Assembly: GCF_029760955.1 (NCBI RefSeq)
Contig: NZ_CP121682.1
Location: 2,790,001 to 2,854,000, forward strand
Source of the DNA: Streptomyces cathayae
Lineage (GTDB): Bacteria; Actinomycetota; Actinomycetes; Streptomycetales; Streptomycetaceae
Direction: 5' to 3'
DNA length: 64,000 nt
Of this stretch, positions 1 through 64,000 are shown one piece after another; the first letter of the stretch is position 1; the number at the start of each line of letters is the position of its first letter. Below the pieces are notes generated by a model. It worked only from the letters and a program-made list of their open reading frames with translations. It did not search any database and was not told the origin of the DNA. The translations under genes and the position numbers were made by a program.

Positions 1-19
1 GGAGCGGCACGGCCCAGTT

Positions 20-295
20 CTACCAGGAACCGTCATTTTCCTCCGCAGGCATCCCCACGTTCTTCACGGCACCGCAAGCCGGGCCGAGTCCCTTTCCCGA
101 GGGTGGTGCCGAGTGCCCGGCCGCCCGTTCCAGCAGTGCCCGCGCCGGGTCCGCGTAGCGGAGGGCGGCCCTCTCGTCGATGATGCCTGTCTTGGTGCTC
201 GCGCATGTGCCCGGGACGGTGCCGGTGTCGTCCATCGACCGAACCGCATCCCGCACGGCCCGGTGGAGGCGGGAGACGCCCTGACGCACGCTCAT
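20..295 (-). CDS. Hypothetical protein, 91 aa
   Basis: A 91-residue protein starting MSVRQGVSRLHRAV. Its ATG lies one base after the stop of the upstream winged-helix gene, so translational coupling is likely. The N-terminal half is probably an amphipathic helix rich in Arg, Val and Asp; no membrane segment, signal peptide or known domain was recognised. Upstream in-frame starts exist but would run into the neighbouring gene. Function unknown; the tight coupling suggests it works with the upstream protein. Confidence 0.5.
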   Translation of the reverse strand: MSVRQGVSRLHRAVRDAVRSMDDTGTVPGTCASTKTGIIDERAALRYADPARALLERAAGHSAPPSGKGLGPACGAVKNVGMPAEENDGSW

Positions 296-296
296 G

Positions 297-1220
297 TCAA
301 CCGACCTCCCTGCATTCGGTTCGGCAGTCGCGACAGCGGTCGGGGCCCGGTACCGGGGCGCGGAAGCCGCGGTCGCAGCCGTCGCAGTTGCGCATCTCGT
401 ACCGGCCGGGTGAGGGCTCGGCCGGTGCACGGAAGGGCGGCGGGGGCGGCAGCTGGGCGGTGAGGCGGTGGGCCAGGAGGGCGGCGGGGCGGCGTACGCC
501 CTCGGGCGGCAGGTCGGCGGTCAGGGCGTGGCGTACGGCGGCGGGGGTGACGTCCCGCTCCAGCCAGGCGGCGACGCCGGGCGCCAGGTGGGCCGTGTCG
601 CAGGCGGAGAGGAACAGCCGGGGATCGTGGCGGTGGAGGCCGGCGAGGAGGTCGGTGGCGGCCTGGAGGAGCGTGGGGGCGGGGTACCCGGGGCCGGGTA
701 CGGCAGGGAGCTGCTTGCGGGGAGCTCGTTCCTCACGCGCCGCGCGCGGCGACTCCCGTTCCTCGCACGCTTCCTGCCGCTCCTGCTGTTGCGGTTCCGC
801 CGCCGGACAGGTGGGTGTCCCGGCGTGGTGGCGGGCCGCCTCCGGCTGGTTGCAGGAGGTCGTGCGGGTGACGATCCGGCCGGAGGAGGTGCGTACGCGC
901 TCGCGGCGCAGGTAGCCGTGGGCCTCCAGCTCGCGCAGGGCGGCGGCGATACGGGTGGCCCCCTCGGGGAACCGGGCGGAGAGGGTCTTGATGTCCGCCG
1001 GGGCGCCCTTCGGCAGCGACTGGAGGTGCGTACCGAGCCCGATGGCGAGCAGCGAGAGCTTCTGGTGCTGGGCGAGGTGGTTGCCGATGACCGTGAAGCG
1101 GGTGGTGTGGCGGGAGTTGTCGTGCTGGAGCCCACCGGTGCGGTGGCCCCGGTTCGGGCGCTGGTTGCCCGCGATACGGGCCTGGGCGCGCGGGTGCGCG
1201 CTAGGGTTCTGGGTACCCAT
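297..1220 (-). CDS. Winged-helix DNA-binding protein with C-terminal zinc ribbon
   Basis: About 307 residues starting MGTQNPSAHPRAQ; AGGA sits about 9 bases before the ATG. The N-terminal half (about residues 40-120) has a MarR-like winged-helix pattern: TVIGNHLAQHQKLSLLAIG, then a helix-turn-helix ending in ALRELEAHGYLRRERVR and a wing. The middle is Glu/Arg/Pro-rich and probably disordered. The C-terminus carries two CxxC pairs (CDGCDRGF and CRDCRTEC), a likely zinc ribbon. Such proteins occur in Streptomyces accessory regions and probably act as transcription regulators; the target is unknown. A 91-residue gene follows one base after the stop. Confidence 0.75.
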   Translation of the reverse strand: MGTQNPSAHPRAQARIAGNQRPNRGHRTGGLQHDNSRHTTRFTVIGNHLAQHQKLSLLAIGLGTHLQSLPKGAPADIKTLSARFPEGATRIAAALRELEAHGYLRRERVRTSSGRIVTRTTSCNQPEAARHHAGTPTCPAAEPQQQERQEACEERESPRAAREERAPRKQLPAVPGPGYPAPTLLQAATDLLAGLHRHDPRLFLSACDTAHLAPGVAAWLERDVTPAAVRHALTADLPPEGVRRPAALLAHRLTAQLPPPPPFRAPAEPSPGRYEMRNCDGCDRGFRAPVPGPDRCRDCRTECREVG

Positions 1221-1438
1221 CGGGAAGTCCTGTCTTCCTCGGTGGTCAGGCCCTCGCACTGGGATTGCAGTCCCGGCGGGGGCCGTCGCATGTCTGCTGT
1301 TGTCCTGCGCTGAGCGTCGGTCCTCGACGGCCCGAAAATCCAGCCGAACCGGAGATGTTCACCCGCCCGAGTGAGTGCACGCCACGGGCGGGAGGGGTGG
1401 GGCTTGGTGGGGTTCTTTCCCCCTCGTTCTTTGTCTTT

Positions 1439-1906
1439 TCAGCCGTCGACGCCGCCGGAACCCGCGATGTCGCGTTCCGGTGGCGTCAGGCTCAGTTCGG
1501 CCCATACGGTTTTCCGCGGGAACCGCCCCTCGACCACTCCCCAGCGGTCGGCGAGCGCCTCGACGAGCAGCAGCCCACGCCCCGACTCGGCCCCGTCATC
1601 GGGCGCTTGGAGTGCGGGCAGCCGCTCGCCGCGCGTGTCTGTGACCTCGATGCGGAGCGTGCCTCCGACCACGTAGAGCGTCAGGCGGAAACTGCGCCCG
1701 GGAAGCCGGCCATGAGTGGCCGCGTTGGCCGCCAGCTCCGCCACGACATGGCTCGCCGCCTCCTGCGGAAGCCCCCAGTCCCGGAGCGCGTCCGCCGCGA
1801 GCAGACGGGCGAGGCGGGCACCGCGCGGGGTGGACGACAGCAGCACGGTGAAGTCGCGGATTCCGCTGTCGGGTTGGGATCTGGTCTCGGCAATTTCCTG
1901 ATTCAC
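1439..1906 (-). CDS. RsbW/SpoIIAB-like ATP-binding regulatory protein
   Basis: About 155 residues with the HATPase_c fold of anti-sigma-factor kinases. VVAELAANAATHG is the N box, IEVTDTRGERLP the G1 box, and SGRGLLLVEALADRWGV the G2 region, in the usual order. The chosen GTG (VNQEIAETRSQ) gives the typical length; no clear Shine-Dalgarno precedes it, so leaderless translation or another start is possible. It is divergent from an XRE-DUF5753 gene and a DUF397 gene, the arrangement seen around whiJ-like loci of Streptomyces. It probably binds ATP and controls its partners by protein contact. Confidence 0.8.
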   Translation of the reverse strand: MNQEIAETRSQPDSGIRDFTVLLSSTPRGARLARLLAADALRDWGLPQEAASHVVAELAANAATHGRLPGRSFRLTLYVVGGTLRIEVTDTRGERLPALQAPDDGAESGRGLLLVEALADRWGVVEGRFPRKTVWAELSLTPPERDIAGSGGVDG

Positions 1907-2062
1907 GTCACTCAGCGTGGCCGACCGGACATACCGTGATGAGTAATCACGGCGCTGCGTAGGGTGACCGTCCACGGCTTGCCCGGCCTTGTCCGAACTG
2001 TCGACGCGGCCCCTCACCCGCACGTCGTGACGATACTGCGCGGCACAACGGAGGAGCGCGAC

Positions 2063-2947
2063 ATGTCGGTGAACGGCGAGGCGGTGCGGGTCACGACCGA
2101 GGCGGACCAGACGGATGAACCGGGATGGGAGGTCGACCCGGACGACGACTGGGCACTCGCGGTAGTGGCCACCGTGGGACGGCAGTTGAGGCTCCGCCGG
2201 GAGGCGGCGGGCATGAGGGTCGGCGACTTCGCGGTGGCGGTCGGTTACGGCGACGACCTCGTGTACAAGATCGAGAGCGGCAAGCGCATCCCCCGGCCCG
2301 AGTTCTTGGACACGGCGGACGAGCTGTTCAATGCCGGTGGCCTCATCTCGGCGATGAAGGAGGACGTGAAGAAGGTCCGGTACCCGAAGAAGGTGCGGGA
2401 CTTGGCGCAGATGGAAGGGCGGGCGGTTGAGCTCCAGCTGTATGACCCCGTGAACATCCACGGCCTCTTGCAGACGCCGGATTACACGCAAGCTCTGTTC
2501 CGGATGCGGCGACCTCGATACTCCGAGGAGGAAGTCGAACGAGGTGTAGCTGCTCGCATGGCCCGTAAATCTGTCTTCGAGCGCGACTCGGCACCCGAAC
2601 TCAGCTTTATCCAGGACGAGTGGACGCTCAGGAGGCGGCTCGGGGGGACAATGGTGGTACGCCAGCAGCTCGAACACCTGCTTGAGCTGGGGAAGTTGCC
2701 GAACGTCGAGATCCAGGTGATGCCGGTGGACCGCGAGGAGCACGCCGGTGTGGACGGGGCGATCGAAGTGCTGAAGTTCGAGGATGGAACGGCGGTGGGC
2801 CGCTCACCGGGCGTTGCCCACGGCCGAGCGGTTTCCGACCCGAGGCAACTCCGTATCCTTGAACTCCGTTATGGCATCATCCGGGCGCAGGCTCTCACAC
2901 CACGCGAGTCGGCCGTGTTCATCGACCAACTGCTGGGGGAGACATGA
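2063..2947 (+). CDS. XRE-family regulator with DUF5753 (Scr1/WhiJ-like)
   Basis: 294 residues. The helix-turn-helix (about residues 36-90, GRQLRLRREAAGMRVGDFA to IESGKRIPRPE) is followed by the long DUF5753 domain, with characteristic NIHGLLQTPDYTQALFR and PNVEIQVMPVDREEHAG stretches. The ATG at 2063 is chosen over an in-frame start 99 bases upstream because GGAGGAG lies 7 bases before it. It overlaps the following DUF397 gene by 4 bases and is divergent from an RsbW-like ATPase. Such trios modulate development and antibiotic production in Streptomyces; the specific targets here are unknown. Confidence 0.9.
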   Translation: MSVNGEAVRVTTEADQTDEPGWEVDPDDDWALAVVATVGRQLRLRREAAGMRVGDFAVAVGYGDDLVYKIESGKRIPRPEFLDTADELFNAGGLISAMKEDVKKVRYPKKVRDLAQMEGRAVELQLYDPVNIHGLLQTPDYTQALFRMRRPRYSEEEVERGVAARMARKSVFERDSAPELSFIQDEWTLRRRLGGTMVVRQQLEHLLELGKLPNVEIQVMPVDREEHAGVDGAIEVLKFEDGTAVGRSPGVAHGRAVSDPRQLRILELRYGIIRAQALTPRESAVFIDQLLGET

Positions 2948-3153
2948 TCCGCAACACCTCGTCCAGGGACGCTAGCGACCTGACGTGGTTCAAGAGCAGC
3001 TACAGCAGCGGGGCGGAGACGGACTCCTGCGTCGAGATCGCCACCCAGCCCGGCACCATCCACGTCCGTGACTCCAAGGACGTGGACGGCGGCCGGCTGG
3101 CCTTCGCCCCCTCCGCGTGGGCCGACTTCGTCCCGTACGCGGTAAGGGGCTGA
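2944..3153 (+). CDS. DUF397 protein (Scr2-like)
   Basis: 69 residues with the full DUF397 signature: LTWFKSSYSSG near the N-terminus, a single Cys in DSCVEIA, VRDSKD in the middle and a Trp-Phe C-terminal motif (SAWADFVPYAVRG). Its ATG overlaps the stop of the XRE-DUF5753 gene by 4 bases, so the two are co-translated. DUF397 proteins are the usual small partner of DUF5753 regulators and are thought to antagonise them by direct contact. Confidence 0.9.
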   Translation: MIRNTSSRDASDLTWFKSSYSSGAETDSCVEIATQPGTIHVRDSKDVDGGRLAFAPSAWADFVPYAVRG

Positions 3154-3487
3154 CCCAGCGACCCGCTGCTCGACCTCCAGTACGCCCACTTCGCCGCCCA
3201 GGAAACGGGCGATGGCGGTGAACTCGTCGAGGGCGGACTGGAGGTCGCAGACGATCACCTCGGGCGGGGCCCTTCATTCACGTGATGTCGAAGTTGACCT
3301 TGTCGCGAGCGGTCAGATCCTCGTAGCCGAACGGATTGCATGCCTGCACCCAGTGGGCCCGCGTCCACTCCGGAACCCACCCGGACAAACGGTGGTGAAC
3401 CGTTGCTGGACGCTTGTTCACCGCGCCCCACAGCCAGGACGCATCAAATCGACCCCCTCGCATCGATACAGGGGTGCCATTCGATAC
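3154..3487. other. Intergenic region with a possible gene remnant
   Basis: No supported gene lies between the DUF397 and AbiEi-like genes. On the minus strand the stretch below 3258 reads as a coherent peptide (IVCDLQSALDEFTAIARFLGG and on), which looks like the start of a lost gene. Its first 23 bases (3233-3255) recur at 4598-4620 with one mismatch. The right end holds the repeats before the antitoxin gene. Confidence 0.4.
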
Positions 3488-3488
3488 A
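3463..3488 (+). promoter_or_regulatory. Direct repeats before AbiEi-like antitoxin gene
   Basis: TCGATACA occurs at 3463-3470 and again at 3481-3488; the last A of the second copy is the first base of the ATG. AbiEi antitoxins are known to repress their own promoter by binding repeats, so this is a plausible operator. The assignment is inferred from position only. Confidence 0.4.
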
Positions 3489-4102
3489 TGACCGCTATGG
3501 AAAACCCCTGCTTGGAGCGGCGGCTGGCAAGCCGCTCTCCCACGTTCACTACGGCACAGGCACGCCAGGCACTGTTCTCTCCCCGCGACCTGGCGTCCTT
3601 GGTCGCTGAGGGGGAGATAGACGAACTGTCCCGTGGTATGTACCGACAGGCCGACGCACCCGAGACCGCACACACGGACCTGCTGGCCGTGTGCACTCGG
3701 GCACCCCGTGCCGTCGTGTGCGGTGAGTCCGCTCTGGCCCTGCACGAGCTGATCGACGACATCCCCACGGCGGTACACATCGCCGTGCCACGCGGTTCAC
3801 GCCGCCCCACGATTTCCTATCCGCCGACCGTAGTGGCGCAGTACGCCGCCAAGACCTTCGGTCTCGGCGTCGAACGGTTCGAAGCAGCCCCCGGAGAGAC
3901 CATCCCCCTTTACAGCGCTGCCCGCAGCACGGTCGACGCCATGCGCCACCGCAACCGCATCGACGAGACCCTCGCCCTGTCCGCACTCGGCCGCTACCTG
4001 CGCCGCAACGGACGCGGCGGGGTCAGCGAACTCCAGCACATCGCCCACGAACTGGGCGCTCTCTCCGTCATCCGCCCCGCAGTAGAGGCGGTGCTCGCCT
4101 GA
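3488..4102 (+). CDS. AbiEi-type antitoxin, transcriptional regulator (type IV TA)
   Basis: 204 residues. The N-terminal winged-helix (about residues 12-55: FTTAQARQAL, LASLVAEGEIDELSRGMYR) is followed by the AbiEi_1 C-terminal domain, with ESALALHELIDDIPTAVHIAVPRG and TIPLYSAARSTVDAMRHRNRI. Known AbiEi proteins counter a nucleotidyltransferase toxin and repress their own operon. There is no clear Shine-Dalgarno; a second ATG lies nine bases on (MENPCLE). The stop overlaps the ATG of the toxin-like gene by one base (TGATG), the usual AbiE arrangement. The adjacent toxin appears truncated, so this may be an orphan antitoxin. Confidence 0.82.
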   Translation: MTAMENPCLERRLASRSPTFTTAQARQALFSPRDLASLVAEGEIDELSRGMYRQADAPETAHTDLLAVCTRAPRAVVCGESALALHELIDDIPTAVHIAVPRGSRRPTISYPPTVVAQYAAKTFGLGVERFEAAPGETIPLYSAARSTVDAMRHRNRIDETLALSALGRYLRRNGRGGVSELQHIAHELGALSVIRPAVEAVLA

Positions 4103-4572
4103 TGGCCAACCCGACACGCGACACCACTGCCGGGCGCGTCTACAACGACCTGCGCAACCTGGCCCGCCGCAACAACCGGTCCACGGACGAGGTAATGGTC
4201 GAGTACGTCCTCGAACGGTTCCTCTACCGACTGGGGACATCACCCCTCGGCCGGGAGCACTTCGTCCTCAAAGGCGCCCTGCTGCTCGCCCAGTTCGGCG
4301 CCCGTCGGACGACCCGCGACATCGACATCCTCGGCCGCGCGTTCCCCGCCGAAGAGACCGAGATCATCCGCAGGATCGCCGCCACCACCGACCTCGCCGA
4401 GCGCCGCCAGACCTCCTACACCGCATGGCGCCGCCGACAAGGTCCCGCCACGATCGGCTACCCCGAACGCTTCACTGACGTCGTCCGGCAGGTCACCGCC
4501 TTCGCAGACCCGCTCCTCAACGGCGATTCCGCCACCCGCACATGGGATGCAGCGAACCTCGCATGGTCGTGA
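4102..4572 (+). pseudogene. AbiEii-like nucleotidyltransferase toxin, internally deleted
   Basis: 156 residues, against roughly 280-300 for intact AbiEii proteins. The N-terminal part is recognisable: an opening helical region, then FVLKGALLLAQFGARRTTRD and DIDIL, the first nucleotidyltransferase motif with its DxD. After about residue 90 the sequence passes directly to what resembles the C-terminal helical region (AERRQTSYTAWRRRQ, FTDVVRQVTAFADPLL). The central part with the later catalytic motifs is missing, without a frameshift. Translation is coupled to the antitoxin. It is probably catalytically dead, or else a divergent short form; the deletion is inferred from memory of the family. Confidence 0.65.
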
Positions 4573-4597
4573 ACCAGCCCGTCCAATGATCAGCCGT

Positions 4598-4620
4598 GCG
4601 GACTGGAGGTCGCGGACGAT
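4598..4620. repeat. 23-bp near-repeat flanking the AbiE cassette (right copy)
   Basis: Bases 4598-4620 match 3233-3255 with one mismatch and lie in the same orientation, bracketing the two AbiE-like genes. On the minus strand both copies read IV(R/C)DLQSA. They may be remnants of one gene interrupted or duplicated when the cassette arrived. Confidence 0.5.
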
Positions 4621-4735
4621 GTGTTCTCGACGCGCCTAGTACTCCAGCAGGATTTCGCTGTCTGACCTGCGAGGTTCACCGGGCGGCTGGAATACTGGTA
4701 TGCCTTTCCATCTTCTTCCCCCGAGGGAGGCTCTG

Positions 4736-5122
4736 ATGACAGACACCGACGAGTGGTCCTTCACCGTGGACGAGGACGGCATGGTCTTCGCCGTCGCACC
4801 CTCCGGTGTGCCGGAGAACGTGCGGCTCGCCGTCGAGACCTTGCTGGTTCCCTTCAGCGACTCGGCCGTCGCCGTGGAGGGCTATCTGCGCGAGTGGCGG
4901 CGGATGGCGGAGGAGTTCGGCGACGACTACGCCCTGTCGACCACGAGTGCGCAGGTCAGCCGCGTGGGGCCGGATGAGATCGAACTTGGGGACATGTACG
5001 GGCAGTTCGAGGACTGTCGGATGAGTGCCCATGAGTTCGAGAGGATGCTCGGACAGCTGATCGGCTTCCTGAAGTCGCTCCACCGCGAGGGCGAATCGCA
5101 CAGATTGATCACGACCCGATAA
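4736..5122 (+). CDS. Hypothetical acidic protein, 128 aa
   Basis: A soluble acidic protein (MTDTDEWSFTVDEDGMVF at the start) with a strong GAGGGAGG ribosome site 5 bases before the ATG. It is rich in Glu/Asp and aromatic residues, with a helical C-terminal segment (AHEFERMLGQLIGFLKSLHRE). No signal peptide or membrane segment is visible. Size and charge resemble small immunity-type proteins of polymorphic toxin systems, but no toxin is adjacent and no family was recognised. Confidence 0.65.
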   Translation: MTDTDEWSFTVDEDGMVFAVAPSGVPENVRLAVETLLVPFSDSAVAVEGYLREWRRMAEEFGDDYALSTTSAQVSRVGPDEIELGDMYGQFEDCRMSAHEFERMLGQLIGFLKSLHREGESHRLITTR

Positions 5123-5494
5123 GCCCCCTAGCAGGGCCGCCGGCATTGCGGCTGACCGCCCATCCAGGGGGAGATCATCTACCGAGACCGGGGGGTCGCC
5201 TGTCACCTGGACTGGTCGGTGCCCCGCCGGGTGGTGTGGGGGATCCCCACGGCCCCGACGCTGCGAGGCCGGAGAGGGTGCCCTATGGAAAAGCGTGAGC
5301 ACTCGGCCGCCAAGTGCCACTTAAGCGCTCAAACGAGCGGCATCAGGACAGTAACGGCCAAAGTGTTCACGGTTCTGAGACAGTGTGTCCTCCCCCGGGC
5401 ATGGACGCGTGTCCCGGCGCCCACGTCGAGCCCGCCGGACAGGCTGATGCCGAGGCCGTCCGGCTACGGCGTCGCCGTCAAGTGGGGGAGGAGA
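5123..5494. other. Intergenic region upstream of the BtrH-domain gene
   Basis: 372 bases without a convincing gene; open frames here lack ribosome sites and codon bias. A short dyad (CGCTC-AAA-CGAGCG-like) lies near 5326-5339. The region probably carries the promoter of the BtrH-domain gene. Confidence 0.35.
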
Positions 5495-6487
5495 ATGAGC
5501 GGCATGGTCATGGTGAAAGGCATCGATGCCCGCGGCATGCAGCACTGCGAGACGACGGCGCTGGGGGTGCTGCTGCGGCACGAGGGGATCGACCTGTCCG
5601 AGCCCATGCTGTTCGGGCTCGGCTCCGGGCTGTCCTTCGTCTACTGGGACAGCAAGGCCATGGGGTTTCCCTTCCTGGGAGGCCGGGTCAAGCCGTTCGA
5701 GCTCACCAGGAACCTGGCCGCCGCCCTCGGGCTCGAGCTGCTGGTCGAGGAGACCACCTCCCCGCGCAAGGCATGGCGGAACGTGGCGGGACCCCTCGAC
5801 GCCGGTCGGCCGGTCGGCCTTCAACTCGACAGCTACCACCTGGACTACTTCAGCACCGAGGTGCACTTCGGCGGGCACATCGTGGCCATGTACGGCTACG
5901 ACGAGCAGGACGCCTACCTGGTGGACACCGACCAGCAGGGCGGAGCCGTCTCCACCGGCCTCGCCGGCCTGGCCAGAGCCAGGGCCGCGCGCGGCCCCAT
6001 GACCGCCAGGCACCGCTCCTTCACCCTCACAGTGCCCGGCGGCCCGGCGTCACCGCGGGACAGGGTCATCCCCGCGATCAGGACCTGCGCCGACGCCTTC
6101 CTGAACCCGCCCATCGCGAACCTGGGCCACCGGGGCATCGAGAAGACCGCCGGGCAGGTGCCGAAGTGGCTGCAGCGCAGCGACGATCCGCGGGAGGACC
6201 TGTCACGGACCGCCGTCCTCATGGAGAGGGCCGGTACCGGCGGCGCCCTGTTCCGCACTCTCTACCGGGACTTCCTCGCCGAGTGCGCCCAGCTGATCGA
6301 CAGCGGCCACCTGCGCACCGGCCACGCCCTGTACGCCGAGGCCGCCACCCTCTGGACGCAGGTGGCCGCACTCGTCGCGGCAGCGGGCGAATCCGGTGAC
6401 GCGAGGAACCTCGTACAGGCCGGCTCCGTCCTCCACGACCTCTCACGCATCGAACGCGAGGCGATGCAGGCACTCAGCCTGCTCTAG
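5495..6487 (+). CDS. BtrH N-terminal domain / DUF4872 protein
   Basis: 330 residues. The N-terminal half (about 10-150) matches the BtrH_N pattern: QHCETTALGVLLRHEGI with the conserved Cys, LSEPMLFGLGSGLSF, and later HFGGHIVAMYGYDEQDAYLVDTD with the His-Asp part of a papain-like centre. The C-terminal half is all-helical DUF4872. BtrH itself transfers an acyl group from a carrier protein to ribostamycin in butirosin biosynthesis; most homologues are uncharacterised. No carrier protein or aminoglycoside genes are nearby, so the substrate is unknown. The alternative start ATG 5504 is better spaced from GGAGGAG. The stop overlaps the convergent regulator's stop. Confidence 0.8.
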   Translation: MSGMVMVKGIDARGMQHCETTALGVLLRHEGIDLSEPMLFGLGSGLSFVYWDSKAMGFPFLGGRVKPFELTRNLAAALGLELLVEETTSPRKAWRNVAGPLDAGRPVGLQLDSYHLDYFSTEVHFGGHIVAMYGYDEQDAYLVDTDQQGGAVSTGLAGLARARAARGPMTARHRSFTLTVPGGPASPRDRVIPAIRTCADAFLNPPIANLGHRGIEKTAGQVPKWLQRSDDPREDLSRTAVLMERAGTGGALFRTLYRDFLAECAQLIDSGHLRTGHALYAEAATLWTQVAALVAAAGESGDARNLVQAGSVLHDLSRIEREAMQALSLL

Positions 6488-7314
6488 GTCCGGTCAGGGG
6501 GCGGGGGCAGGGCGACGGCCCGGAGGAAGTTCTGCGCGAAGACCTCGATGGCCTCTTCCGTGGAAGGCAGCTCCGCGCCGGGCAGGTGCGCGGCGGCGGG
6601 GCGCAGCAGGAAGTGGGAGAGGACGGGGCCCGTCATCTGCTGGATCAGCAGCAGCAGGGGGAGGTCCCGGATCCGTCCCGCGGCGATCTCTTCGGTCAGC
6701 CACTGCCCGACGCCGTCGAGTACCCGCGGGAAGAATCGCCGGTACACGGACTGGACCAGCGGGTCCTCGGGGCGTGAGAGGGCGTCGGCGAGCATGGCGG
6801 GCAGGACCCGCGGCTCACGACCGAGGGCATCGGCCAGCAGACGGTAGACCCTGCGGACCGTCTCCGGCAGGTCCTCGTGCGGGCCGGCGAGGACGGCTTC
6901 GACGTCCAGGATCGGGCCGTAGCGCTCGTAGACCGCCTGCAGCAGTTCGTCCCGTCCGCCGAACGCCGCGTACAGGCTGTGCACGGAGCACCGGGCGTCG
7001 GCGGCCACGCGTTCCAGGGTGGCCGCGGTCAGGCCGTGCTCGCTGATGAGCCCGGCCGCGGCCTCCACGGCGCGCAGCCGGACCGGCTTCTGGCCTCCGG
7101 GATCCACTCCGGCCGCCCGTACCGCCTCGTCCAGCGCACGACGGGTGCCACCGAGCCGTCGCATCAAGGTGCTGCGGGAGATGCCCGCTTCCTCGGCGAC
7201 GGCCAGCAGCGGGACGTCGGCCACCGGCACGCCCCGGGTGCGGGAGACGCGCAGTGCCGCCCTTACCACTTCTTCCGGCACCGCTCCTGCAGAGAACTCG
7301 CTGATACTTGACAC
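6484..7314 (-). CDS. TetR-like regulator with two N-terminal HTH segments
   Basis: 276 residues from the GTG at 7314 (VSSISEFSAG). Two TetR_N-like segments appear in tandem: about residues 14-65 (VVRAALRVSRTRGV to AEEAGISRSTLMRRLGG) and about 80-130 (LRAVEAAAGLISEHGL to VAADARCSVHSLYAAFGGR). The second fits the canonical TetR pattern; a typical member has one. The rest is the helical ligand-binding domain. The GTG lies inside the divergent promoter of the neighbouring membrane protein gene, and TAACCT sits 8-13 bases before it, so a leaderless transcript is plausible. Probably represses the divergent gene; ligand unknown. Confidence 0.85.
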   Translation of the reverse strand: MSSISEFSAGAVPEEVVRAALRVSRTRGVPVADVPLLAVAEEAGISRSTLMRRLGGTRRALDEAVRAAGVDPGGQKPVRLRAVEAAAGLISEHGLTAATLERVAADARCSVHSLYAAFGGRDELLQAVYERYGPILDVEAVLAGPHEDLPETVRRVYRLLADALGREPRVLPAMLADALSRPEDPLVQSVYRRFFPRVLDGVGQWLTEEIAAGRIRDLPLLLLIQQMTGPVLSHFLLRPAAAHLPGAELPSTEEAIEVFAQNFLRAVALPPPPDRT

Positions 7315-7336
7315 ATGGATAAGGTTACCCTGTAAT
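7308..7336 (+). promoter_or_regulatory. Consensus-like promoter of the membrane protein gene
   Basis: TTGACA (7308-7313), a 17-bp spacer and TGTAAT (7331-7336) form an almost ideal housekeeping-sigma promoter, unusual for Streptomyces. It points toward the gene at 7468. The spacer holds AAGGTTACCC, a near-dyad that may be the operator of the divergent TetR-like protein, whose start codon lies inside the promoter. Confidence 0.75.
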
Positions 7337-7467
7337 CGAGTTTCATTCCAGGGTGGTGCCGCCCGTGCGGGGCGGCGCGAGACCACCGATTCCCGTCACC
7401 GCCCTGCCCGGCGCCGGTGCCTGTGCCCGGCGACGCGTCCGCAGGCCGGAAGGAGACCGCGACCGCC

Positions 7468-8514
7468 ATGTCCGATCACCCCACCCCTCCCCCCGCGCCC
7501 CCGACGGGGACCGAGGCCCCGCAGCCCGGCGCCGCACGGAAACTGGTCGCCGCCCTGCTCGGTCTGACGGCCGTGGTCACCCTGATGCTCTGCGCGTTCG
7601 CCCTGCCCAGCGTCAACGGCGGCCCTCACAAGGCCCCGATAGGCGTCTCGGGGCCGCAGGCCGCCGCCCGGTCACTGGAGAAGACGCTCGACGGGGACGA
7701 GTGGGACGTCACCGTCTACGACAGCGCCGAGGCCCTCACCTCCGCCGTCAAGGACCGTGAGATCATCGGCGGCCTCGTCCTGGCCCCCGAGGGGATCGAC
7801 GTCTACACGGCCACCGCGGGCGCCCCCCTGGCCGGCGGCGCGCTGACCGCCATGGCCCACTCCGTCGCCGCCGAGCAGCAGACGAAGCCCACCGTCCACG
7901 AACTCGCGCCCTTCCCCGAGGACGACCCCCGCGGGGCCGGGTTCTCCGCCGCCGCACTGCCGCTGGTCTTCGGCGGGATGATCCCCGCCGTCCTCCTCGC
8001 CCGGCTCTTCCCCGGCCGCACCGGCCTGCGCACACGGCTGGCCGGTGCCGTGCTCTTCTCCCTGTTCGCCGGAACCGCGGTCACCGCGTTCCTCCAGTGG
8101 GGGACCGGCTCGCTGGCGGGCGACTACTGGATCACCGCCCTCGGGCTGAGCCTGGGCCTGGCCGCCCTCTCCATGACCTTCGTCGGTCTGGAGGCCCTGA
8201 CCGGCATGGCCGGCTTCGGGGTCGGCGCGGCCGTGATGATGCTCCTGGGCAACCCCCTGTCCGGTCTGGGCACCGGCCCGTACTGGCTGCCCGGTGGCTG
8301 GGCAGCCCTCGGGCAGCTCCTGCCGCCGGGTGCGTCCGGCAGCCTGCTGCGCGCCAACGCCTTCTTCGACGGCACCGGAGCGGGGGCCCCTGCCCTGGTC
8401 CTCACCGCCTGGGTCGTGCTCGGTCTGGTCCTGATCCTCATCGCCGACCGCCGCGGCGCCAGGACCGTCCGCACCGGTGCGGCATCCGCGGAACCGGCGC
8501 CCGCTGCGGCCTGA
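7468..8514 (+). CDS. Multi-pass membrane protein, ABC-2 permease / YhgE-like
   Basis: 348 residues. A Pro-rich cytoplasmic tail precedes a first membrane segment (about 25-45, LVAALLGLTAVVTLMLCAFAL). An extracytoplasmic domain of about 110 residues follows, then about six further segments (PLVFGGMIPAVLLARLF; AGAVLFSLFAGTAVTAFL and on). This layout resembles ABC-2 type or YhgE/Pip-type transporters, but no ATPase gene is adjacent. AGGAGA lies about 12 bases before the ATG. Transcribed from a strong promoter divergent from the TetR-like regulator, suggesting a repressed efflux function; substrate unknown. Confidence 0.75.
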   Translation: MSDHPTPPPAPPTGTEAPQPGAARKLVAALLGLTAVVTLMLCAFALPSVNGGPHKAPIGVSGPQAAARSLEKTLDGDEWDVTVYDSAEALTSAVKDREIIGGLVLAPEGIDVYTATAGAPLAGGALTAMAHSVAAEQQTKPTVHELAPFPEDDPRGAGFSAAALPLVFGGMIPAVLLARLFPGRTGLRTRLAGAVLFSLFAGTAVTAFLQWGTGSLAGDYWITALGLSLGLAALSMTFVGLEALTGMAGFGVGAAVMMLLGNPLSGLGTGPYWLPGGWAALGQLLPPGASGSLLRANAFFDGTGAGAPALVLTAWVVLGLVLILIADRRGARTVRTGAASAEPAPAAA

Positions 8515-8583
8515 ACAGCCCGAGGGCACCGATCAGGCGGACCACAGGCGCGTCCACCTCAGCGGACGCCAAAAAGCCGGCGC

Positions 8584-8609
8584 CCCGCGGTCAGGTCCGT
8601 GACCGCGGG
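8584..8609. terminator. Bidirectional terminator-like hairpin
   Basis: CCCGCGGTCA (8584-8593) pairs perfectly with TGACCGCGGG (8600-8609) across a 6-base loop. It lies between convergent genes and includes the stop codon of the minus-strand gene. Confidence 0.6.
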
Positions 8610-9052
8610 CGCTCCCCGGTCAAGCGGGCGAGCCGGGCGGTGCCGAACCACAGCAGTACGGCGGTGGCGAGCAGCACGAAGGCGGCGCAGTTCGCGATGG
8701 TCGGGTTCACCCAGGCCGGGACCAGGTCGTAGTGCGCGTTGCACTTGTTGCTCAGCGGGAACAGCTCGCTGAACGCCTCGGGGTGGGCCTCCAGGTAGGC
8801 GCTGTCGTACGTCTGATGGTGGGCGTGCGCGCATGTCTCGCCGACGTCGAGTCCGCCGCTGAGCAACCCCCGGAGCCAGGCCGCGAAGCCGACGAACAGC
8901 GCCAGGGACCACAGGCGCGCCCACCACAGCGGACGCCGCCACGATCCGTCCCGCAGGCCCGTGGGGATGCGGTAGAGGTTCACCAGGCTCCACAGCAGCC
9001 AGAGGACCAGCAGCCCCATGACGGCGAGCAGCCCGGCTTCCTTCACCTGCAC
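8591..9052 (-). CDS. Conserved membrane protein, 153 aa
   Basis: Three likely membrane segments: about residues 7-27 (GLLAVMGLLVLWLLWSLVNL), 45-63 (ARLWSLALFVGFAAWLRGLL) and 118-137 (IANCAAFVLLATAVLLWFG). The extracytoplasmic loop between the second and third is rich in His and has two Cys (ETCAHAHHQTYDS, SNKCNAHYD) that could form a disulfide or bind metal. The GTG start is followed by a second GTG three codons on. No family recognised; transcribed in the same direction as, and downstream of, a 64-residue membrane protein gene. Confidence 0.7.
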   Translation of the reverse strand: MQVKEAGLLAVMGLLVLWLLWSLVNLYRIPTGLRDGSWRRPLWWARLWSLALFVGFAAWLRGLLSGGLDVGETCAHAHHQTYDSAYLEAHPEAFSELFPLSNKCNAHYDLVPAWVNPTIANCAAFVLLATAVLLWFGTARLARLTGERPRSRT

Positions 9053-9122
9053 CTGTCGGTCCCAGCGTGTCGCGTCGGTGCCCCCGCGGGGCGTGGAGTC
9101 GGGCCGGACGGGGCCGGCCGGT

Positions 9123-9317
9123 TCAGAAGCTGATGCTGCCGATCATCCCCGCGATGTTGGTCGTCAACTCACTGATCGTGGGCGCGATCGTCGACGACGC
9201 CATGTAGAAGCCGAGGAGCATGCAGACGACCGCATGCCCGGTCTTGAGGCCCGACTTCTTGATCAGCAGGAAGACGATGATCGCCAGCAGCACCACCGCC
9301 GAAATCGAGAGTGCCAC
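9123..9317 (-). CDS. Small membrane protein, 64 aa
   Basis: 64 residues from a GTG preceded by a near-perfect ribosome site (GGAGGTGAACC). Two hydrophobic helices are visible: about residues 2-19 (ALSISAVVLLAIIVFLLI) and 28-45 (HAVVCMLLGFYMASSTIA). A short basic turn (KKSGLKTG) joins them and a Thr/Ser-rich tail follows. Such small proteins recur in Streptomyces genomes as conserved hypotheticals. Function unknown; it lies upstream of another membrane protein gene and divergent from the S9 peptidase gene. Confidence 0.75.
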   Translation of the reverse strand: MALSISAVVLLAIIVFLLIKKSGLKTGHAVVCMLLGFYMASSTIAPTISELTTNIAGMIGSISF

Positions 9318-9494
9318 GGCGGTTCACCTCCAAGGACCCCAGGACTCGGGGGGGTAGGGATATGGGGGCAGATACATCCACACAGCAGCCAGCAGGTTCA
9401 TACCCACTATGCGCTAACGATCATAACTATCCGTACGTGCGCATCGGTCGGCGCACGGCCGCACAAGGGGGCGCATGGCCAATATGGTCATGGC

Positions 9495-11615
9495 ATGACG
9501 ACCGATGCTGACTCCTTCCCCCGACGGCACGCCCGCACCCAACGCTTCACGCTCGGCGCGCCGCGTGCGTTCACCGTGGCACCCGACGGCTCCCGGGTGG
9601 TGTTCCTGCTCTCGGGTTCCGGTACGGACCGGGCGAATTCGCTGTGGGTCCTCGACCCGGAGGGCGGCGGGGAGCGCGTGGCGGCCGACCCGCGGGCCCT
9701 CCTGGGCGGCGCCTCGGAGCACCTGTCGGCCGAGGAGCGGGCCCGGCGCGAGCGCAGCCGCGAGGGGGGCGCCGGCATCGTCGGCTACGCCACCGACGCG
9801 GCCGTGGAGTTGGCCTCTTTCGCCTTGTCAGGGCGGCTTTTCACGGCCGAGCTGCAGGCCGGGACGGCACGTGAACTGCCCACGCCGGGACCGGTGATCG
9901 ACCCCCGTCCGTCGCCCGACGGGCGGCACGTCGCCTATGTCGCGCAGGGTGCGCTGCGGGTCGTCGGGGCGGAGGGGCAGGACGACCGGGCGCTGGCGAC
10001 GCCCGAGGCGGACCATGTCACCTACGGTCTGGCGGAGTTCATCGCGGCCGAGGAGATGCACCGGCTGCGGGGCTTCTGGTGGGCGCCGGAGTCGGACCGG
10101 CTGCTGGTGGCGCACGTGGACGACACGCCGGTACAGCGGTGGTGGATCTCCGACCCCGCCCATCCGGGACGTGAGCCGCACCCCGTCCGCTACCCGGCGG
10201 CGGGCACCCCGAACGCGGACGTACGGCTGTTCGTGATCGGGCTGGACGGGACGCGCACGGAGGTCTCCTGGGACCGTGCACGGTATCCCTATCTGGCGCA
10301 TGTGCACTGGTCAGCGGCGGGTGCGCCGCTGCTGCTCGTACAGGCGCGCGACCAGCGCGGGCAGTTGGTCCTGGCGGTGGACCCGGACTCCGGGGCGACC
10401 CGGATGGTGCACGCCGACGAAGATCCGGATTGGCTTGAACTTTTCCCCGGGGTGCCCTGCTGGAGCCCCTCCGGGCAGCTGGTCCGGATCGCGGACGAGG
10501 GGGGCGCACGACGACTCGCCGTGGGTGAACGACCGCTCACCGGAGGGCAGTTGCACATCCGGGCCGTGTTGGACGTCTCCGACGACGAGGTGCTGGTCTC
10601 GGCGTCGGCGGGCGAGGAGGCGGCCGAGCCGGAGATCGGCGAGGTGCACGTCTACCGGGTGAACGAGCTCGGCGTGGAGCGCGTCTCGCAGGAGCCCGGC
10701 GTGCACTCCGCGGTACGCGCCGGGGGCGTCACCGTGCTCGTCTCCGCGACACCGGATCGGCCAGGTTCCCGGGCGGTGGTGCTGCGTGACGGGAAACCGA
10801 CGGCGACTGTCCCCTCGCACGCCGAAGATCCCGGTATGTCCCCACGGGTGACCCTCACGCAGGGGGGCGCACGCAAAATCCCGTGCGCCGTGCTTATGCC
10901 CCGGGACTACTCCGGTGACGCTCCGCTCCCCGTCCTCATGGACCCCTACGGCGGTCCGCACGGCCAGCGGGTGCTGGCCGCCCACAACCCCCATCTGACC
11001 TCGCAGTGGTTCGCCGACCAGGGCTTCGCAGTGGTCGTCGCCGACGGCCGCGGCACCCCCGGCCGCTCCCCGGCCTGGGAGAAGGCGGTCCACCACGACT
11101 TCACGCTCACCCTGGACGACCAGATCGAGGCGCTCCAGGACCTCGCCGCCTCCCACCCCCTCGACCTCTCCCGGGTGGCGATCCGCGGCTGGTCCTACGG
11201 CGGTTACCTCGCGGCGCTGGCCGTGCTCCGCCGCCCCGACGTCTTCCACGCCGGCATCGCGGGCGCCCCGGTGACGGACTGGACGCTGTACGACACCCAC
11301 TACACGGAGCGGTACCTGGGCGACCCGGCCGCGCACCCGGAGACGTACACGAAGAGCTCGCTGGTCACCGCCGAGGGCCTCTCCTCCCCCGCCGACCGGC
11401 ACCGCCCGCTGATGATCGTGCACGGTCTGGCCGACGACAACGTGGTCGCCGCCCACTCCCTGCGCCTGTCCTCCGCCCTCCTCGCCACCGGCCGCCCCCA
11501 CGAGGTCCTCCCCCTCTCGGGCGTCACCCACATCACCCCCCAGGAACAGGTCGCGGAGAACCTGCTTCTGCTCCAGGTGGACTTCCTCAAACGCTCACTG
11601 GGCCTCACGGGCTGA
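9495..11615 (+). CDS. S9 family peptidase (dipeptidyl peptidase IV type)
   Basis: 706 residues, the usual DPP-IV-like size. The N-terminal two thirds form a beta-propeller with a DPPIV_N pattern (LAEFIAAEEMHRLRGFWWAP). The C-terminal alpha/beta hydrolase domain has the nucleophile elbow GWSYGG (Ser about 567), the acid motif HGLADDN and a C-terminal GVTHIT His. It should release dipeptides from peptide N-termini. No signal peptide is visible, so it is probably cytoplasmic. Its closeness to two peptide importers suggests peptide utilisation, though it is on the opposite strand. An in-frame extension upstream is not coding-like. Confidence 0.92.
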   Translation: MTTDADSFPRRHARTQRFTLGAPRAFTVAPDGSRVVFLLSGSGTDRANSLWVLDPEGGGERVAADPRALLGGASEHLSAEERARRERSREGGAGIVGYATDAAVELASFALSGRLFTAELQAGTARELPTPGPVIDPRPSPDGRHVAYVAQGALRVVGAEGQDDRALATPEADHVTYGLAEFIAAEEMHRLRGFWWAPESDRLLVAHVDDTPVQRWWISDPAHPGREPHPVRYPAAGTPNADVRLFVIGLDGTRTEVSWDRARYPYLAHVHWSAAGAPLLLVQARDQRGQLVLAVDPDSGATRMVHADEDPDWLELFPGVPCWSPSGQLVRIADEGGARRLAVGERPLTGGQLHIRAVLDVSDDEVLVSASAGEEAAEPEIGEVHVYRVNELGVERVSQEPGVHSAVRAGGVTVLVSATPDRPGSRAVVLRDGKPTATVPSHAEDPGMSPRVTLTQGGARKIPCAVLMPRDYSGDAPLPVLMDPYGGPHGQRVLAAHNPHLTSQWFADQGFAVVVADGRGTPGRSPAWEKAVHHDFTLTLDDQIEALQDLAASHPLDLSRVAIRGWSYGGYLAALAVLRRPDVFHAGIAGAPVTDWTLYDTHYTERYLGDPAAHPETYTKSSLVTAEGLSSPADRHRPLMIVHGLADDNVVAAHSLRLSSALLATGRPHEVLPLSGVTHITPQEQVAENLLLLQVDFLKRSLGLTG

Positions 11616-11616
11616 T

Positions 11617-11646
11617 CCCCGAAGGGGCCTGCGCCGGGCGGGCGCA
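11617..11646. terminator. Weak hairpins between convergent genes
   Basis: Two short dyads: CCCC-gaa-GGGG at 11617-11627, and TGCGCC (11630-11635) with GGCGCA (11641-11646). They sit between the S9 peptidase stop and the convergent membrane protein stop and may end both transcripts. Confidence 0.35.
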
Positions 11647-11648
11647 CC

Positions 11649-12299
11649 TCACTTGTCCGCCTGCCCGGCGACGGGCCGAAGCCGCCACGTCATCACCGCG
11701 CGCCCCGCCAGGGCCACCAGGGCGGTGATCGCTGCCAGCCGTACGACGGTCCATGTCGCACCGACCACGGGGTCCTGCAGCGGCGCTTCGACGCCGAGTC
11801 GCTCCGACATCTCGACGACGGCCAGCAGGGGAACCAGCATCCGGAAGGGCAGGCCGCGCGGTCCGGGATTCCGTGCCAGGTTCCCGGCCAGCCCCAGAAC
11901 GGGCCCCGTGACACAGGCGACCCCGCACCAGAGCAGCGTCTTCGAGGCGAACGCGCTCCAGAGGACGTAGGGCGCCGCCCCGGTGGGGTCGTCCAAGTCC
12001 ACTGTCAGGTACGTTCCTTGGCCCAGCTTCGTCAGGTAGTACGCGATCACCGCGGTGACCAGGGACGCGGTGGCCAGGAGGACCGCCTCACCCCTGGACT
12101 TCCGGGCGAGGCCGACGCAGAACGCCAGCGCGGCCCAGGACCATCCGGCGGACAGGACCAGATGGACGGCGTGGCCGACCGGATGGGTGACGTCGATCAG
12201 AAGGGGCCCGAGCACCCCGACCACCACACCGACGGTCAACGCGACCGAGAAGACCAGGGTGCGGGAACGGAGGCGGGAGCCTGTGAGTAAAGCCGACAC
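11649..12299 (-). CDS. Membrane protein, DUF6518-like
   Basis: 216 residues with about five membrane segments (FSVALTVGVVVGVLGPLLI, HAVHLVLSAGWSWAALAFCV, VLLATASLVTAVIAYYLT, LLWCGVACVTGPVLGLAGNL, VVRLAAITALVALAGRAVM). Spacing and motifs such as AYYLTKLGQGTY resemble the DUF6518 family of actinobacterial membrane proteins; this assignment is tentative. GTG start with AGGA about 13 bases upstream. Role unknown. Confidence 0.72.
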   Translation of the reverse strand: MSALLTGSRLRSRTLVFSVALTVGVVVGVLGPLLIDVTHPVGHAVHLVLSAGWSWAALAFCVGLARKSRGEAVLLATASLVTAVIAYYLTKLGQGTYLTVDLDDPTGAAPYVLWSAFASKTLLWCGVACVTGPVLGLAGNLARNPGPRGLPFRMLVPLLAVVEMSERLGVEAPLQDPVVGATWTVVRLAAITALVALAGRAVMTWRLRPVAGQADK

Positions 12300-12547
12300 G
12301 GTGTCCGGAGGGTCCTTTCACTGACCGGGGCAGGCGTGTGGAGCCCCTGCCCGCCCGGAGCCTACGGACGGCCGCCGCCGGAAGACACCGGCAGCACGGT
12401 TTCAGGACTCCGAGGAACATCTGGTGGCCGCAGCACCACGGGGGCGGCCGGTGCGTCACCCCCTCCCTCCCGGCGCTCGCCCCGGTGGCAGACTTTCGAT
12501 CTGCCGCACTGGCGCGAGGGGCGTCAGGGGGCGAGGGGGTGTGGCTT

Positions 12548-13810
12548 GTGCACGGGCGGGTGCATGACCTGGTGTGGGGGACGGTTCGAGTCGTGGTGGC
12601 CGTCGTGCTGCTCGGTTCGGCCTGGCAGATGGCACGGATCTCGGAGCGCGCAGGCGCAGCCGACCTCGCCTTCCGACACCTGGAGATACACGATGCCGAA
12701 GGGGGGGACACGGGCGGTCTGAAGGTGTGCGGGGACCGGTACCAGGAGCCCTTCTGCCTGCGGGCGGAGCACGTCACCGTGGACGACGTGCTGCTGAAGC
12801 TGAACAAGAAGACCGGGGCGGCCCGCTACCGGTTCGAGTTCGGCCGGTCCGACGGGCGCACGCTGGATCTGTCGCTGGACGTCGACAGCGAGGACCGGGA
12901 CGTCGTCGAGGCCGCCGGTGGGCGTGGGAAGGCGACCCTGTACTGGTGGCGTGACTCGTTGCGGCTGCTGAAGGTGTCGGCCGACGGTCACGAGCGGACG
13001 ATCCGCGCAGCGCACTACCCGGGTCGGGAGTTCGCGCCGCCCGCCGCGTTCGGCTCGGTCCTCGTCGGGCTGGGCGTGGCGGCCCTGTGGGCGGGGCTGT
13101 GGCGGATCGTGCGCGGGGGCGCGTCCCGGCTGAGCTGGCCGTGGCAGACGACGGCACCGGGGGTGACCTTCGTCCTGGCAGGGCTGGGCGGGGCCCTGGG
13201 CGCGCTGTTCGCGACGCACTCGCACTCGGTCCGCACGATGGTGTGGACCGCGGGTGCCGTGGGTGCGGTGAGCGCGGTGGGCATGGCCTGCTGGGCCTAC
13301 CGGTGGACGCGGCGCAGCTTGCCGGAGGTGGACCGGATGGAGCCGGTTGTGCCGGTGGACGAGCACCGCTTCCCGGGTGTCGTGTGGGGACCGGGTCCGT
13401 GGAAGGCGCTGTCGATCGGGTGGCTCCGGGCGGGCCCGCGGGGACTCGCCGCTGTGCCCCCCGGACCGGCCATCGGTACCGGCACCTTCGGAGTCCAGCC
13501 GTTCCCCGGGCCGTTGCGGCTGGTCCGGGTGCGGACACCGCACAGGGACGACCCGCTGCGCATGCGGTTCAACAACTCCTGGCGTCAGTCGGACGGGGCG
13601 GCTCAGGGGTCGTTCGTGGTCGTCGCCGAGTGCGAGGCCCTGGGCGGGCCGGTGCCCGGGGCGCGCGTGCTGATCGGCGCGGGCAGGGACGACATGCCCT
13701 ACGTGCTCGGTGCGCTGTCTGCGGCCACGTCGTTCCGCCCCGACCGGGACGACCAGGACAGCCCCGGCGTCCAGGGCTCGTCGCGCGACGGCAGTACGGC
13801 GAGCCCGTAG
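12548..13810 (+). CDS. Membrane protein with internal soluble domain
   Basis: About 420 residues. One N-terminal membrane segment (VRVVVAVVLLGSAWQMARI) precedes a soluble region of about 130 residues (FCLRAEHVTVDDV to SADGHERTIRAAHYPG). Three more segments follow (FGSVLVGLGVAALWAGLW; VTFVLAGLGGALGALFA; WTAGAVGAVSAVGMACWAY), then a soluble C-terminus. The start is uncertain: GTG 12548 is well spaced from GAGGGGG, GTG 12539 is an alternative. The soluble domain resembles in layout that of the membrane protein at 61307-62530, hinting at a common family of unknown role. Confidence 0.7.
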   Translation: MHGRVHDLVWGTVRVVVAVVLLGSAWQMARISERAGAADLAFRHLEIHDAEGGDTGGLKVCGDRYQEPFCLRAEHVTVDDVLLKLNKKTGAARYRFEFGRSDGRTLDLSLDVDSEDRDVVEAAGGRGKATLYWWRDSLRLLKVSADGHERTIRAAHYPGREFAPPAAFGSVLVGLGVAALWAGLWRIVRGGASRLSWPWQTTAPGVTFVLAGLGGALGALFATHSHSVRTMVWTAGAVGAVSAVGMACWAYRWTRRSLPEVDRMEPVVPVDEHRFPGVVWGPGPWKALSIGWLRAGPRGLAAVPPGPAIGTGTFGVQPFPGPLRLVRVRTPHRDDPLRMRFNNSWRQSDGAAQGSFVVVAECEALGGPVPGARVLIGAGRDDMPYVLGALSAATSFRPDRDDQDSPGVQGSSRDGSTASP

Positions 13811-13865
13811 GGCATGGCGGTCCCTGCCGGTCCCGGGATCGACCCGGTCCGGGCATCCTGCCGCT

Positions 13866-14909
13866 TCACGGGCCCGGAGCGGTCTCCGGTGGCACCACCT
13901 GTTTCTCCTCGGCGAAGTGGCAGGCCGAGGGGTGGGCCGCCGGGCCGCCGGCGGTGCGGAAGGCCTCGGGGACCGCGAGCAGGGGGACCTCCGTCGCGCA
14001 ACGTTCCCGGGCCTTCCAGCAGCGGGTGCGGAAGCGGCAGCCGGAGGGGATGTTCGTGGGGGACGGGACGTCTCCGGTGAGGATGATCCGTTCGCGGTGT
14101 GCGCGGGCCTCCGGGTCGGGGACGGGGACGGCGGAGAGCAGGGCCTGGGTGTAGGGGTGGGTGGGATGGTCGTAGATCTGGGTGTCGGTGCCGGTCTCGA
14201 CGATCCGGCCGAGGTACATCACGCCGACCCGGTCGGAGATGTGCCGGACGATCGACAGGTCGTGCGCGATGAAGACGAACGCCAGGTCGAACTCGCTTTG
14301 GAGCCGGTCCATCAGGTTGACGACCTGGGCCTGGACCGAGACGTCCAGTGCGGAGACCGGTTCGTCGGCGACGATCACCTCGGGGCGCAGCGCCAACCCG
14401 CGGGCGATGCCGATGCGCTGGCGCTGGCCGCCGGAGAACTGGTGCGGATAGCGGTTGATGTACTCCGGGTTGAGGCCGACCACGTCGAGGAGGTCCTGGA
14501 CGCGTCGGCGCCGCTCGCCCTTGGGGGCGATCTCGGGGTGGATCTCGTACGGCTCCCCGATGATGTCGCCCACCGTCATCCGGGGGTTGAGGGAGGTGTA
14601 GGGGTCCTGGAACACCATCTGGATGTTGCGGCGGACGGCCTTGAGGGCCTTCCCGGACAGCCGGGTGACGTCCTCGCCCTTGTAGCGGATCGCGCCGGCC
14701 GTCGGGCGCTCCAGGTGGACCAGCATCTTCGCGACGGTGGACTTGCCGCAGCCGGACTCGCCGACGATGCCCAGGGTCTCGCCCCGGCCGAGGGCGAAGT
14801 CGACGCCGTCGACGGCCTTCACGGCGCCGACCTGCTTGCGGAACACGATGCCCCGGGTCAGCGGGTAGTGCTTGACCAGGCCGGACACCTCCAGGAGCGG
14901 CTCAGTCAT
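13866..14909 (-). CDS. Oligopeptide ABC transporter ATPase, OppF-type (operon 1)
   Basis: 347 residues. Walker [11 protein letters not shown] loop [12 protein letters not shown], signature SGGQRQR, Walker [13 protein letters not shown] and the switch His in IAHDLSIV are all intact. The C-terminal oligopeptide/dipeptide domain keeps the [11 protein letters not shown]ys cluster that can carry Fe-S in this family. It energises peptide import with the OppD-type partner, whose gene overlaps it by 8 bases. Last gene of the five-gene operon. Core sequence is close to that of the operon 2 paralogue. Confidence 0.94.
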
Positions 14910-15876
14910 CCAGGCACTCCCGCCAGAAGTGGCAGGCGCTCCCCCGTGCCTGCGAGACCTCGTACAGCGGGGGCTCGTCGGTCCGGCAGACGTCGCGGGC
15001 CATCGGGCAGCGGGGGTGGAAGGCGCAACCCGGCGGGATGTTCATGAGGTTGGGCGGCAGGCCCTTGATGGCGTAGAGCTGCCGGCCCTTCTGGTCGAGG
15101 CGGGGGATGGAGTCCAGCAGGCCCCGGGTGTACGGGTGGGCGGGGGACTTGTAGATGTCGTGCACGGGGGCCGACTCGACGATCCGGCCCGCGTACATGA
15201 CGACGATCCGGTCGGCGACGTCGGCGACCACACCGAGGTCGTGGGTGATGAGGACGAGCCCCATGCGGTACTCGCGCTGCAGCTCCGCGAGGAGTTCCAT
15301 GACCTGGGCCTGGACGGTGACGTCGAGGGCGGTGGTCGGTTCGTCGGCGATGATCAGGGCCGGTTCCAGGGCCAGCGCCATGGCGATCATGATGCGCTGG
15401 CGCATGCCTCCGGAGAACTGGTGCGGGTACTGCCCGACCCGCTCCCGGGCGGCCGGGATGCGCACCCGGTCCATCAGCTCGACGGCCCGGGCCCGCGCCG
15501 CCTTCTTCGACATCCCCCGGTGCACGACGAACATCTCGCCGAGCTGGTCGCCGACGGAGAGCACGGGGTTGAGGGAGGACAGCGCGTCCTGGAAGATCAT
15601 CGCCATCTCGGCGCCCCGGACCCTGCGGCGCTCGTTCTCCTTCAGCTCCAGCAGGTCGCGGCCCCGGAAGACGACCTCGCCGCCGGTGATCCTGCCGGGC
15701 GGCGTGTCGAGGATGCCCATGACGGCCTGCGCGGTCACCGACTTGCCGGAGCCGGACTCGCCGAGCACGGCGAGCGTCTCGCCCGCGTCGACGCCGTAGC
15801 CGACGCCGTTGACGGCCCTGGCGACCCCGTCCCTGGTGTGGAACTCCACGTGCAGGTCGCGCACTTCGAGCAGCAT
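14902..15876 (-). CDS. Oligopeptide ABC transporter ATPase, OppD-type (operon 1)
   Basis: 324 residues. Walker [10 protein letters not shown] loop [12 protein letters not shown], signature SGGMRQR, Walker [13 protein letters not shown] and switch THDLGVV are intact. The C-terminal oligo_HPY region ([17 protein letters not shown]) has the family's Cys cluster. It pairs with the OppF-type subunit to power import. The stop overlaps the next ATG by 8 bases; the permease gene ends 9 bases upstream. Confidence 0.94.
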
Positions 15877-15885
15877 GACGGCGGC

Positions 15886-16866
15886 TCACCTCAGCTTCGG
15901 GTCGAGGGCGTCGCGCACCGCGTCGCCGAGCATGATGAACGCCAGGACGGTGATCGCGAGGGCGCCGGAGGGCCACAGCAGCGCGTGCGGGGCGTTGCGG
16001 ACGTAGGGGGAGGCGGCGGAGATGTCGATGCCCCAGGAGACGCTGGGCGGCTTCAGGCCGACGCCGAGGTAGGACAGGGTCGCCTCCAGCGAGATGTACG
16101 TGCCGAGCGCGATGGTCGCCACGACGATGACCGGGGCGATCGCGTTGGGCGCGATGTGCCGCAGCACCAGGCGGGAGTTGGAGGCGCCGAGCGCCCGCGC
16201 GGCCTGGACGTAGTCGTTCTGCTGGGCGGTGATGACCGAGCCGCGGGCGATCCGGGACAGCTGCGGCCAGCCGAGCAGCACGATGAAGCCGATGACCGGC
16301 CAGACGGTGTTGCTGGTGGTGACGGACAGCAGCACCAGACCGCCGAGGACGACGGGGATGGCGAAGAAGACGTCCGTGACGCGGGACAGGACCGAGTCCC
16401 ACGCCCCGCCGAAGAACCCGGCCAGCGCGCCGAGGACGCTGCCCAGCACCGCGACGCCGAGCGTGGCGAGGACGCCGACCGCGACGGACGTGCGGGCGCC
16501 GTAGACGGTGCGGGTGTAGACGTCGCAGCCCTGGCCGTCGAAGCCGAAGGGGTGGCCGGGCTGCGAGCCCTCCTGGGCCTTGGCGAGGTCGCAGGTGAGG
16601 GGGCTGCCGGGGGCGATCAGCGAGGGCCACAGGGAGATGAGGACCAGGAAGAGGATGATCAGGGCCGAGACGACGAAGACGGGGTTGCGGCGCAGGTCGC
16701 GCCAGGCGTCGGACCAGAGGGACCGCGGCTTGCCCTGCGGGCCCGTTCCCTGCGGGCCGTCCGGGGTGCGCGCGAGGGTCTCGGCCTCGTCGACGCCCAG
16801 GTCCATGCCGCCGCCCATGCCGGTCCCCGCGACGGCGCGGTCGGGGTCGTAGTGCTGCTCAGGCAT
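15886..16866 (-). CDS. Oligopeptide ABC transporter permease, OppC-type (operon 1)
   Basis: 326 residues. An acidic cytoplasmic N-terminal tail of about 50 residues precedes the OppC_N segment (FVVSALIILFLVLISLWPSLI). Five further membrane segments belong to BPD_transp_1, and the coupling loop DYVQAARALGASNSRLVLRH is the EAA motif that docks on the ATPases. The C-terminus ends ALDPKLR as in the family. The ATG overlaps the preceding permease gene by 8 bases. Confidence 0.93.
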   Translation of the reverse strand: MPEQHYDPDRAVAGTGMGGGMDLGVDEAETLARTPDGPQGTGPQGKPRSLWSDAWRDLRRNPVFVVSALIILFLVLISLWPSLIAPGSPLTCDLAKAQEGSQPGHPFGFDGQGCDVYTRTVYGARTSVAVGVLATLGVAVLGSVLGALAGFFGGAWDSVLSRVTDVFFAIPVVLGGLVLLSVTTSNTVWPVIGFIVLLGWPQLSRIARGSVITAQQNDYVQAARALGASNSRLVLRHIAPNAIAPVIVVATIALGTYISLEATLSYLGVGLKPPSVSWGIDISAASPYVRNAPHALLWPSGALAITVLAFIMLGDAVRDALDPKLR

Positions 16867-17782
16867 AGCGGATCCTCGGGTCGAGCACGGCGTAGAGGAG
16901 GTCGACGACGAGGTTGGCGACCAGGAACACCAGCACGAGCACGGTCACGAAGCCGACGACGGTCTGGGTGTTCTGCCGCAGGATGCCCTGGTAGATCTGG
17001 TAGCCGACGCCGTGGATGTTGAAGATCCGCTCGGTGACGATCGCGCCGCCCATGAGGAAGCCGATGTCCGCCCCGATGAAGGTGACCACGGGGATGAGGG
17101 AGTTGCGCAGCAGGTGCCGGGTGATCACCCGGTGCCGGGGCAGGCCCTTGGCGACGGCGGTGCGGACGTAGTCGGAGCGCCGGTTCTCGGCGATGGAGGT
17201 GCGGGTCAGCCGGGTGACGTAGGCGAGGGAGACGGAGGCCAGCACCAGTCCGGGCAGGATCAGTTCGTCGAGGGGCGCCGCGGAGGAGACCGACGGCCTG
17301 ATCCAGCCCCACTTCACCCCCAGCAGCAGCTGGAGCAGCAGACCGGTGACGAAGGTGGGGACGGAGATGACGACGAGGGTGAGCAGCAGGACGCCGGTGT
17401 CGACGGGGCGCCCCCGGCGCAGCCCGGTGACCACGCCGAGGGCGATGCCGATGACGATCTCGAAGAGGATCGCGACGACCGTGAGGCGGATGGTGACGGG
17501 GAACGCGGTCGCCATCAGCTCGGTGACCTCCTGGCCGTTGAACGCCGTACCGAAGTCGCCGGTGAAGACGTTCCCCATATAGGTCAGGTACTGCTGCCAG
17601 ACGGGCTTGTCGAGGCCGAACTCCTTCTTCAGCTGGGCGGCCGTCGCCGGGTCGCAGCGCCGTTCGCCGCAGAGTCCGGCGATGGGGTCGCCCATCACGT
17701 TCACCATGAGGAAGATCAGCAGCGTGGCCCCGACGAACACCGGGATCATCTGGAGCAGACGCCGGACGACGTAGCGTCCCAC
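16859..17782 (-). CDS. Oligopeptide ABC transporter permease, OppB-type (operon 1)
   Basis: 307 residues from a GTG (VGRYVVRRLLQMIPVFVGAT), the canonical OppB/DppB opening. Six membrane segments and the EAA loop SDYVRTAVAKGLPRHRVITR are present. A periplasmic segment holds a Cys pair (GLCGERRCD) absent from the operon 2 paralogue. It starts 6 bases after the stop of the substrate-binding lipoprotein gene with no hairpin between, unlike operon 2. Confidence 0.93.
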   Translation of the reverse strand: MGRYVVRRLLQMIPVFVGATLLIFLMVNVMGDPIAGLCGERRCDPATAAQLKKEFGLDKPVWQQYLTYMGNVFTGDFGTAFNGQEVTELMATAFPVTIRLTVVAILFEIVIGIALGVVTGLRRGRPVDTGVLLLTLVVISVPTFVTGLLLQLLLGVKWGWIRPSVSSAAPLDELILPGLVLASVSLAYVTRLTRTSIAENRRSDYVRTAVAKGLPRHRVITRHLLRNSLIPVVTFIGADIGFLMGGAIVTERIFNIHGVGYQIYQGILRQNTQTVVGFVTVLVLVFLVANLVVDLLYAVLDPRIRYA

Positions 17783-17788
17783 GGCGGG

Positions 17789-19420
17789 TCAGCTCACCTT
17801 GATCTGGTCGTACACGGGGACGCTGAAGGGGTTGAGCTTCACGTCGGACAGCCGGTCCGACCAGCCCGCGCTGCCGTTCTGGTACCAGAGCGGGATGGCG
17901 GCCATGTTGTCGCGGACGACCCCCTCGGCCTGCTGGAACAGGCCGACGGCCTTCGCGTTGTCGGTCTCGCGGTTGGCCCGGTCGACGAGGTCGTCGAACT
18001 GCTTGTCGGACCACTTGCCGTCGTTGGAGGAGGCGTCGGTGTAGTAGAGCGGCTGGAGGAAGTTCTGGATGAGCGGGTAGTCCATCTGCCAGCCGGCCCG
18101 GAACGGGCCGCTCATCTTCTGCTGGGTGATCTGGTTGCGGAAGTCGGCGAAGGTGCCGACCGGGTTGCCGGTGCAGGCGCGTTCGTCGTCCAGTGCGTTG
18201 TTGATGGAGTTGCAGACGGCGTCGATCCAGTCCTTGTGGGAGCCGGTGTCCGCGTTGTACGTGAGGGTGAAGCGGCCGCCGGGCAGGCCGCCGCCCTCCT
18301 GGATGAGCTTCTTGGCCTCGTCGGGGTGGTACTCGCAGGCGTCCCCGCACAGGCCGGCCTGGTGGCCGCCGTCCTTGCCGAGGACCGGGGAGGTCCAGTC
18401 GGTGGCGGGGGTGCGGGTCCTGGCGAAGATGGTCTTGGTGATCTGGTCCCGGTCGATCGCCATGGACAGGCCCTTGCGGACCTTCTCCGAGCCTGAGGTG
18501 TTCCAGGCCTCGTCGTAGAACGGGAAGGCGAGGGTCTGGATGATGCCGGCGGGGGTGTTGAGGTAGCGGTCGCCGAGGTCGTTCCTGACGTTCTTCAGCT
18601 GGGCGGCGGGGACGTCGTCGACCAGGTCGAGGTTGCCGGCGATGAGGTCGGTGTAGGCGGTGTTGTTGTCGGTGTAGACCCTGAGGTCGACGCCGCCGTT
18701 CTGCGCCTTGTCGTCGCCGGGGTAGTCGTCCCACCGGCGCAGGGACATCTGCGAGCCCTTGGCGTACGAGTCGACCAGGTACGGGCCGTTGCCGACCGGC
18801 TTGGCGACCCAGGCGGCGTGGTCCTCGAAGAAGGCCCGGGGCAGCGGGGCGAAGGCGGCGTAGCCGAGGGTGTCGGGGAAGGTGGAGAACTTCTGGGTGA
18901 GCTTGACGGTGAAGGTGCGGCCGTCGACGACCTTCAGGCCGGAGAGGGTGTCGGCGCTCTGCTCGCCCTCCTCGGGGTGGACCTTGTCGTAGCCCTCGAT
19001 GTAGCCGAAGAAGTAGGCGTTGCGCTGGTTGTTCCTCAGGCCGGCGCCGTAGTTCCAGGCGTCGACGAAGGACTTCGCGGTGATCTTCTCGCCGTTGCTG
19101 AAGGTCCAGCCGTCCTTGACGGTGATGGTGAAGTTCTGCGAGTCCGAGGTCTCGATCTTCTCGGCGAGCATGTCCTGGGCCTCGCCGGTCTCGGGGTCGT
19201 AGCGCTTGAGCCCCCGGAAGATCATGTCGAGGACCTTGCCGCCCTGCACCTCGTTGGTGTTGGACGGCTCCAGCGGGTTCTGCGGGTCGCCCCAGGAGGC
19301 GCTCAGCACCGCGCCCGCGTCACCGCTGCCGCCGCCGTCCCCGCCGCCTCCGCAGGCCGTCGCCGCGAGGGCTGCCGCCACCGCGCACACGGCCCATCTG
19401 GCGTGCGTGGCTCCGCGCAT
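17789..19420 (-). CDS. Peptide-binding lipoprotein of ABC transporter (SBP_bac_5, operon 1)
   Basis: 543 residues. GAGGAGG lies 7 bases before the ATG chosen (MRGATHARWAVC). The signal peptide ends in LAATAC with Cys about residue 22, a lipobox-like site, then a Gly/Asp linker. The mature part is an SBP_bac_5 peptide-binding protein (ASWGDPQNPLEPSNTNE, KDGWTFSNGEKITAKSFVDAWNYG, GLSMAIDRDQITKT, IPLWYQNGSAGWS). Anchored outside the membrane, it delivers oligopeptides to the permease. First gene of its operon. Confidence 0.93.
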   Translation of the reverse strand: MRGATHARWAVCAVAAALAATACGGGGDGGGSGDAGAVLSASWGDPQNPLEPSNTNEVQGGKVLDMIFRGLKRYDPETGEAQDMLAEKIETSDSQNFTITVKDGWTFSNGEKITAKSFVDAWNYGAGLRNNQRNAYFFGYIEGYDKVHPEEGEQSADTLSGLKVVDGRTFTVKLTQKFSTFPDTLGYAAFAPLPRAFFEDHAAWVAKPVGNGPYLVDSYAKGSQMSLRRWDDYPGDDKAQNGGVDLRVYTDNNTAYTDLIAGNLDLVDDVPAAQLKNVRNDLGDRYLNTPAGIIQTLAFPFYDEAWNTSGSEKVRKGLSMAIDRDQITKTIFARTRTPATDWTSPVLGKDGGHQAGLCGDACEYHPDEAKKLIQEGGGLPGGRFTLTYNADTGSHKDWIDAVCNSINNALDDERACTGNPVGTFADFRNQITQQKMSGPFRAGWQMDYPLIQNFLQPLYYTDASSNDGKWSDKQFDDLVDRANRETDNAKAVGLFQQAEGVVRDNMAAIPLWYQNGSAGWSDRLSDVKLNPFSVPVYDQIKVS

Positions 19421-19598
19421 GGAGTGCCTCCTCGTACGTACGCGGTGGTGCACCGATCCGTCGCACCCATATCAACGCAAAAGGAGCATCGCGTGGACGT
19501 GTGACACCTGCGCGGACGGAACTCCAGCCGTATGTACGTATGAGCGGTTCTCCGTACGGGCGGATGTCTGTACGGAGGAGGGGGCGGGTCCGGGAACG

Positions 19599-19638
19599 CC
19601 GGAACCCGGCACCCCCGTGCGGGGGTGCCGGGTTCCGG
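19599..19638 (-). terminator. Strong terminator after operon 2
   Basis: Bases 19599-19616 and 19621-19638 form a perfect 18-bp inverted repeat with a 4-base loop (GTGC). It lies just after the stop of the last gene of operon 2 and before the promoter region of operon 1, so it should separate the two tandem transporters. Confidence 0.85.
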
Positions 19639-19659
19639 GCAGGCGGTCGGGCGAGGACG

Positions 19660-20808
19660 TCAGCCCGCGTGGACGACGTCCTTCTCCTCGGCGAAGTGGC
19701 AGGCCGACTCGTGGGCCGCCGGGGTGTCCGATCCCTTGAAGCGCTCGGGGACCGCCAGCAGCGGGATCTCCTCGGCGCACTTGTCCTGCGCCTTCCAGCA
19801 GCGGGTGCGGAAGCGGCAGCCCGACGGCGGGTTGGCCGGCGAGGGCACGTCACCGGTGAGGATGATCCGCTCCCGGCCCTCGCGGGCCGCCGGGTCCGGC
19901 ACCGGGACCGCCGACAGCAGCGCCTGGGTGTAGGGGTGCGTCGGGTGGTCGTAGATCTGGGTGTCGGTGCCGATCTCGGCCATCTTGCCGAGGTACATCA
20001 CGCCGACCCGGTCGGAGATGTGCCGGACGATCGACAGGTCGTGCGCGATGAAGAGGTACGACAGGTTGAACTCGTCCTGCAGCCCCTCCATCAGGTTGAT
20101 GACCTGGGCCTGGACCGAGACGTCCAGCGCGGAGACCGGCTCGTCGCAGATGATGATCTCGGGGTTCAGGGCCAGGCCGCGGGCGATGCCGATGCGCTGG
20201 CGCTGACCGCCGGAGAACTGGTGCGGGTACCGGTTGATGTACTCCGGGTTGAGGCCGACGACGTCGAGGAGGTCCTGGACCTTCTTGCGCCGCTCGCCCT
20301 TGGGGGCGACCTCGGGGTGGATGTCGAAGGTCTCCCCGATGATGTCGCCCACCGTCATCCGGGGGTTGAGGGAGGTGTACGGGTCCTGGAACACCATCTG
20401 GATGTTCCGGCGGACCGCCTTCAGCGCGCGCCCGGACAGCTTGGTGATGTCCTGGCCCTTGTAGAAGACCTCGCCGGCGGTGGCCCGCTCCAGGTTCATC
20501 AGGAGCTTGGCCACCGTGGACTTGCCGCAGCCCGACTCGCCCACGATGCCCAGGGTCTCGCCCTGGTACAGGTCGAAGGAGATGCCGTCGACGGCCTTCA
20601 CCGCGCCGACCTGCTTCTTGAACAGGATGCCCTGGGTGAGCGGGAAGTGCTTCACCAGGTTGCGCACCTGGAGGATCGGCTCACCGCGCTCCACCGGCAC
20701 CTCGAGCGCGGCGACCTCCTCCGCCTCGGTCCGGGCCTCGACGACCTCCACCTCGGAGACGTTCGGCGTGGCGTCGACCGGCGCGTCGTTCTTGCTGAGC
20801 TCAGCCAT
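19660..20808 (-). CDS. Oligopeptide ABC transporter ATPase, OppF-type (operon 2)
   Basis: 382 residues from ATG 20808 ([11 protein letters not shown]), with AGGAG 7-8 bases upstream. An acidic extension of about 45 residues (VEVVEARTEAEEVAALEVP), absent from the operon 1 paralogue, precedes the ATPase domain. Walker [10 protein letters not shown], signature SGGQRQR, Walker [13 protein letters not shown] and switch IAHDLSIV are intact. The C-terminal Cys cluster [10 protein letters not shown] is conserved. Overlaps the OppD-type gene by 8 bases. Confidence 0.93.
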   Translation of the reverse strand: MAELSKNDAPVDATPNVSEVEVVEARTEAEEVAALEVPVERGEPILQVRNLVKHFPLTQGILFKKQVGAVKAVDGISFDLYQGETLGIVGESGCGKSTVAKLLMNLERATAGEVFYKGQDITKLSGRALKAVRRNIQMVFQDPYTSLNPRMTVGDIIGETFDIHPEVAPKGERRKKVQDLLDVVGLNPEYINRYPHQFSGGQRQRIGIARGLALNPEIIICDEPVSALDVSVQAQVINLMEGLQDEFNLSYLFIAHDLSIVRHISDRVGVMYLGKMAEIGTDTQIYDHPTHPYTQALLSAVPVPDPAAREGRERIILTGDVPSPANPPSGCRFRTRCWKAQDKCAEEIPLLAVPERFKGSDTPAAHESACHFAEEKDVVHAG

Positions 20809-21856
20809 GGAGCGTCTCCTTCCAGAAGTGGCACGCCGAGCCACGGCCGACCAGCTCGGTTCCGTCCGGCCCGGTGACCGGGTGCAGCGGCGGGACGTCC
20901 GTACGGCAGACGTCCTCGGCCCTGGGGCAGCGCGGGTTGAACGCGCAGCCGCTCGGGATGCGCGTCAGGTTCGGCGGCAGACCCTTGATCGCGTACAGCT
21001 CCTGGCCCTTCTGGTCCAGGCGCGGGATCGAGTCCAGCAGGCCCCTGGTGTAGGGGTGCGCCGGCTTCTTGTAGAGCTCGTGCACCGGGGCCTGCTCCAC
21101 GATGCGGCCCGCGTACATCACCGCGATCTTGTCCGCGACGTCGGCGACCACACCGAGGTCGTGGGTGATCAGGATGAGCCCCATGTGGTACTCGCGCTGC
21201 AGCTCCGCCAGCAGGTCCATCACCTGGGCCTGGACGGTCACGTCCAGGGCGGTGGTGGGCTCGTCGGCGATGATCAGGTCGGGCTCCAGGGCCAGCGCCA
21301 TGGCGATCATGATGCGCTGGCGCATGCCGCCGGAGAACTGGTGCGGGTAGTCGTTCACCCGCGCCGCGGCGGCCGGGATCTTCACCCGGTCCATCATCTC
21401 GACGGCCCGGGCCTTGGCCTCCTTCTTGGACAGGCCCTGGTGCACCCGGTACATCTCGCCGAGCTGGTAGCCCACCGAGAGCACGGGGTTGAGCGAGGAG
21501 AGCGCGTCCTGGAAGATCATGGCGATCTTCCGGCCGCGGATCCTGCGCCGCTCCTCCTCGGACATCTTCAGCATGTCCTGGCCGCGGAACATGATCTCGC
21601 CCTGCGGGATGCGCCCGGGCGGCATGTCGAGGATGCCCATGACCGCCTGCGCGGTCACGGACTTGCCCGAGCCGGACTCGCCGAGCACGGCGAGGGTCTC
21701 GCCGGCGTTCACGGAGTAGTTGACCCCGTTGACGGCCTTGGCGACGCCGTCCCGCGTGTGGAACTCCACGTGCAGGTCACGGACGTCCAGCAGGGGGCCG
21801 TCGAAGCCCTCGGCACTGGGCTCGAGGACGACGTCCTTCTTGTCGATGATGCTCAT
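20801..21856 (-). CDS. Oligopeptide ABC transporter ATPase, OppD-type (operon 2)
   Basis: 351 residues from ATG 21856 ([17 protein letters not shown]); GGGAGG lies about 6 bases upstream. Walker [10 protein letters not shown] loop [31 protein letters not shown] and THDLGVV are intact. The C-terminal Cys cluster ([17 protein letters not shown]) matches the family. Very similar to the operon 1 partner. Confidence 0.94.
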
Positions 21857-21867
21857 GTACGCCTCCC

Positions 21868-22833
21868 TCAGCGCAGCTTGGGGTCGAGGGCGTTGCGTAC
21901 CGCATCGCCGAACATGAGGAACGAGAGCACCGTGATCGACACCATCACCGAGGGGATGATGAGCGTGAACGGCGCGTTGCGCAGCTGCTGGCGGCCGGTG
22001 GCCACGTCCACGCCCCACGACACGGTGGGTTCGGCGAGACCGACACCGAGGAAGGACAGCGTGGCCTCGGCCGCGATGTAGCCGCCCAGGGCGATGGTCG
22101 CGACGACGATGATGGGCGCGAGGGCGTTCGGCAGGATGTGCCGGAACATGATGCGGCTGGTGGACGCGCCCAGCGCCTTGGCGGCCATGACGTAGTCGGC
22201 CTGCTTGACGGTGATCACCGAGCCGCGGGCGACACGGGCGATGGAGGTCCAGCCGAGGAAGGCCAGGGCCAGGATCACGACCCAGATGGTGCGGTTCTCG
22301 AACGTCGTCAGGATCACCAGGGCACCCAGCAGGAAGGGGATGCCGAAGAAGACGTCGGTGACACGGGACAGCAGGCTGTCGATCCAGCCGCCGAAGTAAC
22401 CGGCGATCATGCCCATGAGCGTGCCGAACACGGTCACCAGGACGGTGACGCCGACACCGACCACGATCGAGGCGCGGGCACCGTAGATGATGCGCGCGTA
22501 GATCGAGCGGCCCTGGCCGTCGTAGCCGAGCCAGTCCTCGGCGAAGAAGTGGCTCCAGTTCGGCGGCTGCAGGTAGTGCGTGGCCAGGTCCGCGTCGCGC
22601 GGTGAGGCGCTGGTGAACAGGCCCGGCGCGAACGACATGACCAGAAGCAGCAGGATGAGCGCGGAGGAGATCAGGAACATGGGCTGACGCCGCAGGTCGT
22701 ACCAGGCGTCGCTCCACAGGCTGCGCGCCTTGTCGGGCGCGGGGCCGGCTTCGACGGCGGCGGCCGGTGCGGGGCCCGCGGCGGTCGTCTTGTCGGCGAG
22801 GGTCTTCTCGGGTTCGGCGGTCTTCTCAGGCAT
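21868..22833 (-). CDS. Oligopeptide ABC transporter permease, OppC-type (operon 2)
   Basis: 321 residues. An Ala/Pro/Lys-rich cytoplasmic tail of about 45 residues is followed by the OppC_N membrane segment (FLISSALILLLLVMSFAPGL) and the BPD_transp_1 core. The EAA loop reads DYVMAAKALGASTSRIMFRH. The ending ALDPKLR is the same as in operon 1. Overlaps the OppB-type gene by 8 bases. Confidence 0.93.
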   Translation of the reverse strand: MPEKTAEPEKTLADKTTAAGPAPAAAVEAGPAPDKARSLWSDAWYDLRRQPMFLISSALILLLLVMSFAPGLFTSASPRDADLATHYLQPPNWSHFFAEDWLGYDGQGRSIYARIIYGARASIVVGVGVTVLVTVFGTLMGMIAGYFGGWIDSLLSRVTDVFFGIPFLLGALVILTTFENRTIWVVILALAFLGWTSIARVARGSVITVKQADYVMAAKALGASTSRIMFRHILPNALAPIIVVATIALGGYIAAEATLSFLGVGLAEPTVSWGVDVATGRQQLRNAPFTLIIPSVMVSITVLSFLMFGDAVRNALDPKLR

Positions 22834-23755
22834 ACCGGATCCTCGGGTCCAGGACCGCGTACAGCAGGTCGACGAGCAGGCTGGTGGCGAGGTACACCAG
22901 AACGATCAGCGAGGCGATGCCGACGACGGTCGCGCCCTCGCGGCGGATGAGCGCCTCGAAGACGGCGTTGCCGACGCCCTTCACGTTGAAGATGCCCTCG
23001 GTGACGATGGCACCCGTCATCAGGTTGCCGATGTCGGTACCGAGGAAGGTGACCACGGGGATGAGCGAGTTGCGCATCAGGTGGACGCCGACGACACGGC
23101 GCTTCGGCAGGCCCTTGGCGACCGCCGTGCGCATGTAGTCGGCACGCAGGTTCTCCGCCATCGACGTGCGCGTCAGACGCGCGACGTAGGCGAGCGAGAG
23201 GGAGGCCAGCACGATGGCGGGCAGCAGGAGTTCGCCGAAGTTCTCGGAGTCGCGCACGTTGGGCTGGGTGATCTGCCACTGGAAGGCGAACAGGTACTGC
23301 ATCAGGAAGCCCAGCACGAAGGACGGCATCGAGATGAGGACCAGGGTCAGCGCCAGCAGTCCGCGGTCCTGCAGCGTGTTCGGGCGCAGACCGGCGACGA
23401 CGCCGAGACCGATACCGACGAGCACGATGAAGGCGAACGCGAACAGCGTGAGCCGGATGGTGACCGGGAACGCGTCGGCGATGATGTCGGCGACGGGACG
23501 TTCACTGACGATCTCCGTACCGAAGTCGCCCTGGACCAGACCGCCCAGATAGTTGGCGTACTGCTGCCAGAGGGGCAGGTCCAGCCCGAGCTCCTTTCTC
23601 TTGTTGGCGACGACCGCGGGATCGAACGCCTGATCTCCCATGAGGGCCCTGACGGGATCGCCGGGCAGGACGTACATCATGAGGAAGATCAACAAGGTTG
23701 ACCCGATGAATACCGGGATCATCTGGAGCAGTCGTCGTACGACATAACGCCCCAT
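22826..23755 (-). CDS. Oligopeptide ABC transporter permease, OppB-type (operon 2)
   Basis: 309 residues from ATG 23755 (MGRYVVRRLLQMIPVFIGST); GGAGG lies 7 bases upstream. Six membrane segments and EAA loop ADYMRTAVAKGLPKRRVVGV. Unlike operon 1, 131 bases with two hairpins separate it from the upstream binding-protein gene, so its expression is probably lower than that of the binding protein. Confidence 0.93.
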   Translation of the reverse strand: MGRYVVRRLLQMIPVFIGSTLLIFLMMYVLPGDPVRALMGDQAFDPAVVANKRKELGLDLPLWQQYANYLGGLVQGDFGTEIVSERPVADIIADAFPVTIRLTLFAFAFIVLVGIGLGVVAGLRPNTLQDRGLLALTLVLISMPSFVLGFLMQYLFAFQWQITQPNVRDSENFGELLLPAIVLASLSLAYVARLTRTSMAENLRADYMRTAVAKGLPKRRVVGVHLMRNSLIPVVTFLGTDIGNLMTGAIVTEGIFNVKGVGNAVFEALIRREGATVVGIASLIVLVYLATSLLVDLLYAVLDPRIRYA

Positions 23756-23788
23756 GCGTGCCTCCGTGAGGGGTGTGCTACGGCCGAA

Positions 23789-23852
23789 GGGGCCGTCCAT
23801 GAGGGGACGGCCCCGGTCGGCCCCCGTCACCGCCGGGAACCGGCGGTGACGG
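23789..23852 (-). terminator. Double intercistronic hairpin (attenuator) between binding protein and permease
   Basis: First dyad met by polymerase: 23841-23852 with 23824-23835, a perfect 12-bp stem and 5-base loop. Second: 23805-23814 with 23789-23798, a perfect 10-bp stem and 6-base loop. Both lie inside the operon, after the binding-protein stop and before the OppB start. They probably stabilise the binding-protein mRNA or stop most transcripts there. Confidence 0.75.
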
Positions 23853-23886
23853 ACAACGGCCGAGAGTGTTGAGGCCCGTGGCCTCC

Positions 23887-25503
23887 TTACTTGACGGTGA
23901 CCTCGGTGAGCGTGATGTCACCGTGGTAGTCGACGCTGACGTTGTCGACCGCCTCACCGTGGCCGCCGTTGATGCGGTAGTACCAGAGCGGGATGGCCGG
24001 CATCTTCTCGAGGAGCTTCTTCTCGACGTTCTGGTAGGCCGCCACGGCCTCCTCCAGGGACTCCGCCTTGTCACCCTCGGCCATCAGACCGTCGATCTCC
24101 TTGTCGGAGAAACGACCGTTGTTGGACTCGGCCTTGGAGTGGTAGAGCTCCTTGATGAAGTTCACGTTGACCGGGTAGTCGGCCACCCAGCCGCCACGGT
24201 ACATGCCCTTGACCTGGTTGTTGTCACGGGCCTCGAGGTCCGTGGGGAAGTCCGGCTTCGCGTCGCCGACGCAGTCGATCCCGGTGGCCTTGCGGATGGA
24301 CTCGCAGACCGCGGTCACCCACTCCTTGTGGCCGCCGTCACTGTTGTACTGGATGGAGAACTTGTTGCCCGGGACGCCGCCGCCGTCCTTGATGAGCTTC
24401 TTGGCCTTCTCCGGGTTGTACGTGAACACCTCGGTGTCCAGGTCCTGGTTGCCCTTGACCTCCGGCGGGGTGAAGCTCGTCGCCGGCGTACGGGTGTTGT
24501 TCAGGACGGTCTTGGTGATCGTGTCACGGTCGATCGCCATGGACAGACCCTGGAGCACCTTGGGGTCGATGTCCTTGAACGTCTTGGTGTAGAACGCCGG
24601 CACCAGTGTCTGGATGGCCGCGTACGGCTGCTCGATGGCGCCGGCACCGAGGTCCGACTTGTACTTCGGCAGGTCCGTCGGACCGACCTGGCGGATGATG
24701 TCCAGGTTGCCGGAGACGACGTCCCGGTAGGCCGCCTCGACGGTCGAGTAGTTCTTGAACTGCAGACCCTTGTTCTGGGCCTTGTTCGGACCCTGGTAGT
24801 CCGCGTACGCCTTGACCTGGATGAGCTTCTTGTGGTCCCACTTCTCGAACTCGTAGGGACCGTTGCCGACCGGCTTCTGGCCGAAGGCCTTCGGGTCGTC
24901 GAAGAAGACCTTGGGCATCGGCGCCCAGGTGGTGTACCCCAGCTTGTAGTTGAAGTACGGGACGCGCTCGTTCAGCTCGATCGTGAAGGTGTGGTCGTCC
25001 ACGACCTTCAGACCGGACATCGCGTCGGCCTTCGGCTCACCCTTCTCCGGGTGGACGTCGGCGTAGCCCTTGATGTCCGAGAACCAGAAGGAGTTCTGCT
25101 GGTTGTTCTTGATGTTGGCGTACCAGTTCCAGGCGTCGACGTACGACTTCGCCGTGACTTCCTCGCCGTTGTGGAACTTCCAGCCCTTCTTGAGCTTGAC
25201 CGTCCAGCTCTTCGAGTCCTCGGTCTCGACGGACTCGGCGTTGGTGTAGACCAGCTCACCCTTGGCGTCGAAGTCGAGCAGCTGGGTGAACAGCGACCGG
25301 ATCACGTAGGCGCCGTTGGACTCGTTGGTGTCGGCCGGCATCAGCGGCTTCTGCGGCTCACCGACGTCGATCGAGACGTAACCGGCGGGGGCGGAGCCCT
25401 TCGCCTTCTCCTTGTCACCGCCGTCGCCGCCGCCACAAGCAGTGGCAGCCAGCGCCACGACTATCGCACCCGCGACCCACTTGGCGCTCTTGGCACCGCG
25501 CAT
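23887..25503 (-). CDS. Peptide-binding lipoprotein (BldKB-like, operon 2)
   Basis: 538 residues from ATG 25503 (MRGAKSAKWVAGAIVVALAA), with GAGGAGG upstream. The lipoprotein Cys is about residue 23 (LAATACGGG). The mature protein is SBP_bac_5: IDVGEPQKPLMPADTNESNG, KGWKFHNGEEVTAKSYVDAWNWY, GNGPYEFEKWDHKK, GLSMAIDRDTITKTVL, IPLWYYRING. Closeness to typA and overall sequence recall BldKB, the oligopeptide receptor needed for aerial growth in S. coelicolor; orthology over the operon 1 paralogue was not computed. First gene of its operon, followed by hairpins. Confidence 0.9.
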   Translation of the reverse strand: MRGAKSAKWVAGAIVVALAATACGGGDGGDKEKAKGSAPAGYVSIDVGEPQKPLMPADTNESNGAYVIRSLFTQLLDFDAKGELVYTNAESVETEDSKSWTVKLKKGWKFHNGEEVTAKSYVDAWNWYANIKNNQQNSFWFSDIKGYADVHPEKGEPKADAMSGLKVVDDHTFTIELNERVPYFNYKLGYTTWAPMPKVFFDDPKAFGQKPVGNGPYEFEKWDHKKLIQVKAYADYQGPNKAQNKGLQFKNYSTVEAAYRDVVSGNLDIIRQVGPTDLPKYKSDLGAGAIEQPYAAIQTLVPAFYTKTFKDIDPKVLQGLSMAIDRDTITKTVLNNTRTPATSFTPPEVKGNQDLDTEVFTYNPEKAKKLIKDGGGVPGNKFSIQYNSDGGHKEWVTAVCESIRKATGIDCVGDAKPDFPTDLEARDNNQVKGMYRGGWVADYPVNVNFIKELYHSKAESNNGRFSDKEIDGLMAEGDKAESLEEAVAAYQNVEKKLLEKMPAIPLWYYRINGGHGEAVDNVSVDYHGDITLTEVTVK

Positions 25504-26103
25504 GGGTTCCTCCTCATGAGTCCATTGGTTCACCGCAAAGAGGAGCACACGACATATCACCGTCCACCGCCCGTCGCCGGTGTCGGAGATCGTCAAGTGC
25601 CCCCGCGCTCGTGAGTCGGCGCCTTCAGCGCGTGACCCGTTCGTCCGAGCTCTACGCGCCTAACTATCTGCCATGCGCCAGGAGCGAACCACACCCACGA
25701 GGTCTCGGTTCGATCACAGCTGAGGCCTACATCTTCCAAAATCCGGACAAAGGGTTTGGTGAAAGATCCCTGCGAAACGGACTTGTTACACATCTATCGG
25801 GGGTGCGTGTCCGCATATCGGACGCGAATGCGGGGAAAACCCGTTGCAGATAGCGTGGCCGCCGTGCACGCTACCCTTCAGGGTTGCCGTGCGTTCAACA
25901 TGCTTGGCCGGCAAAGCCGTTGGCCGACGAGACGCGGCTTCCGCCTTTCCCGGACATCGCCGGGCGCGTCGGCCGTCGCAACTGGCCCGCCTCCAGAGCA
26001 GAGTAGTGCGAGTCAGCCAGTTCAGGGTCGCCTCCCAGCCAGATCGAGGGTTATCCCTACCTTTCCCTTCCGGGATTCCGGCGTGCGATTCCGCACACGC
26101 ACA
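25504..26103. other. Long promoter region upstream of operon 2
   Basis: About 600 bases without a supported gene; open frames lack ribosome sites. The part from about 25660 to 25850 is less GC-rich than its surroundings and probably holds the operon 2 promoter on the minus strand. A small dyad GTCCG-CATAT-CGGAC lies at 25809-25823. An unusually long upstream region suits a developmentally regulated operon. Confidence 0.4.
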
Positions 26104-26150
26104 AGAACGGCGCCGGGCACCCCTGCAATAGGGGTGCCCGGCGCCGTTCT
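26104..26150 (-). terminator. Strong terminator of typA
   Basis: A perfect 21-bp inverted repeat (26104-26124 with 26130-26150) around the 5-base loop GCAAT, starting 20 bases after the typA stop. It is the longest perfect stem noticed in the window. Confidence 0.9.
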
Positions 26151-26170
26151 CACGTGTGCGGCGTTGCGGG

Positions 26171-28087
<1,917 letters not shown>

Positions 28088-28473
28088 GGGTTGGCGTACT
28101 CCCGAAATGGTGAGAAGCGCCCTGCGCAGACGGCTGTGGTGCGCGGGCCCTGCCGGGCTGAACACGCCACGGCCTCTCCCCATGTTACGGGCCCGTGGAA
28201 CCGGACACTCGCGCCTCCTCCGCCCGGGGCGCTTCGAGGGGCCGGTGACGTTCCCGTCGTCATGGCCGCTCCCCGCGCTCAGGGGCGGCCCGGGGCCCGT
28301 GCGGCGGGCGTCGTCAGGAACCCCGTGGTCCGGCCCCGTCGCAGTTCAGCAGTGCGGGAAACCGTCCCCCGCGCCCGCCCCGTCCGCGGGCCGCCCGTGC
28401 TGGGCGCCCCGCCGGGGGCGGGGCGTGCGAAAAAAGTGCCGAGATCTCCCTCACGTCGGCGCGGTGGCCGGGA
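28088..28473. other. Intergenic region between typA and the lipoprotein gene
   Basis: 386 bases without a supported gene. It should hold the typA promoter and the end of the upstream lipoprotein transcript. One 9-bp hairpin (CGCCCCGCC 28405-28413 with GGCGGGGCG 28417-28425) lies here. A run of six A on the plus strand (28430-28435) lies on the lipoprotein side, so it is not a standard U-tract terminator for that gene. Confidence 0.4.
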
Positions 28474-30975
28474 CTACCGCGCCGAGGAGGAGACCGAGGG
28501 CTTCCTCGTCTTCTCCGCCGGTGTCCCGGCCGGGCCCCGCGCGCTCTTCTTCAGGAAGCCCATGTCCTCGTAGACGGGGGTGCGGAAACCGAAGGCGCCC
28601 GCGTTGGCCAGGCCCTTCCGGGCCGCGGTGAGCTGGGGGCGCTGGTAGAGGGGGATCGATCCGGCCGCCGCCCAGATGCGGGAGTCGGCCTTGCGGAGCA
28701 GCTCGGCGCGTTTCGCGTCGTTGAGCGTCGTGAGGGCCTGGTCGAAGAGCTGGTCGACCTGGTCGGTGCCGACACGGGTGTAGTTCTGCCCGACGTTCAG
28801 CGAGCCGTCGGCGGACGGGACCGGCTTGGCGTAGACCGGGCGGGCGTCGGTGGCGGGGAAGGCGGTCGCGGGCCAGGAGTAGAGGGCGAGGTCGTACTCA
28901 CCGGCGGCGATGTGGTCCGTGAAGTAGCTCTCGTCGTCGACCGTGGAGATGTCGGTGCGGATACCGACCCGCTCCAGCATCCGTGCGATCCGGTCGGCCA
29001 CGGCGCCCAGGATCTGGGAGCCGGGTCCGGAGGGGAGCACGAAGTCGAGCGTGAGCGCCTTGCCGTCCTTGGCGAGCGGGGCGTTCTCCGCCTGGGCGGG
29101 GGCGGCGGTGCCCTTGGGTGCGTAGGCGCCGGGGGCGCTGTCCCGGTGCAGCCGGGTGTGCTCGGTGCTGTCCTGGGCGAGGTGCTCCGCCGTGCCGCCG
29201 TCACCGCTCTTGTCGTCGTCCGCCGCGTCGTCCTTCGCCGCGTCGTCCTTCGCCGCGTCGTCCTTCGCCGCGTCGTCCTTCGCCGCGTCGTCCTCGCCGA
29301 CGGTGTACGTGCCGTCGTCGTCGCGCTTCGACCCGCTCTTGGAGCTCTTGTCGGACGACCCGGCCTTCTCGCCCTCCGCACCGGCCGCCTTCTCGCCGTC
29401 CTCTTCCTCCGTGTCCCCCTCCTCCTTGTCCCCCTTCTTCTCGTCCTTCTCGTCCTTCTCGTCCTTCCCGTCTTTCCCGGCCTTCCCGGCCTTCTCCTCC
29501 TTCTCGGCCTTCTCGGCCTTCTCCTTCTTCTCGTCCTTCTCCTGGTCGACCGGGCCCCCCGGCACCCAGCCGGCGTCCGCGAGCAGGGCGCGCGCCTCCG
29601 CGGTGTCCTGGGCGCCGAGGGCGCCGCTCCCGTCGGCGTAGGCGGCCTGCCCGGACAGCGCGACATGGCTGCCGACAGGCTCGGCGGGCAGGTCGAGCGG
29701 TTCGAGGACCGCCTTCGCCAGGGCCTCCCGGTCCAGGGCGCGGGCCACGGCGCGGCGGACCCGCTCGTCGGCGAGCGGGCCTTCGTCGCCGTTGAGGGCG
29801 AGCTGGGTGTAGGCGGGCTCCAGCGACTTGCGCACCTCGAACCCGCTGAGGGTCTTCTGCTGACGTGCGTGCGTCGCGGCGGCCTTGCGCTGCTGCTTGC
29901 GGGCGGAGATCTCCTTGTCGGCGGCGTCCTCGTCGGAGCCGTTCGCGACGGCCCAGGAGCGCAGGGCGTGGGCGGCGGACCGGCCGGCGGCGAGCGGGCC
30001 GGCCAAGGGCGCGCTCACCCGTTCGGCCTCTCCCTTCCCGTCCGGTTCGCTCTTCCGCTCGCCGCCCTCCTCGCTCCCGCGTGCGCTTTCGCCCCGCGGG
30101 CCGGCGGCGACGATGCGGCGGGCGCCGGTGGCGTCGATCTCGGCCAGGTCCAGGGTGCCGGCGGTGAGCGCGGCGATCCGTTCGTCGCGGGGCACCGCGC
30201 GCAGCACGATCGTCGAGAGCCGGGGCGGCTCGCCCCACCAGCGGGCGTTGCGGGTGAGGGTGACCTCGTCGCCCTTACGGTCGACCTTCTTCACCTCGAA
30301 CGGGCCGGCGGTGACCTTCAGCTTCTTGCGGGCCCCGTCGTTGAAGGAGTCCGGGGCACCCATGACGTCCTTCGGGTACAGCGGGGTGAACAGGGACTTC
30401 CAGTCGGCGTAGGGGCGGCTGAAGGTGACCTTGACCTCCAGGTCGTCCTTGCCGCGCTCGATCTTCTCGATGCGGTCGTAGCCGGCGTTGCGGGCGGTCC
30501 AGTAGGCGGTGTCCTCGCCGGACAGGGCGCGCCACTGGGCGGCGAAGTCGGCGGCGCCGATCTCGCGGCCGTCGCTCCAGACGGCCTGCTGGTTGAGCCG
30601 GTAGAGGACGACCTGCCGGGGCTCGGTCTCGACGACCTCGGCGGACTCCAGGTAGTCGGCGTTGCGCACCGGGCGGCCCCGGTCGTCCATCCGGTACATC
30701 GACGGCAGGACGGCCTGCGCGATCCGGGTGGTGGTGGCGTCGGCGTCCGACTGGAAGGTGTTCAGGGTGTCCGGGACGGTGTCCACCGCCCAGCGCAGGG
30801 TGCCGCCGTCGGCGATCGACGTGCGGTCGGCGCGGGCGACGTCCCCCGCGGCGAGGGGCCGGCCGGCCGGGTCGTCGGAACTGCATCCGGCCAGCGCGGG
30901 CACCACGAGAGCGCCCGCGGTGAGGAAGACGACCGAGCGCATGACCGCGCGCGGGGCGACGCCGTCGTGGGACAT
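28474..30975 (-). CDS. Peptide-binding lipoprotein with very long charged linker
   Basis: 833 residues, against about 530-600 for SBP_bac_5 proteins. CCGGAGG precedes the ATG. The signal peptide ends PALAGC, Cys about 31, a good lipobox. Both lobes are recognisable (TLRWAVDTVPDTLNTF, NQQAVWSDGREIGAADFAAQW, RRAVARALDREALAKAV, SIPLYQRPQLTA). They are interrupted at about 285-385 by a basic/acidic insert and at about 475-625 by a Lys/Glu/Asp-rich tract ending in DDAAK repeats. No permease or ATPase gene is adjacent, so it is an orphan receptor that may share a transporter or act as a sensor. Confidence 0.88.
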   Translation of the reverse strand: MSHDGVAPRAVMRSVVFLTAGALVVPALAGCSSDDPAGRPLAAGDVARADRTSIADGGTLRWAVDTVPDTLNTFQSDADATTTRIAQAVLPSMYRMDDRGRPVRNADYLESAEVVETEPRQVVLYRLNQQAVWSDGREIGAADFAAQWRALSGEDTAYWTARNAGYDRIEKIERGKDDLEVKVTFSRPYADWKSLFTPLYPKDVMGAPDSFNDGARKKLKVTAGPFEVKKVDRKGDEVTLTRNARWWGEPPRLSTIVLRAVPRDERIAALTAGTLDLAEIDATGARRIVAAGPRGESARGSEEGGERKSEPDGKGEAERVSAPLAGPLAAGRSAAHALRSWAVANGSDEDAADKEISARKQQRKAAATHARQQKTLSGFEVRKSLEPAYTQLALNGDEGPLADERVRRAVARALDREALAKAVLEPLDLPAEPVGSHVALSGQAAYADGSGALGAQDTAEARALLADAGWVPGGPVDQEKDEKKEKAEKAEKEEKAGKAGKDGKDEKDEKDEKKGDKEEGDTEEEDGEKAAGAEGEKAGSSDKSSKSGSKRDDDGTYTVGEDDAAKDDAAKDDAAKDDAAKDDAADDDKSGDGGTAEHLAQDSTEHTRLHRDSAPGAYAPKGTAAPAQAENAPLAKDGKALTLDFVLPSGPGSQILGAVADRIARMLERVGIRTDISTVDDESYFTDHIAAGEYDLALYSWPATAFPATDARPVYAKPVPSADGSLNVGQNYTRVGTDQVDQLFDQALTTLNDAKRAELLRKADSRIWAAAGSIPLYQRPQLTAARKGLANAGAFGFRTPVYEDMGFLKKSARGPAGTPAEKTRKPSVSSSAR
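29221..29294 (-). repeat. Five tandem 15-bp repeats encoding DDAAK units
   Basis: The unit CGCCGCGTCGTCCTT repeats at 29221, 29236, 29251, 29266 and 29281; the last copy lacks its final base. On the coding strand it gives KDDAA repeats inside the lipoprotein linker. Copy number could vary by slippage without shifting the frame. Confidence 0.9.
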
Positions 30976-31277
30976 CTCTGGTTACCTCCGGGGAGCCACG
31001 GACGTTATGATCACTTTTGTCTGTATCTTTGGTGTTCATCTGATGTATGCGGCCACTGAAGAGGAAAGGGTTCGGCAACCGAGAGCGACACGACGACCAC
31101 GGGCGGGAAGCTCACCCGTACGGAGCAGCGCACCGCACGATGCACCCCTGCGCCTCGGCCAATCGGTGCACATCCCTTCACAGCGCAAGGTGTGACGCGC
31201 GACACTCTCAGGCGCATGAACGTTGCCGCCTTGGGCCTGAAGGACCCTGAAGGACCCGCGGGAAGTGAGGGCAAGTC
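30976..31277. other. Divergent promoter region
   Basis: 302 bases between the lipoprotein gene (minus) and the small gene before sdh (plus). A relatively AT-rich stretch near 31005-31060 is the likeliest place for promoters. No gene or strong dyad was seen. Confidence 0.4.
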
Positions 31278-31571
31278 ATGTCCGTGCACGACGAACTGGC
31301 ATCCGTCCAGCGCAGCCTCGACGACCTGATCCGGTCGGTGGGACGCCTGGAGAAACAGCTCGGCAGCGGCGGCCTGGAGATGCGCCGCGTCCGATCCGAC
31401 ACCAATCATCTGCGGGAGAGCGTCGCTCTGCTGCGGGAGACGGCCACGGCCGGGACCACCGCACCGAAGCGGCCCGATCTCGTCACCATCTCCGACACGC
31501 CGTACGACCCCTCCCTGTGGGTGGACTCGGACGACGAGGGCCTCGGCGTCCGCGACCGCCGCGCCCCCTGA
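31278..31571 (+). CDS. Conserved small coiled-coil protein upstream of sdh
   Basis: 97 residues starting MSVHDELASVQRSLDDLI. The first 60 residues have a heptad-like pattern (LASVQRSLDDLIRSVGRLEK, TNHLRESVALLRETA), suggesting a coiled coil. The C-terminus is acidic with a Trp (DPSLWVDSDDEGLG). A GAGGG-type site lies about 8 bases upstream. It sits 48 bases before the sdh cytochrome gene and is probably co-transcribed. No known function. Confidence 0.75.
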   Translation: MSVHDELASVQRSLDDLIRSVGRLEKQLGSGGLEMRRVRSDTNHLRESVALLRETATAGTTAPKRPDLVTISDTPYDPSLWVDSDDEGLGVRDRRAP

Positions 31572-31619
31572 CCCCCGCCGGACCCGCAGTGCCCCCCTGA
31601 CCCCTACCGGAGCGGACAA

Positions 31620-32456
31620 GTGGCCACTGGTACGGAACCCCCTGCCACCGAACCCCACCCCCGACGTACCGGTGTGCGCACCGGTACCCGCGCCGCGATC
31701 GCCGCTCCGCATCTGCGGACCGACCGCTGGTGGCTGGCCCCGGCCGCCACCGCGGCCGGTCTGCTCGCCTTCGTCGTCTACTCGACCTGGCGGGCCTTCG
31801 CGAACGCCGACTACTACGCGGCGCCGTACGTCTCGCCGTTCTACTCCCCGTGCCTCGCGGAGAACTGCGAGACGATGCGCGCCGGACCCAACTGGGAGCT
31901 GTTCGGCGGCTGGTGGGGCATCTCACCGGCGATCATCATCCTGGTCTTCCCGCTCGGCTTCCGCCTGACCTGCTACTACTACCGCAAGGCCTACTACCGG
32001 GGCTTCTGGGCCGCACCGCCGGCCTGCGCGGTGGCCGAGCCGCACCGGAAGTACTCCGGGGAGACCCGCTTCCCGCTGATCCTGCAGAACGTCCACCGGT
32101 ACTTCTTCTACGCGGCGCTCCTGGTCGCCGGGGTGCTGACCTACGACACCGTCCTCGCCTTCCGCGACGAGCACTACGCGTGGGGCCACATGGGGCTCGG
32201 CACCCTCGTCTTCCTGGTCAACATCGCACTGATCTGGCTGTACACCATCTCCTGTCACTCCTGCCGGCACATCGTCGGCGGAAAACTCAAGCACTTCTCG
32301 AAGCATCCCGTGCGCTACCGGATGTGGCAGTGGGTGAGCCGGCTGAACGCCCGGCACATGCAGCTCGCCTGGGCGTCGCTGGTGAGCGTGGCGGTCGCCG
32401 ACTTCTACGTCTATCTCCTCGCGTCCGGCGCCTTCGACGATCCGCGCTTCTTCTGA
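31620..32456 (+). CDS. sdhC: Succinate dehydrogenase/fumarate reductase membrane subunit
   Basis: 278 residues from a GTG with a GGAG-like site upstream. About five membrane helices are visible (WLAPAATAAGLLAFVVYSTW, ISPAIIILVFPLGFRLTCYY, YFFYAALLVAGVLTYDTVL, LGTLVFLVNIALIWLYT, WASLVSVAVADFYVYLLAS). His residues in or near helices (NVHRYF, GHMGLG, SCHSCRH) are candidate heme ligands. It matches the long membrane-anchor type of actinobacterial Sdh1-like enzymes and should pass electrons between menaquinone and the catalytic subunits. Followed 18 bases later by the flavoprotein gene. Confidence 0.88.
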   Translation: MATGTEPPATEPHPRRTGVRTGTRAAIAAPHLRTDRWWLAPAATAAGLLAFVVYSTWRAFANADYYAAPYVSPFYSPCLAENCETMRAGPNWELFGGWWGISPAIIILVFPLGFRLTCYYYRKAYYRGFWAAPPACAVAEPHRKYSGETRFPLILQNVHRYFFYAALLVAGVLTYDTVLAFRDEHYAWGHMGLGTLVFLVNIALIWLYTISCHSCRHIVGGKLKHFSKHPVRYRMWQWVSRLNARHMQLAWASLVSVAVADFYVYLLASGAFDDPRFF

Positions 32457-32474
32457 TGAGTGGGGCCCTTTGAG

Positions 32475-34454
32475 ATGACCGTGGTCGACCGGCAGGAATG
32501 GGACGTCGTCGTGGTCGGTGCGGGCGGCGCCGGGCTGCGCGCCGCCATCGAGGCACGCGAGCGGGGGGCGCGTACGGCGGTGATCTGCAAGTCGCTGTTC
32601 GGCAAGGCGCACACCGTGATGGCCGAGGGCGGCATCGCCGCCGCCATGGCCAACGCCAACGAGCACGACACCTGGCAGGTCCACTTCCGCGACACCATGC
32701 GCGGCGGGAAGTTCCTCAACCAGTGGCGGATGGCCGAGCTGCACGCCCGGGAGGCGCCGCAGCGGGTGTGGGAGCTGGAGACCTGGGGCGCCCTGTTCGA
32801 CCGGACCAAGGACGGCCGGATCTCGCAGCGCAACTTCGGCGGCCACGAGTACCCCCGCCTCGCGCACGTCGGCGACCGCACCGGCCTGGAGCTGATCCGC
32901 ACCCTCCAGCAGCGGATCGTCGCGCTCCAGCAGGAGGACTTCCGGGAGACCGGGGAGTACGAGTCCCGGCTGAAGGTCTTCCAGGAGTGCACGGTCACCC
33001 GGGTGCTGAAGGACGGGCCCCGTGTCTCCGGCGTCTTCGGCTACGAGCGGGAGTCCGGCCGTTTCTTCGTGCTGGAGGCGCCCGCCGTGGTCCTCGCGAC
33101 GGGTGGCATCGGCAAGTCGTTCAAGGTGACGTCGAACTCGTGGGAGTACACCGGGGACGGCCACGCGCTGGCGCTGCTGGCCGGGGCCCCGCTGCTCAAC
33201 ATGGAGTTCGTGCAGTTCCATCCGACGGGCATGGTCTGGCCGCCGTCGGTGAAGGGCATCCTGGTCACCGAGTCGGTGCGCGGCGACGGCGGGGTGCTGC
33301 GCAACTCCGAGGGCAAGCGGTTCATGTTCGACTACGTGCCGGACGTCTTCAAGGAGAAGTACGCCGAGTCCGAGGAGGAGGGCGACCGCTGGTACGACGA
33401 CCCGGACCGCAACCGGCGTCCCCCCGAACTGCTCCCCCGCGACGAGGTCGCCCGCGCGATCAACGCCGAGGTCAAGGCGGGCCGCGGCTCCCCGCACGGC
33501 GGGGTCTTCCTGGACGTGTCCACCCGGATGCCCGCCGACGTCATCAAGCGCCGGCTGCCGTCGATGTACCACCAGTTCAAGGAGCTGGCGGACGTCGACA
33601 TCACGGCGGAGGCGATGGAGGTCGGGCCGACCTGCCACTACGTGATGGGCGGCATCGCCGTCGACTCCGACACGGCGGCGACGCGCGGGGTGCCGGGGCT
33701 GTTCGCGGCCGGTGAGGTGGCCGGCGGGATGCACGGCTCCAACCGGCTGGGCGGGAACTCCCTGTCCGACCTGCTGGTGTTCGGGCGCCGGGCGGGCCTG
33801 CACGCGGCCGAGCACGCGGGGGCGTACCCCGCCGGGCGGGATGCCGGGGCAGGCGCCGGGCGGCCCCGGGTGGACGACGCCCAGGTCGACGCCGCGGCGG
33901 CGGAGGCCCTGCGCCCCTTCTCCGCCGAGGCCGGGGCCGGGGCCGGGGAGCCGGCGAAGGGGCCGGCGCCCGCTCCGGAGAACCCGTACACCCTGCACCA
34001 GGAACTCCAGCAGACGATGAACGACCTGGTCGGCATCATCCGCCGGGAGCACGAGATGGAGGAGGCCCTGCACAAGCTCGCCGAGCTGCGGGGGCGGGCG
34101 CGCCGGGCCGGGGTCGAGGGGCACCGGCAGTTCAACCCGGGCTGGCACCTCGCCCTGGACCTGCGGAACATGCTGCTGGTCAGCGAGTGTGTGGCACGGG
34201 CCGCGCGGGAGCGCACCGAGTCGCGCGGCGGGCACACCCGCGAGGACCACTCCGCGATGGAACGCGCCTGGCGCAACGTCAATCTGCTGTGCGCGATGAC
34301 CGATCCCACCGGCGGCACCGCGGCCACCGCCCCGGAGCGCGGCCAGATCACCCTGACCCGGGAGACCACCGAACCCATCCGCCCCGACCTGCTCGCCCTC
34401 TTCGAGAAGGAGGAGCTGGTCAAGTACCTCGCCGAAGAGGAGCTGTACGAGTGA
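32475..34454 (+). CDS. sdhA: Succinate dehydrogenase/fumarate reductase flavoprotein subunit
   Basis: 659 residues. The N-terminal FAD Rossmann motif is VVVVGAGGAGLRAAIEARE. The His for covalent FAD lies in AHTVMAEGGIAAAM. Substrate-site motifs include QFHPTGMVWPP, VTESVRGDGGVLRN and HGSNRLGGNSLSDLLVFG. About 45 Ala/Gly/Pro-rich residues interrupt the region near 460-510, before the helical C-terminal domain. ATG 32475 is preferred; GTG 32460 is possible. The stop overlaps the iron-sulfur gene's GTG by 4 bases. Oxidises succinate or reduces fumarate at the membrane. Confidence 0.94.
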   Translation: MTVVDRQEWDVVVVGAGGAGLRAAIEARERGARTAVICKSLFGKAHTVMAEGGIAAAMANANEHDTWQVHFRDTMRGGKFLNQWRMAELHAREAPQRVWELETWGALFDRTKDGRISQRNFGGHEYPRLAHVGDRTGLELIRTLQQRIVALQQEDFRETGEYESRLKVFQECTVTRVLKDGPRVSGVFGYERESGRFFVLEAPAVVLATGGIGKSFKVTSNSWEYTGDGHALALLAGAPLLNMEFVQFHPTGMVWPPSVKGILVTESVRGDGGVLRNSEGKRFMFDYVPDVFKEKYAESEEEGDRWYDDPDRNRRPPELLPRDEVARAINAEVKAGRGSPHGGVFLDVSTRMPADVIKRRLPSMYHQFKELADVDITAEAMEVGPTCHYVMGGIAVDSDTAATRGVPGLFAAGEVAGGMHGSNRLGGNSLSDLLVFGRRAGLHAAEHAGAYPAGRDAGAGAGRPRVDDAQVDAAAAEALRPFSAEAGAGAGEPAKGPAPAPENPYTLHQELQQTMNDLVGIIRREHEMEEALHKLAELRGRARRAGVEGHRQFNPGWHLALDLRNMLLVSECVARAARERTESRGGHTREDHSAMERAWRNVNLLCAMTDPTGGTAATAPERGQITLTRETTEPIRPDLLALFEKEELVKYLAEEELYE

Positions 34455-35215
34455 GCAGCTATGAGGCCCGCTTCAAGGTGTGGCGGGGGGATGTCGGGGG
34501 CGGCGGCCTGGAGGACTTCCGGGTCGAGGTGAACGACGGCGAGGTGGTCCTCGACATCGTCCACCGGCTCCAGGCCACCCAGGCCCCCGACCTGGCCGTG
34601 CGCTGGAACTGCAAGGCCGGCAAGTGCGGTTCGTGCTCGGCGGAGATCAACGGGCGTCCCCGGCTGCTGTGCATGACCCGGATGTCGGTGTTCGACCGGG
34701 ACGAGACGATCACGGTGACCCCGCTGCGGGCCTTCCCGGTGATCCGCGACCTGGTGACCGACGTCGGCTTCAACTACACGAAGGCCCGTCAGGTGCCCGC
34801 CTTCGTACCGCCGGAGGGCCTCGGGCCCGGCGAGTACCGGATGACGCAGGAGGACGTGGACCGCTCCCAGGAGTTCCGCAAGTGCATCGAGTGCTTCCTG
34901 TGCCAGGACGTCTGCCATGTGGTCCGCGACCACGAGGAGAACAAGCAGGCGTTCGCGGGGCCGCGGTTCCTGATGCGGGTGGCGGAGCTGGACATGCATC
35001 CGCTGGACGCCGCCGAGGACACCGGCCTGGACCGCGGGGCCACGGCCCAGGACGAGCACGGACTCGGCTACTGCAACATCACCAAGTGCTGCACGGAGGT
35101 GTGCCCCGAAGGCATCAAGATCACGGACAACGCGCTGATCCCGCTGAAGGAACGGGCGGCCGACCGCAAGTACGACCCGCTGGTGTGGCTGGGATCGAAG
35201 ATCAGGCGGCGTTAG
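34451..35215 (+). CDS. sdhB: Succinate dehydrogenase/fumarate reductase iron-sulfur subunit
   Basis: 254 residues from GTG 34451 (VSSYEARFKVWRGD), overlapping the flavoprotein stop by 4 bases (GTGA). The 2Fe-2S ferredoxin-like domain has CKAGKCGSCSAEIN and a distal Cys (LLCMTRM). The C-terminal domain has two Cys groups, CIECFLCQDVCH and CNITKCCTEVCPEG, for the 4Fe-4S and 3Fe-4S or 4Fe-4S centres. It links flavin to the membrane anchor. Confidence 0.94.
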   Translation: MSSYEARFKVWRGDVGGGGLEDFRVEVNDGEVVLDIVHRLQATQAPDLAVRWNCKAGKCGSCSAEINGRPRLLCMTRMSVFDRDETITVTPLRAFPVIRDLVTDVGFNYTKARQVPAFVPPEGLGPGEYRMTQEDVDRSQEFRKCIECFLCQDVCHVVRDHEENKQAFAGPRFLMRVAELDMHPLDAAEDTGLDRGATAQDEHGLGYCNITKCCTEVCPEGIKITDNALIPLKERAADRKYDPLVWLGSKIRRR

Positions 35216-35220
35216 AGTCG

Positions 35221-36351
35221 TCAGGGGGTCACCCAGCCCTCCCGGTACTCGTCCCAGTTCGTCTCCGTCGCCGCGAAGTCGATGTACGGGGCGACACCGA
35301 AGAGCTTCCGGTCGGCGTCCGTTCGGGAGAGGCCGAGGCGGACGCCGCGCACGGCGGCGGCGACGGTCTCGGCATGGCCCCAGTGGCTGAAGTTGCTCTC
35401 GTGGTAGAAGGGCAGGCCCATCAGCAGATGAGTGGTGGGCGGGGTGACCTCCAGGGCGAGGGAGGTCTGCAGGGCCACGTAACCGCCGTACGTGCCCTCC
35501 AGCGGCTGCGCCGTGTCGTACGACATCACGACGATCTGGTCGACGCGCCGGGCGACCTGGCCGAAGAACTCCTGGGACCACCACTTGGGGTGCTCGGCGA
35601 AGAGACCGGCGACGGTGTGCAGGGCCGGCAGCGGGTCGATCTGGTGGGCGGCCACGGACAGTTGCGCGTCCCGGGCACGGGTGACGGCCCGCAGGTCGTC
35701 CAGGAGGGAGAGGTAGTCCCGGTCGCCGGAGTGCAGGGGCTCCAGGTCGAGGTGGACGCCGTCGTAGCCCACGTCCAGGACCTGACCGGCGCTGCGGACG
35801 ACGGCGGCGCGGGTGGCAGTGCGTTCCAGGCGCATGCCGTCGGGGCCCTCGGTGGCGAGGACGTCGCCGAGGAAGGCCTGGACGCGGACGCCGGGCAGCT
35901 CGCGGTGCACGGCGTCGATCAGCCAGCCGGCCTCGGGGTACCGGGACTCGGGCAGGGTGCCGTCGTGCTCCATGGGTCCCGTGTGGACGTACAGGTCGCG
36001 GATGCCGGTGCCGTCGAGCCGACGGGCCAGCGCGGTGACGTCGGCGTCCTTCTTCCGCCCGTCGACCCAGGCGTGCCCGAGCCAGAGGGCGTCCCGGCCC
36101 CGGGTGTACGTCCCGTCGGCGGGGTCGCCGGCGAAGTTGACCCGCAGCACCGCCCCGGCGGTCAGCAGCGGCACCAGGACGACGAGCACGACCGCGAGCG
36201 CGGCCCACATGAGCCGGCGCTTCCAGCTCCGGGGCCGTCCACCCGGCCGGTCCCGGGTGTGCTCCGCGTCAGCGGGTCCGGGGGCGGCCGACTCCGCGGG
36301 TTCAGTGGGCTCCGTGCGTTCAGTGGACTTCGTGGGCTCCGTACCTGACAT
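35221..36351 (-). CDS. Membrane-anchored glycosyl-hydrolase-like (GH18-type fold) protein
   Basis: 376 residues from ATG 36351 (MSGTEPTKSTERTEPT), with GGAGGGGA upstream. A Glu/Thr/Pro-rich cytoplasmic tail, a single membrane segment (about 50-72, LMWAALAVVLVVLVPLLTAGA) and an outside TIM-barrel-like domain. YDGVHLDLEPLHSGDRDYL has the spacing of a GH18 DxxDxE-type strand (DLE), and VDQIVVMSYDTAQ resembles a later strand. Ends with a conserved Trp-rich tail. It may act on a cell-envelope polysaccharide; catalysis is unproven. Convergent with sdhB, only 5 bases apart. Confidence 0.75.
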   Translation of the reverse strand: MSGTEPTKSTERTEPTEPAESAAPGPADAEHTRDRPGGRPRSWKRRLMWAALAVVLVVLVPLLTAGAVLRVNFAGDPADGTYTRGRDALWLGHAWVDGRKKDADVTALARRLDGTGIRDLYVHTGPMEHDGTLPESRYPEAGWLIDAVHRELPGVRVQAFLGDVLATEGPDGMRLERTATRAAVVRSAGQVLDVGYDGVHLDLEPLHSGDRDYLSLLDDLRAVTRARDAQLSVAAHQIDPLPALHTVAGLFAEHPKWWSQEFFGQVARRVDQIVVMSYDTAQPLEGTYGGYVALQTSLALEVTPPTTHLLMGLPFYHESNFSHWGHAETVAAAVRGVRLGLSRTDADRKLFGVAPYIDFAATETNWDEYREGWVTP

Positions 36352-36437
36352 CGCGCGTCCCCTCCGCCGCCGGCCCGTCCGGGCCGCACGGCTGATCTTG
36401 CGGAGGAGGACGAGGACGGGGGGCCCGCGGTTGCGTT

Positions 36438-36995
36438 TCAGGCGTCGGGGGAAGCGTGCCGTTCGTGCACGTGTCCGTCCAGGGGGGAGGCGGGTGGTGC
36501 GGCCGGGAGGACACCGGTCCGTGCGAAACCGGCCTTCTCGGCGACGCGGCAGGACGCCATGTTGTCGGCCTGGTGCACCAGTTCCAGGCGGGTCAGGCCT
36601 TCCCGGGCGAAGGCCTCGAACGCCCAGTCGGTCAGCGCCGTCAGAGCCCGGTGGGCCACTCCCCGGCCGCGGGCGTGTGCCGCGGTCCAGTAACCCACCT
36701 CGGCACAACCCGATCCCCTGGCCGCGTACTTGAGGACGACGTGGCCGACGAGCCGCGGCGTGGAGCCGGGAACTCCCGTCTCCCGCACGGCGAACGCGAA
36801 CCTGTCCCCCGTCTCCCAGCCCCGCTGCTGTGCCGTCACCCAGCGCGTCGCGCTCGCCTCGTCGTGCACGTCGGCGCTCGTCCAGCGGCGCATCGCCTCG
36901 TCCTGGAACAACTCGGCCAGGCCGGCGGAGTCCTCCGGGTTCCAGGGCCGCAGGGTGAGGGTGTCGGCTGCCAGGCGTAACGGGATCGAGGACAT
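36438..36995 (-). CDS. GNAT acetyltransferase, RimJ/RimL type
   Basis: 185 residues. The N-terminal LTLRPWNPEDSAGLAELFQD and the acetyl-CoA loop region AEVGYWTAAHARGRGVAHRAL, then LTRLELVHQADNMASCRVAEKAGF, give the full GNAT order. GRGVAHRAL is the Q/RxxGxA pyrophosphate-binding motif, and the NMASCRVAEKAGF segment is typical of RimJ/RimL acetyltransferases acting on protein N-termini or small amines. Substrate unknown. Confidence 0.88.
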   Translation of the reverse strand: MSSIPLRLAADTLTLRPWNPEDSAGLAELFQDEAMRRWTSADVHDEASATRWVTAQQRGWETGDRFAFAVRETGVPGSTPRLVGHVVLKYAARGSGCAEVGYWTAAHARGRGVAHRALTALTDWAFEAFAREGLTRLELVHQADNMASCRVAEKAGFARTGVLPAAPPASPLDGHVHERHASPDA

Positions 36996-37038
36996 GGGTG
37001 CGAGCGTAGCCGGACGGCGGTCGGTCGACGTGTCGGGG

Positions 37039-39807
37039 TCAGTACAGGCTCAGGAGGGCTTCGGAGGGGTCGGGGAGGGGGGTTTCGCCGTTGGGGAGGG
37101 GGAGTTCGAACCAGACGGTCTTGCCGCGGGGGGTGCGGCGGGAGCCCCAGGCCGCGCTGAGCAGGCCGACGAGCTGGAGGCCGCGGCCGCCCTCGTCGGT
37201 GTCGCGGGCGCGGCGGCGGCGCGGCTGGACCAGGCCGGCGTCCCAGACCTCGCAGACCAGGGTGCGGTCGAGCAGGAGGCGGAGCCTGATCTCTCCCTCG
37301 CCGTAGCGCAGGGCGTTGGTGACCAGCTCGCTGACCAGGAGTTCCGCGGTGTCGACGAGGGGTTCCAGGCCCCAGGCGAGCAGGCGCGTGCGGGCGTGCT
37401 CGCGGGCGCGGCCCACGCTGCGGGGCTCGCGCGGCAGCGTCCAGTCGCCGACGGAGTCGGCGGGCAGTCCCTGGACCCTGGCCATCAGCAGCGCGATGTC
37501 GTCCTCGCCGTGGTGGGTGTCGAGGGTGTTGAGGACGTGGTCGCAGACGTCCTCCAGGTCCCGGTGGGTGCCGGCGTGCGGTGCCGTCGTCGCGGGGTGG
37601 TGGCCGGACGGCGGGTGGGGCGGGTCGGTGAGGGCGCCCACGAAGGCCTGGAGGCCCTCGTCGAGGGGGTGGTCGCGGCTTTCGACCAGCCCGTCCGTGT
37701 AGAGCGCGAGCAGGGCGCCCTCGGGCAGTTCGACCTCGACCTCCTCGAAGGGCTCCCCGCCGACGCCGAGCGGCATGCCCGGCGGCACGTCCAGCATCAG
37801 GGCGGCCTCCCCCGGTTCGACCAGGACCGGGGGCAGATGGCCCGCGTTGGCGAAGGTGCACCGCCTGGTCACCGGGTCGTAGACCGCGTAGACGCAGGTC
37901 GCCAGGTAGACCTCGGAGAGGTCGGCCTCCCGGGGGCGGCGGGCGGCCCGGGTCGCCTGCTGGACCCCTCCGGGGGCGCCGAGCCCCTGGACGATCTCGT
38001 CCAGATGGGAGAGCACCTCGGCGGGTTCGAGGTCGAGCTGGGCCAGGGTGCGGACGGCGCTGCGCAGTTCGCCCATGGCCACCGCCGCGCGCAGTCCCCG
38101 CCCCATCACGTCCCCGACGACCAACGCGGTGCGGTGGCCGGGCAGTTCGATGACGTCGAACCAGTCGCCGCCGACCTCGCCGGACCGGCCGGTCGCCGCG
38201 CTGCCGGGCAGGTAGCGGCAGGCGATGTCGAGGCCGGAGGCCTCCGGGTCGCCGGGCGGCAGCAGGGACCGCTGCAGCAGCAGGGCGCGTTCGTGCTCGC
38301 GCCGGTAGAGGCGGGCGTTGTCGATGCAGACGGCGGCGCGCGCGGCCAGTTCCACGGCGAGGTCGCGGTCGCGGTCCCCGAACGGCTCGCTGCCCTTGGT
38401 ACGGGCGAACTGGGCGAGCCCGACCACCGTGTCGTGGGCGACCATCGGCACGGCGAGCGTGGTCCGCACCAGCCCGCCCTCCTCGCCCGGCACCAGTCGC
38501 GGGCGGCCGGTGCGCAGGGCGTCCGCGCACGGCGAGTTGAACGCGTAGTTGTGGACGGCGCCCAGCTTGACGGGTTCGCCGGTGACGCTGAACGGAGCTC
38601 CGGAGACGGCGCTGGCGAAGGCGACGCGGCGCACGTCCGCACTGCCGTCGGCCAGTCCCGGCGGGGTCTCGTCGCCGGCCAGCAGCCCCTGGTAGAGGTC
38701 GACGGTGGCCAGGTCGCAGAAGCCGGGGACGACCACGTCCAGGAGTTCACGGGCCGTGGTCTCCAGGTCGAGGGAATTGCCGATCCGGGCGCCGGCCTCG
38801 TTGAGCAGGGCGAGGTTGCGCCGTGCCGCGGCGGCCTCGCGGGCGGCGGCACGGCGGGCGGTGATGTCGATTCCCAGCCAGGCGATGCCGATGGGACGGC
38901 CGCTGCCGCTGTGCACGCGGTAGAGGTTGACCGACCAGTGGCGGTGCCCGTCGGTGTCCGGGACGAATCCGGTGACGTGCATGTCCGTGATGGACTCGCC
39001 GGTCTCCAGCACCCTGCGCATGGTCGCGGCCACCCGCTCGGCCTCGGCGCGCGGCAGGTAGTCGTGGACGCCCTTGCCCCGGTGGTCGTCGGGCACGCCG
39101 CCGAAGGTGGACGCGAACTGCTGGTTGGCGCGGCGCACCCGCAGGTCGGGGTCGATCAGCAGGAAGCCGAAAGGAGATTGGCCGAATATGGCCTGCGAGG
39201 CGGCGAGATCGGTCTCGATGCTGCGCAGGGTGCGCACGTCGACGACGATGCAGACGGCTGCCTTCTCGCCGTCCTCGGTGCGCGTCGGCATGACGTAGAC
39301 CTCGGCGACCCCCTCCCGGTCGGGCTCGTCGTCCACGGTGTCGGGGATCCGGAAGGGCACGACTCCGGTCCACTCCCGGCCGTCGAGGATCTCGGCCATC
39401 TTGCGCTGGCCCCGCTCACGCCGGTCCGGGTCGACGAACGCCGCGATGGGGTCCATGCCGACGGCCCGCGCCGCCGGGATGCCGAGGAGCTGTTCGGCGC
39501 GCAGGCTCCACTGGTCGACCAGTCCGTCGGGGCCGATGGAGAAGGACGCGACCCTTATGTAGTCGTACATGGAGCCGGGAGGGCTGCTCTGCCACATCCC
39601 GTCGACGGCCGGACCGCCGACGGAGGGAGGAGTGCCGGAAGGGGCGACGGAAGAGGCGTCGGCGGCCAGGGCCTCGACGGGAGAAACGCCGGCGGACGGA
39701 ACTCCGCCGGACGTGGGATCGCCTGAAGTGAGGCCGTCAGTGGCCTCGGCCCTTGCGCCGTCCGACGGGTCCTTGGACTCCGTGGCCTTCGCTGGTATCT
39801 CGCTCAC
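37039..39807 (-). CDS. PAS-PAS-GAF-SpoIIE phosphatase with C-terminal RsbW-like ATPase
   Basis: 922 residues from GTG 39807 (VSEIPAKATESK), which has GGAGGGGA upstream; longer frames upstream look noncoding. After a disordered Pro/Ser/Ala-rich stretch of about 70 residues come PAS 1 (YIRVASFSIGPDGLVDQWS), PAS 2 (QSPFGFLLIDPDLRVRRANQ), GAF (about 335-500) and the SpoIIE/PP2C domain, with metal Asp in GEVGGDWFDV, VVGDVMGRGL and GEDDIALLM. The C-terminal HATPase has LVSELVTNALRYG and DEGGRGLQLV. Such proteins couple signals to an anti-anti-sigma partner by dephosphorylation. Confidence 0.92.
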   Translation of the reverse strand: MSEIPAKATESKDPSDGARAEATDGLTSGDPTSGGVPSAGVSPVEALAADASSVAPSGTPPSVGGPAVDGMWQSSPPGSMYDYIRVASFSIGPDGLVDQWSLRAEQLLGIPAARAVGMDPIAAFVDPDRRERGQRKMAEILDGREWTGVVPFRIPDTVDDEPDREGVAEVYVMPTRTEDGEKAAVCIVVDVRTLRSIETDLAASQAIFGQSPFGFLLIDPDLRVRRANQQFASTFGGVPDDHRGKGVHDYLPRAEAERVAATMRRVLETGESITDMHVTGFVPDTDGHRHWSVNLYRVHSGSGRPIGIAWLGIDITARRAAAREAAAARRNLALLNEAGARIGNSLDLETTARELLDVVVPGFCDLATVDLYQGLLAGDETPPGLADGSADVRRVAFASAVSGAPFSVTGEPVKLGAVHNYAFNSPCADALRTGRPRLVPGEEGGLVRTTLAVPMVAHDTVVGLAQFARTKGSEPFGDRDRDLAVELAARAAVCIDNARLYRREHERALLLQRSLLPPGDPEASGLDIACRYLPGSAATGRSGEVGGDWFDVIELPGHRTALVVGDVMGRGLRAAVAMGELRSAVRTLAQLDLEPAEVLSHLDEIVQGLGAPGGVQQATRAARRPREADLSEVYLATCVYAVYDPVTRRCTFANAGHLPPVLVEPGEAALMLDVPPGMPLGVGGEPFEEVEVELPEGALLALYTDGLVESRDHPLDEGLQAFVGALTDPPHPPSGHHPATTAPHAGTHRDLEDVCDHVLNTLDTHHGEDDIALLMARVQGLPADSVGDWTLPREPRSVGRAREHARTRLLAWGLEPLVDTAELLVSELVTNALRYGEGEIRLRLLLDRTLVCEVWDAGLVQPRRRRARDTDEGGRGLQLVGLLSAAWGSRRTPRGKTVWFELPLPNGETPLPDPSEALLSLY

Positions 39808-40098
39808 GCGAACCGTCCCCTCCAGCTCACCGCGTCCGGCACCGGTCGCCGGGGGCGGCTGCCCGCAGTATCCAGCACTACGGCGCCGCACAACACGGTG
39901 TTCACGATCACAGCACGCTCCCGATGCTTTTCGGTCCGAACTGTGAGAACACTCCCAGTCTTCTAACCAGCGGACACGTCGTCGAACCCCCTTCTTCGAC
40001 AACCATCAGGGGCCGGAACCGGCCGCTCGACAGGAGTGGCCCGCGCGTACACGGGCGAGGCATGGCACAGCGCCTCGTTTCAGCCGGGCGCGAACGCC

Positions 40099-40515
40099 TC
40101 ACTCGGGCACCGTGAGTTCGAACCACACGGTCTTGCCGACCTCGCCCGGCCGGGTGCCCCAGCGGCGGGTGGTGCGGGCGACGAGCTGCAGCCCGCGCCC
40201 GCCCTCGTCCTCGGCCCGGGCGACCCGCTCGTGCGGGAGGTCCGGCAGCGGGTCGGAGACCTCGACCCGCAGGACGCCGTCCGGTCCGGAGGAACGCGAC
40301 AGGCAGACGCCGATGGGACCGGTTGCGTGCCGCAGGGCGTTGGTGACCAGCTCGCTGACCAGCAGGGCCGCCAGGTCACCGACGCCGTCGAGCCCCCAGC
40401 CGTGCAACTGCGCGCGGACCGTGGAGCGCGCGGCACCCACGGCACCCGGCTCCGCGGGGAAGGTCCACGTGACCCGGTCGCCTTCGGTGTCGATCACGCG
40501 GACCACTTCCGTCAC
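40099..40515 (-). CDS. RsbW-like ATP-binding protein
   Basis: 138 residues from a GTG (VTEVVRVIDTEGD). A single HATPase_c domain: N box LLVSELVTNALRHA, G1-like LRVEVSDPLPDLP, G2 DEGGRGLQLVARTTRRWG, and the closing GKTVWFEL motif. It lies upstream of the SpoIIE-type gene on the same strand, about 290 bases away. Together they may form a partner-switching pair, though the SpoIIE protein has its own ATPase domain. Binding partner unknown. Confidence 0.85.
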   Translation of the reverse strand: MTEVVRVIDTEGDRVTWTFPAEPGAVGAARSTVRAQLHGWGLDGVGDLAALLVSELVTNALRHATGPIGVCLSRSSGPDGVLRVEVSDPLPDLPHERVARAEDEGGRGLQLVARTTRRWGTRPGEVGKTVWFELTVPE

Positions 40516-40630
40516 TCGGGGCTGACAACAGGCTCCCCATATCAGCCTTCATGGGGCCAATAGGCACATACCCGGGATACCGGTCCGAGTACCGCGCGTA
40601 CGGGCATCGGTCATCGGGCACCGGTCATCT

Positions 40631-40654
40631 GGCACCGGGCACCGGGCACCGGGC
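40631..40654. repeat. Short 7-bp tandem repeat
   Basis: GGCACCG repeats three times (40631-40651) after related GGCACCGG/GGTCATC units from about 40605. It lies between the stop of the nitrite-reductase-like gene and the ATPase gene. No function apparent. Confidence 0.6.
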
Positions 40655-40688
40655 CGTCAGCTCATCGGGCCGTCAGTTCGCCGGTTCG

Positions 40689-43544
40689 TCAGTTCGTCAC
40701 CTCGAACGCACCGCGGGCCCCGCGCTCGGCGTCGCTCATGATGTGCGAGACGAACGGATAGGTACCCGCCTCGGGGAAGGTGAGTTCGACGAATCCTCCC
40801 GATCCCGGGGCCAGCGAGAGGATCTGCGCGCCGCCGTCGCCGGGATCGTCCGGGCGGAGCCGGTGGGCGCCCTCCTGGTACACCGTGTCGAACTGGCCGC
40901 CGACCACGTGGAAGGCGCTCGACCGGTTCGGTCCGGCGTCGAGCACCCACACCCGTACCCGCTCGCCGGTGCGCGCGGTCAGCCGGTCGCGGGCGTACTG
41001 GTGGGCGTATCCGTTGAAGACGACGGCGTCGGGCCGCTGGGCCGTCAGCTTGTCCGGGTCGGCGGTCCCGCCCTGCGGACCGAGGTAGAGCTCCGACTGG
41101 ACCAGCAGGTACTCGCGGTCGGCCTCCGGCAGGTCCGGCGGATCGATGACGACGGCCCCGAACATGCCGTTGGCGATGTGCAGCGACATGGGCATCGTGG
41201 AGCAGTGGTACATCCACACACCGCTGCGGGTGGCGGTGAACCGGTAGGTCAGCGACTCGCCGGGCGGGATCGTGCGCATCGGCCGGTCCGGCGCCAGGGC
41301 TCCGGCGTGGAAGTCGACGGAGTGGCCGATCGTTCCGCTGTTGACGAGTTCGATCTCGAAGACGTCGCCGACCCGTCCGCGCAGCACGGGCCCGGGAGCG
41401 GTCCCGTCGAACGTCCACAGCCGCTGCCTGACGCCCGGGGCGACCTCGCGTACGGCGTCGCGCACGGTCAGGGTCCTGCGGTGTGTCCGGGGAGCGGTGT
41501 CCTCGCGTGCGGGCGGCAACTGCGCGTCACGGCCGGTGAATCCGGCGGGCGGTTGGGCCATGGGGTCGAAGGCCTCCTCGGCGGAGTTCCGCGCCGTCTC
41601 CTCGCCGCCGCTGCCGTCGGCGGCCGAAGCGCTCCCCTCGTGACTCTCGTGTCCCTCATGCCCCTCGCGCCCCTCGCGCCCCGCCGTGCCCTCCGCGGCC
41701 GGCCCGGGGGAACCGGTGGCCTCGACGGTGAGCACCATGCCCATCTGCCGGTGGCCCACCACGGAGCACCATCCGTCCAGGTCCCGTCCGACGACGCCCG
41801 CGTCGAGCGTGCCCTGCTTCCCCGGGGCCAGCCGGGCGGTGCGGGCGCCGGTCTCCAGGACCAGGTCGTGCTGGTCGGTCCCGAGGTTGTGCACCTCGAT
41901 CACCAGCCGGTCGCCCGCGGGCACCTCGACGGTGTCCGGTGTGAAGCGCATGCCGCGAACGGTGACCGTCACCGTGGTGGTCCGGCCGGTGGGCGGCACC
42001 GCCTCGCCGTCCTCGGTGGCGGCCGCGGCATCGTCGGACGAGCCGGTCACGGGCAGGGAGCGTACGTCCGCCGCACCGCCGCCGGCGACGGCCAGCACCG
42101 CCACCGCCACACCGACGGCCACACCGCCCAGCACCCGGTACGGGCGCTGCCGCGGCACCGCGGGCCGGGCCTCCGGCTGGGGCGCCGACCGGGCCGCCGT
42201 CCGGGCCGTCGCCCTCGTCCGTACGGCTGTGACCAGCAGCGTCAGGAAGGCCACCAGCGCCCCCAGCAGCACCGTCGAACTGATCACGCGCACCACGCTC
42301 GGCACCGGCAGCACACACAGCAGCAGCGACAGGTTGACGAGGGTCAGCCGGGCCGGGCCGCCTCGCTCCAGTGCCGCGGTGGTGGCCCGTACGGCGGTGG
42401 GCCCGCCCCCGAGCACCACCGGCACCAGGAAACTCAGCGCGCCCATGAGCACCTGTGCCATCCAGCCCCCGGCCAGCGGGGCGGTCAGCGACGCCGTCCG
42501 CTCCACCACCGCGGGCCAGGACGGCGAGGTCAGCAGGATCGCCGTGAGCGCGGCCAGCGCGCCGAGCAGCCAGACCGTTCCCGCCGCCACCGACCAGGCC
42601 GCGAACGACGACGGCGTCCGTACCCGCGCCTCGCGGACCCGGGGGACGCCCCCGAGCACCAGCCCCGCCACGAAGACGCCGACCCCGGCCGCGGTCGGTG
42701 CCGGCGGCAGTGTGAGCGCCGCGAGGACGGCCGCGCCGAGGCCGCCGAGCAGGACCGGCAGGGCGGTGCGGGCCGCCTTCTCCGCGCCGTCCGCCACCCG
42801 GGTGCGCAGCATCGTCGGCCACAGGGTGACGAGGGTTCCGGCCACCGTGAGACCGAGCCAGCCGAGGAGGTTGACCATCTCGTGGGCGATCAGCAGGCGG
42901 GCGGCACCGTGGTCGGAGAGATCGCCGCGGGCCATGATCACGCCCATCGCCGCTCCCGCCGGCAGCAGCGCGGCGGCCGCGACGTAGTAGCGCACGGTCA
43001 GGGCGAAGCGGCTGGGCAGGGCCCGCCGCAGCAGGCGGACCAGCCAGACGGCGTGGACCGCGACGGCGGTGGCGACCAGCGTGCCGCCCGCGAGCACGAC
43101 GGGCCAGTGGCCGGTGAGCAGGCCGGTGATCACGGCGACGGCCCCGGTGTTGAGGCCGGCCAGCCGCAGCGCCGCCGGGGCTCCCCGGTCGGCCTCGGGC
43201 AGCCGCAGTACGGAGGCGGCGAAGTGCCCCGACCAGATGACGACGGCGTTGCTCACCGCCCCGAGCAGCAGCAGATGGACGAGCAGCCAGCGGGCCGCCG
43301 GTACGAAGGGGTGGACCAGCGCGGCGACGGCGAAGAGCACCAGCCAGCCCACCACCACGGCGTTCACCCTCAGGTGCCAGGAGGCACGGGGTGGTCGCGA
43401 CCGCCCGGACGACGGCATCCCTACGGGGATCCCGAGTGCTCCGGGGACTCCGGGTGCTCGAGGGGTTTCAGGTGCCCCGGGTGTATCGGGTGCCTCAGGC
43501 GTCTCGGGTGTCTCAGGGCTTCTGGAGGAGGGGTTCACGGTCAT
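40689..43544 (-). CDS. Membrane-domain / cupredoxin / copper nitrite reductase-like fusion
   Basis: 951 residues. A Pro/Thr/Glu-rich tail (1-45) precedes about 12 membrane helices (60-470), including WLLVHLLLLGAVSNAVVIWS and LIAHEMVNLLGWLG with heme-ligand-like His. A cupredoxin domain (545-605) has type-1 copper ligands His559, Cys593, His598 and Met601 or 603. Two NirK-like domains follow (690-951): type-1 ligands His741, Cys781, His789, Met794; type-2 ligands His746, His780, His934; catalytic-like Asp744 and His879. It probably reduces nitrite to NO, or is a related oxidase, outside the membrane. ATGA overlap with the upstream gene. Confidence 0.85.
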   Translation of the reverse strand: MTVNPSSRSPETPETPEAPDTPGAPETPRAPGVPGALGIPVGMPSSGRSRPPRASWHLRVNAVVVGWLVLFAVAALVHPFVPAARWLLVHLLLLGAVSNAVVIWSGHFAASVLRLPEADRGAPAALRLAGLNTGAVAVITGLLTGHWPVVLAGGTLVATAVAVHAVWLVRLLRRALPSRFALTVRYYVAAAALLPAGAAMGVIMARGDLSDHGAARLLIAHEMVNLLGWLGLTVAGTLVTLWPTMLRTRVADGAEKAARTALPVLLGGLGAAVLAALTLPPAPTAAGVGVFVAGLVLGGVPRVREARVRTPSSFAAWSVAAGTVWLLGALAALTAILLTSPSWPAVVERTASLTAPLAGGWMAQVLMGALSFLVPVVLGGGPTAVRATTAALERGGPARLTLVNLSLLLCVLPVPSVVRVISSTVLLGALVAFLTLLVTAVRTRATARTAARSAPQPEARPAVPRQRPYRVLGGVAVGVAVAVLAVAGGGAADVRSLPVTGSSDDAAAATEDGEAVPPTGRTTTVTVTVRGMRFTPDTVEVPAGDRLVIEVHNLGTDQHDLVLETGARTARLAPGKQGTLDAGVVGRDLDGWCSVVGHRQMGMVLTVEATGSPGPAAEGTAGREGREGHEGHESHEGSASAADGSGGEETARNSAEEAFDPMAQPPAGFTGRDAQLPPAREDTAPRTHRRTLTVRDAVREVAPGVRQRLWTFDGTAPGPVLRGRVGDVFEIELVNSGTIGHSVDFHAGALAPDRPMRTIPPGESLTYRFTATRSGVWMYHCSTMPMSLHIANGMFGAVVIDPPDLPEADREYLLVQSELYLGPQGGTADPDKLTAQRPDAVVFNGYAHQYARDRLTARTGERVRVWVLDAGPNRSSAFHVVGGQFDTVYQEGAHRLRPDDPGDGGAQILSLAPGSGGFVELTFPEAGTYPFVSHIMSDAERGARGAFEVTN

Positions 43545-44890
43545 TGGGCCTGCTTCTCCGCGGGTCGTGGCTCGGTGCGCGGCGCCGCGCCGGCGGTCAG
43601 GAACAGGGCCGCCGCCGTCCCGACGAACAGCAGGACGGCGACGATGTCGAGGACCCCGCCCACCCGCCAGGCCGAGGGGGAGTCGCGCAGGTCACCGAGG
43701 AGGACGCGTAGCGCCAGCGAGAGGTGCAACAGCCAGGCGGGGACGGCCAGCACCGGGCGGTACGGCAGCGGGCGGCGCAGCACGGCGGGCAGGATCACCG
43801 GGGCGTGCGCCATGATCATCGAGATGACGAAGCCCAGGAAGACGCAGTGCACCAGGGCGTCGTAGCGGGGGCCGTCGGCGATCGGCCCGTCCAGCAGCCA
43901 CAGCGCACCCGCCAGGCCGAGCCAGGCGTACCCGGCCAGCAGGCAGGCGGCCGAGAACCGGGGCAGCCCGGTCGAGCGCAGCATGCGGCGGGCGACGTCG
44001 TACGTGGTCAGCCAGGCGACCAGGGCGAGCAGTGCGACGGCGAGCAGCAGGGTGCCGGGGGCGGGCCACAGCAGGGTGGCGGCGGTGCCGGCCAGGACGG
44101 CCCCGACGCAGGCGAGGAAGGTCTGCTCGGTGCGCGGTGCCAGGAAGGCCACCCTGGCCAGTTCCAGCCGCTCCCCCGCGATGGTCAGCACCAGGAAGGC
44201 GACCAGCCAGGGCAGCAGCCGGGGCACGTCCAGTCCGCCCAGCCACAGCAGGGCCGCGCCGAGTGCCGAGACCGCGCCCGCGGCCTGGCCCGCCAGGGCG
44301 GGGCCGGGTTGGCGGCGCCAGAAGCGGACGTACAGGGCGAGCAGCAGGGCGGTGCCGAGGACGAACAGCCCCTGCCCGACGCGGAGGTCCGCCGGGCTGA
44401 TCAGCAGCAGGCCGCCCGCGCCCAGCGAACCGGGGGAGAGGTACCCCCAGGGGCGGCCCAGCGCGACGGCCCGTTCGAGCGCGATCAGCGTCCCGACGAA
44501 CCCCAGGACCATGAGCACGCCGTGGACCTCCGGCAGCCGGTCGGCGGTGACCGGGGCGGGCAGCCCGAGCAGCAGCAGCGCGGCGTCCAGCCCGGCCAGC
44601 AGGGCGAGCCCGGCCGGCAACAGCAGCACCGCCCGACGAGCACCGGCCCGACGGGCGGCCTGGGTCGGGGTCGGGGTCGGGGTCGGGATCGGGGTCGGGA
44701 TCGGGTCCGGAGCCAGGTCCGGGTCCGGGTCCGGAGCCAGGTCCGGGTCCGGGGTCGGGTCCGGGTCCGGGTCCGGGTCCGGGGTCGGGGTCGGGTCCGG
44801 GTCCGGGTCCGGGTCCGGGGTCGGGGTCGGGTCCGGGTCCGGAGTTAGGTCCGGGTCCGGGGTTGGCTCCGGGGCTTCGGTGGGGGTCAT
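43541..44890 (-). CDS. NnrS-like multi-pass membrane protein with poly(Pro-Asp/Thr) tail
   Basis: 449 residues from ATG 44890 (MTPTEAPEPTPDPD). About the first 75 residues are a repetitive Pro-Asp/Pro-Thr tail, probably disordered and cytoplasmic. About twelve membrane helices follow. Conserved-looking His occur in LPEVHGVLMVLGFVGTLIAL, DALVHCVFLGFVISMIMAHA and WLLHLSLALRVLLGD, as in NnrS-type heme-copper proteins tied to nitric-oxide metabolism. It overlaps the regulator upstream and the nitrite-reductase-like gene downstream by 4 bases each, so the three are a tightly coupled operon. Confidence 0.8.
   Translation of the reverse strand: MTPTEAPEPTPDPDLTPDPDPTPTPDPDPDPDPTPTPDPDPDPDPTPDPDLAPDPDPDLAPDPIPTPIPTPTPTPTQAARRAGARRAVLLLPAGLALLAGLDAALLLLGLPAPVTADRLPEVHGVLMVLGFVGTLIALERAVALGRPWGYLSPGSLGAGGLLLISPADLRVGQGLFVLGTALLLALYVRFWRRQPGPALAGQAAGAVSALGAALLWLGGLDVPRLLPWLVAFLVLTIAGERLELARVAFLAPRTEQTFLACVGAVLAGTAATLLWPAPGTLLLAVALLALVAWLTTYDVARRMLRSTGLPRFSAACLLAGYAWLGLAGALWLLDGPIADGPRYDALVHCVFLGFVISMIMAHAPVILPAVLRRPLPYRPVLAVPAWLLHLSLALRVLLGDLRDSPSAWRVGGVLDIVAVLLFVGTAAALFLTAGAAPRTEPRPAEKQAQ
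44661..44872 (-). repeat. Degenerate 6-bp tandem repeats encoding the Pro-Asp tail
   Basis: Imperfect repeats of GGGTCC/GGGGTC units run for about 210 bases at the start of the NnrS-like gene. They encode runs of Pro-Asp and Pro-Thr. All units are multiples of three, so expansion keeps the frame. Confidence 0.85.
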
Positions 44891-45654
44891 CCGAGGTCCC
44901 CGTCCGGGTCGGTCGCGGCCTTCGGGCCTCCCCCTGCCGGGTCCGGGCCGGTGGCGTCCTCCGGGCCGGTGGCGAAGTGGAGGCGGCAGGCACCCGGCTC
45001 GGCGAAGGGGTGCAGGGAGACCCCCTCCGGGTCGCCGCCCAGCGCGGCGTAACCCGCCCGGGCCAGCCCCGCGTGGACGTTGCAGATCACACCGGGGTAC
45101 TCGAGGGCGACCTCGATGAAGGGGCATCGCGGCAGCCGCACCCGTTCCTCGCCCTGCAGCCGCCCCGCCTCGTCGGCCTCCGGTGCGAAGCCGATCTCGT
45201 CGAGCAGCGCCAGCACCCGCTCGCGGGCCTCCGCCGGGCTCGCGGGAGGCTCCTGGCCGGCCGTCAGGGCGCGGCCCCACTCCTCCCCGGCGGCCAGGGC
45301 GTCCGCTCGCGGATCGGCGCCGGTCCGGGCGATCTGCGCGGCGAGCACGGCGGCCAGACCGGCGTACTCCCGGACGGCGGACCGCTGCGGCGGCTGGGAA
45401 CGGTAGCGCCAGGCGGGTCGGCCGCGCCCGGCGGCCGGCGCCCGCTCGCGGACCGCGAGCCCGATCTCCACCAGCGCGTCCAGGTGCTCCCGGACGGTGT
45501 TGACGTGCAGCCCGCACTCGCGCGCGAGCGCGGTGGCCGTGGTGGGCCGCGGCTGACCGCGCAGGTGCTGGAGGACGGCGTTGCGCTGCCGGGACACGGG
45601 CGGCCGGTCATCGGCTCCGCCGCCCGGGAGTGGCGGCTTATTTTCCACGGACAT
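44887..45654 (-). CDS. Winged-helix regulator with Cys motif (SufR-like, probable Fe-S sensor)
   Basis: 255 residues from ATG 45654. The N-terminal winged helix (about 22-85: RNAVLQHLRGQPRPTTATAL, GLHVNTVREHLDALVEIGLA, AGRGRPAWRYR) matches the ArsR/SufR-like group. The C-terminal half has Cys177, Cys191 and Cys223 (CPFIEVALEYPGVICNVH, GACRLHF), like the Fe-S ligands of SufR. A TATACT -10 element ends 6 bases before the ATG and no Shine-Dalgarno is present, so the mRNA is probably leaderless. The start codon lies inside a palindrome, suggesting autorepression. Probably senses NO, oxygen or iron for this operon. Confidence 0.82.
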   Translation of the reverse strand: MSVENKPPLPGGGADDRPPVSRQRNAVLQHLRGQPRPTTATALARECGLHVNTVREHLDALVEIGLAVRERAPAAGRGRPAWRYRSQPPQRSAVREYAGLAAVLAAQIARTGADPRADALAAGEEWGRALTAGQEPPASPAEARERVLALLDEIGFAPEADEAGRLQGEERVRLPRCPFIEVALEYPGVICNVHAGLARAGYAALGGDPEGVSLHPFAEPGACRLHFATGPEDATGPDPAGGGPKAATDPDGDLG

Positions 45655-45660
45655 GTCCGT
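45647..45660. promoter_or_regulatory. Palindromic operator between regulator and hemerythrin genes
   Basis: ACGGACATGTCCGT is a perfect 14-bp palindrome containing the regulator's ATG. The plus-strand stretch TAGTATATT right beside it (45660-45668) supplies -10-like elements both ways: TATACT for the regulator and TAGTAT or TATATT for the hemerythrin gene. Binding here should control both transcripts. Confidence 0.7.
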
Positions 45661-45742
45661 AGTATATTCGAGGCGCAGCGTCCGTCCGGCCGCCCGGCTC
45701 GATCCGAGCCGCACGGCGCACCTCAACCGCTGGAGACTCCGC

Positions 45743-46534
45743 ATGAGCACTCTCACCATCGCGTCGGACCCCGAGGAGGCCGCGGCCGTCGAAGCCGTCG
45801 AGGCTCACCACGCCCAGCTGGCAGGCGAGTTGGGCGGGCGGGTCACGATGCTGCTCGACGCGCTGGACCGCGACCCCGCCTCGGCCGAGGACATCCGGGC
45901 CGGCCTCGTCGCCTTCTGCGACCGGCAACTTCTCCCGCACGCCGAGGCCGAGGAGTCGGCCCTCTACCCCGCGGCGCACAGAACCGCGGAGGCCCGTCTG
46001 CTGATCGAGGGCATGCTCGCCGAGCACCGCAGGATCACGGAGCTGGTGGAGGCGCTGCGCTCCGCTCCCTCCCCGGCCCGCGCGGCGGGCGACGCCCGCG
46101 CGCTCCAGGTGCTCTTCGAGGAGCACCTGGACAAGGAGAACGACCTCGTACTGCCGCTGATCGCGGCCTCTTCCGAGGTCTCCCTCGCCGGACTGCTCGA
46201 CGGGATGCACGACCTCCTGGGCGGCCATGACGACACCGAGGGCCACGCGGCCGCGGAAGGCGGGCAGCAGTCCGGCGGCGCCTGCGGCTGCGGTGGCCAC
46301 GACGAGGCCGACGTGCCCGAACTGGACGCCCGCGCCGTCCCGCACGCCCTGCGCCACGCCACGGTCTTCGGCGCCCTCGACGCCGTTCCCGCGGGCCGCG
46401 CCATGGTGCTGATCGCCCCGCACGACCCGCTGCCACTGCTGGGCCAGCTCGAGCGGCGCAACCCCGGCGTCTTCGCGGTCGAGTACCTGGAGCGGGGCCC
46501 GGATGCCTGGCGCCTGCTGCTCACCCGCCGCTGA
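45743..46534 (+). CDS. Hemerythrin-like domain fused to DUF2249
   Basis: 263 residues from ATG 45743 (MSTLTIASDPEEAAAVEAVE); TGGAG lies about 6 bases upstream. The hemerythrin HHE bundle (about 15-160) has di-iron ligand candidates His22/23, His66, Glu70, His95, His128 and Glu132 (LLPHAEAEESALYP, EEHLDKENDLVLPLI). A Gly/His linker with CGCGGH joins it to a DUF2249 domain (about 195-262, LDARAVPHALRHATVFGALDAVPAGRAMVLI). Such proteins are often linked to NO, nitrite or denitrification genes and may bind O2 or NO. Divergent from the nitrite-reductase-like operon. Confidence 0.88.
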   Translation: MSTLTIASDPEEAAAVEAVEAHHAQLAGELGGRVTMLLDALDRDPASAEDIRAGLVAFCDRQLLPHAEAEESALYPAAHRTAEARLLIEGMLAEHRRITELVEALRSAPSPARAAGDARALQVLFEEHLDKENDLVLPLIAASSEVSLAGLLDGMHDLLGGHDDTEGHAAAEGGQQSGGACGCGGHDEADVPELDARAVPHALRHATVFGALDAVPAGRAMVLIAPHDPLPLLGQLERRNPGVFAVEYLERGPDAWRLLLTRR

Positions 46535-46547
46535 GCGGGCAGAACGG

Positions 46548-46589
46548 CGTCCGGGGCCTCACCGCGAACCGGCGGTGAGGCCCCGGACG
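46548..46589. terminator. Bidirectional terminator, perfect 18-bp stem
   Basis: Bases 46548-46565 pair perfectly with 46572-46589 across a 6-base loop, between the convergent hemerythrin and NUDIX genes. Confidence 0.88.
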
Positions 46590-46629
46590 TGCGCGCGAGG
46601 GCGGGCGGAGGGTGCGAGGTCCGGGCGGG

Positions 46630-47043
46630 CTAGGTGAGTTCGCCGGTGGCGGCCAGGTCGTCGAAGAGCAACTGGTCCACGGGGGGCACCAGCTCCCGGT
46701 CGGCGTACGAGAACCAGGCCATCTCCTCGATCTCGCTGCTCGGCTCCGGCTCCCCCTCGCCCTCGGCGGTGTAGCAGGCCATCCGGACGACCGCGCCCTC
46801 CGGAAGGCCGGGGGTCCCGAGGGTGCCGGGGATCGCCGCCTCGTACGTGCCCACGTGGACGGCCGTGTCCGGGTCGAGTACGACCGCGAGCTCTTCCTCG
46901 ATCTCCCGCAGCAGCGTCTCGACGTCGCTCTCCGCCCCCTCGCGCTTGCCGCCGGGGATGTAGAAGACGTCCTTTCCGCGCGGGCGCGCGCACAGGATGC
47001 GGCCCTTCTCGATCCGCACCCAGGCCACCGTGTCGATCAGCAC
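46630..47043 (-). CDS. NUDIX hydrolase
   Basis: 137 residues from GTG 47043 (VLIDTVAWVRIEKGRILCAR). The Nudix box is GGKREGAESDVETLLREIEE with the RExxEE core intact. LCARPRGKDVFYIPGGK is the usual beginning, and EMAWFSYAD/PPVDQLLFDDL the usual end of this actinobacterial group. It probably hydrolyses a nucleoside diphosphate derivative; substrate unknown. An upstream in-frame extension is possible but not coding-like. Confidence 0.88.
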   Translation of the reverse strand: MLIDTVAWVRIEKGRILCARPRGKDVFYIPGGKREGAESDVETLLREIEEELAVVLDPDTAVHVGTYEAAIPGTLGTPGLPEGAVVRMACYTAEGEGEPEPSSEIEEMAWFSYADRELVPPVDQLLFDDLAATGELT

Positions 47044-47108
47044 CGAACCCGTCCCGTTTCCGCTCGCCCGAACCGCAGTCGAACGGGACCCTACCGGGAC
47101 GCGTGAGA

Positions 47109-47297
47109 TCAGTCGGCGGCCGTCGCGTTCTGCCCGATGCGCTCGACCCAGTACAGCTGCTGGTGTCCGCGGGCGTCGAGACTGTCCGCGATCTTCTGTG
47201 CCTCGGCCCGGGTGGCGTACCGGCCCACGCGGTACCGGTTGCCGTTGTCGTCCTGCCGCACCACCAGCCAGGGAAGTGTGGCCGTGCCGTCGCTCAT
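47109..47297 (-). CDS. SPOR-like small conserved protein
   Basis: 62 residues with GGAGGGG ahead of the ATG (MSDGTATLPWLVVRQDDNGN). WLVVRQDDNGNRYRVGRYATRAEAQKIADSLDARG has the pattern of a sporulation-related (SPOR-like) repeat or related beta-alpha unit. It is a common actinobacterial small protein, cytoplasmic with no signal. It ends 65 bases before the NUDIX start on the same strand, so they may be co-transcribed. Confidence 0.82.
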   Translation of the reverse strand: MSDGTATLPWLVVRQDDNGNRYRVGRYATRAEAQKIADSLDARGHQQLYWVERIGQNATAAD

Positions 47298-47715
47298 CGC
47301 GCCCCTCCACTTCCCGCCCGCGACCTGCGCCGCGCCCAGCCCGGTAAGGAAACCCCAATCCGCATATGCCCGAGCCTACGCCTTGCCTTTACGCAGCGAA
47401 CATGGGTTTGCACAAAGAGGTACGCAACCGGCCAGTACCCAGGGGGCGCACGGTGGCGAACGCGCCGTACGCAAGCCCGACGTATCCGGTCAGCGGCATG
47501 CCGCCCCGGCCTCCCCGGCTCGGGGGCCACCTGCGAGAACGGCCAGATTTCTACGCTGCCCGACCGGGCACGCCGCCGCCCCTCCCCCCTCCCGGACGCG
47601 GGGACGGGGCGCAGGGGGAGCGCTTCGTGCCCGGCGGCGGCTCCGGGACGATCTCCCGGGACCTCCGCCCGCCATCTCCCGGAGCCGCCGCCCACGCTCT
47701 CCCGGGACGGGGCGG
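47298..47715. other. Intergenic region with a long hairpin
   Basis: 418 bases between the SPOR-like gene and the GntR gene without a supported CDS. A plus-strand frame starting near 47366 lacks a ribosome site and has no recognisable domain. The region holds the promoter of the SPOR-like gene and, near 47633-47692, the hairpin after the GntR gene. Confidence 0.4.
47633..47692 (-). terminator. Long-loop hairpin after GntR gene
   Basis: GGCGGCGGCTCCGGGA (47633-47648) pairs perfectly over 16 bp with 47677-47692. The 28-base loop holds another short CCCGGG. It starts about 24 bases after the GntR stop and probably ends its transcript. Confidence 0.65.
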
Positions 47716-48468
47716 CTACTTCACCGGAAGGTGGTACGCGACCCGGTAGCGGTCGGCGGGGATCACCACGTCGGCCGTCTCGACCGGGCGGCCCGAGGCG
47801 TAGTACGTGCGCCGGACGACCAGGACGACGTGGCCGGGGACACCGCCCAGCGACGCCAGTTCCTCGGCGAGGCCGGGGCGGGCGCCGACCTCCTCGGTGA
47901 CGTTGTCCACGATCACGTCGATGGCGCGCATGCGCTCGACCACGCCCATGCCGCCGAGCGGGCCCTCCTCGGGCAGCATCACGGGCGTCCGGCCGGTCAG
48001 GGCGAGCGGCTCCCAGGAGGTGGAGAGCATCATCGGCTCGCCCGCTTCCCGGAAGAGGTACCGGGTGCGCATCACCCGGTCGCCCGGCTCGATCTCGAGC
48101 CGCTCGGCGACGGCCCCGCAGGCATCGGCCTGCGCACTGCTCGACTCCCAGGTGCCCTGCACGCTCCCGTCCGCCTGCTCCTGCCGGAACGGGGTGGCGC
48201 CACGCTCCGGACGAAACCCCGAACGGGCGATGCGCCGGGGGACGGGCCGCTCCCGGACGTAGGTACCCGAGCCGGAGCGGCCCTCGACCAGGCCCTCCGC
48301 CATGAGCACCTTGCGCGCCTCCAGCGCGACCGTGTCGGAGACGCCGTACTCCTCGCGGATCCTCGCCTGGGACGGGAGACGGGTGTGCGGGGGCAGCCGA
48401 CCGTCGACGATCTTCTTACGGAGATCACCCGCGACACGCAGATATGCCGGCTGCTCACCGAATGTCAC
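47716..48468 (-). CDS. GntR-family regulator with UTRA domain (HutC type)
   Basis: 250 residues from GTG 48468, with GGGAG about 7 bases upstream. The N-terminal GntR winged helix (AYLRVAGDLRKKIVDGRLPP, LPSQARIREEYGVSDTVALE, EGLVEGRSGSGTYV) is followed by a UTRA ligand-binding domain (ERLEIEPGDRVMRTRYLF, PMMLSTSWEPL, VEERMRAIDV-like and VVIPADRYRVAYHLPV). These repressors sense sugars, sugar phosphates or amino-acid derivatives. Two CAGGTTGTAC repeats lie just upstream. No obvious catabolic target adjoins it. Confidence 0.88.
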   Translation of the reverse strand: MTFGEQPAYLRVAGDLRKKIVDGRLPPHTRLPSQARIREEYGVSDTVALEARKVLMAEGLVEGRSGSGTYVRERPVPRRIARSGFRPERGATPFRQEQADGSVQGTWESSSAQADACGAVAERLEIEPGDRVMRTRYLFREAGEPMMLSTSWEPLALTGRTPVMLPEEGPLGGMGVVERMRAIDVIVDNVTEEVGARPGLAEELASLGGVPGHVVLVVRRTYYASGRPVETADVVIPADRYRVAYHLPVK

Positions 48469-48481
48469 TGGCCGCTCCCGT

Positions 48482-48524
48482 CAGGTTGTACAGATAGCGA
48501 CAGGGTGGCAACCGCAGGTTGTAC
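48482..48524. promoter_or_regulatory. Paired CAGGTTGTAC direct repeats upstream of GntR gene
   Basis: CAGGTTGTAC occurs at 48482-48491 and 48515-48524, start to start 33 bp (about three helix turns), so both face the same side of the DNA. They lie immediately upstream of the GntR start and are probably its own operator. Confidence 0.6.
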
Positions 48525-48615
48525 CGGGCAAGCGAAGGCCAGAGAATCACTCGAAGTGATGAAGGGTCCGCGCCATGGTCTTTACCCAGGCACTTTCTCC
48601 CCGTTACGGGAGCCC

Positions 48616-49911
48616 TCACACCTCGATACTGCCCTCGTCGGTCCTGCCGCCCCCGCCCCCGGTCCCGCCCTCGTCCTCGTCGTACTCCTCGTCGTACTCC
48701 TCGAACGTCGGCTGGGTGGTGGCCAGGTCCAGAGCCTTGCGTGCGGCGACCGTCTTGCGGGAATCGATGAGCTCCCACCCCTGAGCGGAGTGCTCGTAGA
48801 AGGCGTCCAGGCCGTCGGCCTCGGCGGCCTTCGCCCATACGGCCTCGGCCCTCTCGAGCTCCCCGGCGAGTTTCGTCACCGGCTCCTCGGCGCCGGCCGG
48901 CCACGGGTGGTCCCGCAGCATCCCGCTCTGCTCGGCGAGCGCCTCGGACATCCGCCCCGCCCACTTCTGATGGCCGGGCAGGTCCTCCTCGGCCTCCGCC
49001 AGGGGGATCTGGTCCAGCACCGCGTTGAGGACGTGCGTGGCCTTCAGATAGGCCACCTGGTCCGCGTCGAGCGTGGTCTCGTCCCGGCGCAGTGACCCGG
49101 TGAGGGTGGCGTCCGCGTCCCGGTTGCCGAACACACAGGTGATCGTGCGGTCGCCGTAGTCCCAGCCCTCCCGGGACGGCGTGAGGTAGTACACGTCCAC
49201 GTCGGACGGCAGGGCCCAGGCGTCCATGGCGTAGGTGTCCCTGAGGGCGTAACACCGGTCGTCGGCGGTGTCGACGAGGCTGTCGTCGCCCGGGAAGGCG
49301 CCCTCGGGCAGGGTGACGAGGGCGAAGACCTCCCCGTCGTGCTCCTGAGAGCAGGGCACCTGGTCGGCCTCGATCGCCCAGCCCACCAGGCCGTCGGGCG
49401 AGTCGAAGCAGTCGCCCTTCTCCAGGACGAGGATCGTGTTGCCGCGCGCCCCCTCCTTGAAGCCCTCCCAGAAGTCGGCCACGGCGCCGGTGGAGAGCGA
49501 CAGCACCCACAGCGCCAGCCCGACGGAGGACAGCACGGACCCGGCGATCGCCATGCCCCGGCCGCGCTCCGGGCGCCGCCGGATCTGCCACAGCGCGATC
49601 AGCCCCAGCACGAGTCCGACGGCCGGCAGGAAGCACAGCAGGCCGCACACCAGGGCCGCGATGGCGACTCCGTTAACAGCGCCGCCGGCGCTGCCGGCCG
49701 GGGGCTGGAACCCGTAGGGGCCGTACGGTGAATAAGGGCCGTGAGGGCCGTGAGGGCCATGGGGACCTTGGGGCCCGTAGGGGAACTGCGGTGGCGGAGG
49801 GGCCCCTTGCGGCTGCGGAGCGGCGAACGGACCCTGGGGGTGCTGCCCCTGGGGGTGCGGGCCCTGGAAGCCCTCGGGCTGACGGGGCCCGGGAGGCGGG
49901 GGTATGGACAC
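48616..49911 (-). CDS. Septum-formation family / DUF4190 membrane protein
   Basis: 431 residues from GTG 49911 (VSIPPPPGPRQPEGFQ); AGGAG lies about 10 bases upstream. A Pro/Gly/Gln/Tyr-rich cytoplasmic tail of about 75 residues, with GPHGPHGPHGPYSPYGPYGF repeats, precedes a DUF4190 pair of membrane helices (VAIAALVCGLLCFLPAVGLVL, MAIAGSVLSSVGLALWVLSL). The outside domain carries the septum-formation pattern (LEKGDCFDSP, VPCSQEHDGEVFALVTLPEG, CYALRDTYA) with four Cys. The C-terminus is acidic (EEYDEEYDEDEG). Predicted envelope protein; the division role is not established. Confidence 0.82.
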   Translation of the reverse strand: MSIPPPPGPRQPEGFQGPHPQGQHPQGPFAAPQPQGAPPPPQFPYGPQGPHGPHGPHGPYSPYGPYGFQPPAGSAGGAVNGVAIAALVCGLLCFLPAVGLVLGLIALWQIRRRPERGRGMAIAGSVLSSVGLALWVLSLSTGAVADFWEGFKEGARGNTILVLEKGDCFDSPDGLVGWAIEADQVPCSQEHDGEVFALVTLPEGAFPGDDSLVDTADDRCYALRDTYAMDAWALPSDVDVYYLTPSREGWDYGDRTITCVFGNRDADATLTGSLRRDETTLDADQVAYLKATHVLNAVLDQIPLAEAEEDLPGHQKWAGRMSEALAEQSGMLRDHPWPAGAEEPVTKLAGELERAEAVWAKAAEADGLDAFYEHSAQGWELIDSRKTVAARKALDLATTQPTFEEYDEEYDEDEGGTGGGGGRTDEGSIEV

Positions 49912-50189
49912 GGGTGCCGTGCTCCTGGTTCTGCCGTGCTGACGCGGAGAGGTGCATACGCTGGACGCGGGCCGACATACGGCTCCGCGCGCATCGTAAG
50001 CGGGCCGGACCGGGCCGGGCCCGCGGGGCTCTGCACCTCCCAGGACCTCCCAGGACCTCCCGAGCCCCTCAGCACCTCTCTCCCGCATGCCACATGCCCC
50101 GCCCCCGCGGCGGGCGGCCGGGTCACCGACCCGGAGCCCGACCACGGGGACGAGGCACAGAACAGCACTGACGCGGGGTCAGGCCTGTG

Positions 50190-51773
50190 TCAGAACTGCA
50201 GGGCCCAGCCGTTGAGCCGGCCCGAGTCGAACCAGGCGTTGTCGCTCACCCGCAGCTTCCACGTGCCGTTCGCGGTCTCCGAGGAGGCGTCGACCGTGTA
50301 CGTGGTCTTGATGTTGTCCGTGCTGCCGCCGGTGCCGTACGACTTCAGCGTGTACGCCGTGCCGTCGGGGGCGATCAGCTGGACCTGGAGGTCACCGATG
50401 TAGGTGTGGGTGATGTCCACGTCGACGGCCAGGTTCGAGGGTGCGTTGCCGGAGATACCCGAGACGGTGATCGGGGACTCGACGGTGGACCGGTCGGGGA
50501 CGGCGACGCCCTGGGTGCTCTCGAAGCGGTCACCGGTGGGCGGCGGGGTGGTGCCGCCGCCCTCCCCCACGTTCAGCAGGAGGTTGGGGGAGCCGCTGCC
50601 CGGGTTGCCGACGACACCGGTGGTGGCGGCGGCCGTCAGCGCGGAGGAGACCTGGGCGGGGGTGGCCGAGGGGTTGGCGGCCAGGTGCAGGGCGGCCGCT
50701 CCGGCGACGTGCGGGCTCGCCATGGACGTACCGGAGATGGTGTTGGTGGCCGTGTCACCGGTGTGCCAGGCGGAGGTGATGGAGGAGCCCGGCGCGAACA
50801 CGTCGAGGATCGAACCGTAGTTGGAGTAGCTGGCGCGGGCGTCGCCGGAGGTGGTGGCGCCGACGGTGATCGCCTCGGCGACGCGGGCCGGGGACTTGGT
50901 GGAGGCGTTGGTGGACTCGTTGCCCGCCGCGACGACGAAGGTGACGCCGGAGGCGACCGCGTTGCGCACGGCCGCGTCGAGGGCGCTGTCGGCACCGCCG
51001 CCGAGGGACATGTTGGCGACGGCGGGCTTGACCGCGTTCCGGGCGACCCAGTCGATGCCGGCGACGACCTGGGCGGTGGTGCCGGAGCCGGAGTTGTTCA
51101 GCACCCGGACGCCGACGACCTTCGCCTTCTTGGCCACGCCGTAGGCGTTGCCGGCGACGGTGCCCGCGACGTGGGTGCCGTGGCCGTTGCCGTCCTGGGC
51201 GGTGTTGTCGTTGTCGACGGCGTCGTAGCCGTAGGAGGCACGGCCGCCGAAGTCGCTGTGCGTGATGCGGACGCCGGTGTCGATGACGTAGGCGGTCACG
51301 CCCTCCCCGGCCGAGTCCGGGTAGGTGTACGCGTTGTTCAGCGGCAGGCTCCGCTGGTCGATGCGGTCCAGGCCCCAGGAGGGCGGGCTGGGCTGGGTCG
51401 CGGTGGTGTGGAAGGTGCGGTTCTGTATCACCGAGGCGACGGCCGGGTCGGCGGCGAGACGTTTCGCCTCGGCCTCGGAGGCCTCGACCTCGTAGCCGTT
51501 GAGAGCCTTGGTGTAGGTCCGCTCGATCTCGGCGCCGTACTTCTTCGCCAGGGCACGGCCCTCGGCGGAGCCGGCCTTGGCCTCGTCCGCCTTCAGGGTC
51601 ACGATGAAGCTGCCGGCGACGGCGTTCGCCGCGCCCTCGTACTGGATGCGGCCTTCGGCAGCGGTGGGGGCCGCGCCGGCGGGGAGTGCGGCGACGAGCC
51701 CCGCCACGAGCGCCGCGCTGGTCGCGACGCCGAGGGTGGTCATTCTTCGCCGGGGATGACGCATCACTGCCAT
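50190..51773 (-). CDS. Secreted subtilisin-like serine protease (S8) with P-domain
   Basis: 527 residues from ATG 51773 (MAVMRHPRRRMTTLGVATSA), with GGAGGAA about 9 bases upstream. A Sec signal peptide ends near LPAGAAP. An I9-like prodomain (about 45-120, GSFIVTLKADEAKAG) precedes the S8 domain with the triad Asp in YVIDTGVR, His in NGHGTHVAGT and Ser in GTSMASPHVAG. A Gly/Thr/Pro linker leads to a C-terminal proprotein-convertase P domain (VDVDITHTYIGDLQVQLIAP, GTWKLRVSDNAWFDSG). Secreted endopeptidase, probably for protein degradation outside the cell. Confidence 0.95.
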   Translation of the reverse strand: MAVMRHPRRRMTTLGVATSAALVAGLVAALPAGAAPTAAEGRIQYEGAANAVAGSFIVTLKADEAKAGSAEGRALAKKYGAEIERTYTKALNGYEVEASEAEAKRLAADPAVASVIQNRTFHTTATQPSPPSWGLDRIDQRSLPLNNAYTYPDSAGEGVTAYVIDTGVRITHSDFGGRASYGYDAVDNDNTAQDGNGHGTHVAGTVAGNAYGVAKKAKVVGVRVLNNSGSGTTAQVVAGIDWVARNAVKPAVANMSLGGGADSALDAAVRNAVASGVTFVVAAGNESTNASTKSPARVAEAITVGATTSGDARASYSNYGSILDVFAPGSSITSAWHTGDTATNTISGTSMASPHVAGAAALHLAANPSATPAQVSSALTAAATTGVVGNPGSGSPNLLLNVGEGGGTTPPPTGDRFESTQGVAVPDRSTVESPITVSGISGNAPSNLAVDVDITHTYIGDLQVQLIAPDGTAYTLKSYGTGGSTDNIKTTYTVDASSETANGTWKLRVSDNAWFDSGRLNGWALQF

Positions 51774-52145
51774 GTGAGGGTTCCTCCTCAGTCGGTGGTG
51801 CGCTGCTGTGGGGGGGTGGTGCGGTCGACGCACGTGCTGCGCGGGTGGCACAGCGAACCCAGCAGTGACCTGCCCATGACAACTCTCGGTGACCGGTCAA
51901 CTCCGTGCGCCAGATGAAAGATTGAGGGTTCCACAGGAATCGCACAAGGGTCCTGCACGAACGAAACAGACCTGCCGTGCGCGCGTCATATTCCGCCGGG
52001 GCCGGAAACCGTCGTTGTCCCCCGTGCGAGCTACCCGCGGATGTCCACCTCGTGGTGACGACCCCGGGCCCCCGGATCCGTAGCGTTCCGGGCACCGCGG
52101 CACTCCGGCCGCGGATGTGGCGAAGAACCGTTCGAAGGATTGTTC
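51774..52145. other. Divergent promoter region between protease and CPBP genes
   Basis: 372 bases without a supported gene. Promoters for both flanking genes must lie here; a locally AT-richer patch is near 51905-52000. No strong dyad was seen. Confidence 0.4.
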
Positions 52146-53021
52146 ATGAGACTGGTCTGGCAGTTCCTGGCCGTCGCGGCGGTCGCCCTGGTCGGCGGCC
52201 AGGCATCCCTGGCACTGGAGGACAAGCCGTGGCTGCTGTTCCCCGTCGGCCTCCTGACCTCCGTGCTCGCCCTGCTGGTCTACGCGTGGGTGGTACGGCG
52301 GACCGAGCGCCGCCCGGTCACGGAGCTGGCCCGCGAGGGCGCCTGGGCCCCGGTCCTGCGGGGGACGCTGATCGGCGTCGCGATGTTCGGGGCCGTCATC
52401 GCGAACATCACCTCCTTCGGGTACTACGACGTCCACGGCCTGGGCTCGCCGGCCGGCGCGGTGGGCCTGTTCGGTTTCATGGCCGCCGCCGCCGTGACCG
52501 AGGAACTGCTGTTCCGCGGCATCCTGTTCCGGTTCGTCGAGAAGCTCACCGGCTCGTGGATCGCGCTGCTGCTGACCGGCGCGCTGTTCGGGCTGATGCA
52601 CCTGCCCAACAAGAACGCCACCCCCGCGGGCGCCCTCGCCATCGCGGTCGAGGCCGGCCTCATGCTCGCCGCCGCGTACGTCGCCACCCGCACTCTGTGG
52701 GTGCCGATCGGCGTGCACTTCGGCTGGAACTTCGCCGCGGCCGGCGTCTTCAGCACCGAGGTCTCGGGCAACGACACCGCGCAGGGTCTGCTGGACTCGT
52801 CGGTCTCGGGCTCGACGCTGATCACCGGCGGTGACTTCGGCCCCGAGGGAAGCGTCTACGCGGTGCTGTTCGGCCTGATGCTGACGGCGGTCTTCATGGG
52901 GCTGGCCCACCGGCGCGGCACCATCGTCCCCCGGCGGAAGCGGCGCACCGACCGGGACGGCCGTGACGGCCGCACCGACCGTGCCGACCGCTCCGGGACC
53001 TCCTCTACAATCCCTCGGTGA
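52146..53021 (+). CDS. CPBP family intramembrane glutamic protease
   Basis: 291 residues from ATG 52146 (MRLVWQFLAVAAVALVGG), AAGGA 6 bases upstream. About eight membrane helices. The three Abi/CAAX protease motifs are present: EELLFRG, FGLMH and HFGWN. The C-terminal tail is Arg/Asp-rich and cytoplasmic. Members process prenylated or other membrane proteins and can confer self-immunity to bacteriocins. The last four bases overlap the GTG of a histidine kinase gene, so the protease and sensor are co-translated. Confidence 0.9.
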   Translation: MRLVWQFLAVAAVALVGGQASLALEDKPWLLFPVGLLTSVLALLVYAWVVRRTERRPVTELAREGAWAPVLRGTLIGVAMFGAVIANITSFGYYDVHGLGSPAGAVGLFGFMAAAAVTEELLFRGILFRFVEKLTGSWIALLLTGALFGLMHLPNKNATPAGALAIAVEAGLMLAAAYVATRTLWVPIGVHFGWNFAAAGVFSTEVSGNDTAQGLLDSSVSGSTLITGGDFGPEGSVYAVLFGLMLTAVFMGLAHRRGTIVPRRKRRTDRDGRDGRTDRADRSGTSSTIPR

Positions 53022-54199
53022 CCGACATCCGGCGGGTCCCGGAACTGTGGCGCGGGTTCGACGTCACGGTCCGGGACCTCCCGCTCGCGCTGCTGCTCCT
53101 CACCCTGTCGCTCGTGCCGGCGTTCCACACGCACGGAACGCAGCTCGGCGGCCTGCCGGGCCGTTCGTTCGACGCGGTGGCCGCCGTGGCGGTCGTCCTC
53201 GAATGCCTCCCGCTCGCCGCGCGCAGACGGTGGCCGGCCGTCTGTCTCGCCCTGGTCTCGCTCGGCTTCGCCGTCGACCAGCTCCAGGGCTACCACACGG
53301 TCGCGGGCACGGCCCTGCCCATCGCGCTGCTGAGCGTGGGCTCCCATCTGGAACGGCACCGGCGCGTCACCGCGGTGGCCTTCTCCGCGGCGTACGCGGT
53401 GCTGGCGATCACCCTCCACCGGATCGGTCCGGGCGAACCACAGGGCGGGTTCGTGACGTTCTACCTGGTGCTGGCCCTCGCGTGGGGCATCGGGGCGTGG
53501 CAGCGCTCCACCCGGGCCGCGGAGACCGAACGCCGTCTGCGCCTCGCCGAGGACACACTCGTCGCCGAACGCACCCGGATCGCCCGCGAACTCCACGACG
53601 TGGTGACCCACCATGTGACGGCGATGGTCGTACAGGCCGAGTCGGCACGCTATCTGACCACCGCGCCCGAACGCCTCGACCAGGCCCTGAACGCCGTCGC
53701 CGACACCGGCCGGCACGCCATCACCGACCTGCGGCACCTGCTCGACCTGCTCAGCCCCGACCACGACACCGGCCACGGCACCGAGGCCAGGCACCCGCCC
53801 GCCGGCCGGCTCCGCACCCTCGTGGAGCAGACCCGCCGCGCCGGACAGCCGGTGGAGTTCACCGAGCAGGGCACTGCGGCGACCTCGCCCGGCAGCGCCG
53901 ACCTGGTGGCCCACCGGGTCGTGCAGGAGGCCCTGACGAACGCCCTCAAGTACGCCCACGGCAGCCGTACTTCGGTCGAGGTGCTGCACGGTGAACGCGA
54001 GATCACCGTGGAGGTGGGCACGGACGGCTCCGGCTCGCGGGCCGGTTTCCCCACCGGCAGCGGGCGGGGCCTCGCCGGTCTCCGCGAACGGGTCGACGTC
54101 CTGGGCGGCGACTTCAGCGCGGGCCCGCGGGCGGACGGCGGCTTCGTCGTGCGGGCCCGCATCCCCGCGGGACGGCCGTCGTACCGCTCCCCCGGGTGA
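53018..54199 (+). CDS. Sensor histidine kinase, NarL/DesK type, without adjacent response regulator
   Basis: 393 residues from GTG 53018. Four to five membrane helices fill about residues 20-165. HisKA_3 dimerisation domain: RTIARELHDVV-type box (ERTRIARELHDVVTHHVTAM) with phospho-His about residue 193. HATPase_c has VVQEALTNALKYAHG (N box), GSGRGLAGLRERVDVLGG and a C-terminal GGFVVRARIP. The stop lies in a hairpin with the convergent gene. No response regulator is adjacent on either side, which is unusual for this type. Signal unknown. Confidence 0.88.
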   Translation: MTDIRRVPELWRGFDVTVRDLPLALLLLTLSLVPAFHTHGTQLGGLPGRSFDAVAAVAVVLECLPLAARRRWPAVCLALVSLGFAVDQLQGYHTVAGTALPIALLSVGSHLERHRRVTAVAFSAAYAVLAITLHRIGPGEPQGGFVTFYLVLALAWGIGAWQRSTRAAETERRLRLAEDTLVAERTRIARELHDVVTHHVTAMVVQAESARYLTTAPERLDQALNAVADTGRHAITDLRHLLDLLSPDHDTGHGTEARHPPAGRLRTLVEQTRRAGQPVEFTEQGTAATSPGSADLVAHRVVQEALTNALKYAHGSRTSVEVLHGEREITVEVGTDGSGSRAGFPTGSGRGLAGLRERVDVLGGDFSAGPRADGGFVVRARIPAGRPSYRSPG

Positions 54200-54226
54200 G
54201 CGGCCGTACCGGCGCCGCTCACCCGG
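54192..54226. terminator. Bidirectional hairpin over kinase stop codon
   Basis: CCGGGTGAGCGGC (54192-54204) pairs perfectly with 54214-54226 over 13 bp with a 9-base loop. It includes the kinase stop codon and faces the convergent dehydrogenase gene. Confidence 0.7.
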
Positions 54227-54247
54227 CCCCGGCCACGTCGTCCGGGG

Positions 54248-55138
54248 TCAGGGCAGGGGCGTCCCGCCCGTCGCGTTGAGGATCTCCGCAGTGATGAAGC
54301 TCGCCTGCTCCGAGGCCAGATAGACATAGGCAGGTGCCATCTCCGCGGGCTGGGCGGGGCGGCCGAGAGGACTCTGCTTGCCGAACTCGGCGGTGTCCTC
54401 CAGCGTCGCGGGGATCAGCGGGGTCCACACGGGCCCGGGAGCCACGGCGTTCACCCGGATCCCGTCGGACACGAGCATCTGGGCCAGGCCCTGCGTGAAC
54501 GTGACGATCCCCCCCTTCGTCATCGCGTAGTCGAGGAGATGAGGGGTGGGCTTGTAGGCCTGGACGGACGTGGTGTTGATGATCGAGCCGCCCGCCGGGA
54601 TGTGCGGCAGGGAGAACTTGCAGAGCCAGAACATGCCGTGGAGGTTCGTGCGCACGACCCGGTCGAACTGCTCGGTGGAGATGCTGCCGATGCCCTTCGG
54701 CTGAGCCATCTGGTAGGCGGCGTTGTTGACGAGGACGTCGATGCGCCCGAACTCCGCCACCGCCCTCTCGACCAGCGACCGGCACTGGGACTCCTCGCGG
54801 ATGTCGCAGGCGACGGCCACGGCGCGCCGGCCCGCCTCCTCCACGAGCCGCGTCGTCTCGCGCGCCTCGTCCTCCTCCTCCGGCAGATGGGTGAACAGGA
54901 CGTCGGCGCCCTCCCGGGCGAACGCGAGGGCGACCGACCGGCCGATACCGGAGTCGCCTCCGGTGACCACGGTCCTCCGGTCCCGCAGCAGCCCGCTGCC
55001 GCGGTAGGAGTCCTCGCCGTGGTCGGGCGGCGGGTCCATCGGGCCGGTCCAGCCCGGGTGCGGCTGGTCCTGCGAGGGAAAGTCCGGCTGCGGGTGCAGG
55101 CTGGTGGGGTCCTGCGGTGCGTCGTTCCCGTTCGTCAT
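54248..55138 (-). CDS. SDR family oxidoreductase, general-stress type
   Basis: 296 residues from ATG 55138 (MTNGNDAPQDPTSLHPQ); GGAAGG about 8 bases upstream. A polar Pro/Gln/Asp-rich tail of about 45 residues precedes the Rossmann domain: TGGDSGIGRSVA cofactor loop, NNAAYQ, catalytic Ser in INTTSVQAY, Tyr and Lys in YAMTKGG. Glycine-rich loop and HPQP-type leader match the YdaD/YhdF general-stress dehydrogenases. Uses NAD(P)H; substrate unknown. Confidence 0.9.
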   Translation of the reverse strand: MTNGNDAPQDPTSLHPQPDFPSQDQPHPGWTGPMDPPPDHGEDSYRGSGLLRDRRTVVTGGDSGIGRSVALAFAREGADVLFTHLPEEEDEARETTRLVEEAGRRAVAVACDIREESQCRSLVERAVAEFGRIDVLVNNAAYQMAQPKGIGSISTEQFDRVVRTNLHGMFWLCKFSLPHIPAGGSIINTTSVQAYKPTPHLLDYAMTKGGIVTFTQGLAQMLVSDGIRVNAVAPGPVWTPLIPATLEDTAEFGKQSPLGRPAQPAEMAPAYVYLASEQASFITAEILNATGGTPLP

Positions 55139-55205
55139 CGTGTCGCCTTCCTGTGCACGTCGTCCTCCTGTTCGTGCCGCCCGCTGTCCGCACCGCACCC
55201 GGCCG

Positions 55206-56186
55206 TCACACGGGACGCTGGTTGTACGCCCGTGACGCGCGGTCGTTGAGCGCGCTGCCCCACGCGCGGACCTTGCGCGCCACCGGGTGGGACGGGGGCC
55301 CGACCTCGGCGCCCTTCCGGAGCCCTCGACGGCCGTCCCCGGCGGACGGCAGCATGCGGGTGGCCAGGGTGGCGGCCCGGGTGGTGAGCGCCGGTGCCAC
55401 ACCGTGCGCGAGGCCGGCCACACGGGCGGCGGGCGTGAGCACGATGCGCGTACGGCGCCGCTGGACGCCGCGGACGATGGCCTTCGCCGCCCGGCCGGCG
55501 TCCATGGACACCAACGGCATGCCCGCCACCGTCGAGAACCAGGCGAACTCCTTCTCCCGCTCACCCCCGAAGACGGCGTGCAGGTGTGAACCGGTGCGCA
55601 TGAGGCCCGGATGGACGGCGGTGACGGTGACCCCGTCGCGGGCGGCTTCGGCATGGAGCCCCTCCGCCAGCGTTCCCACGGCGGACTTGGCGCAGGAGTA
55701 CGGCAGCAGATGCGGGGCGGCGAGCAGCCCGCCGACCGAACCGATCAGCGCGAGCCGGCCGCCGGCCGGGCTCCTCCGCAGATACGGCAGCGCCTCCAGC
55801 GAGGTGTGCAGCGCACCGTAGAAGATCGTGTCCATCGCGGACCGGAACTCCTCGGCGCCGACGGCCTCCACGGGCGCCACCTGGATGATCCCGGCGTTGG
55901 CGATCACCAGGTCGACGCCTCCGTGTTCCCGGGCGGTGTCGCCGAGCACGTCCCGCACGGCCGTACGGTCCCGCACATCGCACACCGCGGTGCGGATGCG
56001 TGCCCCGCGGCGCCGGCGGATCAGGTCCGCCGCCCGGGTCAGCTCTTCGCCGTCCCGGGCGACTATCGTCACCGCGCAGTGCCGGGCCGCCAGCTCGTCC
56101 GCGAGGAGCAGCCCCAGCCCCCGCGAGCCGCCGGTGACCACGGCTGACAGTCCCTGGAGGGACGGGGAAGCGGTCAGAGGTGACAT
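55206..56186 (-). CDS. SDR family oxidoreductase
   Basis: 326 residues from ATG 56186; AGGAGG is best spaced for this start (GTG 56189 is the alternative). Rossmann motif VVTGGSRGLGLLLADEL, NAGII, catalytic Ser in ALIGSVGGL, Tyr and Lys in YSCAKSAVG. A basic C-terminal extension (after about 240, RRRTRIVLTPAARVAGLAHG and on) may contact membrane. On the same strand as and upstream of the other SDR gene. Confidence 0.88.
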   Translation of the reverse strand: MSPLTASPSLQGLSAVVTGGSRGLGLLLADELAARHCAVTIVARDGEELTRAADLIRRRRGARIRTAVCDVRDRTAVRDVLGDTAREHGGVDLVIANAGIIQVAPVEAVGAEEFRSAMDTIFYGALHTSLEALPYLRRSPAGGRLALIGSVGGLLAAPHLLPYSCAKSAVGTLAEGLHAEAARDGVTVTAVHPGLMRTGSHLHAVFGGEREKEFAWFSTVAGMPLVSMDAGRAAKAIVRGVQRRRTRIVLTPAARVAGLAHGVAPALTTRAATLATRMLPSAGDGRRGLRKGAEVGPPSHPVARKVRAWGSALNDRASRAYNQRPV

Positions 56187-56332
56187 CACGGCCTCCTTCT
56201 ACGGTGCGCGGCCCGCGCGGCTTCCTGTCGTCGCGGACCGGGGTGCCTCGCGGCCGAGTGCCCCTGTCGGGCGCGGTTAACGCCTGCGGCACGGTGCGCT
56301 GCGGCGGCACGGTGTGGCATGCCGCTGGTTGC

Positions 56333-56338
56333 GGGTAC
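56333..56338 (+). promoter_or_regulatory. SigB-like -10 element
   Basis: GGGTAC lies about 83 bases before the small basic protein gene and matches the -10 of Streptomyces SigB-family promoters. The best -35-like partner (GTGT) is 17 bases away, slightly outside the usual 14-16, so this is a candidate only. Confidence 0.3.
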
Positions 56339-56420
56339 CCGCAGAGCACCGGTGCCCGTGTGACATCCGTGTGGGACATGCGCGATGCACGAGACAGACA
56401 CGAGACAGAGGAGACGCGTC

Positions 56421-56747
56421 ATGCCGTCCGGATCGAACGCCAAGCGAGAGCGGCAGTACGAGCACATCAAGGAGAGCGCCGAGGAGCGCGGCAGGTCCGA
56501 GGAGCGCGCGAAGGAGATCGCCGCGCGCACGGTGAACAAGGAGCGTGCACGCTCGGGTGAGGCCAGGACCTCGAGCAGGACCTCCACCCAGGACCCGAAG
56601 TCCGCCTCGCAGCGGGGCGGAGAGCGTTCCCACAGGGGTGCCCAGGGCCCCACGAAGGACCAGCTCTACGAAGAGGCGAAGAAGAAGAACATCGAAGGCC
56701 GTTCGTCCATGAACAAGCAACAACTGCGCAAGGCCGTCGGGCGCTGA
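56421..56747 (+). CDS. Basic plasmid-stabilisation/Rho_N-like small protein
   Basis: 108 residues from ATG 56421 (MPSGSNAKRERQYEHIKES); GAGGAGA about 7 bases upstream. The N-terminal half is a highly charged helix (RQYEHIKESAEERGRSEERA, KEIAARTVNKERARSG). A Ser/Thr/Gln-rich linker follows, then a Rho_N/SAP-like C-terminus (TKDQLYEEAKKKNIEGRSSM, NKQQLRKAVGR) that may bind nucleic acid. Often labelled plasmid stabilisation protein in actinobacteria, with no shown role. Next to two stress-type dehydrogenases. Confidence 0.8.
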   Translation: MPSGSNAKRERQYEHIKESAEERGRSEERAKEIAARTVNKERARSGEARTSSRTSTQDPKSASQRGGERSHRGAQGPTKDQLYEEAKKKNIEGRSSMNKQQLRKAVGR

Positions 56748-56828
56748 CCCTCCTGGCCCTCCTGGCCCTCCTGCCCGTCCTGGCCGTCCCGCCCGACAGG
56801 CCTCCCTGCCGACGCCGCGCGCCCGCCG

Positions 56829-58085
56829 CTACCGCTCCGGTGCGGGCGCGCGGCGACGGCGTTCGGCCGCGTTCGCCAGTTCGCACAGGAGCTGGTGCGT
56901 CTCGACGACGAGTTCGCCGCCCGTGGCGACCGCCGCCCCTTCCTCCCGCCGGATGTCCGTGGTCAGCGCGTCGTGGGCGGCCAGCGCTTCCCTCAGGGCG
57001 GTGTCCCGCCGGTCCGGCTGCGATGCAAAGGAGGGCCGTCCGGCCTTCTCCAGCATCTCCGCGTCCACGCGGCACACGGTCGCCGCCCGCCCCAGCACTT
57101 CGGCACAGCGGGCCAGGTACGCGGAGGAGGGGGCCACCAGGCGCGGCTCGTCGCCGGCCGCGCCCTCAAGGGTGCGGGTGATGGCGACGAGATGACCGCT
57201 GATCCGCTCCCAGGCCGTGTCCGCTTCGGCCGGGGGCAGCGCGGGACCGTTGCGGCGCATCCGCCACCCGGGGTTGAACCGGTAGCTCTCCGAGGTCCAC
57301 CGCCTGGCGTCGGCCAGGGCCCGCACCGTCCCGCCCAGCCGCCAGGCGCGGTCGTGCCACTCCGCGGCGTCCGACAGCCCGTCCTCCGCACGGAGCCCCT
57401 CGGCCACCGAGGCCAGGAGCTCCCCACTGTGGTGGACCAGCGCGTGGAGGTTCTCCCGCACACTGCGCAGGTGCACCGGCGGCAGCACGAACGCGTTGAC
57501 CGCGACACCGACCACGGCACCGATCAGCGTCTCGAGCAGCCGGTGGCCGACGGCTCCCGCCGTGGACGCGCCGTAGGTGATGACGAACAGGGCCGTGGTG
57601 GCGCCGTAGATGCCCTGGTCGCCCAGTCGGCGATAGGTGCCGATCAGCACCAGGGGCGGCAGGGTGAGGGCCATCGCGCCCAGGGTGGAGTTCCCGGTGA
57701 CGGCCAGCGCCGCCGAGGCCCACAGCGTGCCCACCACGATGACGGCGAACTGCTGCACCCCCGAGTGCACCGACCGGTAGACGGTGCTCGCCACCAGCAC
57801 GAGGGCGGTCCAGGGTGCCAGCAGGGCCATCGGCGCTTCGAGCCACCACCCGGTCAGCGCCCAGGCGGCGATCGCCGCGCCGGCGGCCTTGAGCGACTGC
57901 ACCATGGTGTCCCGTTCGGCACCCGGGTGCCTCAGCGCGGAGCGGGCGCTACGGCCCACCGCGGCAAGCTCCCACCCCAGCAGGCGGGCCACCCTTCGAA
58001 GCCACACTGCCAACCGGTCTTCCTCCTGTTCCGCGTCCGGCCTCTCCCGGCCGCCCGCCTGGTGCGGCCTGCGCGTCGGCGACAC
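56829..58085 (-). CDS. FUSC family membrane transporter-like protein
   Basis: About 418 residues. GTG 58085 (VSPTRRPHQAGGRERPD) has a GGGGAG site; ATG 58106 is the alternative. After a polar tail, one half of an aromatic-acid-exporter-like core: six helices (AAGAAIAAWALTGWW, LLAPWTALVLVASTVYRSVH, QFAVIVVGTLWASAALAVTG, LGAMALTLPPLVLIG, TALFVITYGAS, LLETLIGAVVGVAVNAFV). The remaining 200 residues are helical and cytoplasmic. Matches the FUSC-like architecture, possibly exporting aromatic acids. Divergent from the isochorismatase operon. Confidence 0.82.
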   Translation of the reverse strand: MSPTRRPHQAGGRERPDAEQEEDRLAVWLRRVARLLGWELAAVGRSARSALRHPGAERDTMVQSLKAAGAAIAAWALTGWWLEAPMALLAPWTALVLVASTVYRSVHSGVQQFAVIVVGTLWASAALAVTGNSTLGAMALTLPPLVLIGTYRRLGDQGIYGATTALFVITYGASTAGAVGHRLLETLIGAVVGVAVNAFVLPPVHLRSVRENLHALVHHSGELLASVAEGLRAEDGLSDAAEWHDRAWRLGGTVRALADARRWTSESYRFNPGWRMRRNGPALPPAEADTAWERISGHLVAITRTLEGAAGDEPRLVAPSSAYLARCAEVLGRAATVCRVDAEMLEKAGRPSFASQPDRRDTALREALAAHDALTTDIRREEGAAVATGGELVVETHQLLCELANAAERRRRAPAPER

Positions 58086-58161
58086 CCCCCGCTCCCCCCT
58101 TCGCATCGGCGCGAGTACCCCGGCGCAGCCCGGGACACGCGCACCCGGCCGGCCGGGACGG

Positions 58162-58178
58162 TATAAAGAATTCCTATA
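58162..58178. promoter_or_regulatory. LysR-type box upstream of isochorismatase operon
   Basis: TATA-N9-TATA (58162-58165 and 58175-58178) contains a T-N11-A core, ATA-N9-TAT, the classic LysR binding site. It lies about 100 bases before the isochorismatase gene and between it and the divergent FUSC gene. A LysR gene follows the operon. Confidence 0.5.
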
Positions 58179-58274
58179 TCCGAGGAAACACTCTTCGCGG
58201 CTAGGCTCGTGCCTCAATCATCCGGGCCGGAATCCAGGCCTTTCTCATTTCGCCGCGCAAGAGGAGTCCATCCG

Positions 58275-58910
58275 TTGAACGCGATGTGGCGCGTACAGCC
58301 GAAGAATACGGCACTGCTCGTGATCGACATGCAGAACGATTTCGTTCTGGAGGGGTATCCGATGGAGGTGCCGATGGCACGCCGGCGGATACCGGAGATG
58401 CAGAAGGTTATTACCGGGTGCCGAGAGGCCGGTATTCCGGTGATCTACACCCAGCACATTCTGCTCGACACGTTCGACGTGTCGCCGCTGGAATCCACCT
58501 ACAACCCGGCGCTGCTGACCGCGGGCATGCGCGGCGGCACGTTCGGCGCGCAGGTCGTCGACGCCCTCGCACCGGAGCCCGAGGACGTCGTCGTCCAGAA
58601 GCACCGCTACGACGCCTTCCACAACACGCGGCTGGAGAGCGTACTGGCCGGCATCTCGGGCCTGCGCCAGGTCGACACGGTGATCATCATCGGCACCCTC
58701 ACCGAGGTCTGCTGCGACTCCACCGCGCGCGGCGCGTACATGCGCGACTTCAAGGTGGCTTTCGTCTCCGACGCCACCGGAGCGCGCAGCGACGCGGCAC
58801 AGAAGGCGACGGAGGAAACCATGGGAACGTTCTTCGGCCGGGTCCTCAAGAGCGGAGAACTGGTCGCGGAAATCCGTGAAAGCGAAAGCAGAGAAGGAAG
58901 AGCGGCATGA
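58275..58910 (+). CDS. Isochorismatase/cysteine hydrolase family protein
   Basis: 211 residues if TTG 58275 is used: GAGGAG lies 8 bases upstream, whereas ATG 58284 would be 17 bases away. The triad fits the isochorismatase-like family: Asp18 in VIDMQNDF, Lys in VVQKHRYDAF and Cys in GTLTEVCCDSTARGA. Such enzymes hydrolyse isochorismate, carbamoylsarcosine, nicotinamide or related amides. The stop overlaps the following transporter ATG by 4 bases, so substrate import and hydrolysis are probably linked. Exact substrate unknown. Confidence 0.88.
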   Translation: MNAMWRVQPKNTALLVIDMQNDFVLEGYPMEVPMARRRIPEMQKVITGCREAGIPVIYTQHILLDTFDVSPLESTYNPALLTAGMRGGTFGAQVVDALAPEPEDVVVQKHRYDAFHNTRLESVLAGISGLRQVDTVIIIGTLTEVCCDSTARGAYMRDFKVAFVSDATGARSDAAQKATEETMGTFFGRVLKSGELVAEIRESESREGRAA

Positions 58911-60178
58911 CGACAAAAGAGTACGACGTCCGCTATGAGCGCTCGGCTGTTCTGCTGCTGTCCCTGGGATTCGGTCTCGTCGGCCTGGACCGCTGGATCA
59001 TCAGCCCGCTCTTCCCCTCGATGATGAAGGAACTCGGGCTCGACTACCAGGACCTGGGCAACATCATCGGCGTCCTCGGTCTGGCCTGGGGTTGTTCCTC
59101 TCTCCTCATGGGCGGTCTCTCCGACCGGCTGGGACGGCGCAGGGTCCTGGTCGGTTCGATCGTGTTCTTCTCGGTCTGCTCGCTGCTGACCGGCATGGTC
59201 GGCGGGCTCGTCAGCCTGCTCCTGGTGCGGGTCGTCATGGGCATCACCGAGGGGGCGTTCTCCCCGACCGCGGTGACCGCCACGGCGGAGGCTTCGCGGC
59301 CCGGGCGTCGAGGGTTGAACATGGGCATCCAGCAGAGCACCTTCGCTCTGTTCGGGGTCGGCCTGGGGCCCATCATCGCCACCCAGTTGCTGAGGATCCT
59401 GCCGAGCTGGCACTGGGTCTTCGCCATCATGCTGCTGCCCGGCCTGGTGCTGGCCTACTTCGTCTTCCGGACCATCCGCGAGCCGCACCAGTTGCCGGCC
59501 TTCGAGTCCGCCGTCGCCCCCGTCTCTCCCCAGGAACGGACCCGCTGGCTGGACGTCTTCCGCTACCGGAACATCCGGCTGGCCATCCTGGCGCTGTGCG
59601 GCGCGATGACCTGCATCTTCGTGCTGAGCGCGATGGTGCCGAGCTACCTGGTCGACCACCAGGGCATCGGAACCACCCAGATGGGCGTCATCGCCTCCGG
59701 CATCGGTTTCGGCGCCTTCGCGGGGCAGCTGGTCATCCCCGGGCTGTCCGACCGGTTCGGCCGCAAGCCCGTGGTCGTCGTCTCCCTGCTGATGGCGATG
59801 GCCATGCTGGTCGGCTTCATCCTGCAGGGGCCGGTGGTGCCGCTGCTGTTCCTGCTGCTGTTCTTCGTCGCCTTCGGCGCCAACGGCTGCCTGGCCCTGC
59901 TCGCCGGAACCGTGACCGTGGAGTCCGTCCCGGCCGGCCTGATGGGCGCCGCCGCGGGCACCGTCATGGGCGTCGCGGAGATCTTCGGCGGCGGGGTGGC
60001 CCCGTCCGTCGCCGGGTACCTGGCCCAGAACCACGGCATCCACACCGTCCTCTACCTGGCGCTGGGCGGACTGCTGCTCTGTGTGGTCGCCGCGTCCTTC
60101 CTCCAGGAGACGGCGCCGAAGAAGGCCGGCCGCACCGGCGGCACGGACCCGGCTGCCACGGCCCCCGCGGGCGCCTAG
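58907..60178 (+). CDS. MFS transporter
   Basis: 423 residues with 12 predicted helices. The conserved loop-2 motif is GGLSDRLGRRRVLVGS and its second-half copy GLSDRFGRKPVVVVS. The start DRWIISPLFPSMMKELGL resembles the aromatic-acid/organic-acid MFS group. It overlaps the isochorismatase gene by 4 bases (ATGA). It is probably an importer for the hydrolase substrate; export cannot be excluded. Convergent with a LysR gene. Confidence 0.9.
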   Translation: MTTKEYDVRYERSAVLLLSLGFGLVGLDRWIISPLFPSMMKELGLDYQDLGNIIGVLGLAWGCSSLLMGGLSDRLGRRRVLVGSIVFFSVCSLLTGMVGGLVSLLLVRVVMGITEGAFSPTAVTATAEASRPGRRGLNMGIQQSTFALFGVGLGPIIATQLLRILPSWHWVFAIMLLPGLVLAYFVFRTIREPHQLPAFESAVAPVSPQERTRWLDVFRYRNIRLAILALCGAMTCIFVLSAMVPSYLVDHQGIGTTQMGVIASGIGFGAFAGQLVIPGLSDRFGRKPVVVVSLLMAMAMLVGFILQGPVVPLLFLLLFFVAFGANGCLALLAGTVTVESVPAGLMGAAAGTVMGVAEIFGGGVAPSVAGYLAQNHGIHTVLYLALGGLLLCVVAASFLQETAPKKAGRTGGTDPAATAPAGA

Positions 60179-60212
60179 GGCCTGTCCACCGCCCAGGCCC
60201 CTGCCACCCGGA

Positions 60213-60247
60213 CCGGGTGACCCGCGTGTGAGCGCCCGGTCACCCGG
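60213..60247. terminator. Hairpin between MFS and LysR genes
   Basis: CCGGGTGACC (60213-60222) pairs perfectly with GGTCACCCGG (60238-60247) across 15 bases. It includes the LysR stop codon and serves both convergent genes. Confidence 0.6.
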
Positions 60248-61193
60248 CTCCGGGCGCCTCGGCGTCCGCTTCGGCCAGGAACCCCGCGATCGACCGTGCG
60301 AACGCCTCGGTCACCCCGTGGTCCCGTCCCGCGTCGCTGATGCCCACGGTGACGTTGATCTCCGGCAGCAGTCCGGGCAGCGGGGTCGCGGGGAGGTCCG
60401 CGGCGCACCGTTTCCCGTCGGTGAGGACCACTCCGGCCGGGACGACCGTGATGCACTCGCCCAGCCGGATGAGCGCGTGCATGGTCCGGTAGTCGTCCAC
60501 CACGTGGAACCGGGAGATCTCGTACGTCTCGATCAGCGTGGTGGTGATCCGCGCGTGGTGGGTCAGCACGGGGTTGTCGAACAGGACGAACCGGTAACGG
60601 GAGAGGAGGTCCTTCAGGGCCAGGGCGCTGATCTCCTCCAGGACGGTCCCCGGCGGATGGACCAGCGCCATGTCCTCGGCGCCGATGACCTCGGTGCCGA
60701 ACGGGTGGTCGGGCTCCGTGGAGTAGAAGAGCCCGGCGTCGAGCTGGTTGAGTTCCAGCAGGTCGATGAGGGTGGTGGCGGGCCGGCTGGTGACCCGGAA
60801 CTCGTCGGCTCCGTAGTCACCGAGCGCGCTGCTCACCACGGCCCGTACGGAGCGTTCGGACAGCCAGTCGTCCACGCCGAACATGACCCGGTGCGGATGG
60901 CCGGCCACTTCGGCGAAGCTCCGCGGCTTGGCCGGGTCCTTGTCGCCGAGGACCGCCGAGGCGTTCGACAGGTCCCGGATGAGCTGGGCGGCGTAGGGCA
61001 GGAAGTAGGACCCCTGGGGGGTGAGCACCACGCCGGTCCAGCCGCGTTCGAACAGCGCGAAACCGAGGCTCTCCTCCAGCCTGCGCAGCCGCTGGCTCAT
61101 GGTCGGCTGGGCGACGTAGAGGGCGGCGGCGGCCTTGGAGATGCTCCGGTGCCTGGCCACCGCGAGGAAGGAGCGAAGGGCCTCGAGGTCCAC
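60240..61193 (-). CDS. LysR-family transcriptional regulator
   Basis: 317 residues from GTG 61193. N-terminal HTH (1-60): LEALRSFLAVARHRSISKAA, AALYVAQPTMSQRLRRLEES, LGFALFERGWTGVVLTPQG. The effector-binding domain (about 90-300) follows. It is convergent with the isochorismatase-MFS operon, whose upstream region holds a T-N11-A box, so it probably activates that operon in response to its substrate. Binding was not shown. Confidence 0.9.
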   Translation of the reverse strand: MDLEALRSFLAVARHRSISKAAAALYVAQPTMSQRLRRLEESLGFALFERGWTGVVLTPQGSYFLPYAAQLIRDLSNASAVLGDKDPAKPRSFAEVAGHPHRVMFGVDDWLSERSVRAVVSSALGDYGADEFRVTSRPATTLIDLLELNQLDAGLFYSTEPDHPFGTEVIGAEDMALVHPPGTVLEEISALALKDLLSRYRFVLFDNPVLTHHARITTTLIETYEISRFHVVDDYRTMHALIRLGECITVVPAGVVLTDGKRCAADLPATPLPGLLPEINVTVGISDAGRDHGVTEAFARSIAGFLAEADAEAPGAG

Positions 61194-61306
61194 GAATGCC
61201 CCCTCTCGGTCACGAGCAAACTGGATGAGACGGACCCTACTTCTTCCCGGAGCCCTTGTGACCTGCTACGGACCACGCAACCGCGGGCCGCTCGCCGCCC
61301 CGTTCC

Positions 61307-62530
61307 TCACCCCCACGCACGCCTCGCCCGGTGGGACAGCACCGCGACCGGCCCTGCCTGCAACAGCAGCACCACGGCCGTGCCCAGGGCCAAGGGGGAC
61401 GCCGGCAGGTCGCCCGCGGCCCCGATCGCCCCGGCCGCCAGAGCGACACCCGCCCCGGTCACCACCAGCGGAAGAACGAACCAGCACCACAGAGCGCTGC
61501 CGTAACGCTGCGGACGGAGCAGGTGGGCGAGGCCCGCAAGCACCCCCAGGGCCGCCAGGTAACCCAGGTAGACGCTGGTGGCGGCGATCAGCTGAGGCTG
61601 GTACAGCGGTTCGTTCTGCGTCACCTGCCGCACGTCTCCTCGGGCGACGGCCACCACCTCGCCGCGCCAGACGGTTCCGATGACCCGGTCCCCCCGCTCC
61701 AGCCGGTGGAAGAGCGGCTTCTCGCCTCGCATCCGGACCGTTCCGTCCCAGCCGCCGGAGCCGGCCAAGGTCAGCTCGTGATCGTCCGAACCCTTCGCGT
61801 GCCTCACCGTCACCACGTCCTCCACCTGGAAGTCCACCGCGCGCAGGCACTCCTCCCCCTTCTCGTACGGCGCGGCCGACGAGCAGGGAACAGCGGCCCG
61901 GTAGGCCCGGTGGCGGGCGACATCCTCCGGAATGCCGGTGAACAGGTCGTGGCCGAGAAGCCCCAGGAAGAGCGCGACGATCAGGAGGACCGCGCCCCCC
62001 GCCTGCTTCCCCACCGTGTGCCAGGGCAGCATCGGCCCCATCCCGACCGACCCTCGCCCCCTCTCCCGCCGCACCAGGCGGGCACCCCCGCCCACCAGGC
62101 CCACCAGCACCGGCAGCAGACCGAGCAGGAGCAACGCGTCGGAGAGGGCCATCCGGTCGTTCCACGTCTCCACCGAGGTGAGATCCCCGCGGTTCGGGCC
62201 CTCCGCCTCGATCCAGCCCGTGCTCCATCCCTCAGGGCCGTCCCCTCGGGCCGGAGGGCCGAGCAGCGACGGATCGCGTCCGGGGTCGCAGAGGTACTCC
62301 CCCTCCCGCGGGCCGGCCCAGGGATCGTCCCACGCGACCACGCACCAACCGTCGGACTGCTCCTCCAGCACCACCAGCTCGACCAGCTCGATCTCGGTCG
62401 CCGTCTCGGACACGTAGCCCCCGGCCCCCACCAGCAGCAGCCCCAGAAGCAACACCCACCGGAACACCGGGCCCGCCCCCGCCGTCCTCACCGACCCACC
62501 CCCGGCACCCCGCACCCTTCGGACGGGCAC
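61307..62530 (-). CDS. Membrane protein with internal soluble domain
   Basis: About 407 residues from GTG 62530 (VPVRRVRGAGGG), with GAGGGGA upstream. Membrane segments: about 23-42 (FRWVLLLGLLLVGAGGYV), 130-150 (ALSDALLLLGLLPVLVGLVG), 178-197 (GAVLLIVALFLGLLGHDLF) and three near the C-terminus. The soluble part has paired Cys (VPCSSAAPYEKGEECLRAVD) and GTVRMRGEKPLFHRLERGDR. Layout and the ECLRAxDF-xVEDV stretch recall the protein at 12548-13810. Function unknown. Confidence 0.75.
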   Translation of the reverse strand: MPVRRVRGAGGGSVRTAGAGPVFRWVLLLGLLLVGAGGYVSETATEIELVELVVLEEQSDGWCVVAWDDPWAGPREGEYLCDPGRDPSLLGPPARGDGPEGWSTGWIEAEGPNRGDLTSVETWNDRMALSDALLLLGLLPVLVGLVGGGARLVRRERGRGSVGMGPMLPWHTVGKQAGGAVLLIVALFLGLLGHDLFTGIPEDVARHRAYRAAVPCSSAAPYEKGEECLRAVDFQVEDVVTVRHAKGSDDHELTLAGSGGWDGTVRMRGEKPLFHRLERGDRVIGTVWRGEVVAVARGDVRQVTQNEPLYQPQLIAATSVYLGYLAALGVLAGLAHLLRPQRYGSALWCWFVLPLVVTGAGVALAAGAIGAAGDLPASPLALGTAVVLLLQAGPVAVLSHRARRAWG

Positions 62531-62626
62531 AGTGTCCCCTCGGACGATGGACTTGATCAACGACGGTCTCAGGCAGTGGACGGCCCGTCGGCGGCCGGGC
62601 CGGTGATCCGCCGCTCGCCCCGTCCC

Positions 62627-64000
62627 TCACTCGGGTGCCGGGGGCCGCTCGCCGGTCATGCCCAGGCGTGCCTGTTCCTCCTCGACGATCCGGCGCGCCA
62701 ACTCGGTGTCCGAGACGTCGACCGCGTCCGGGGTGGCTTCGGCCACGGCGCTGCGGCGGGCGTAGGCGTCGAACAGGCGGGTCTTGTCCTCCAGCATCCT
62801 CACCATGCGCTCGTCCACTCCCCCGGTGGCGAGGAGGCGGTGCACGCAGACCGGCCTGACCTGGCCCATGCGGTGGGCCCGGGCCACCGCCTGGTGCTCG
62901 AGGGTCGGCTTGATCTGGGGTTCGCAGAGGACGACGACCGAGGCGGCCTGCATGTTGAGGCCGACGCCCGCCGCCTGGATCTGCGCCAGGAGCACCGCGG
63001 GGCCCGGGACAGCGGCGAAGTCGTCGACGATCTGCTGCCGCCGTCCGGCCGGGACGCTTCCGGTGAGCGGACCGAACACCGCGGTGCCGTCAGCGGGTGC
63101 CGCGTCGGGTGCCGCGTCGAGTGTCTCCCTCACCACGCCCAGGACGTCCTTGAAGTAGGAGAAGACCACCGTCTTCTGCCCGTTCTCACCGGCCTCCTGG
63201 ACGATCTCCCGGAGCCGTTCCAGCTTGGCCGACTTCCCGGGGCGCGCGTACGCGGCCCTGCGCATCGCCATGAAGTTGCCGGCGCGCACGGCCTCGCGGT
63301 AGGCCTCCTCGTCCGAGGCGCTCGGTTCCTCCCACTCGTCGGTCTGCTGGAGGCTCGGCAGTTCCGTCAGCACGTCCTCCTGGTTGCGTCGCAGGTAGAC
63401 CGGGGCGACGGCCTTGCGGAAGGCGACCGATCCGGCCGGCGCGTCCCCCTCGCCGAGGGACTCCGCGACGTCGCCGTCGAGCATCCGGACCAGGTTGCGG
63501 AACTCCGCGACCCGGTTCTCCATCGGGGTTCCGGTCATGAAGAGGACGCGCTCGCAGTGTTCCGCCCACAGGGCGACCGCCTGGGACCGCTTGGCCTTCG
63601 GGTTCTTCACGGAGTGCGCCTCGTCGACCACGAGCAGCCCGACCTCGCCCCCTCCCGGCGCGGGGAATCCGCGCAGCGCGTCGAACGTGGTCACCCCGAC
63701 CCCGCCCCGCCCCTTCCAGTCGGCGAACGCGTCGTGCCGGTCGGGGCCGTGGAGCACGCTGACCCGCAGGGCGCTGCGGCTCTCGATCTCCCGGGTCCAG
63801 TTCACCAGGACGCTCGCCGGGCAGACGACCATGAAGTGGCTCTGCCCCTCGGCGGCCAGATGGGCCAGCACCGCGATCGCCTGGATGGTCTTGCCGAGCC
63901 CCATCTCGTCGCCGAGTACCACCTTGTGCTGCGCGAGGGCGAACCGCGCGCCGAACGCCTGGTAACCGCGCAGGGAGACCCGCCGATGGGAGTCGTCGAG
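62627..64000 (-). CDS. SNF2-family helicase (partial, N-terminus beyond window)
   Basis: The frame stays open to base 64000; about 457 C-terminal residues are visible. Motif I GDEMGLGKT, motif Ia SVLVNWTREIESR, motif II DEAHSVKNPKAK, motif III MTGTPMENR, motif IV-like KTVVFSYFKD, motif V AAGVGLNMQAA, motif VI QAVARAHRMGQ are all present in order. The upstream visible part ends in LRGYQAFGARFALAQHKVVL. A DNA-dependent ATPase that moves nucleic-acid-bound proteins or acts in repair. Confidence 0.93.
   Translation of the reverse strand, partial: LDDSHRRVSLRGYQAFGARFALAQHKVVLGDEMGLGKTIQAIAVLAHLAAEGQSHFMVVCPASVLVNWTREIESRSALRVSVLHGPDRHDAFADWKGRGGVGVTTFDALRGFPAPGGGEVGLLVVDEAHSVKNPKAKRSQAVALWAEHCERVLFMTGTPMENRVAEFRNLVRMLDGDVAESLGEGDAPAGSVAFRKAVAPVYLRRNQEDVLTELPSLQQTDEWEEPSASDEEAYREAVRAGNFMAMRRAAYARPGKSAKLERLREIVQEAGENGQKTVVFSYFKDVLGVVRETLDAAPDAAPADGTAVFGPLTGSVPAGRRQQIVDDFAAVPGPAVLLAQIQAAGVGLNMQAASVVVLCEPQIKPTLEHQAVARAHRMGQVRPVCVHRLLATGGVDERMVRMLEDKTRLFDAYARRSAVAEATPDAVDVSDTELARRIVEEEQARLGMTGERPPAPE

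Follow-up and report, generated by a model that had tools for sequence, protein, structure and literature searches.

The 64,000-nucleotide stretch of the Streptomyces cathayae chromosome analysed here (the window, at 2.79-2.85 Mb on the 7.46-Mb contig of a 7.6-Mb genome) encodes a 951-residue protein that is of the NirK type, judged by its sequence, in which all the copper-binding and catalytic residues are present. We read it as a membrane-anchored, probably quinol-fed nitrite reductase, for which we infer the electron route and the cofactors. Its membrane domain, when modelled, takes the fold of a heme-copper oxidase subunit. The preliminary description of this DNA had placed a membrane part, a cupredoxin and a two-domain NirK in one polypeptide, and this is borne out by a Cupredoxin_1 match (PF13473, residues 521-581), by TIGR02376 and by the model, the start of the protein being uncertain since a 100%-identical listed protein (P0005) has 892 residues. 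Conservation does not extend to residues 1-49.

Features of the fusion gene, its neighbours and the shared promoter region (positions in the window)
Feature	Position	Strand	Remarks
Membrane-cupredoxin-NirK fusion	40689..43544	-	951 aa counted from the overlapping ATG
NirK part, two-domain copper nitrite reductase, residues 672-951	40692..41531	-	TIGR02376, AniA match, ligand set
Type-1 cupredoxin, residues 515-612	41709..42002	-	motif CX4HX4M with His559
Thirteenth helix, residues 468-492	42069..42143	-	from model; predicted to carry the soluble part outside
12-helix membrane domain, residues 53-453	42186..43388	-	heme-copper-oxidase-like fold in model
Polytopic membrane protein, first called NnrS-like	43541..44890	-	449 aa
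36-bp (and 6-bp) tandem repeat	44672..44873	-	N-terminal Pro-Asp/Pro-Thr tract of the NnrS-like protein
Winged-helix regulator	44887..45654	-	PF12840 match
Palindrome ACGGACATGTCCGT	45647..45660	.	candidate operator over the regulator start codon
-10 element TATACT	45661..45666	-	six bases before the ATG, a leaderless start
Hemerythrin-DUF2249 gene	45743..46534	+ (divergent)	263 aa, PF01814 and PF10006

The two-domain cupredoxin fold of NirK is present in the C-terminal part, where TIGR02376 (Cu_nitrite_red) matches residues 675-949 with an E-value of 1.2e-51, its score of 176 bits falling short of the 296.3-bit equivalog cut-off. The type-1 copper ligands are H741, C781, H789 and M794, the type-2 ligands H746, H780 and H934, and the catalytic residues D744 and H879, roles that we assign from NirK numbering and an alignment with AniA. 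The site of the preceding cupredoxin (His559, Cys593, His598 and Met603) is invariant in 69 aligned rows.

The membrane part had been described as about 12 helices; twelve are present in the models, and a thirteenth follows them. The inner, even-numbered loops hold 21 Lys/Arg versus 5 in the odd-numbered ones, with helix limits set by hand, in favour of an outward topology of the soluble part. Because NirK matches took up the results of fold searches with the whole protein, the membrane domain was folded alone, and the predicted model has the 12-helix fold of heme-copper oxidase subunit I. In heme-copper oxidases a His pair in helix 7 and a His in helix 10 provide the CuB/FeB and heme ligands. 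In contrast to subunit I of oxidases and NO reductases (cbb3 and NOR types), the window's protein has no His in helix 7 (254-278) or helix 10 (343-377), nor do the invariant columns of 22 aligned rows include a His in either helix; the domain thus lacks a canonical CuB/FeB site. His90, His221 and Gln364 are invariant in the 22 rows, these two being the only invariant His. PF00115 does not match the window's membrane domain, and none of the 22 module members exceeds its curated cut-off of 34.8 bits, two of them matching at 16.6 and 20.2 bits; a profile of the domain found no match among PDB sequences at an E-value of 10. We take the domain to be a degenerate offshoot of heme-copper oxidase subunit I in which the CuB site has been lost, as part of an explanation that we give about an even chance overall. 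Our literature search, whose coverage leaves out preprints and most subscription papers, found no paper naming a fold for it. When profiles of the membrane domain and of the NnrS-like protein were compared directly, hhalign gave probabilities of 0.6% (A1) and 3.9% (A4), and a link between the two was rejected.

Of 7998 proteins scored against the fusion, 1039 reached an E-value of 0.001 or better, and the named relatives among the best 120 of these belong to Streptomyces or other actinobacteria, the closest named being from Streptomyces. The full-length fusion occurs in two of 15 other sampled genomes of the genus. When the domain alone was searched for among proteins of about 250-790 residues, 551 matched, and many of the best 120 of these are 400-460 residues long and carry no recorded NirK domain, although some may be contig-end fragments. 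Across a phylum-wide sample of 198 genomes, the module was found once each in 31, a count made with a profile built partly from genomes of that sample, and six of these, the window's included, are fusions. A NirK match accompanies seven of the 25 unfused modules: in loci L041, L043, L063, L064, L111 and L115 it is on the same strand and at most about 1.1 kb off, and in L114 it is on the opposite strand at a distance of 2.9 kb; L111 and L114 are matched along only about 140 residues. One unfused module (L061) lies near NosZ, and 17 of the 25 have neither NirK nor NosZ. In L061 (4127-10144) a gene for an Rrf2 regulator stands between the module and the NosZ gene. A regulator of the window's kind is near the unfused modules of L065 and L120, the former being also near a molybdopterin oxidoreductase; that of L070 is near NnrS-like, DUF2249 and Rrf2 genes, and that of L035 near a NarK-like carrier. 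Thirteen unfused modules have no counted neighbour (L062, L066, L067, L068, L069, L112, L113, L116-L119, L121 and L122), L118 showing a weak NarH match; among these, the L068 and L121 contigs measure about 4 kb each, and in L066 a stop codon interrupts the module. These sequence comparisons add that the membrane module also occurs unfused to NirK, though frequently in its neighbourhood.

The three minus-strand genes were said to be joined by two 4-bp overlaps, and both junctions, regulator to NnrS-like gene and NnrS-like gene to fusion, indeed read ATGA. The divergent hemerythrin-DUF2249 gene was also recognised correctly, its product matching PF01814 at 50.5 bits and PF10006 at 83.9 bits, both above cut-off. 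Its presence upholds the proposed NO-related setting, as does a relative in L038 (12728-14439), where genes for an Rrf2 regulator and a globin-reductase (flavohaemoglobin-like) protein follow shortly after the fused NirK. The label NnrS-like, in contrast, found almost no sequence support: PF05940 (NnrS) does not match the window's 449-residue protein and matches one of 63 relatives at an E-value of 0.019. UniRef names two of its relatives 'NnrS family protein'. The NnrS-like match falls in two frames at L010:8599-9689 and L070:4237-5290, through sequencing error or decay. Next to the cluster, inspection of 37039-40515 by eye suggested a PAS/GAF-phosphatase-like protein together with a small anti-sigma-like kinase.

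Besides the window, 12 loci of the fused type were read (L005-L010, L036, L037, L038, L071, L109 and L110). The first six were found with residues 1-480 of the window's fusion and are close relatives (64-74%), so the sample favours conservation; that search gave at least 11 loci, of which L011-L015 were dropped as matching only within residues 4-76, the low-complexity start. L005 ends with its contig inside the membrane domain, in L010 the NnrS-like gene and the NirK end each lie in two frames, and L008, whose contig begins at the NnrS-like gene, was left out of the regulator and hemerythrin counts. The NnrS-like gene adjoins the fusion in 7 of the 12 loci and the regulator in 6 of the 11 assessable ones. 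The preliminary description had asked whether all four genes co-occur: the three-gene core (regulator, NnrS-like gene and fusion) is kept together in 6 of these 11 and all four genes in 5 of 11, counting a partial hemerythrin match in L005 and a DUF2249-only gene in L071, and the remaining loci differ. No hemerythrin match was found at L010. In L036, L037 and L109 the fusion adjoins NarGH and a radical SAM gene instead, L037 having a hemerythrin-DUF2249 gene 2.4 kb away, and L110 has none of the cluster genes, NarGH, radical SAM, Rrf2 or globin-reductase protein. By eye, for 30 of the 120 listed relatives of the fusion the longest contig is exactly as long as that of a listed relative of the NnrS-like protein, which suggests a wider linkage.

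The regulator has three conserved Cys (C-x13-C ... C) in all eight aligned rows, the window included, and the SufR model TIGR02702 scores 19.7 bits on it against a cut-off of 178.8. Around its start, TATASTACGGRCATGWCCGTGGAAAA is kept in all six loci compared (the window and five from Streptomyces), and TATAST-ACGGRC-ATG likewise recurs in 6 of 6, conservation that is partly that of coding sequence. The window and L010 (2/6) have a perfect palindrome; each of L005, L006, L007 and L009 has one asymmetry. In a genome-wide scan the copy in the window was the best match and only two others came within two mismatches; by eye, no NO-linked genes lie beside those two. The conserved operon core with its candidate operator, as recognised from these alignments, is new here.

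That no nitrate reductase gene is nearby is true within the window, but NarGH is encoded on the same chromosome. The idea of a self-contained unit does not survive a view of the whole chromosome, which also encodes NarG and NarH, a carrier resembling NarK, and another NirK. This second NirK is 51% identical to that of the fusion and lies 2.5 Mb away (L004:7365-8804, G000:C1 near 354 kb), beside NarG and NarH, which both exceed the NCBIfam cut-off, a radical SAM protein (TIGR04053) and the NarK-like carrier, which scores below cut-off. One more NarG match was found where the L004 stretch ends. By eye, the protein keeps the anchor helix and has no helices 1-12. It groups with the fused NirK proteins of L036 and L037, which stand in nar clusters of the same kind, with a support of 95/100 (midpoint root, long branches elsewhere), so that it has probably lost the membrane domain. 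PF00115 finds three proteins in the genome, all with FGHPEVY, the motif of aa3 oxidases; with this model as single probe no NO reductase was found. Three globins are encoded.

Our account, for and against which the chances as a whole seem evenly balanced, is that the fusion would be anchored in the cell membrane and work on its outer side as a copper nitrite reductase. The membrane domain of the fusion would most likely hold a b-type heme, take electrons from menaquinol or another membrane donor and pass them through the cupredoxin to the type-1 copper of the NirK part, where nitrite would be reduced to NO. As the CuB site is lost, the 12-helix domain itself probably reduces neither O2 nor NO. 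The regulator, probably a sensor of NO or Fe-S status, is likely to repress its own operon through the palindrome on the leaderless start, while NO is perhaps dealt with by the hemerythrin-DUF2249 protein and by the globins encoded elsewhere.

That the membrane domain carries electrons from quinol is preferred but unproven, and the oxidase-like domain might instead bind, buffer or export the NO made by NirK, as a built-in protection. We consider this unlikely. NO needs other handling because all three PF00115 proteins carry the aa3-oxidase motif; the hemerythrin-DUF2249 gene of the cluster, the Rrf2 and globin-reductase genes near the L038 fusion, and the NnrS-like and DUF2249 genes adjoining the unfused L070 module are also consistent with it. 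However, the unfused modules of L061 (close to NosZ) and L065 (close to a molybdopterin oxidoreductase) fit a redox partner better. A rather more doubtful suggestion is that the domain serves just to anchor the enzyme or to support its assembly, without taking part in redox chemistry, as might be argued from the well-supported kinship of the anchor-only NirK in the same genome with two fused ones; against this, His, Arg, Tyr, Trp and Gln in or at the membrane are invariant across 22 divergent rows, and the module also exists unfused.

Less probable again is that the domain works as a non-canonical NO reductase and lets a single chain take nitrite to N2O, given that its helices 7 and 10 have no His and that only two His are invariant in the 22 rows; a new type of NO reductase with a non-standard site, releasing no free NO between nitrite and N2O, we regard as slightly more improbable still. 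Many relatives are publicly named 'multicopper oxidase domain-containing protein' (others 'nitrite reductase (NO-forming)'), and many database entries would accordingly make the fusion a laccase-like multicopper oxidase. We rejected this very improbable reading on the copper-ligand set: the nine NirK ligand and catalytic residues, Asp744 and His879 among them, support the nitrite-reductase chemistry first proposed, and the best PDB sequence match is the nitrite reductase AniA.

The fusion itself is not novel, having been in print since 2016: in the sections of that paper available to us, actinobacterial NirK of the Propionibacterium acnes type is given as about 900 residues long with N-terminal transmembrane and cupredoxin domains, the former "of unknown function" (Decleyre 2016, PMC4770552). 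The 400-residue membrane domain, CX4HX4M cupredoxin and NirK core are the same in the window's protein, and, relative to those sections, the predicted fold of the domain left there without a function, its unfused relatives, the operon and the operator are added here. According to another study (PMC10999283), NirK of Clade 3, the actinobacterial one, is prevalent in almost every biome surveyed, and many organisms that carry NirK of Clades 2-4 have no NO reductase. The oxidase likeness of the membrane domain may reveal how electrons are supplied to NirK or how NO is handled. An oxidase-fold domain with no canonical CuB, fused to or near NirK and once near NosZ, is a testable candidate for either role, and its two invariant histidines are targets for mutation. 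The three-domain NirK of Hyphomicrobium denitrificans (2dv6, 6tfd; Foldseek E 1.3e-31) shares the N-terminal cupredoxin and NirK, but its solved chain of 422 residues has no membrane domain. In Sinorhizobium meliloti pSymA (L072) a NirK match likewise stands beside an NnrS-like gene, although as separate proteins; the names NnrS, NorB and FixN there are ones we assigned by eye, and the NnrS so called has no detectable kinship to the window's protein (hhalign probability 0.2%). Near this nirK, at L072:23235-24590, is a gene for a 452-residue membrane protein that weakly resembles the module in a shifted register, with an hmmsearch E-value of 1.7e-5 over the ORFs of that stretch only and an hhalign probability of 71%.
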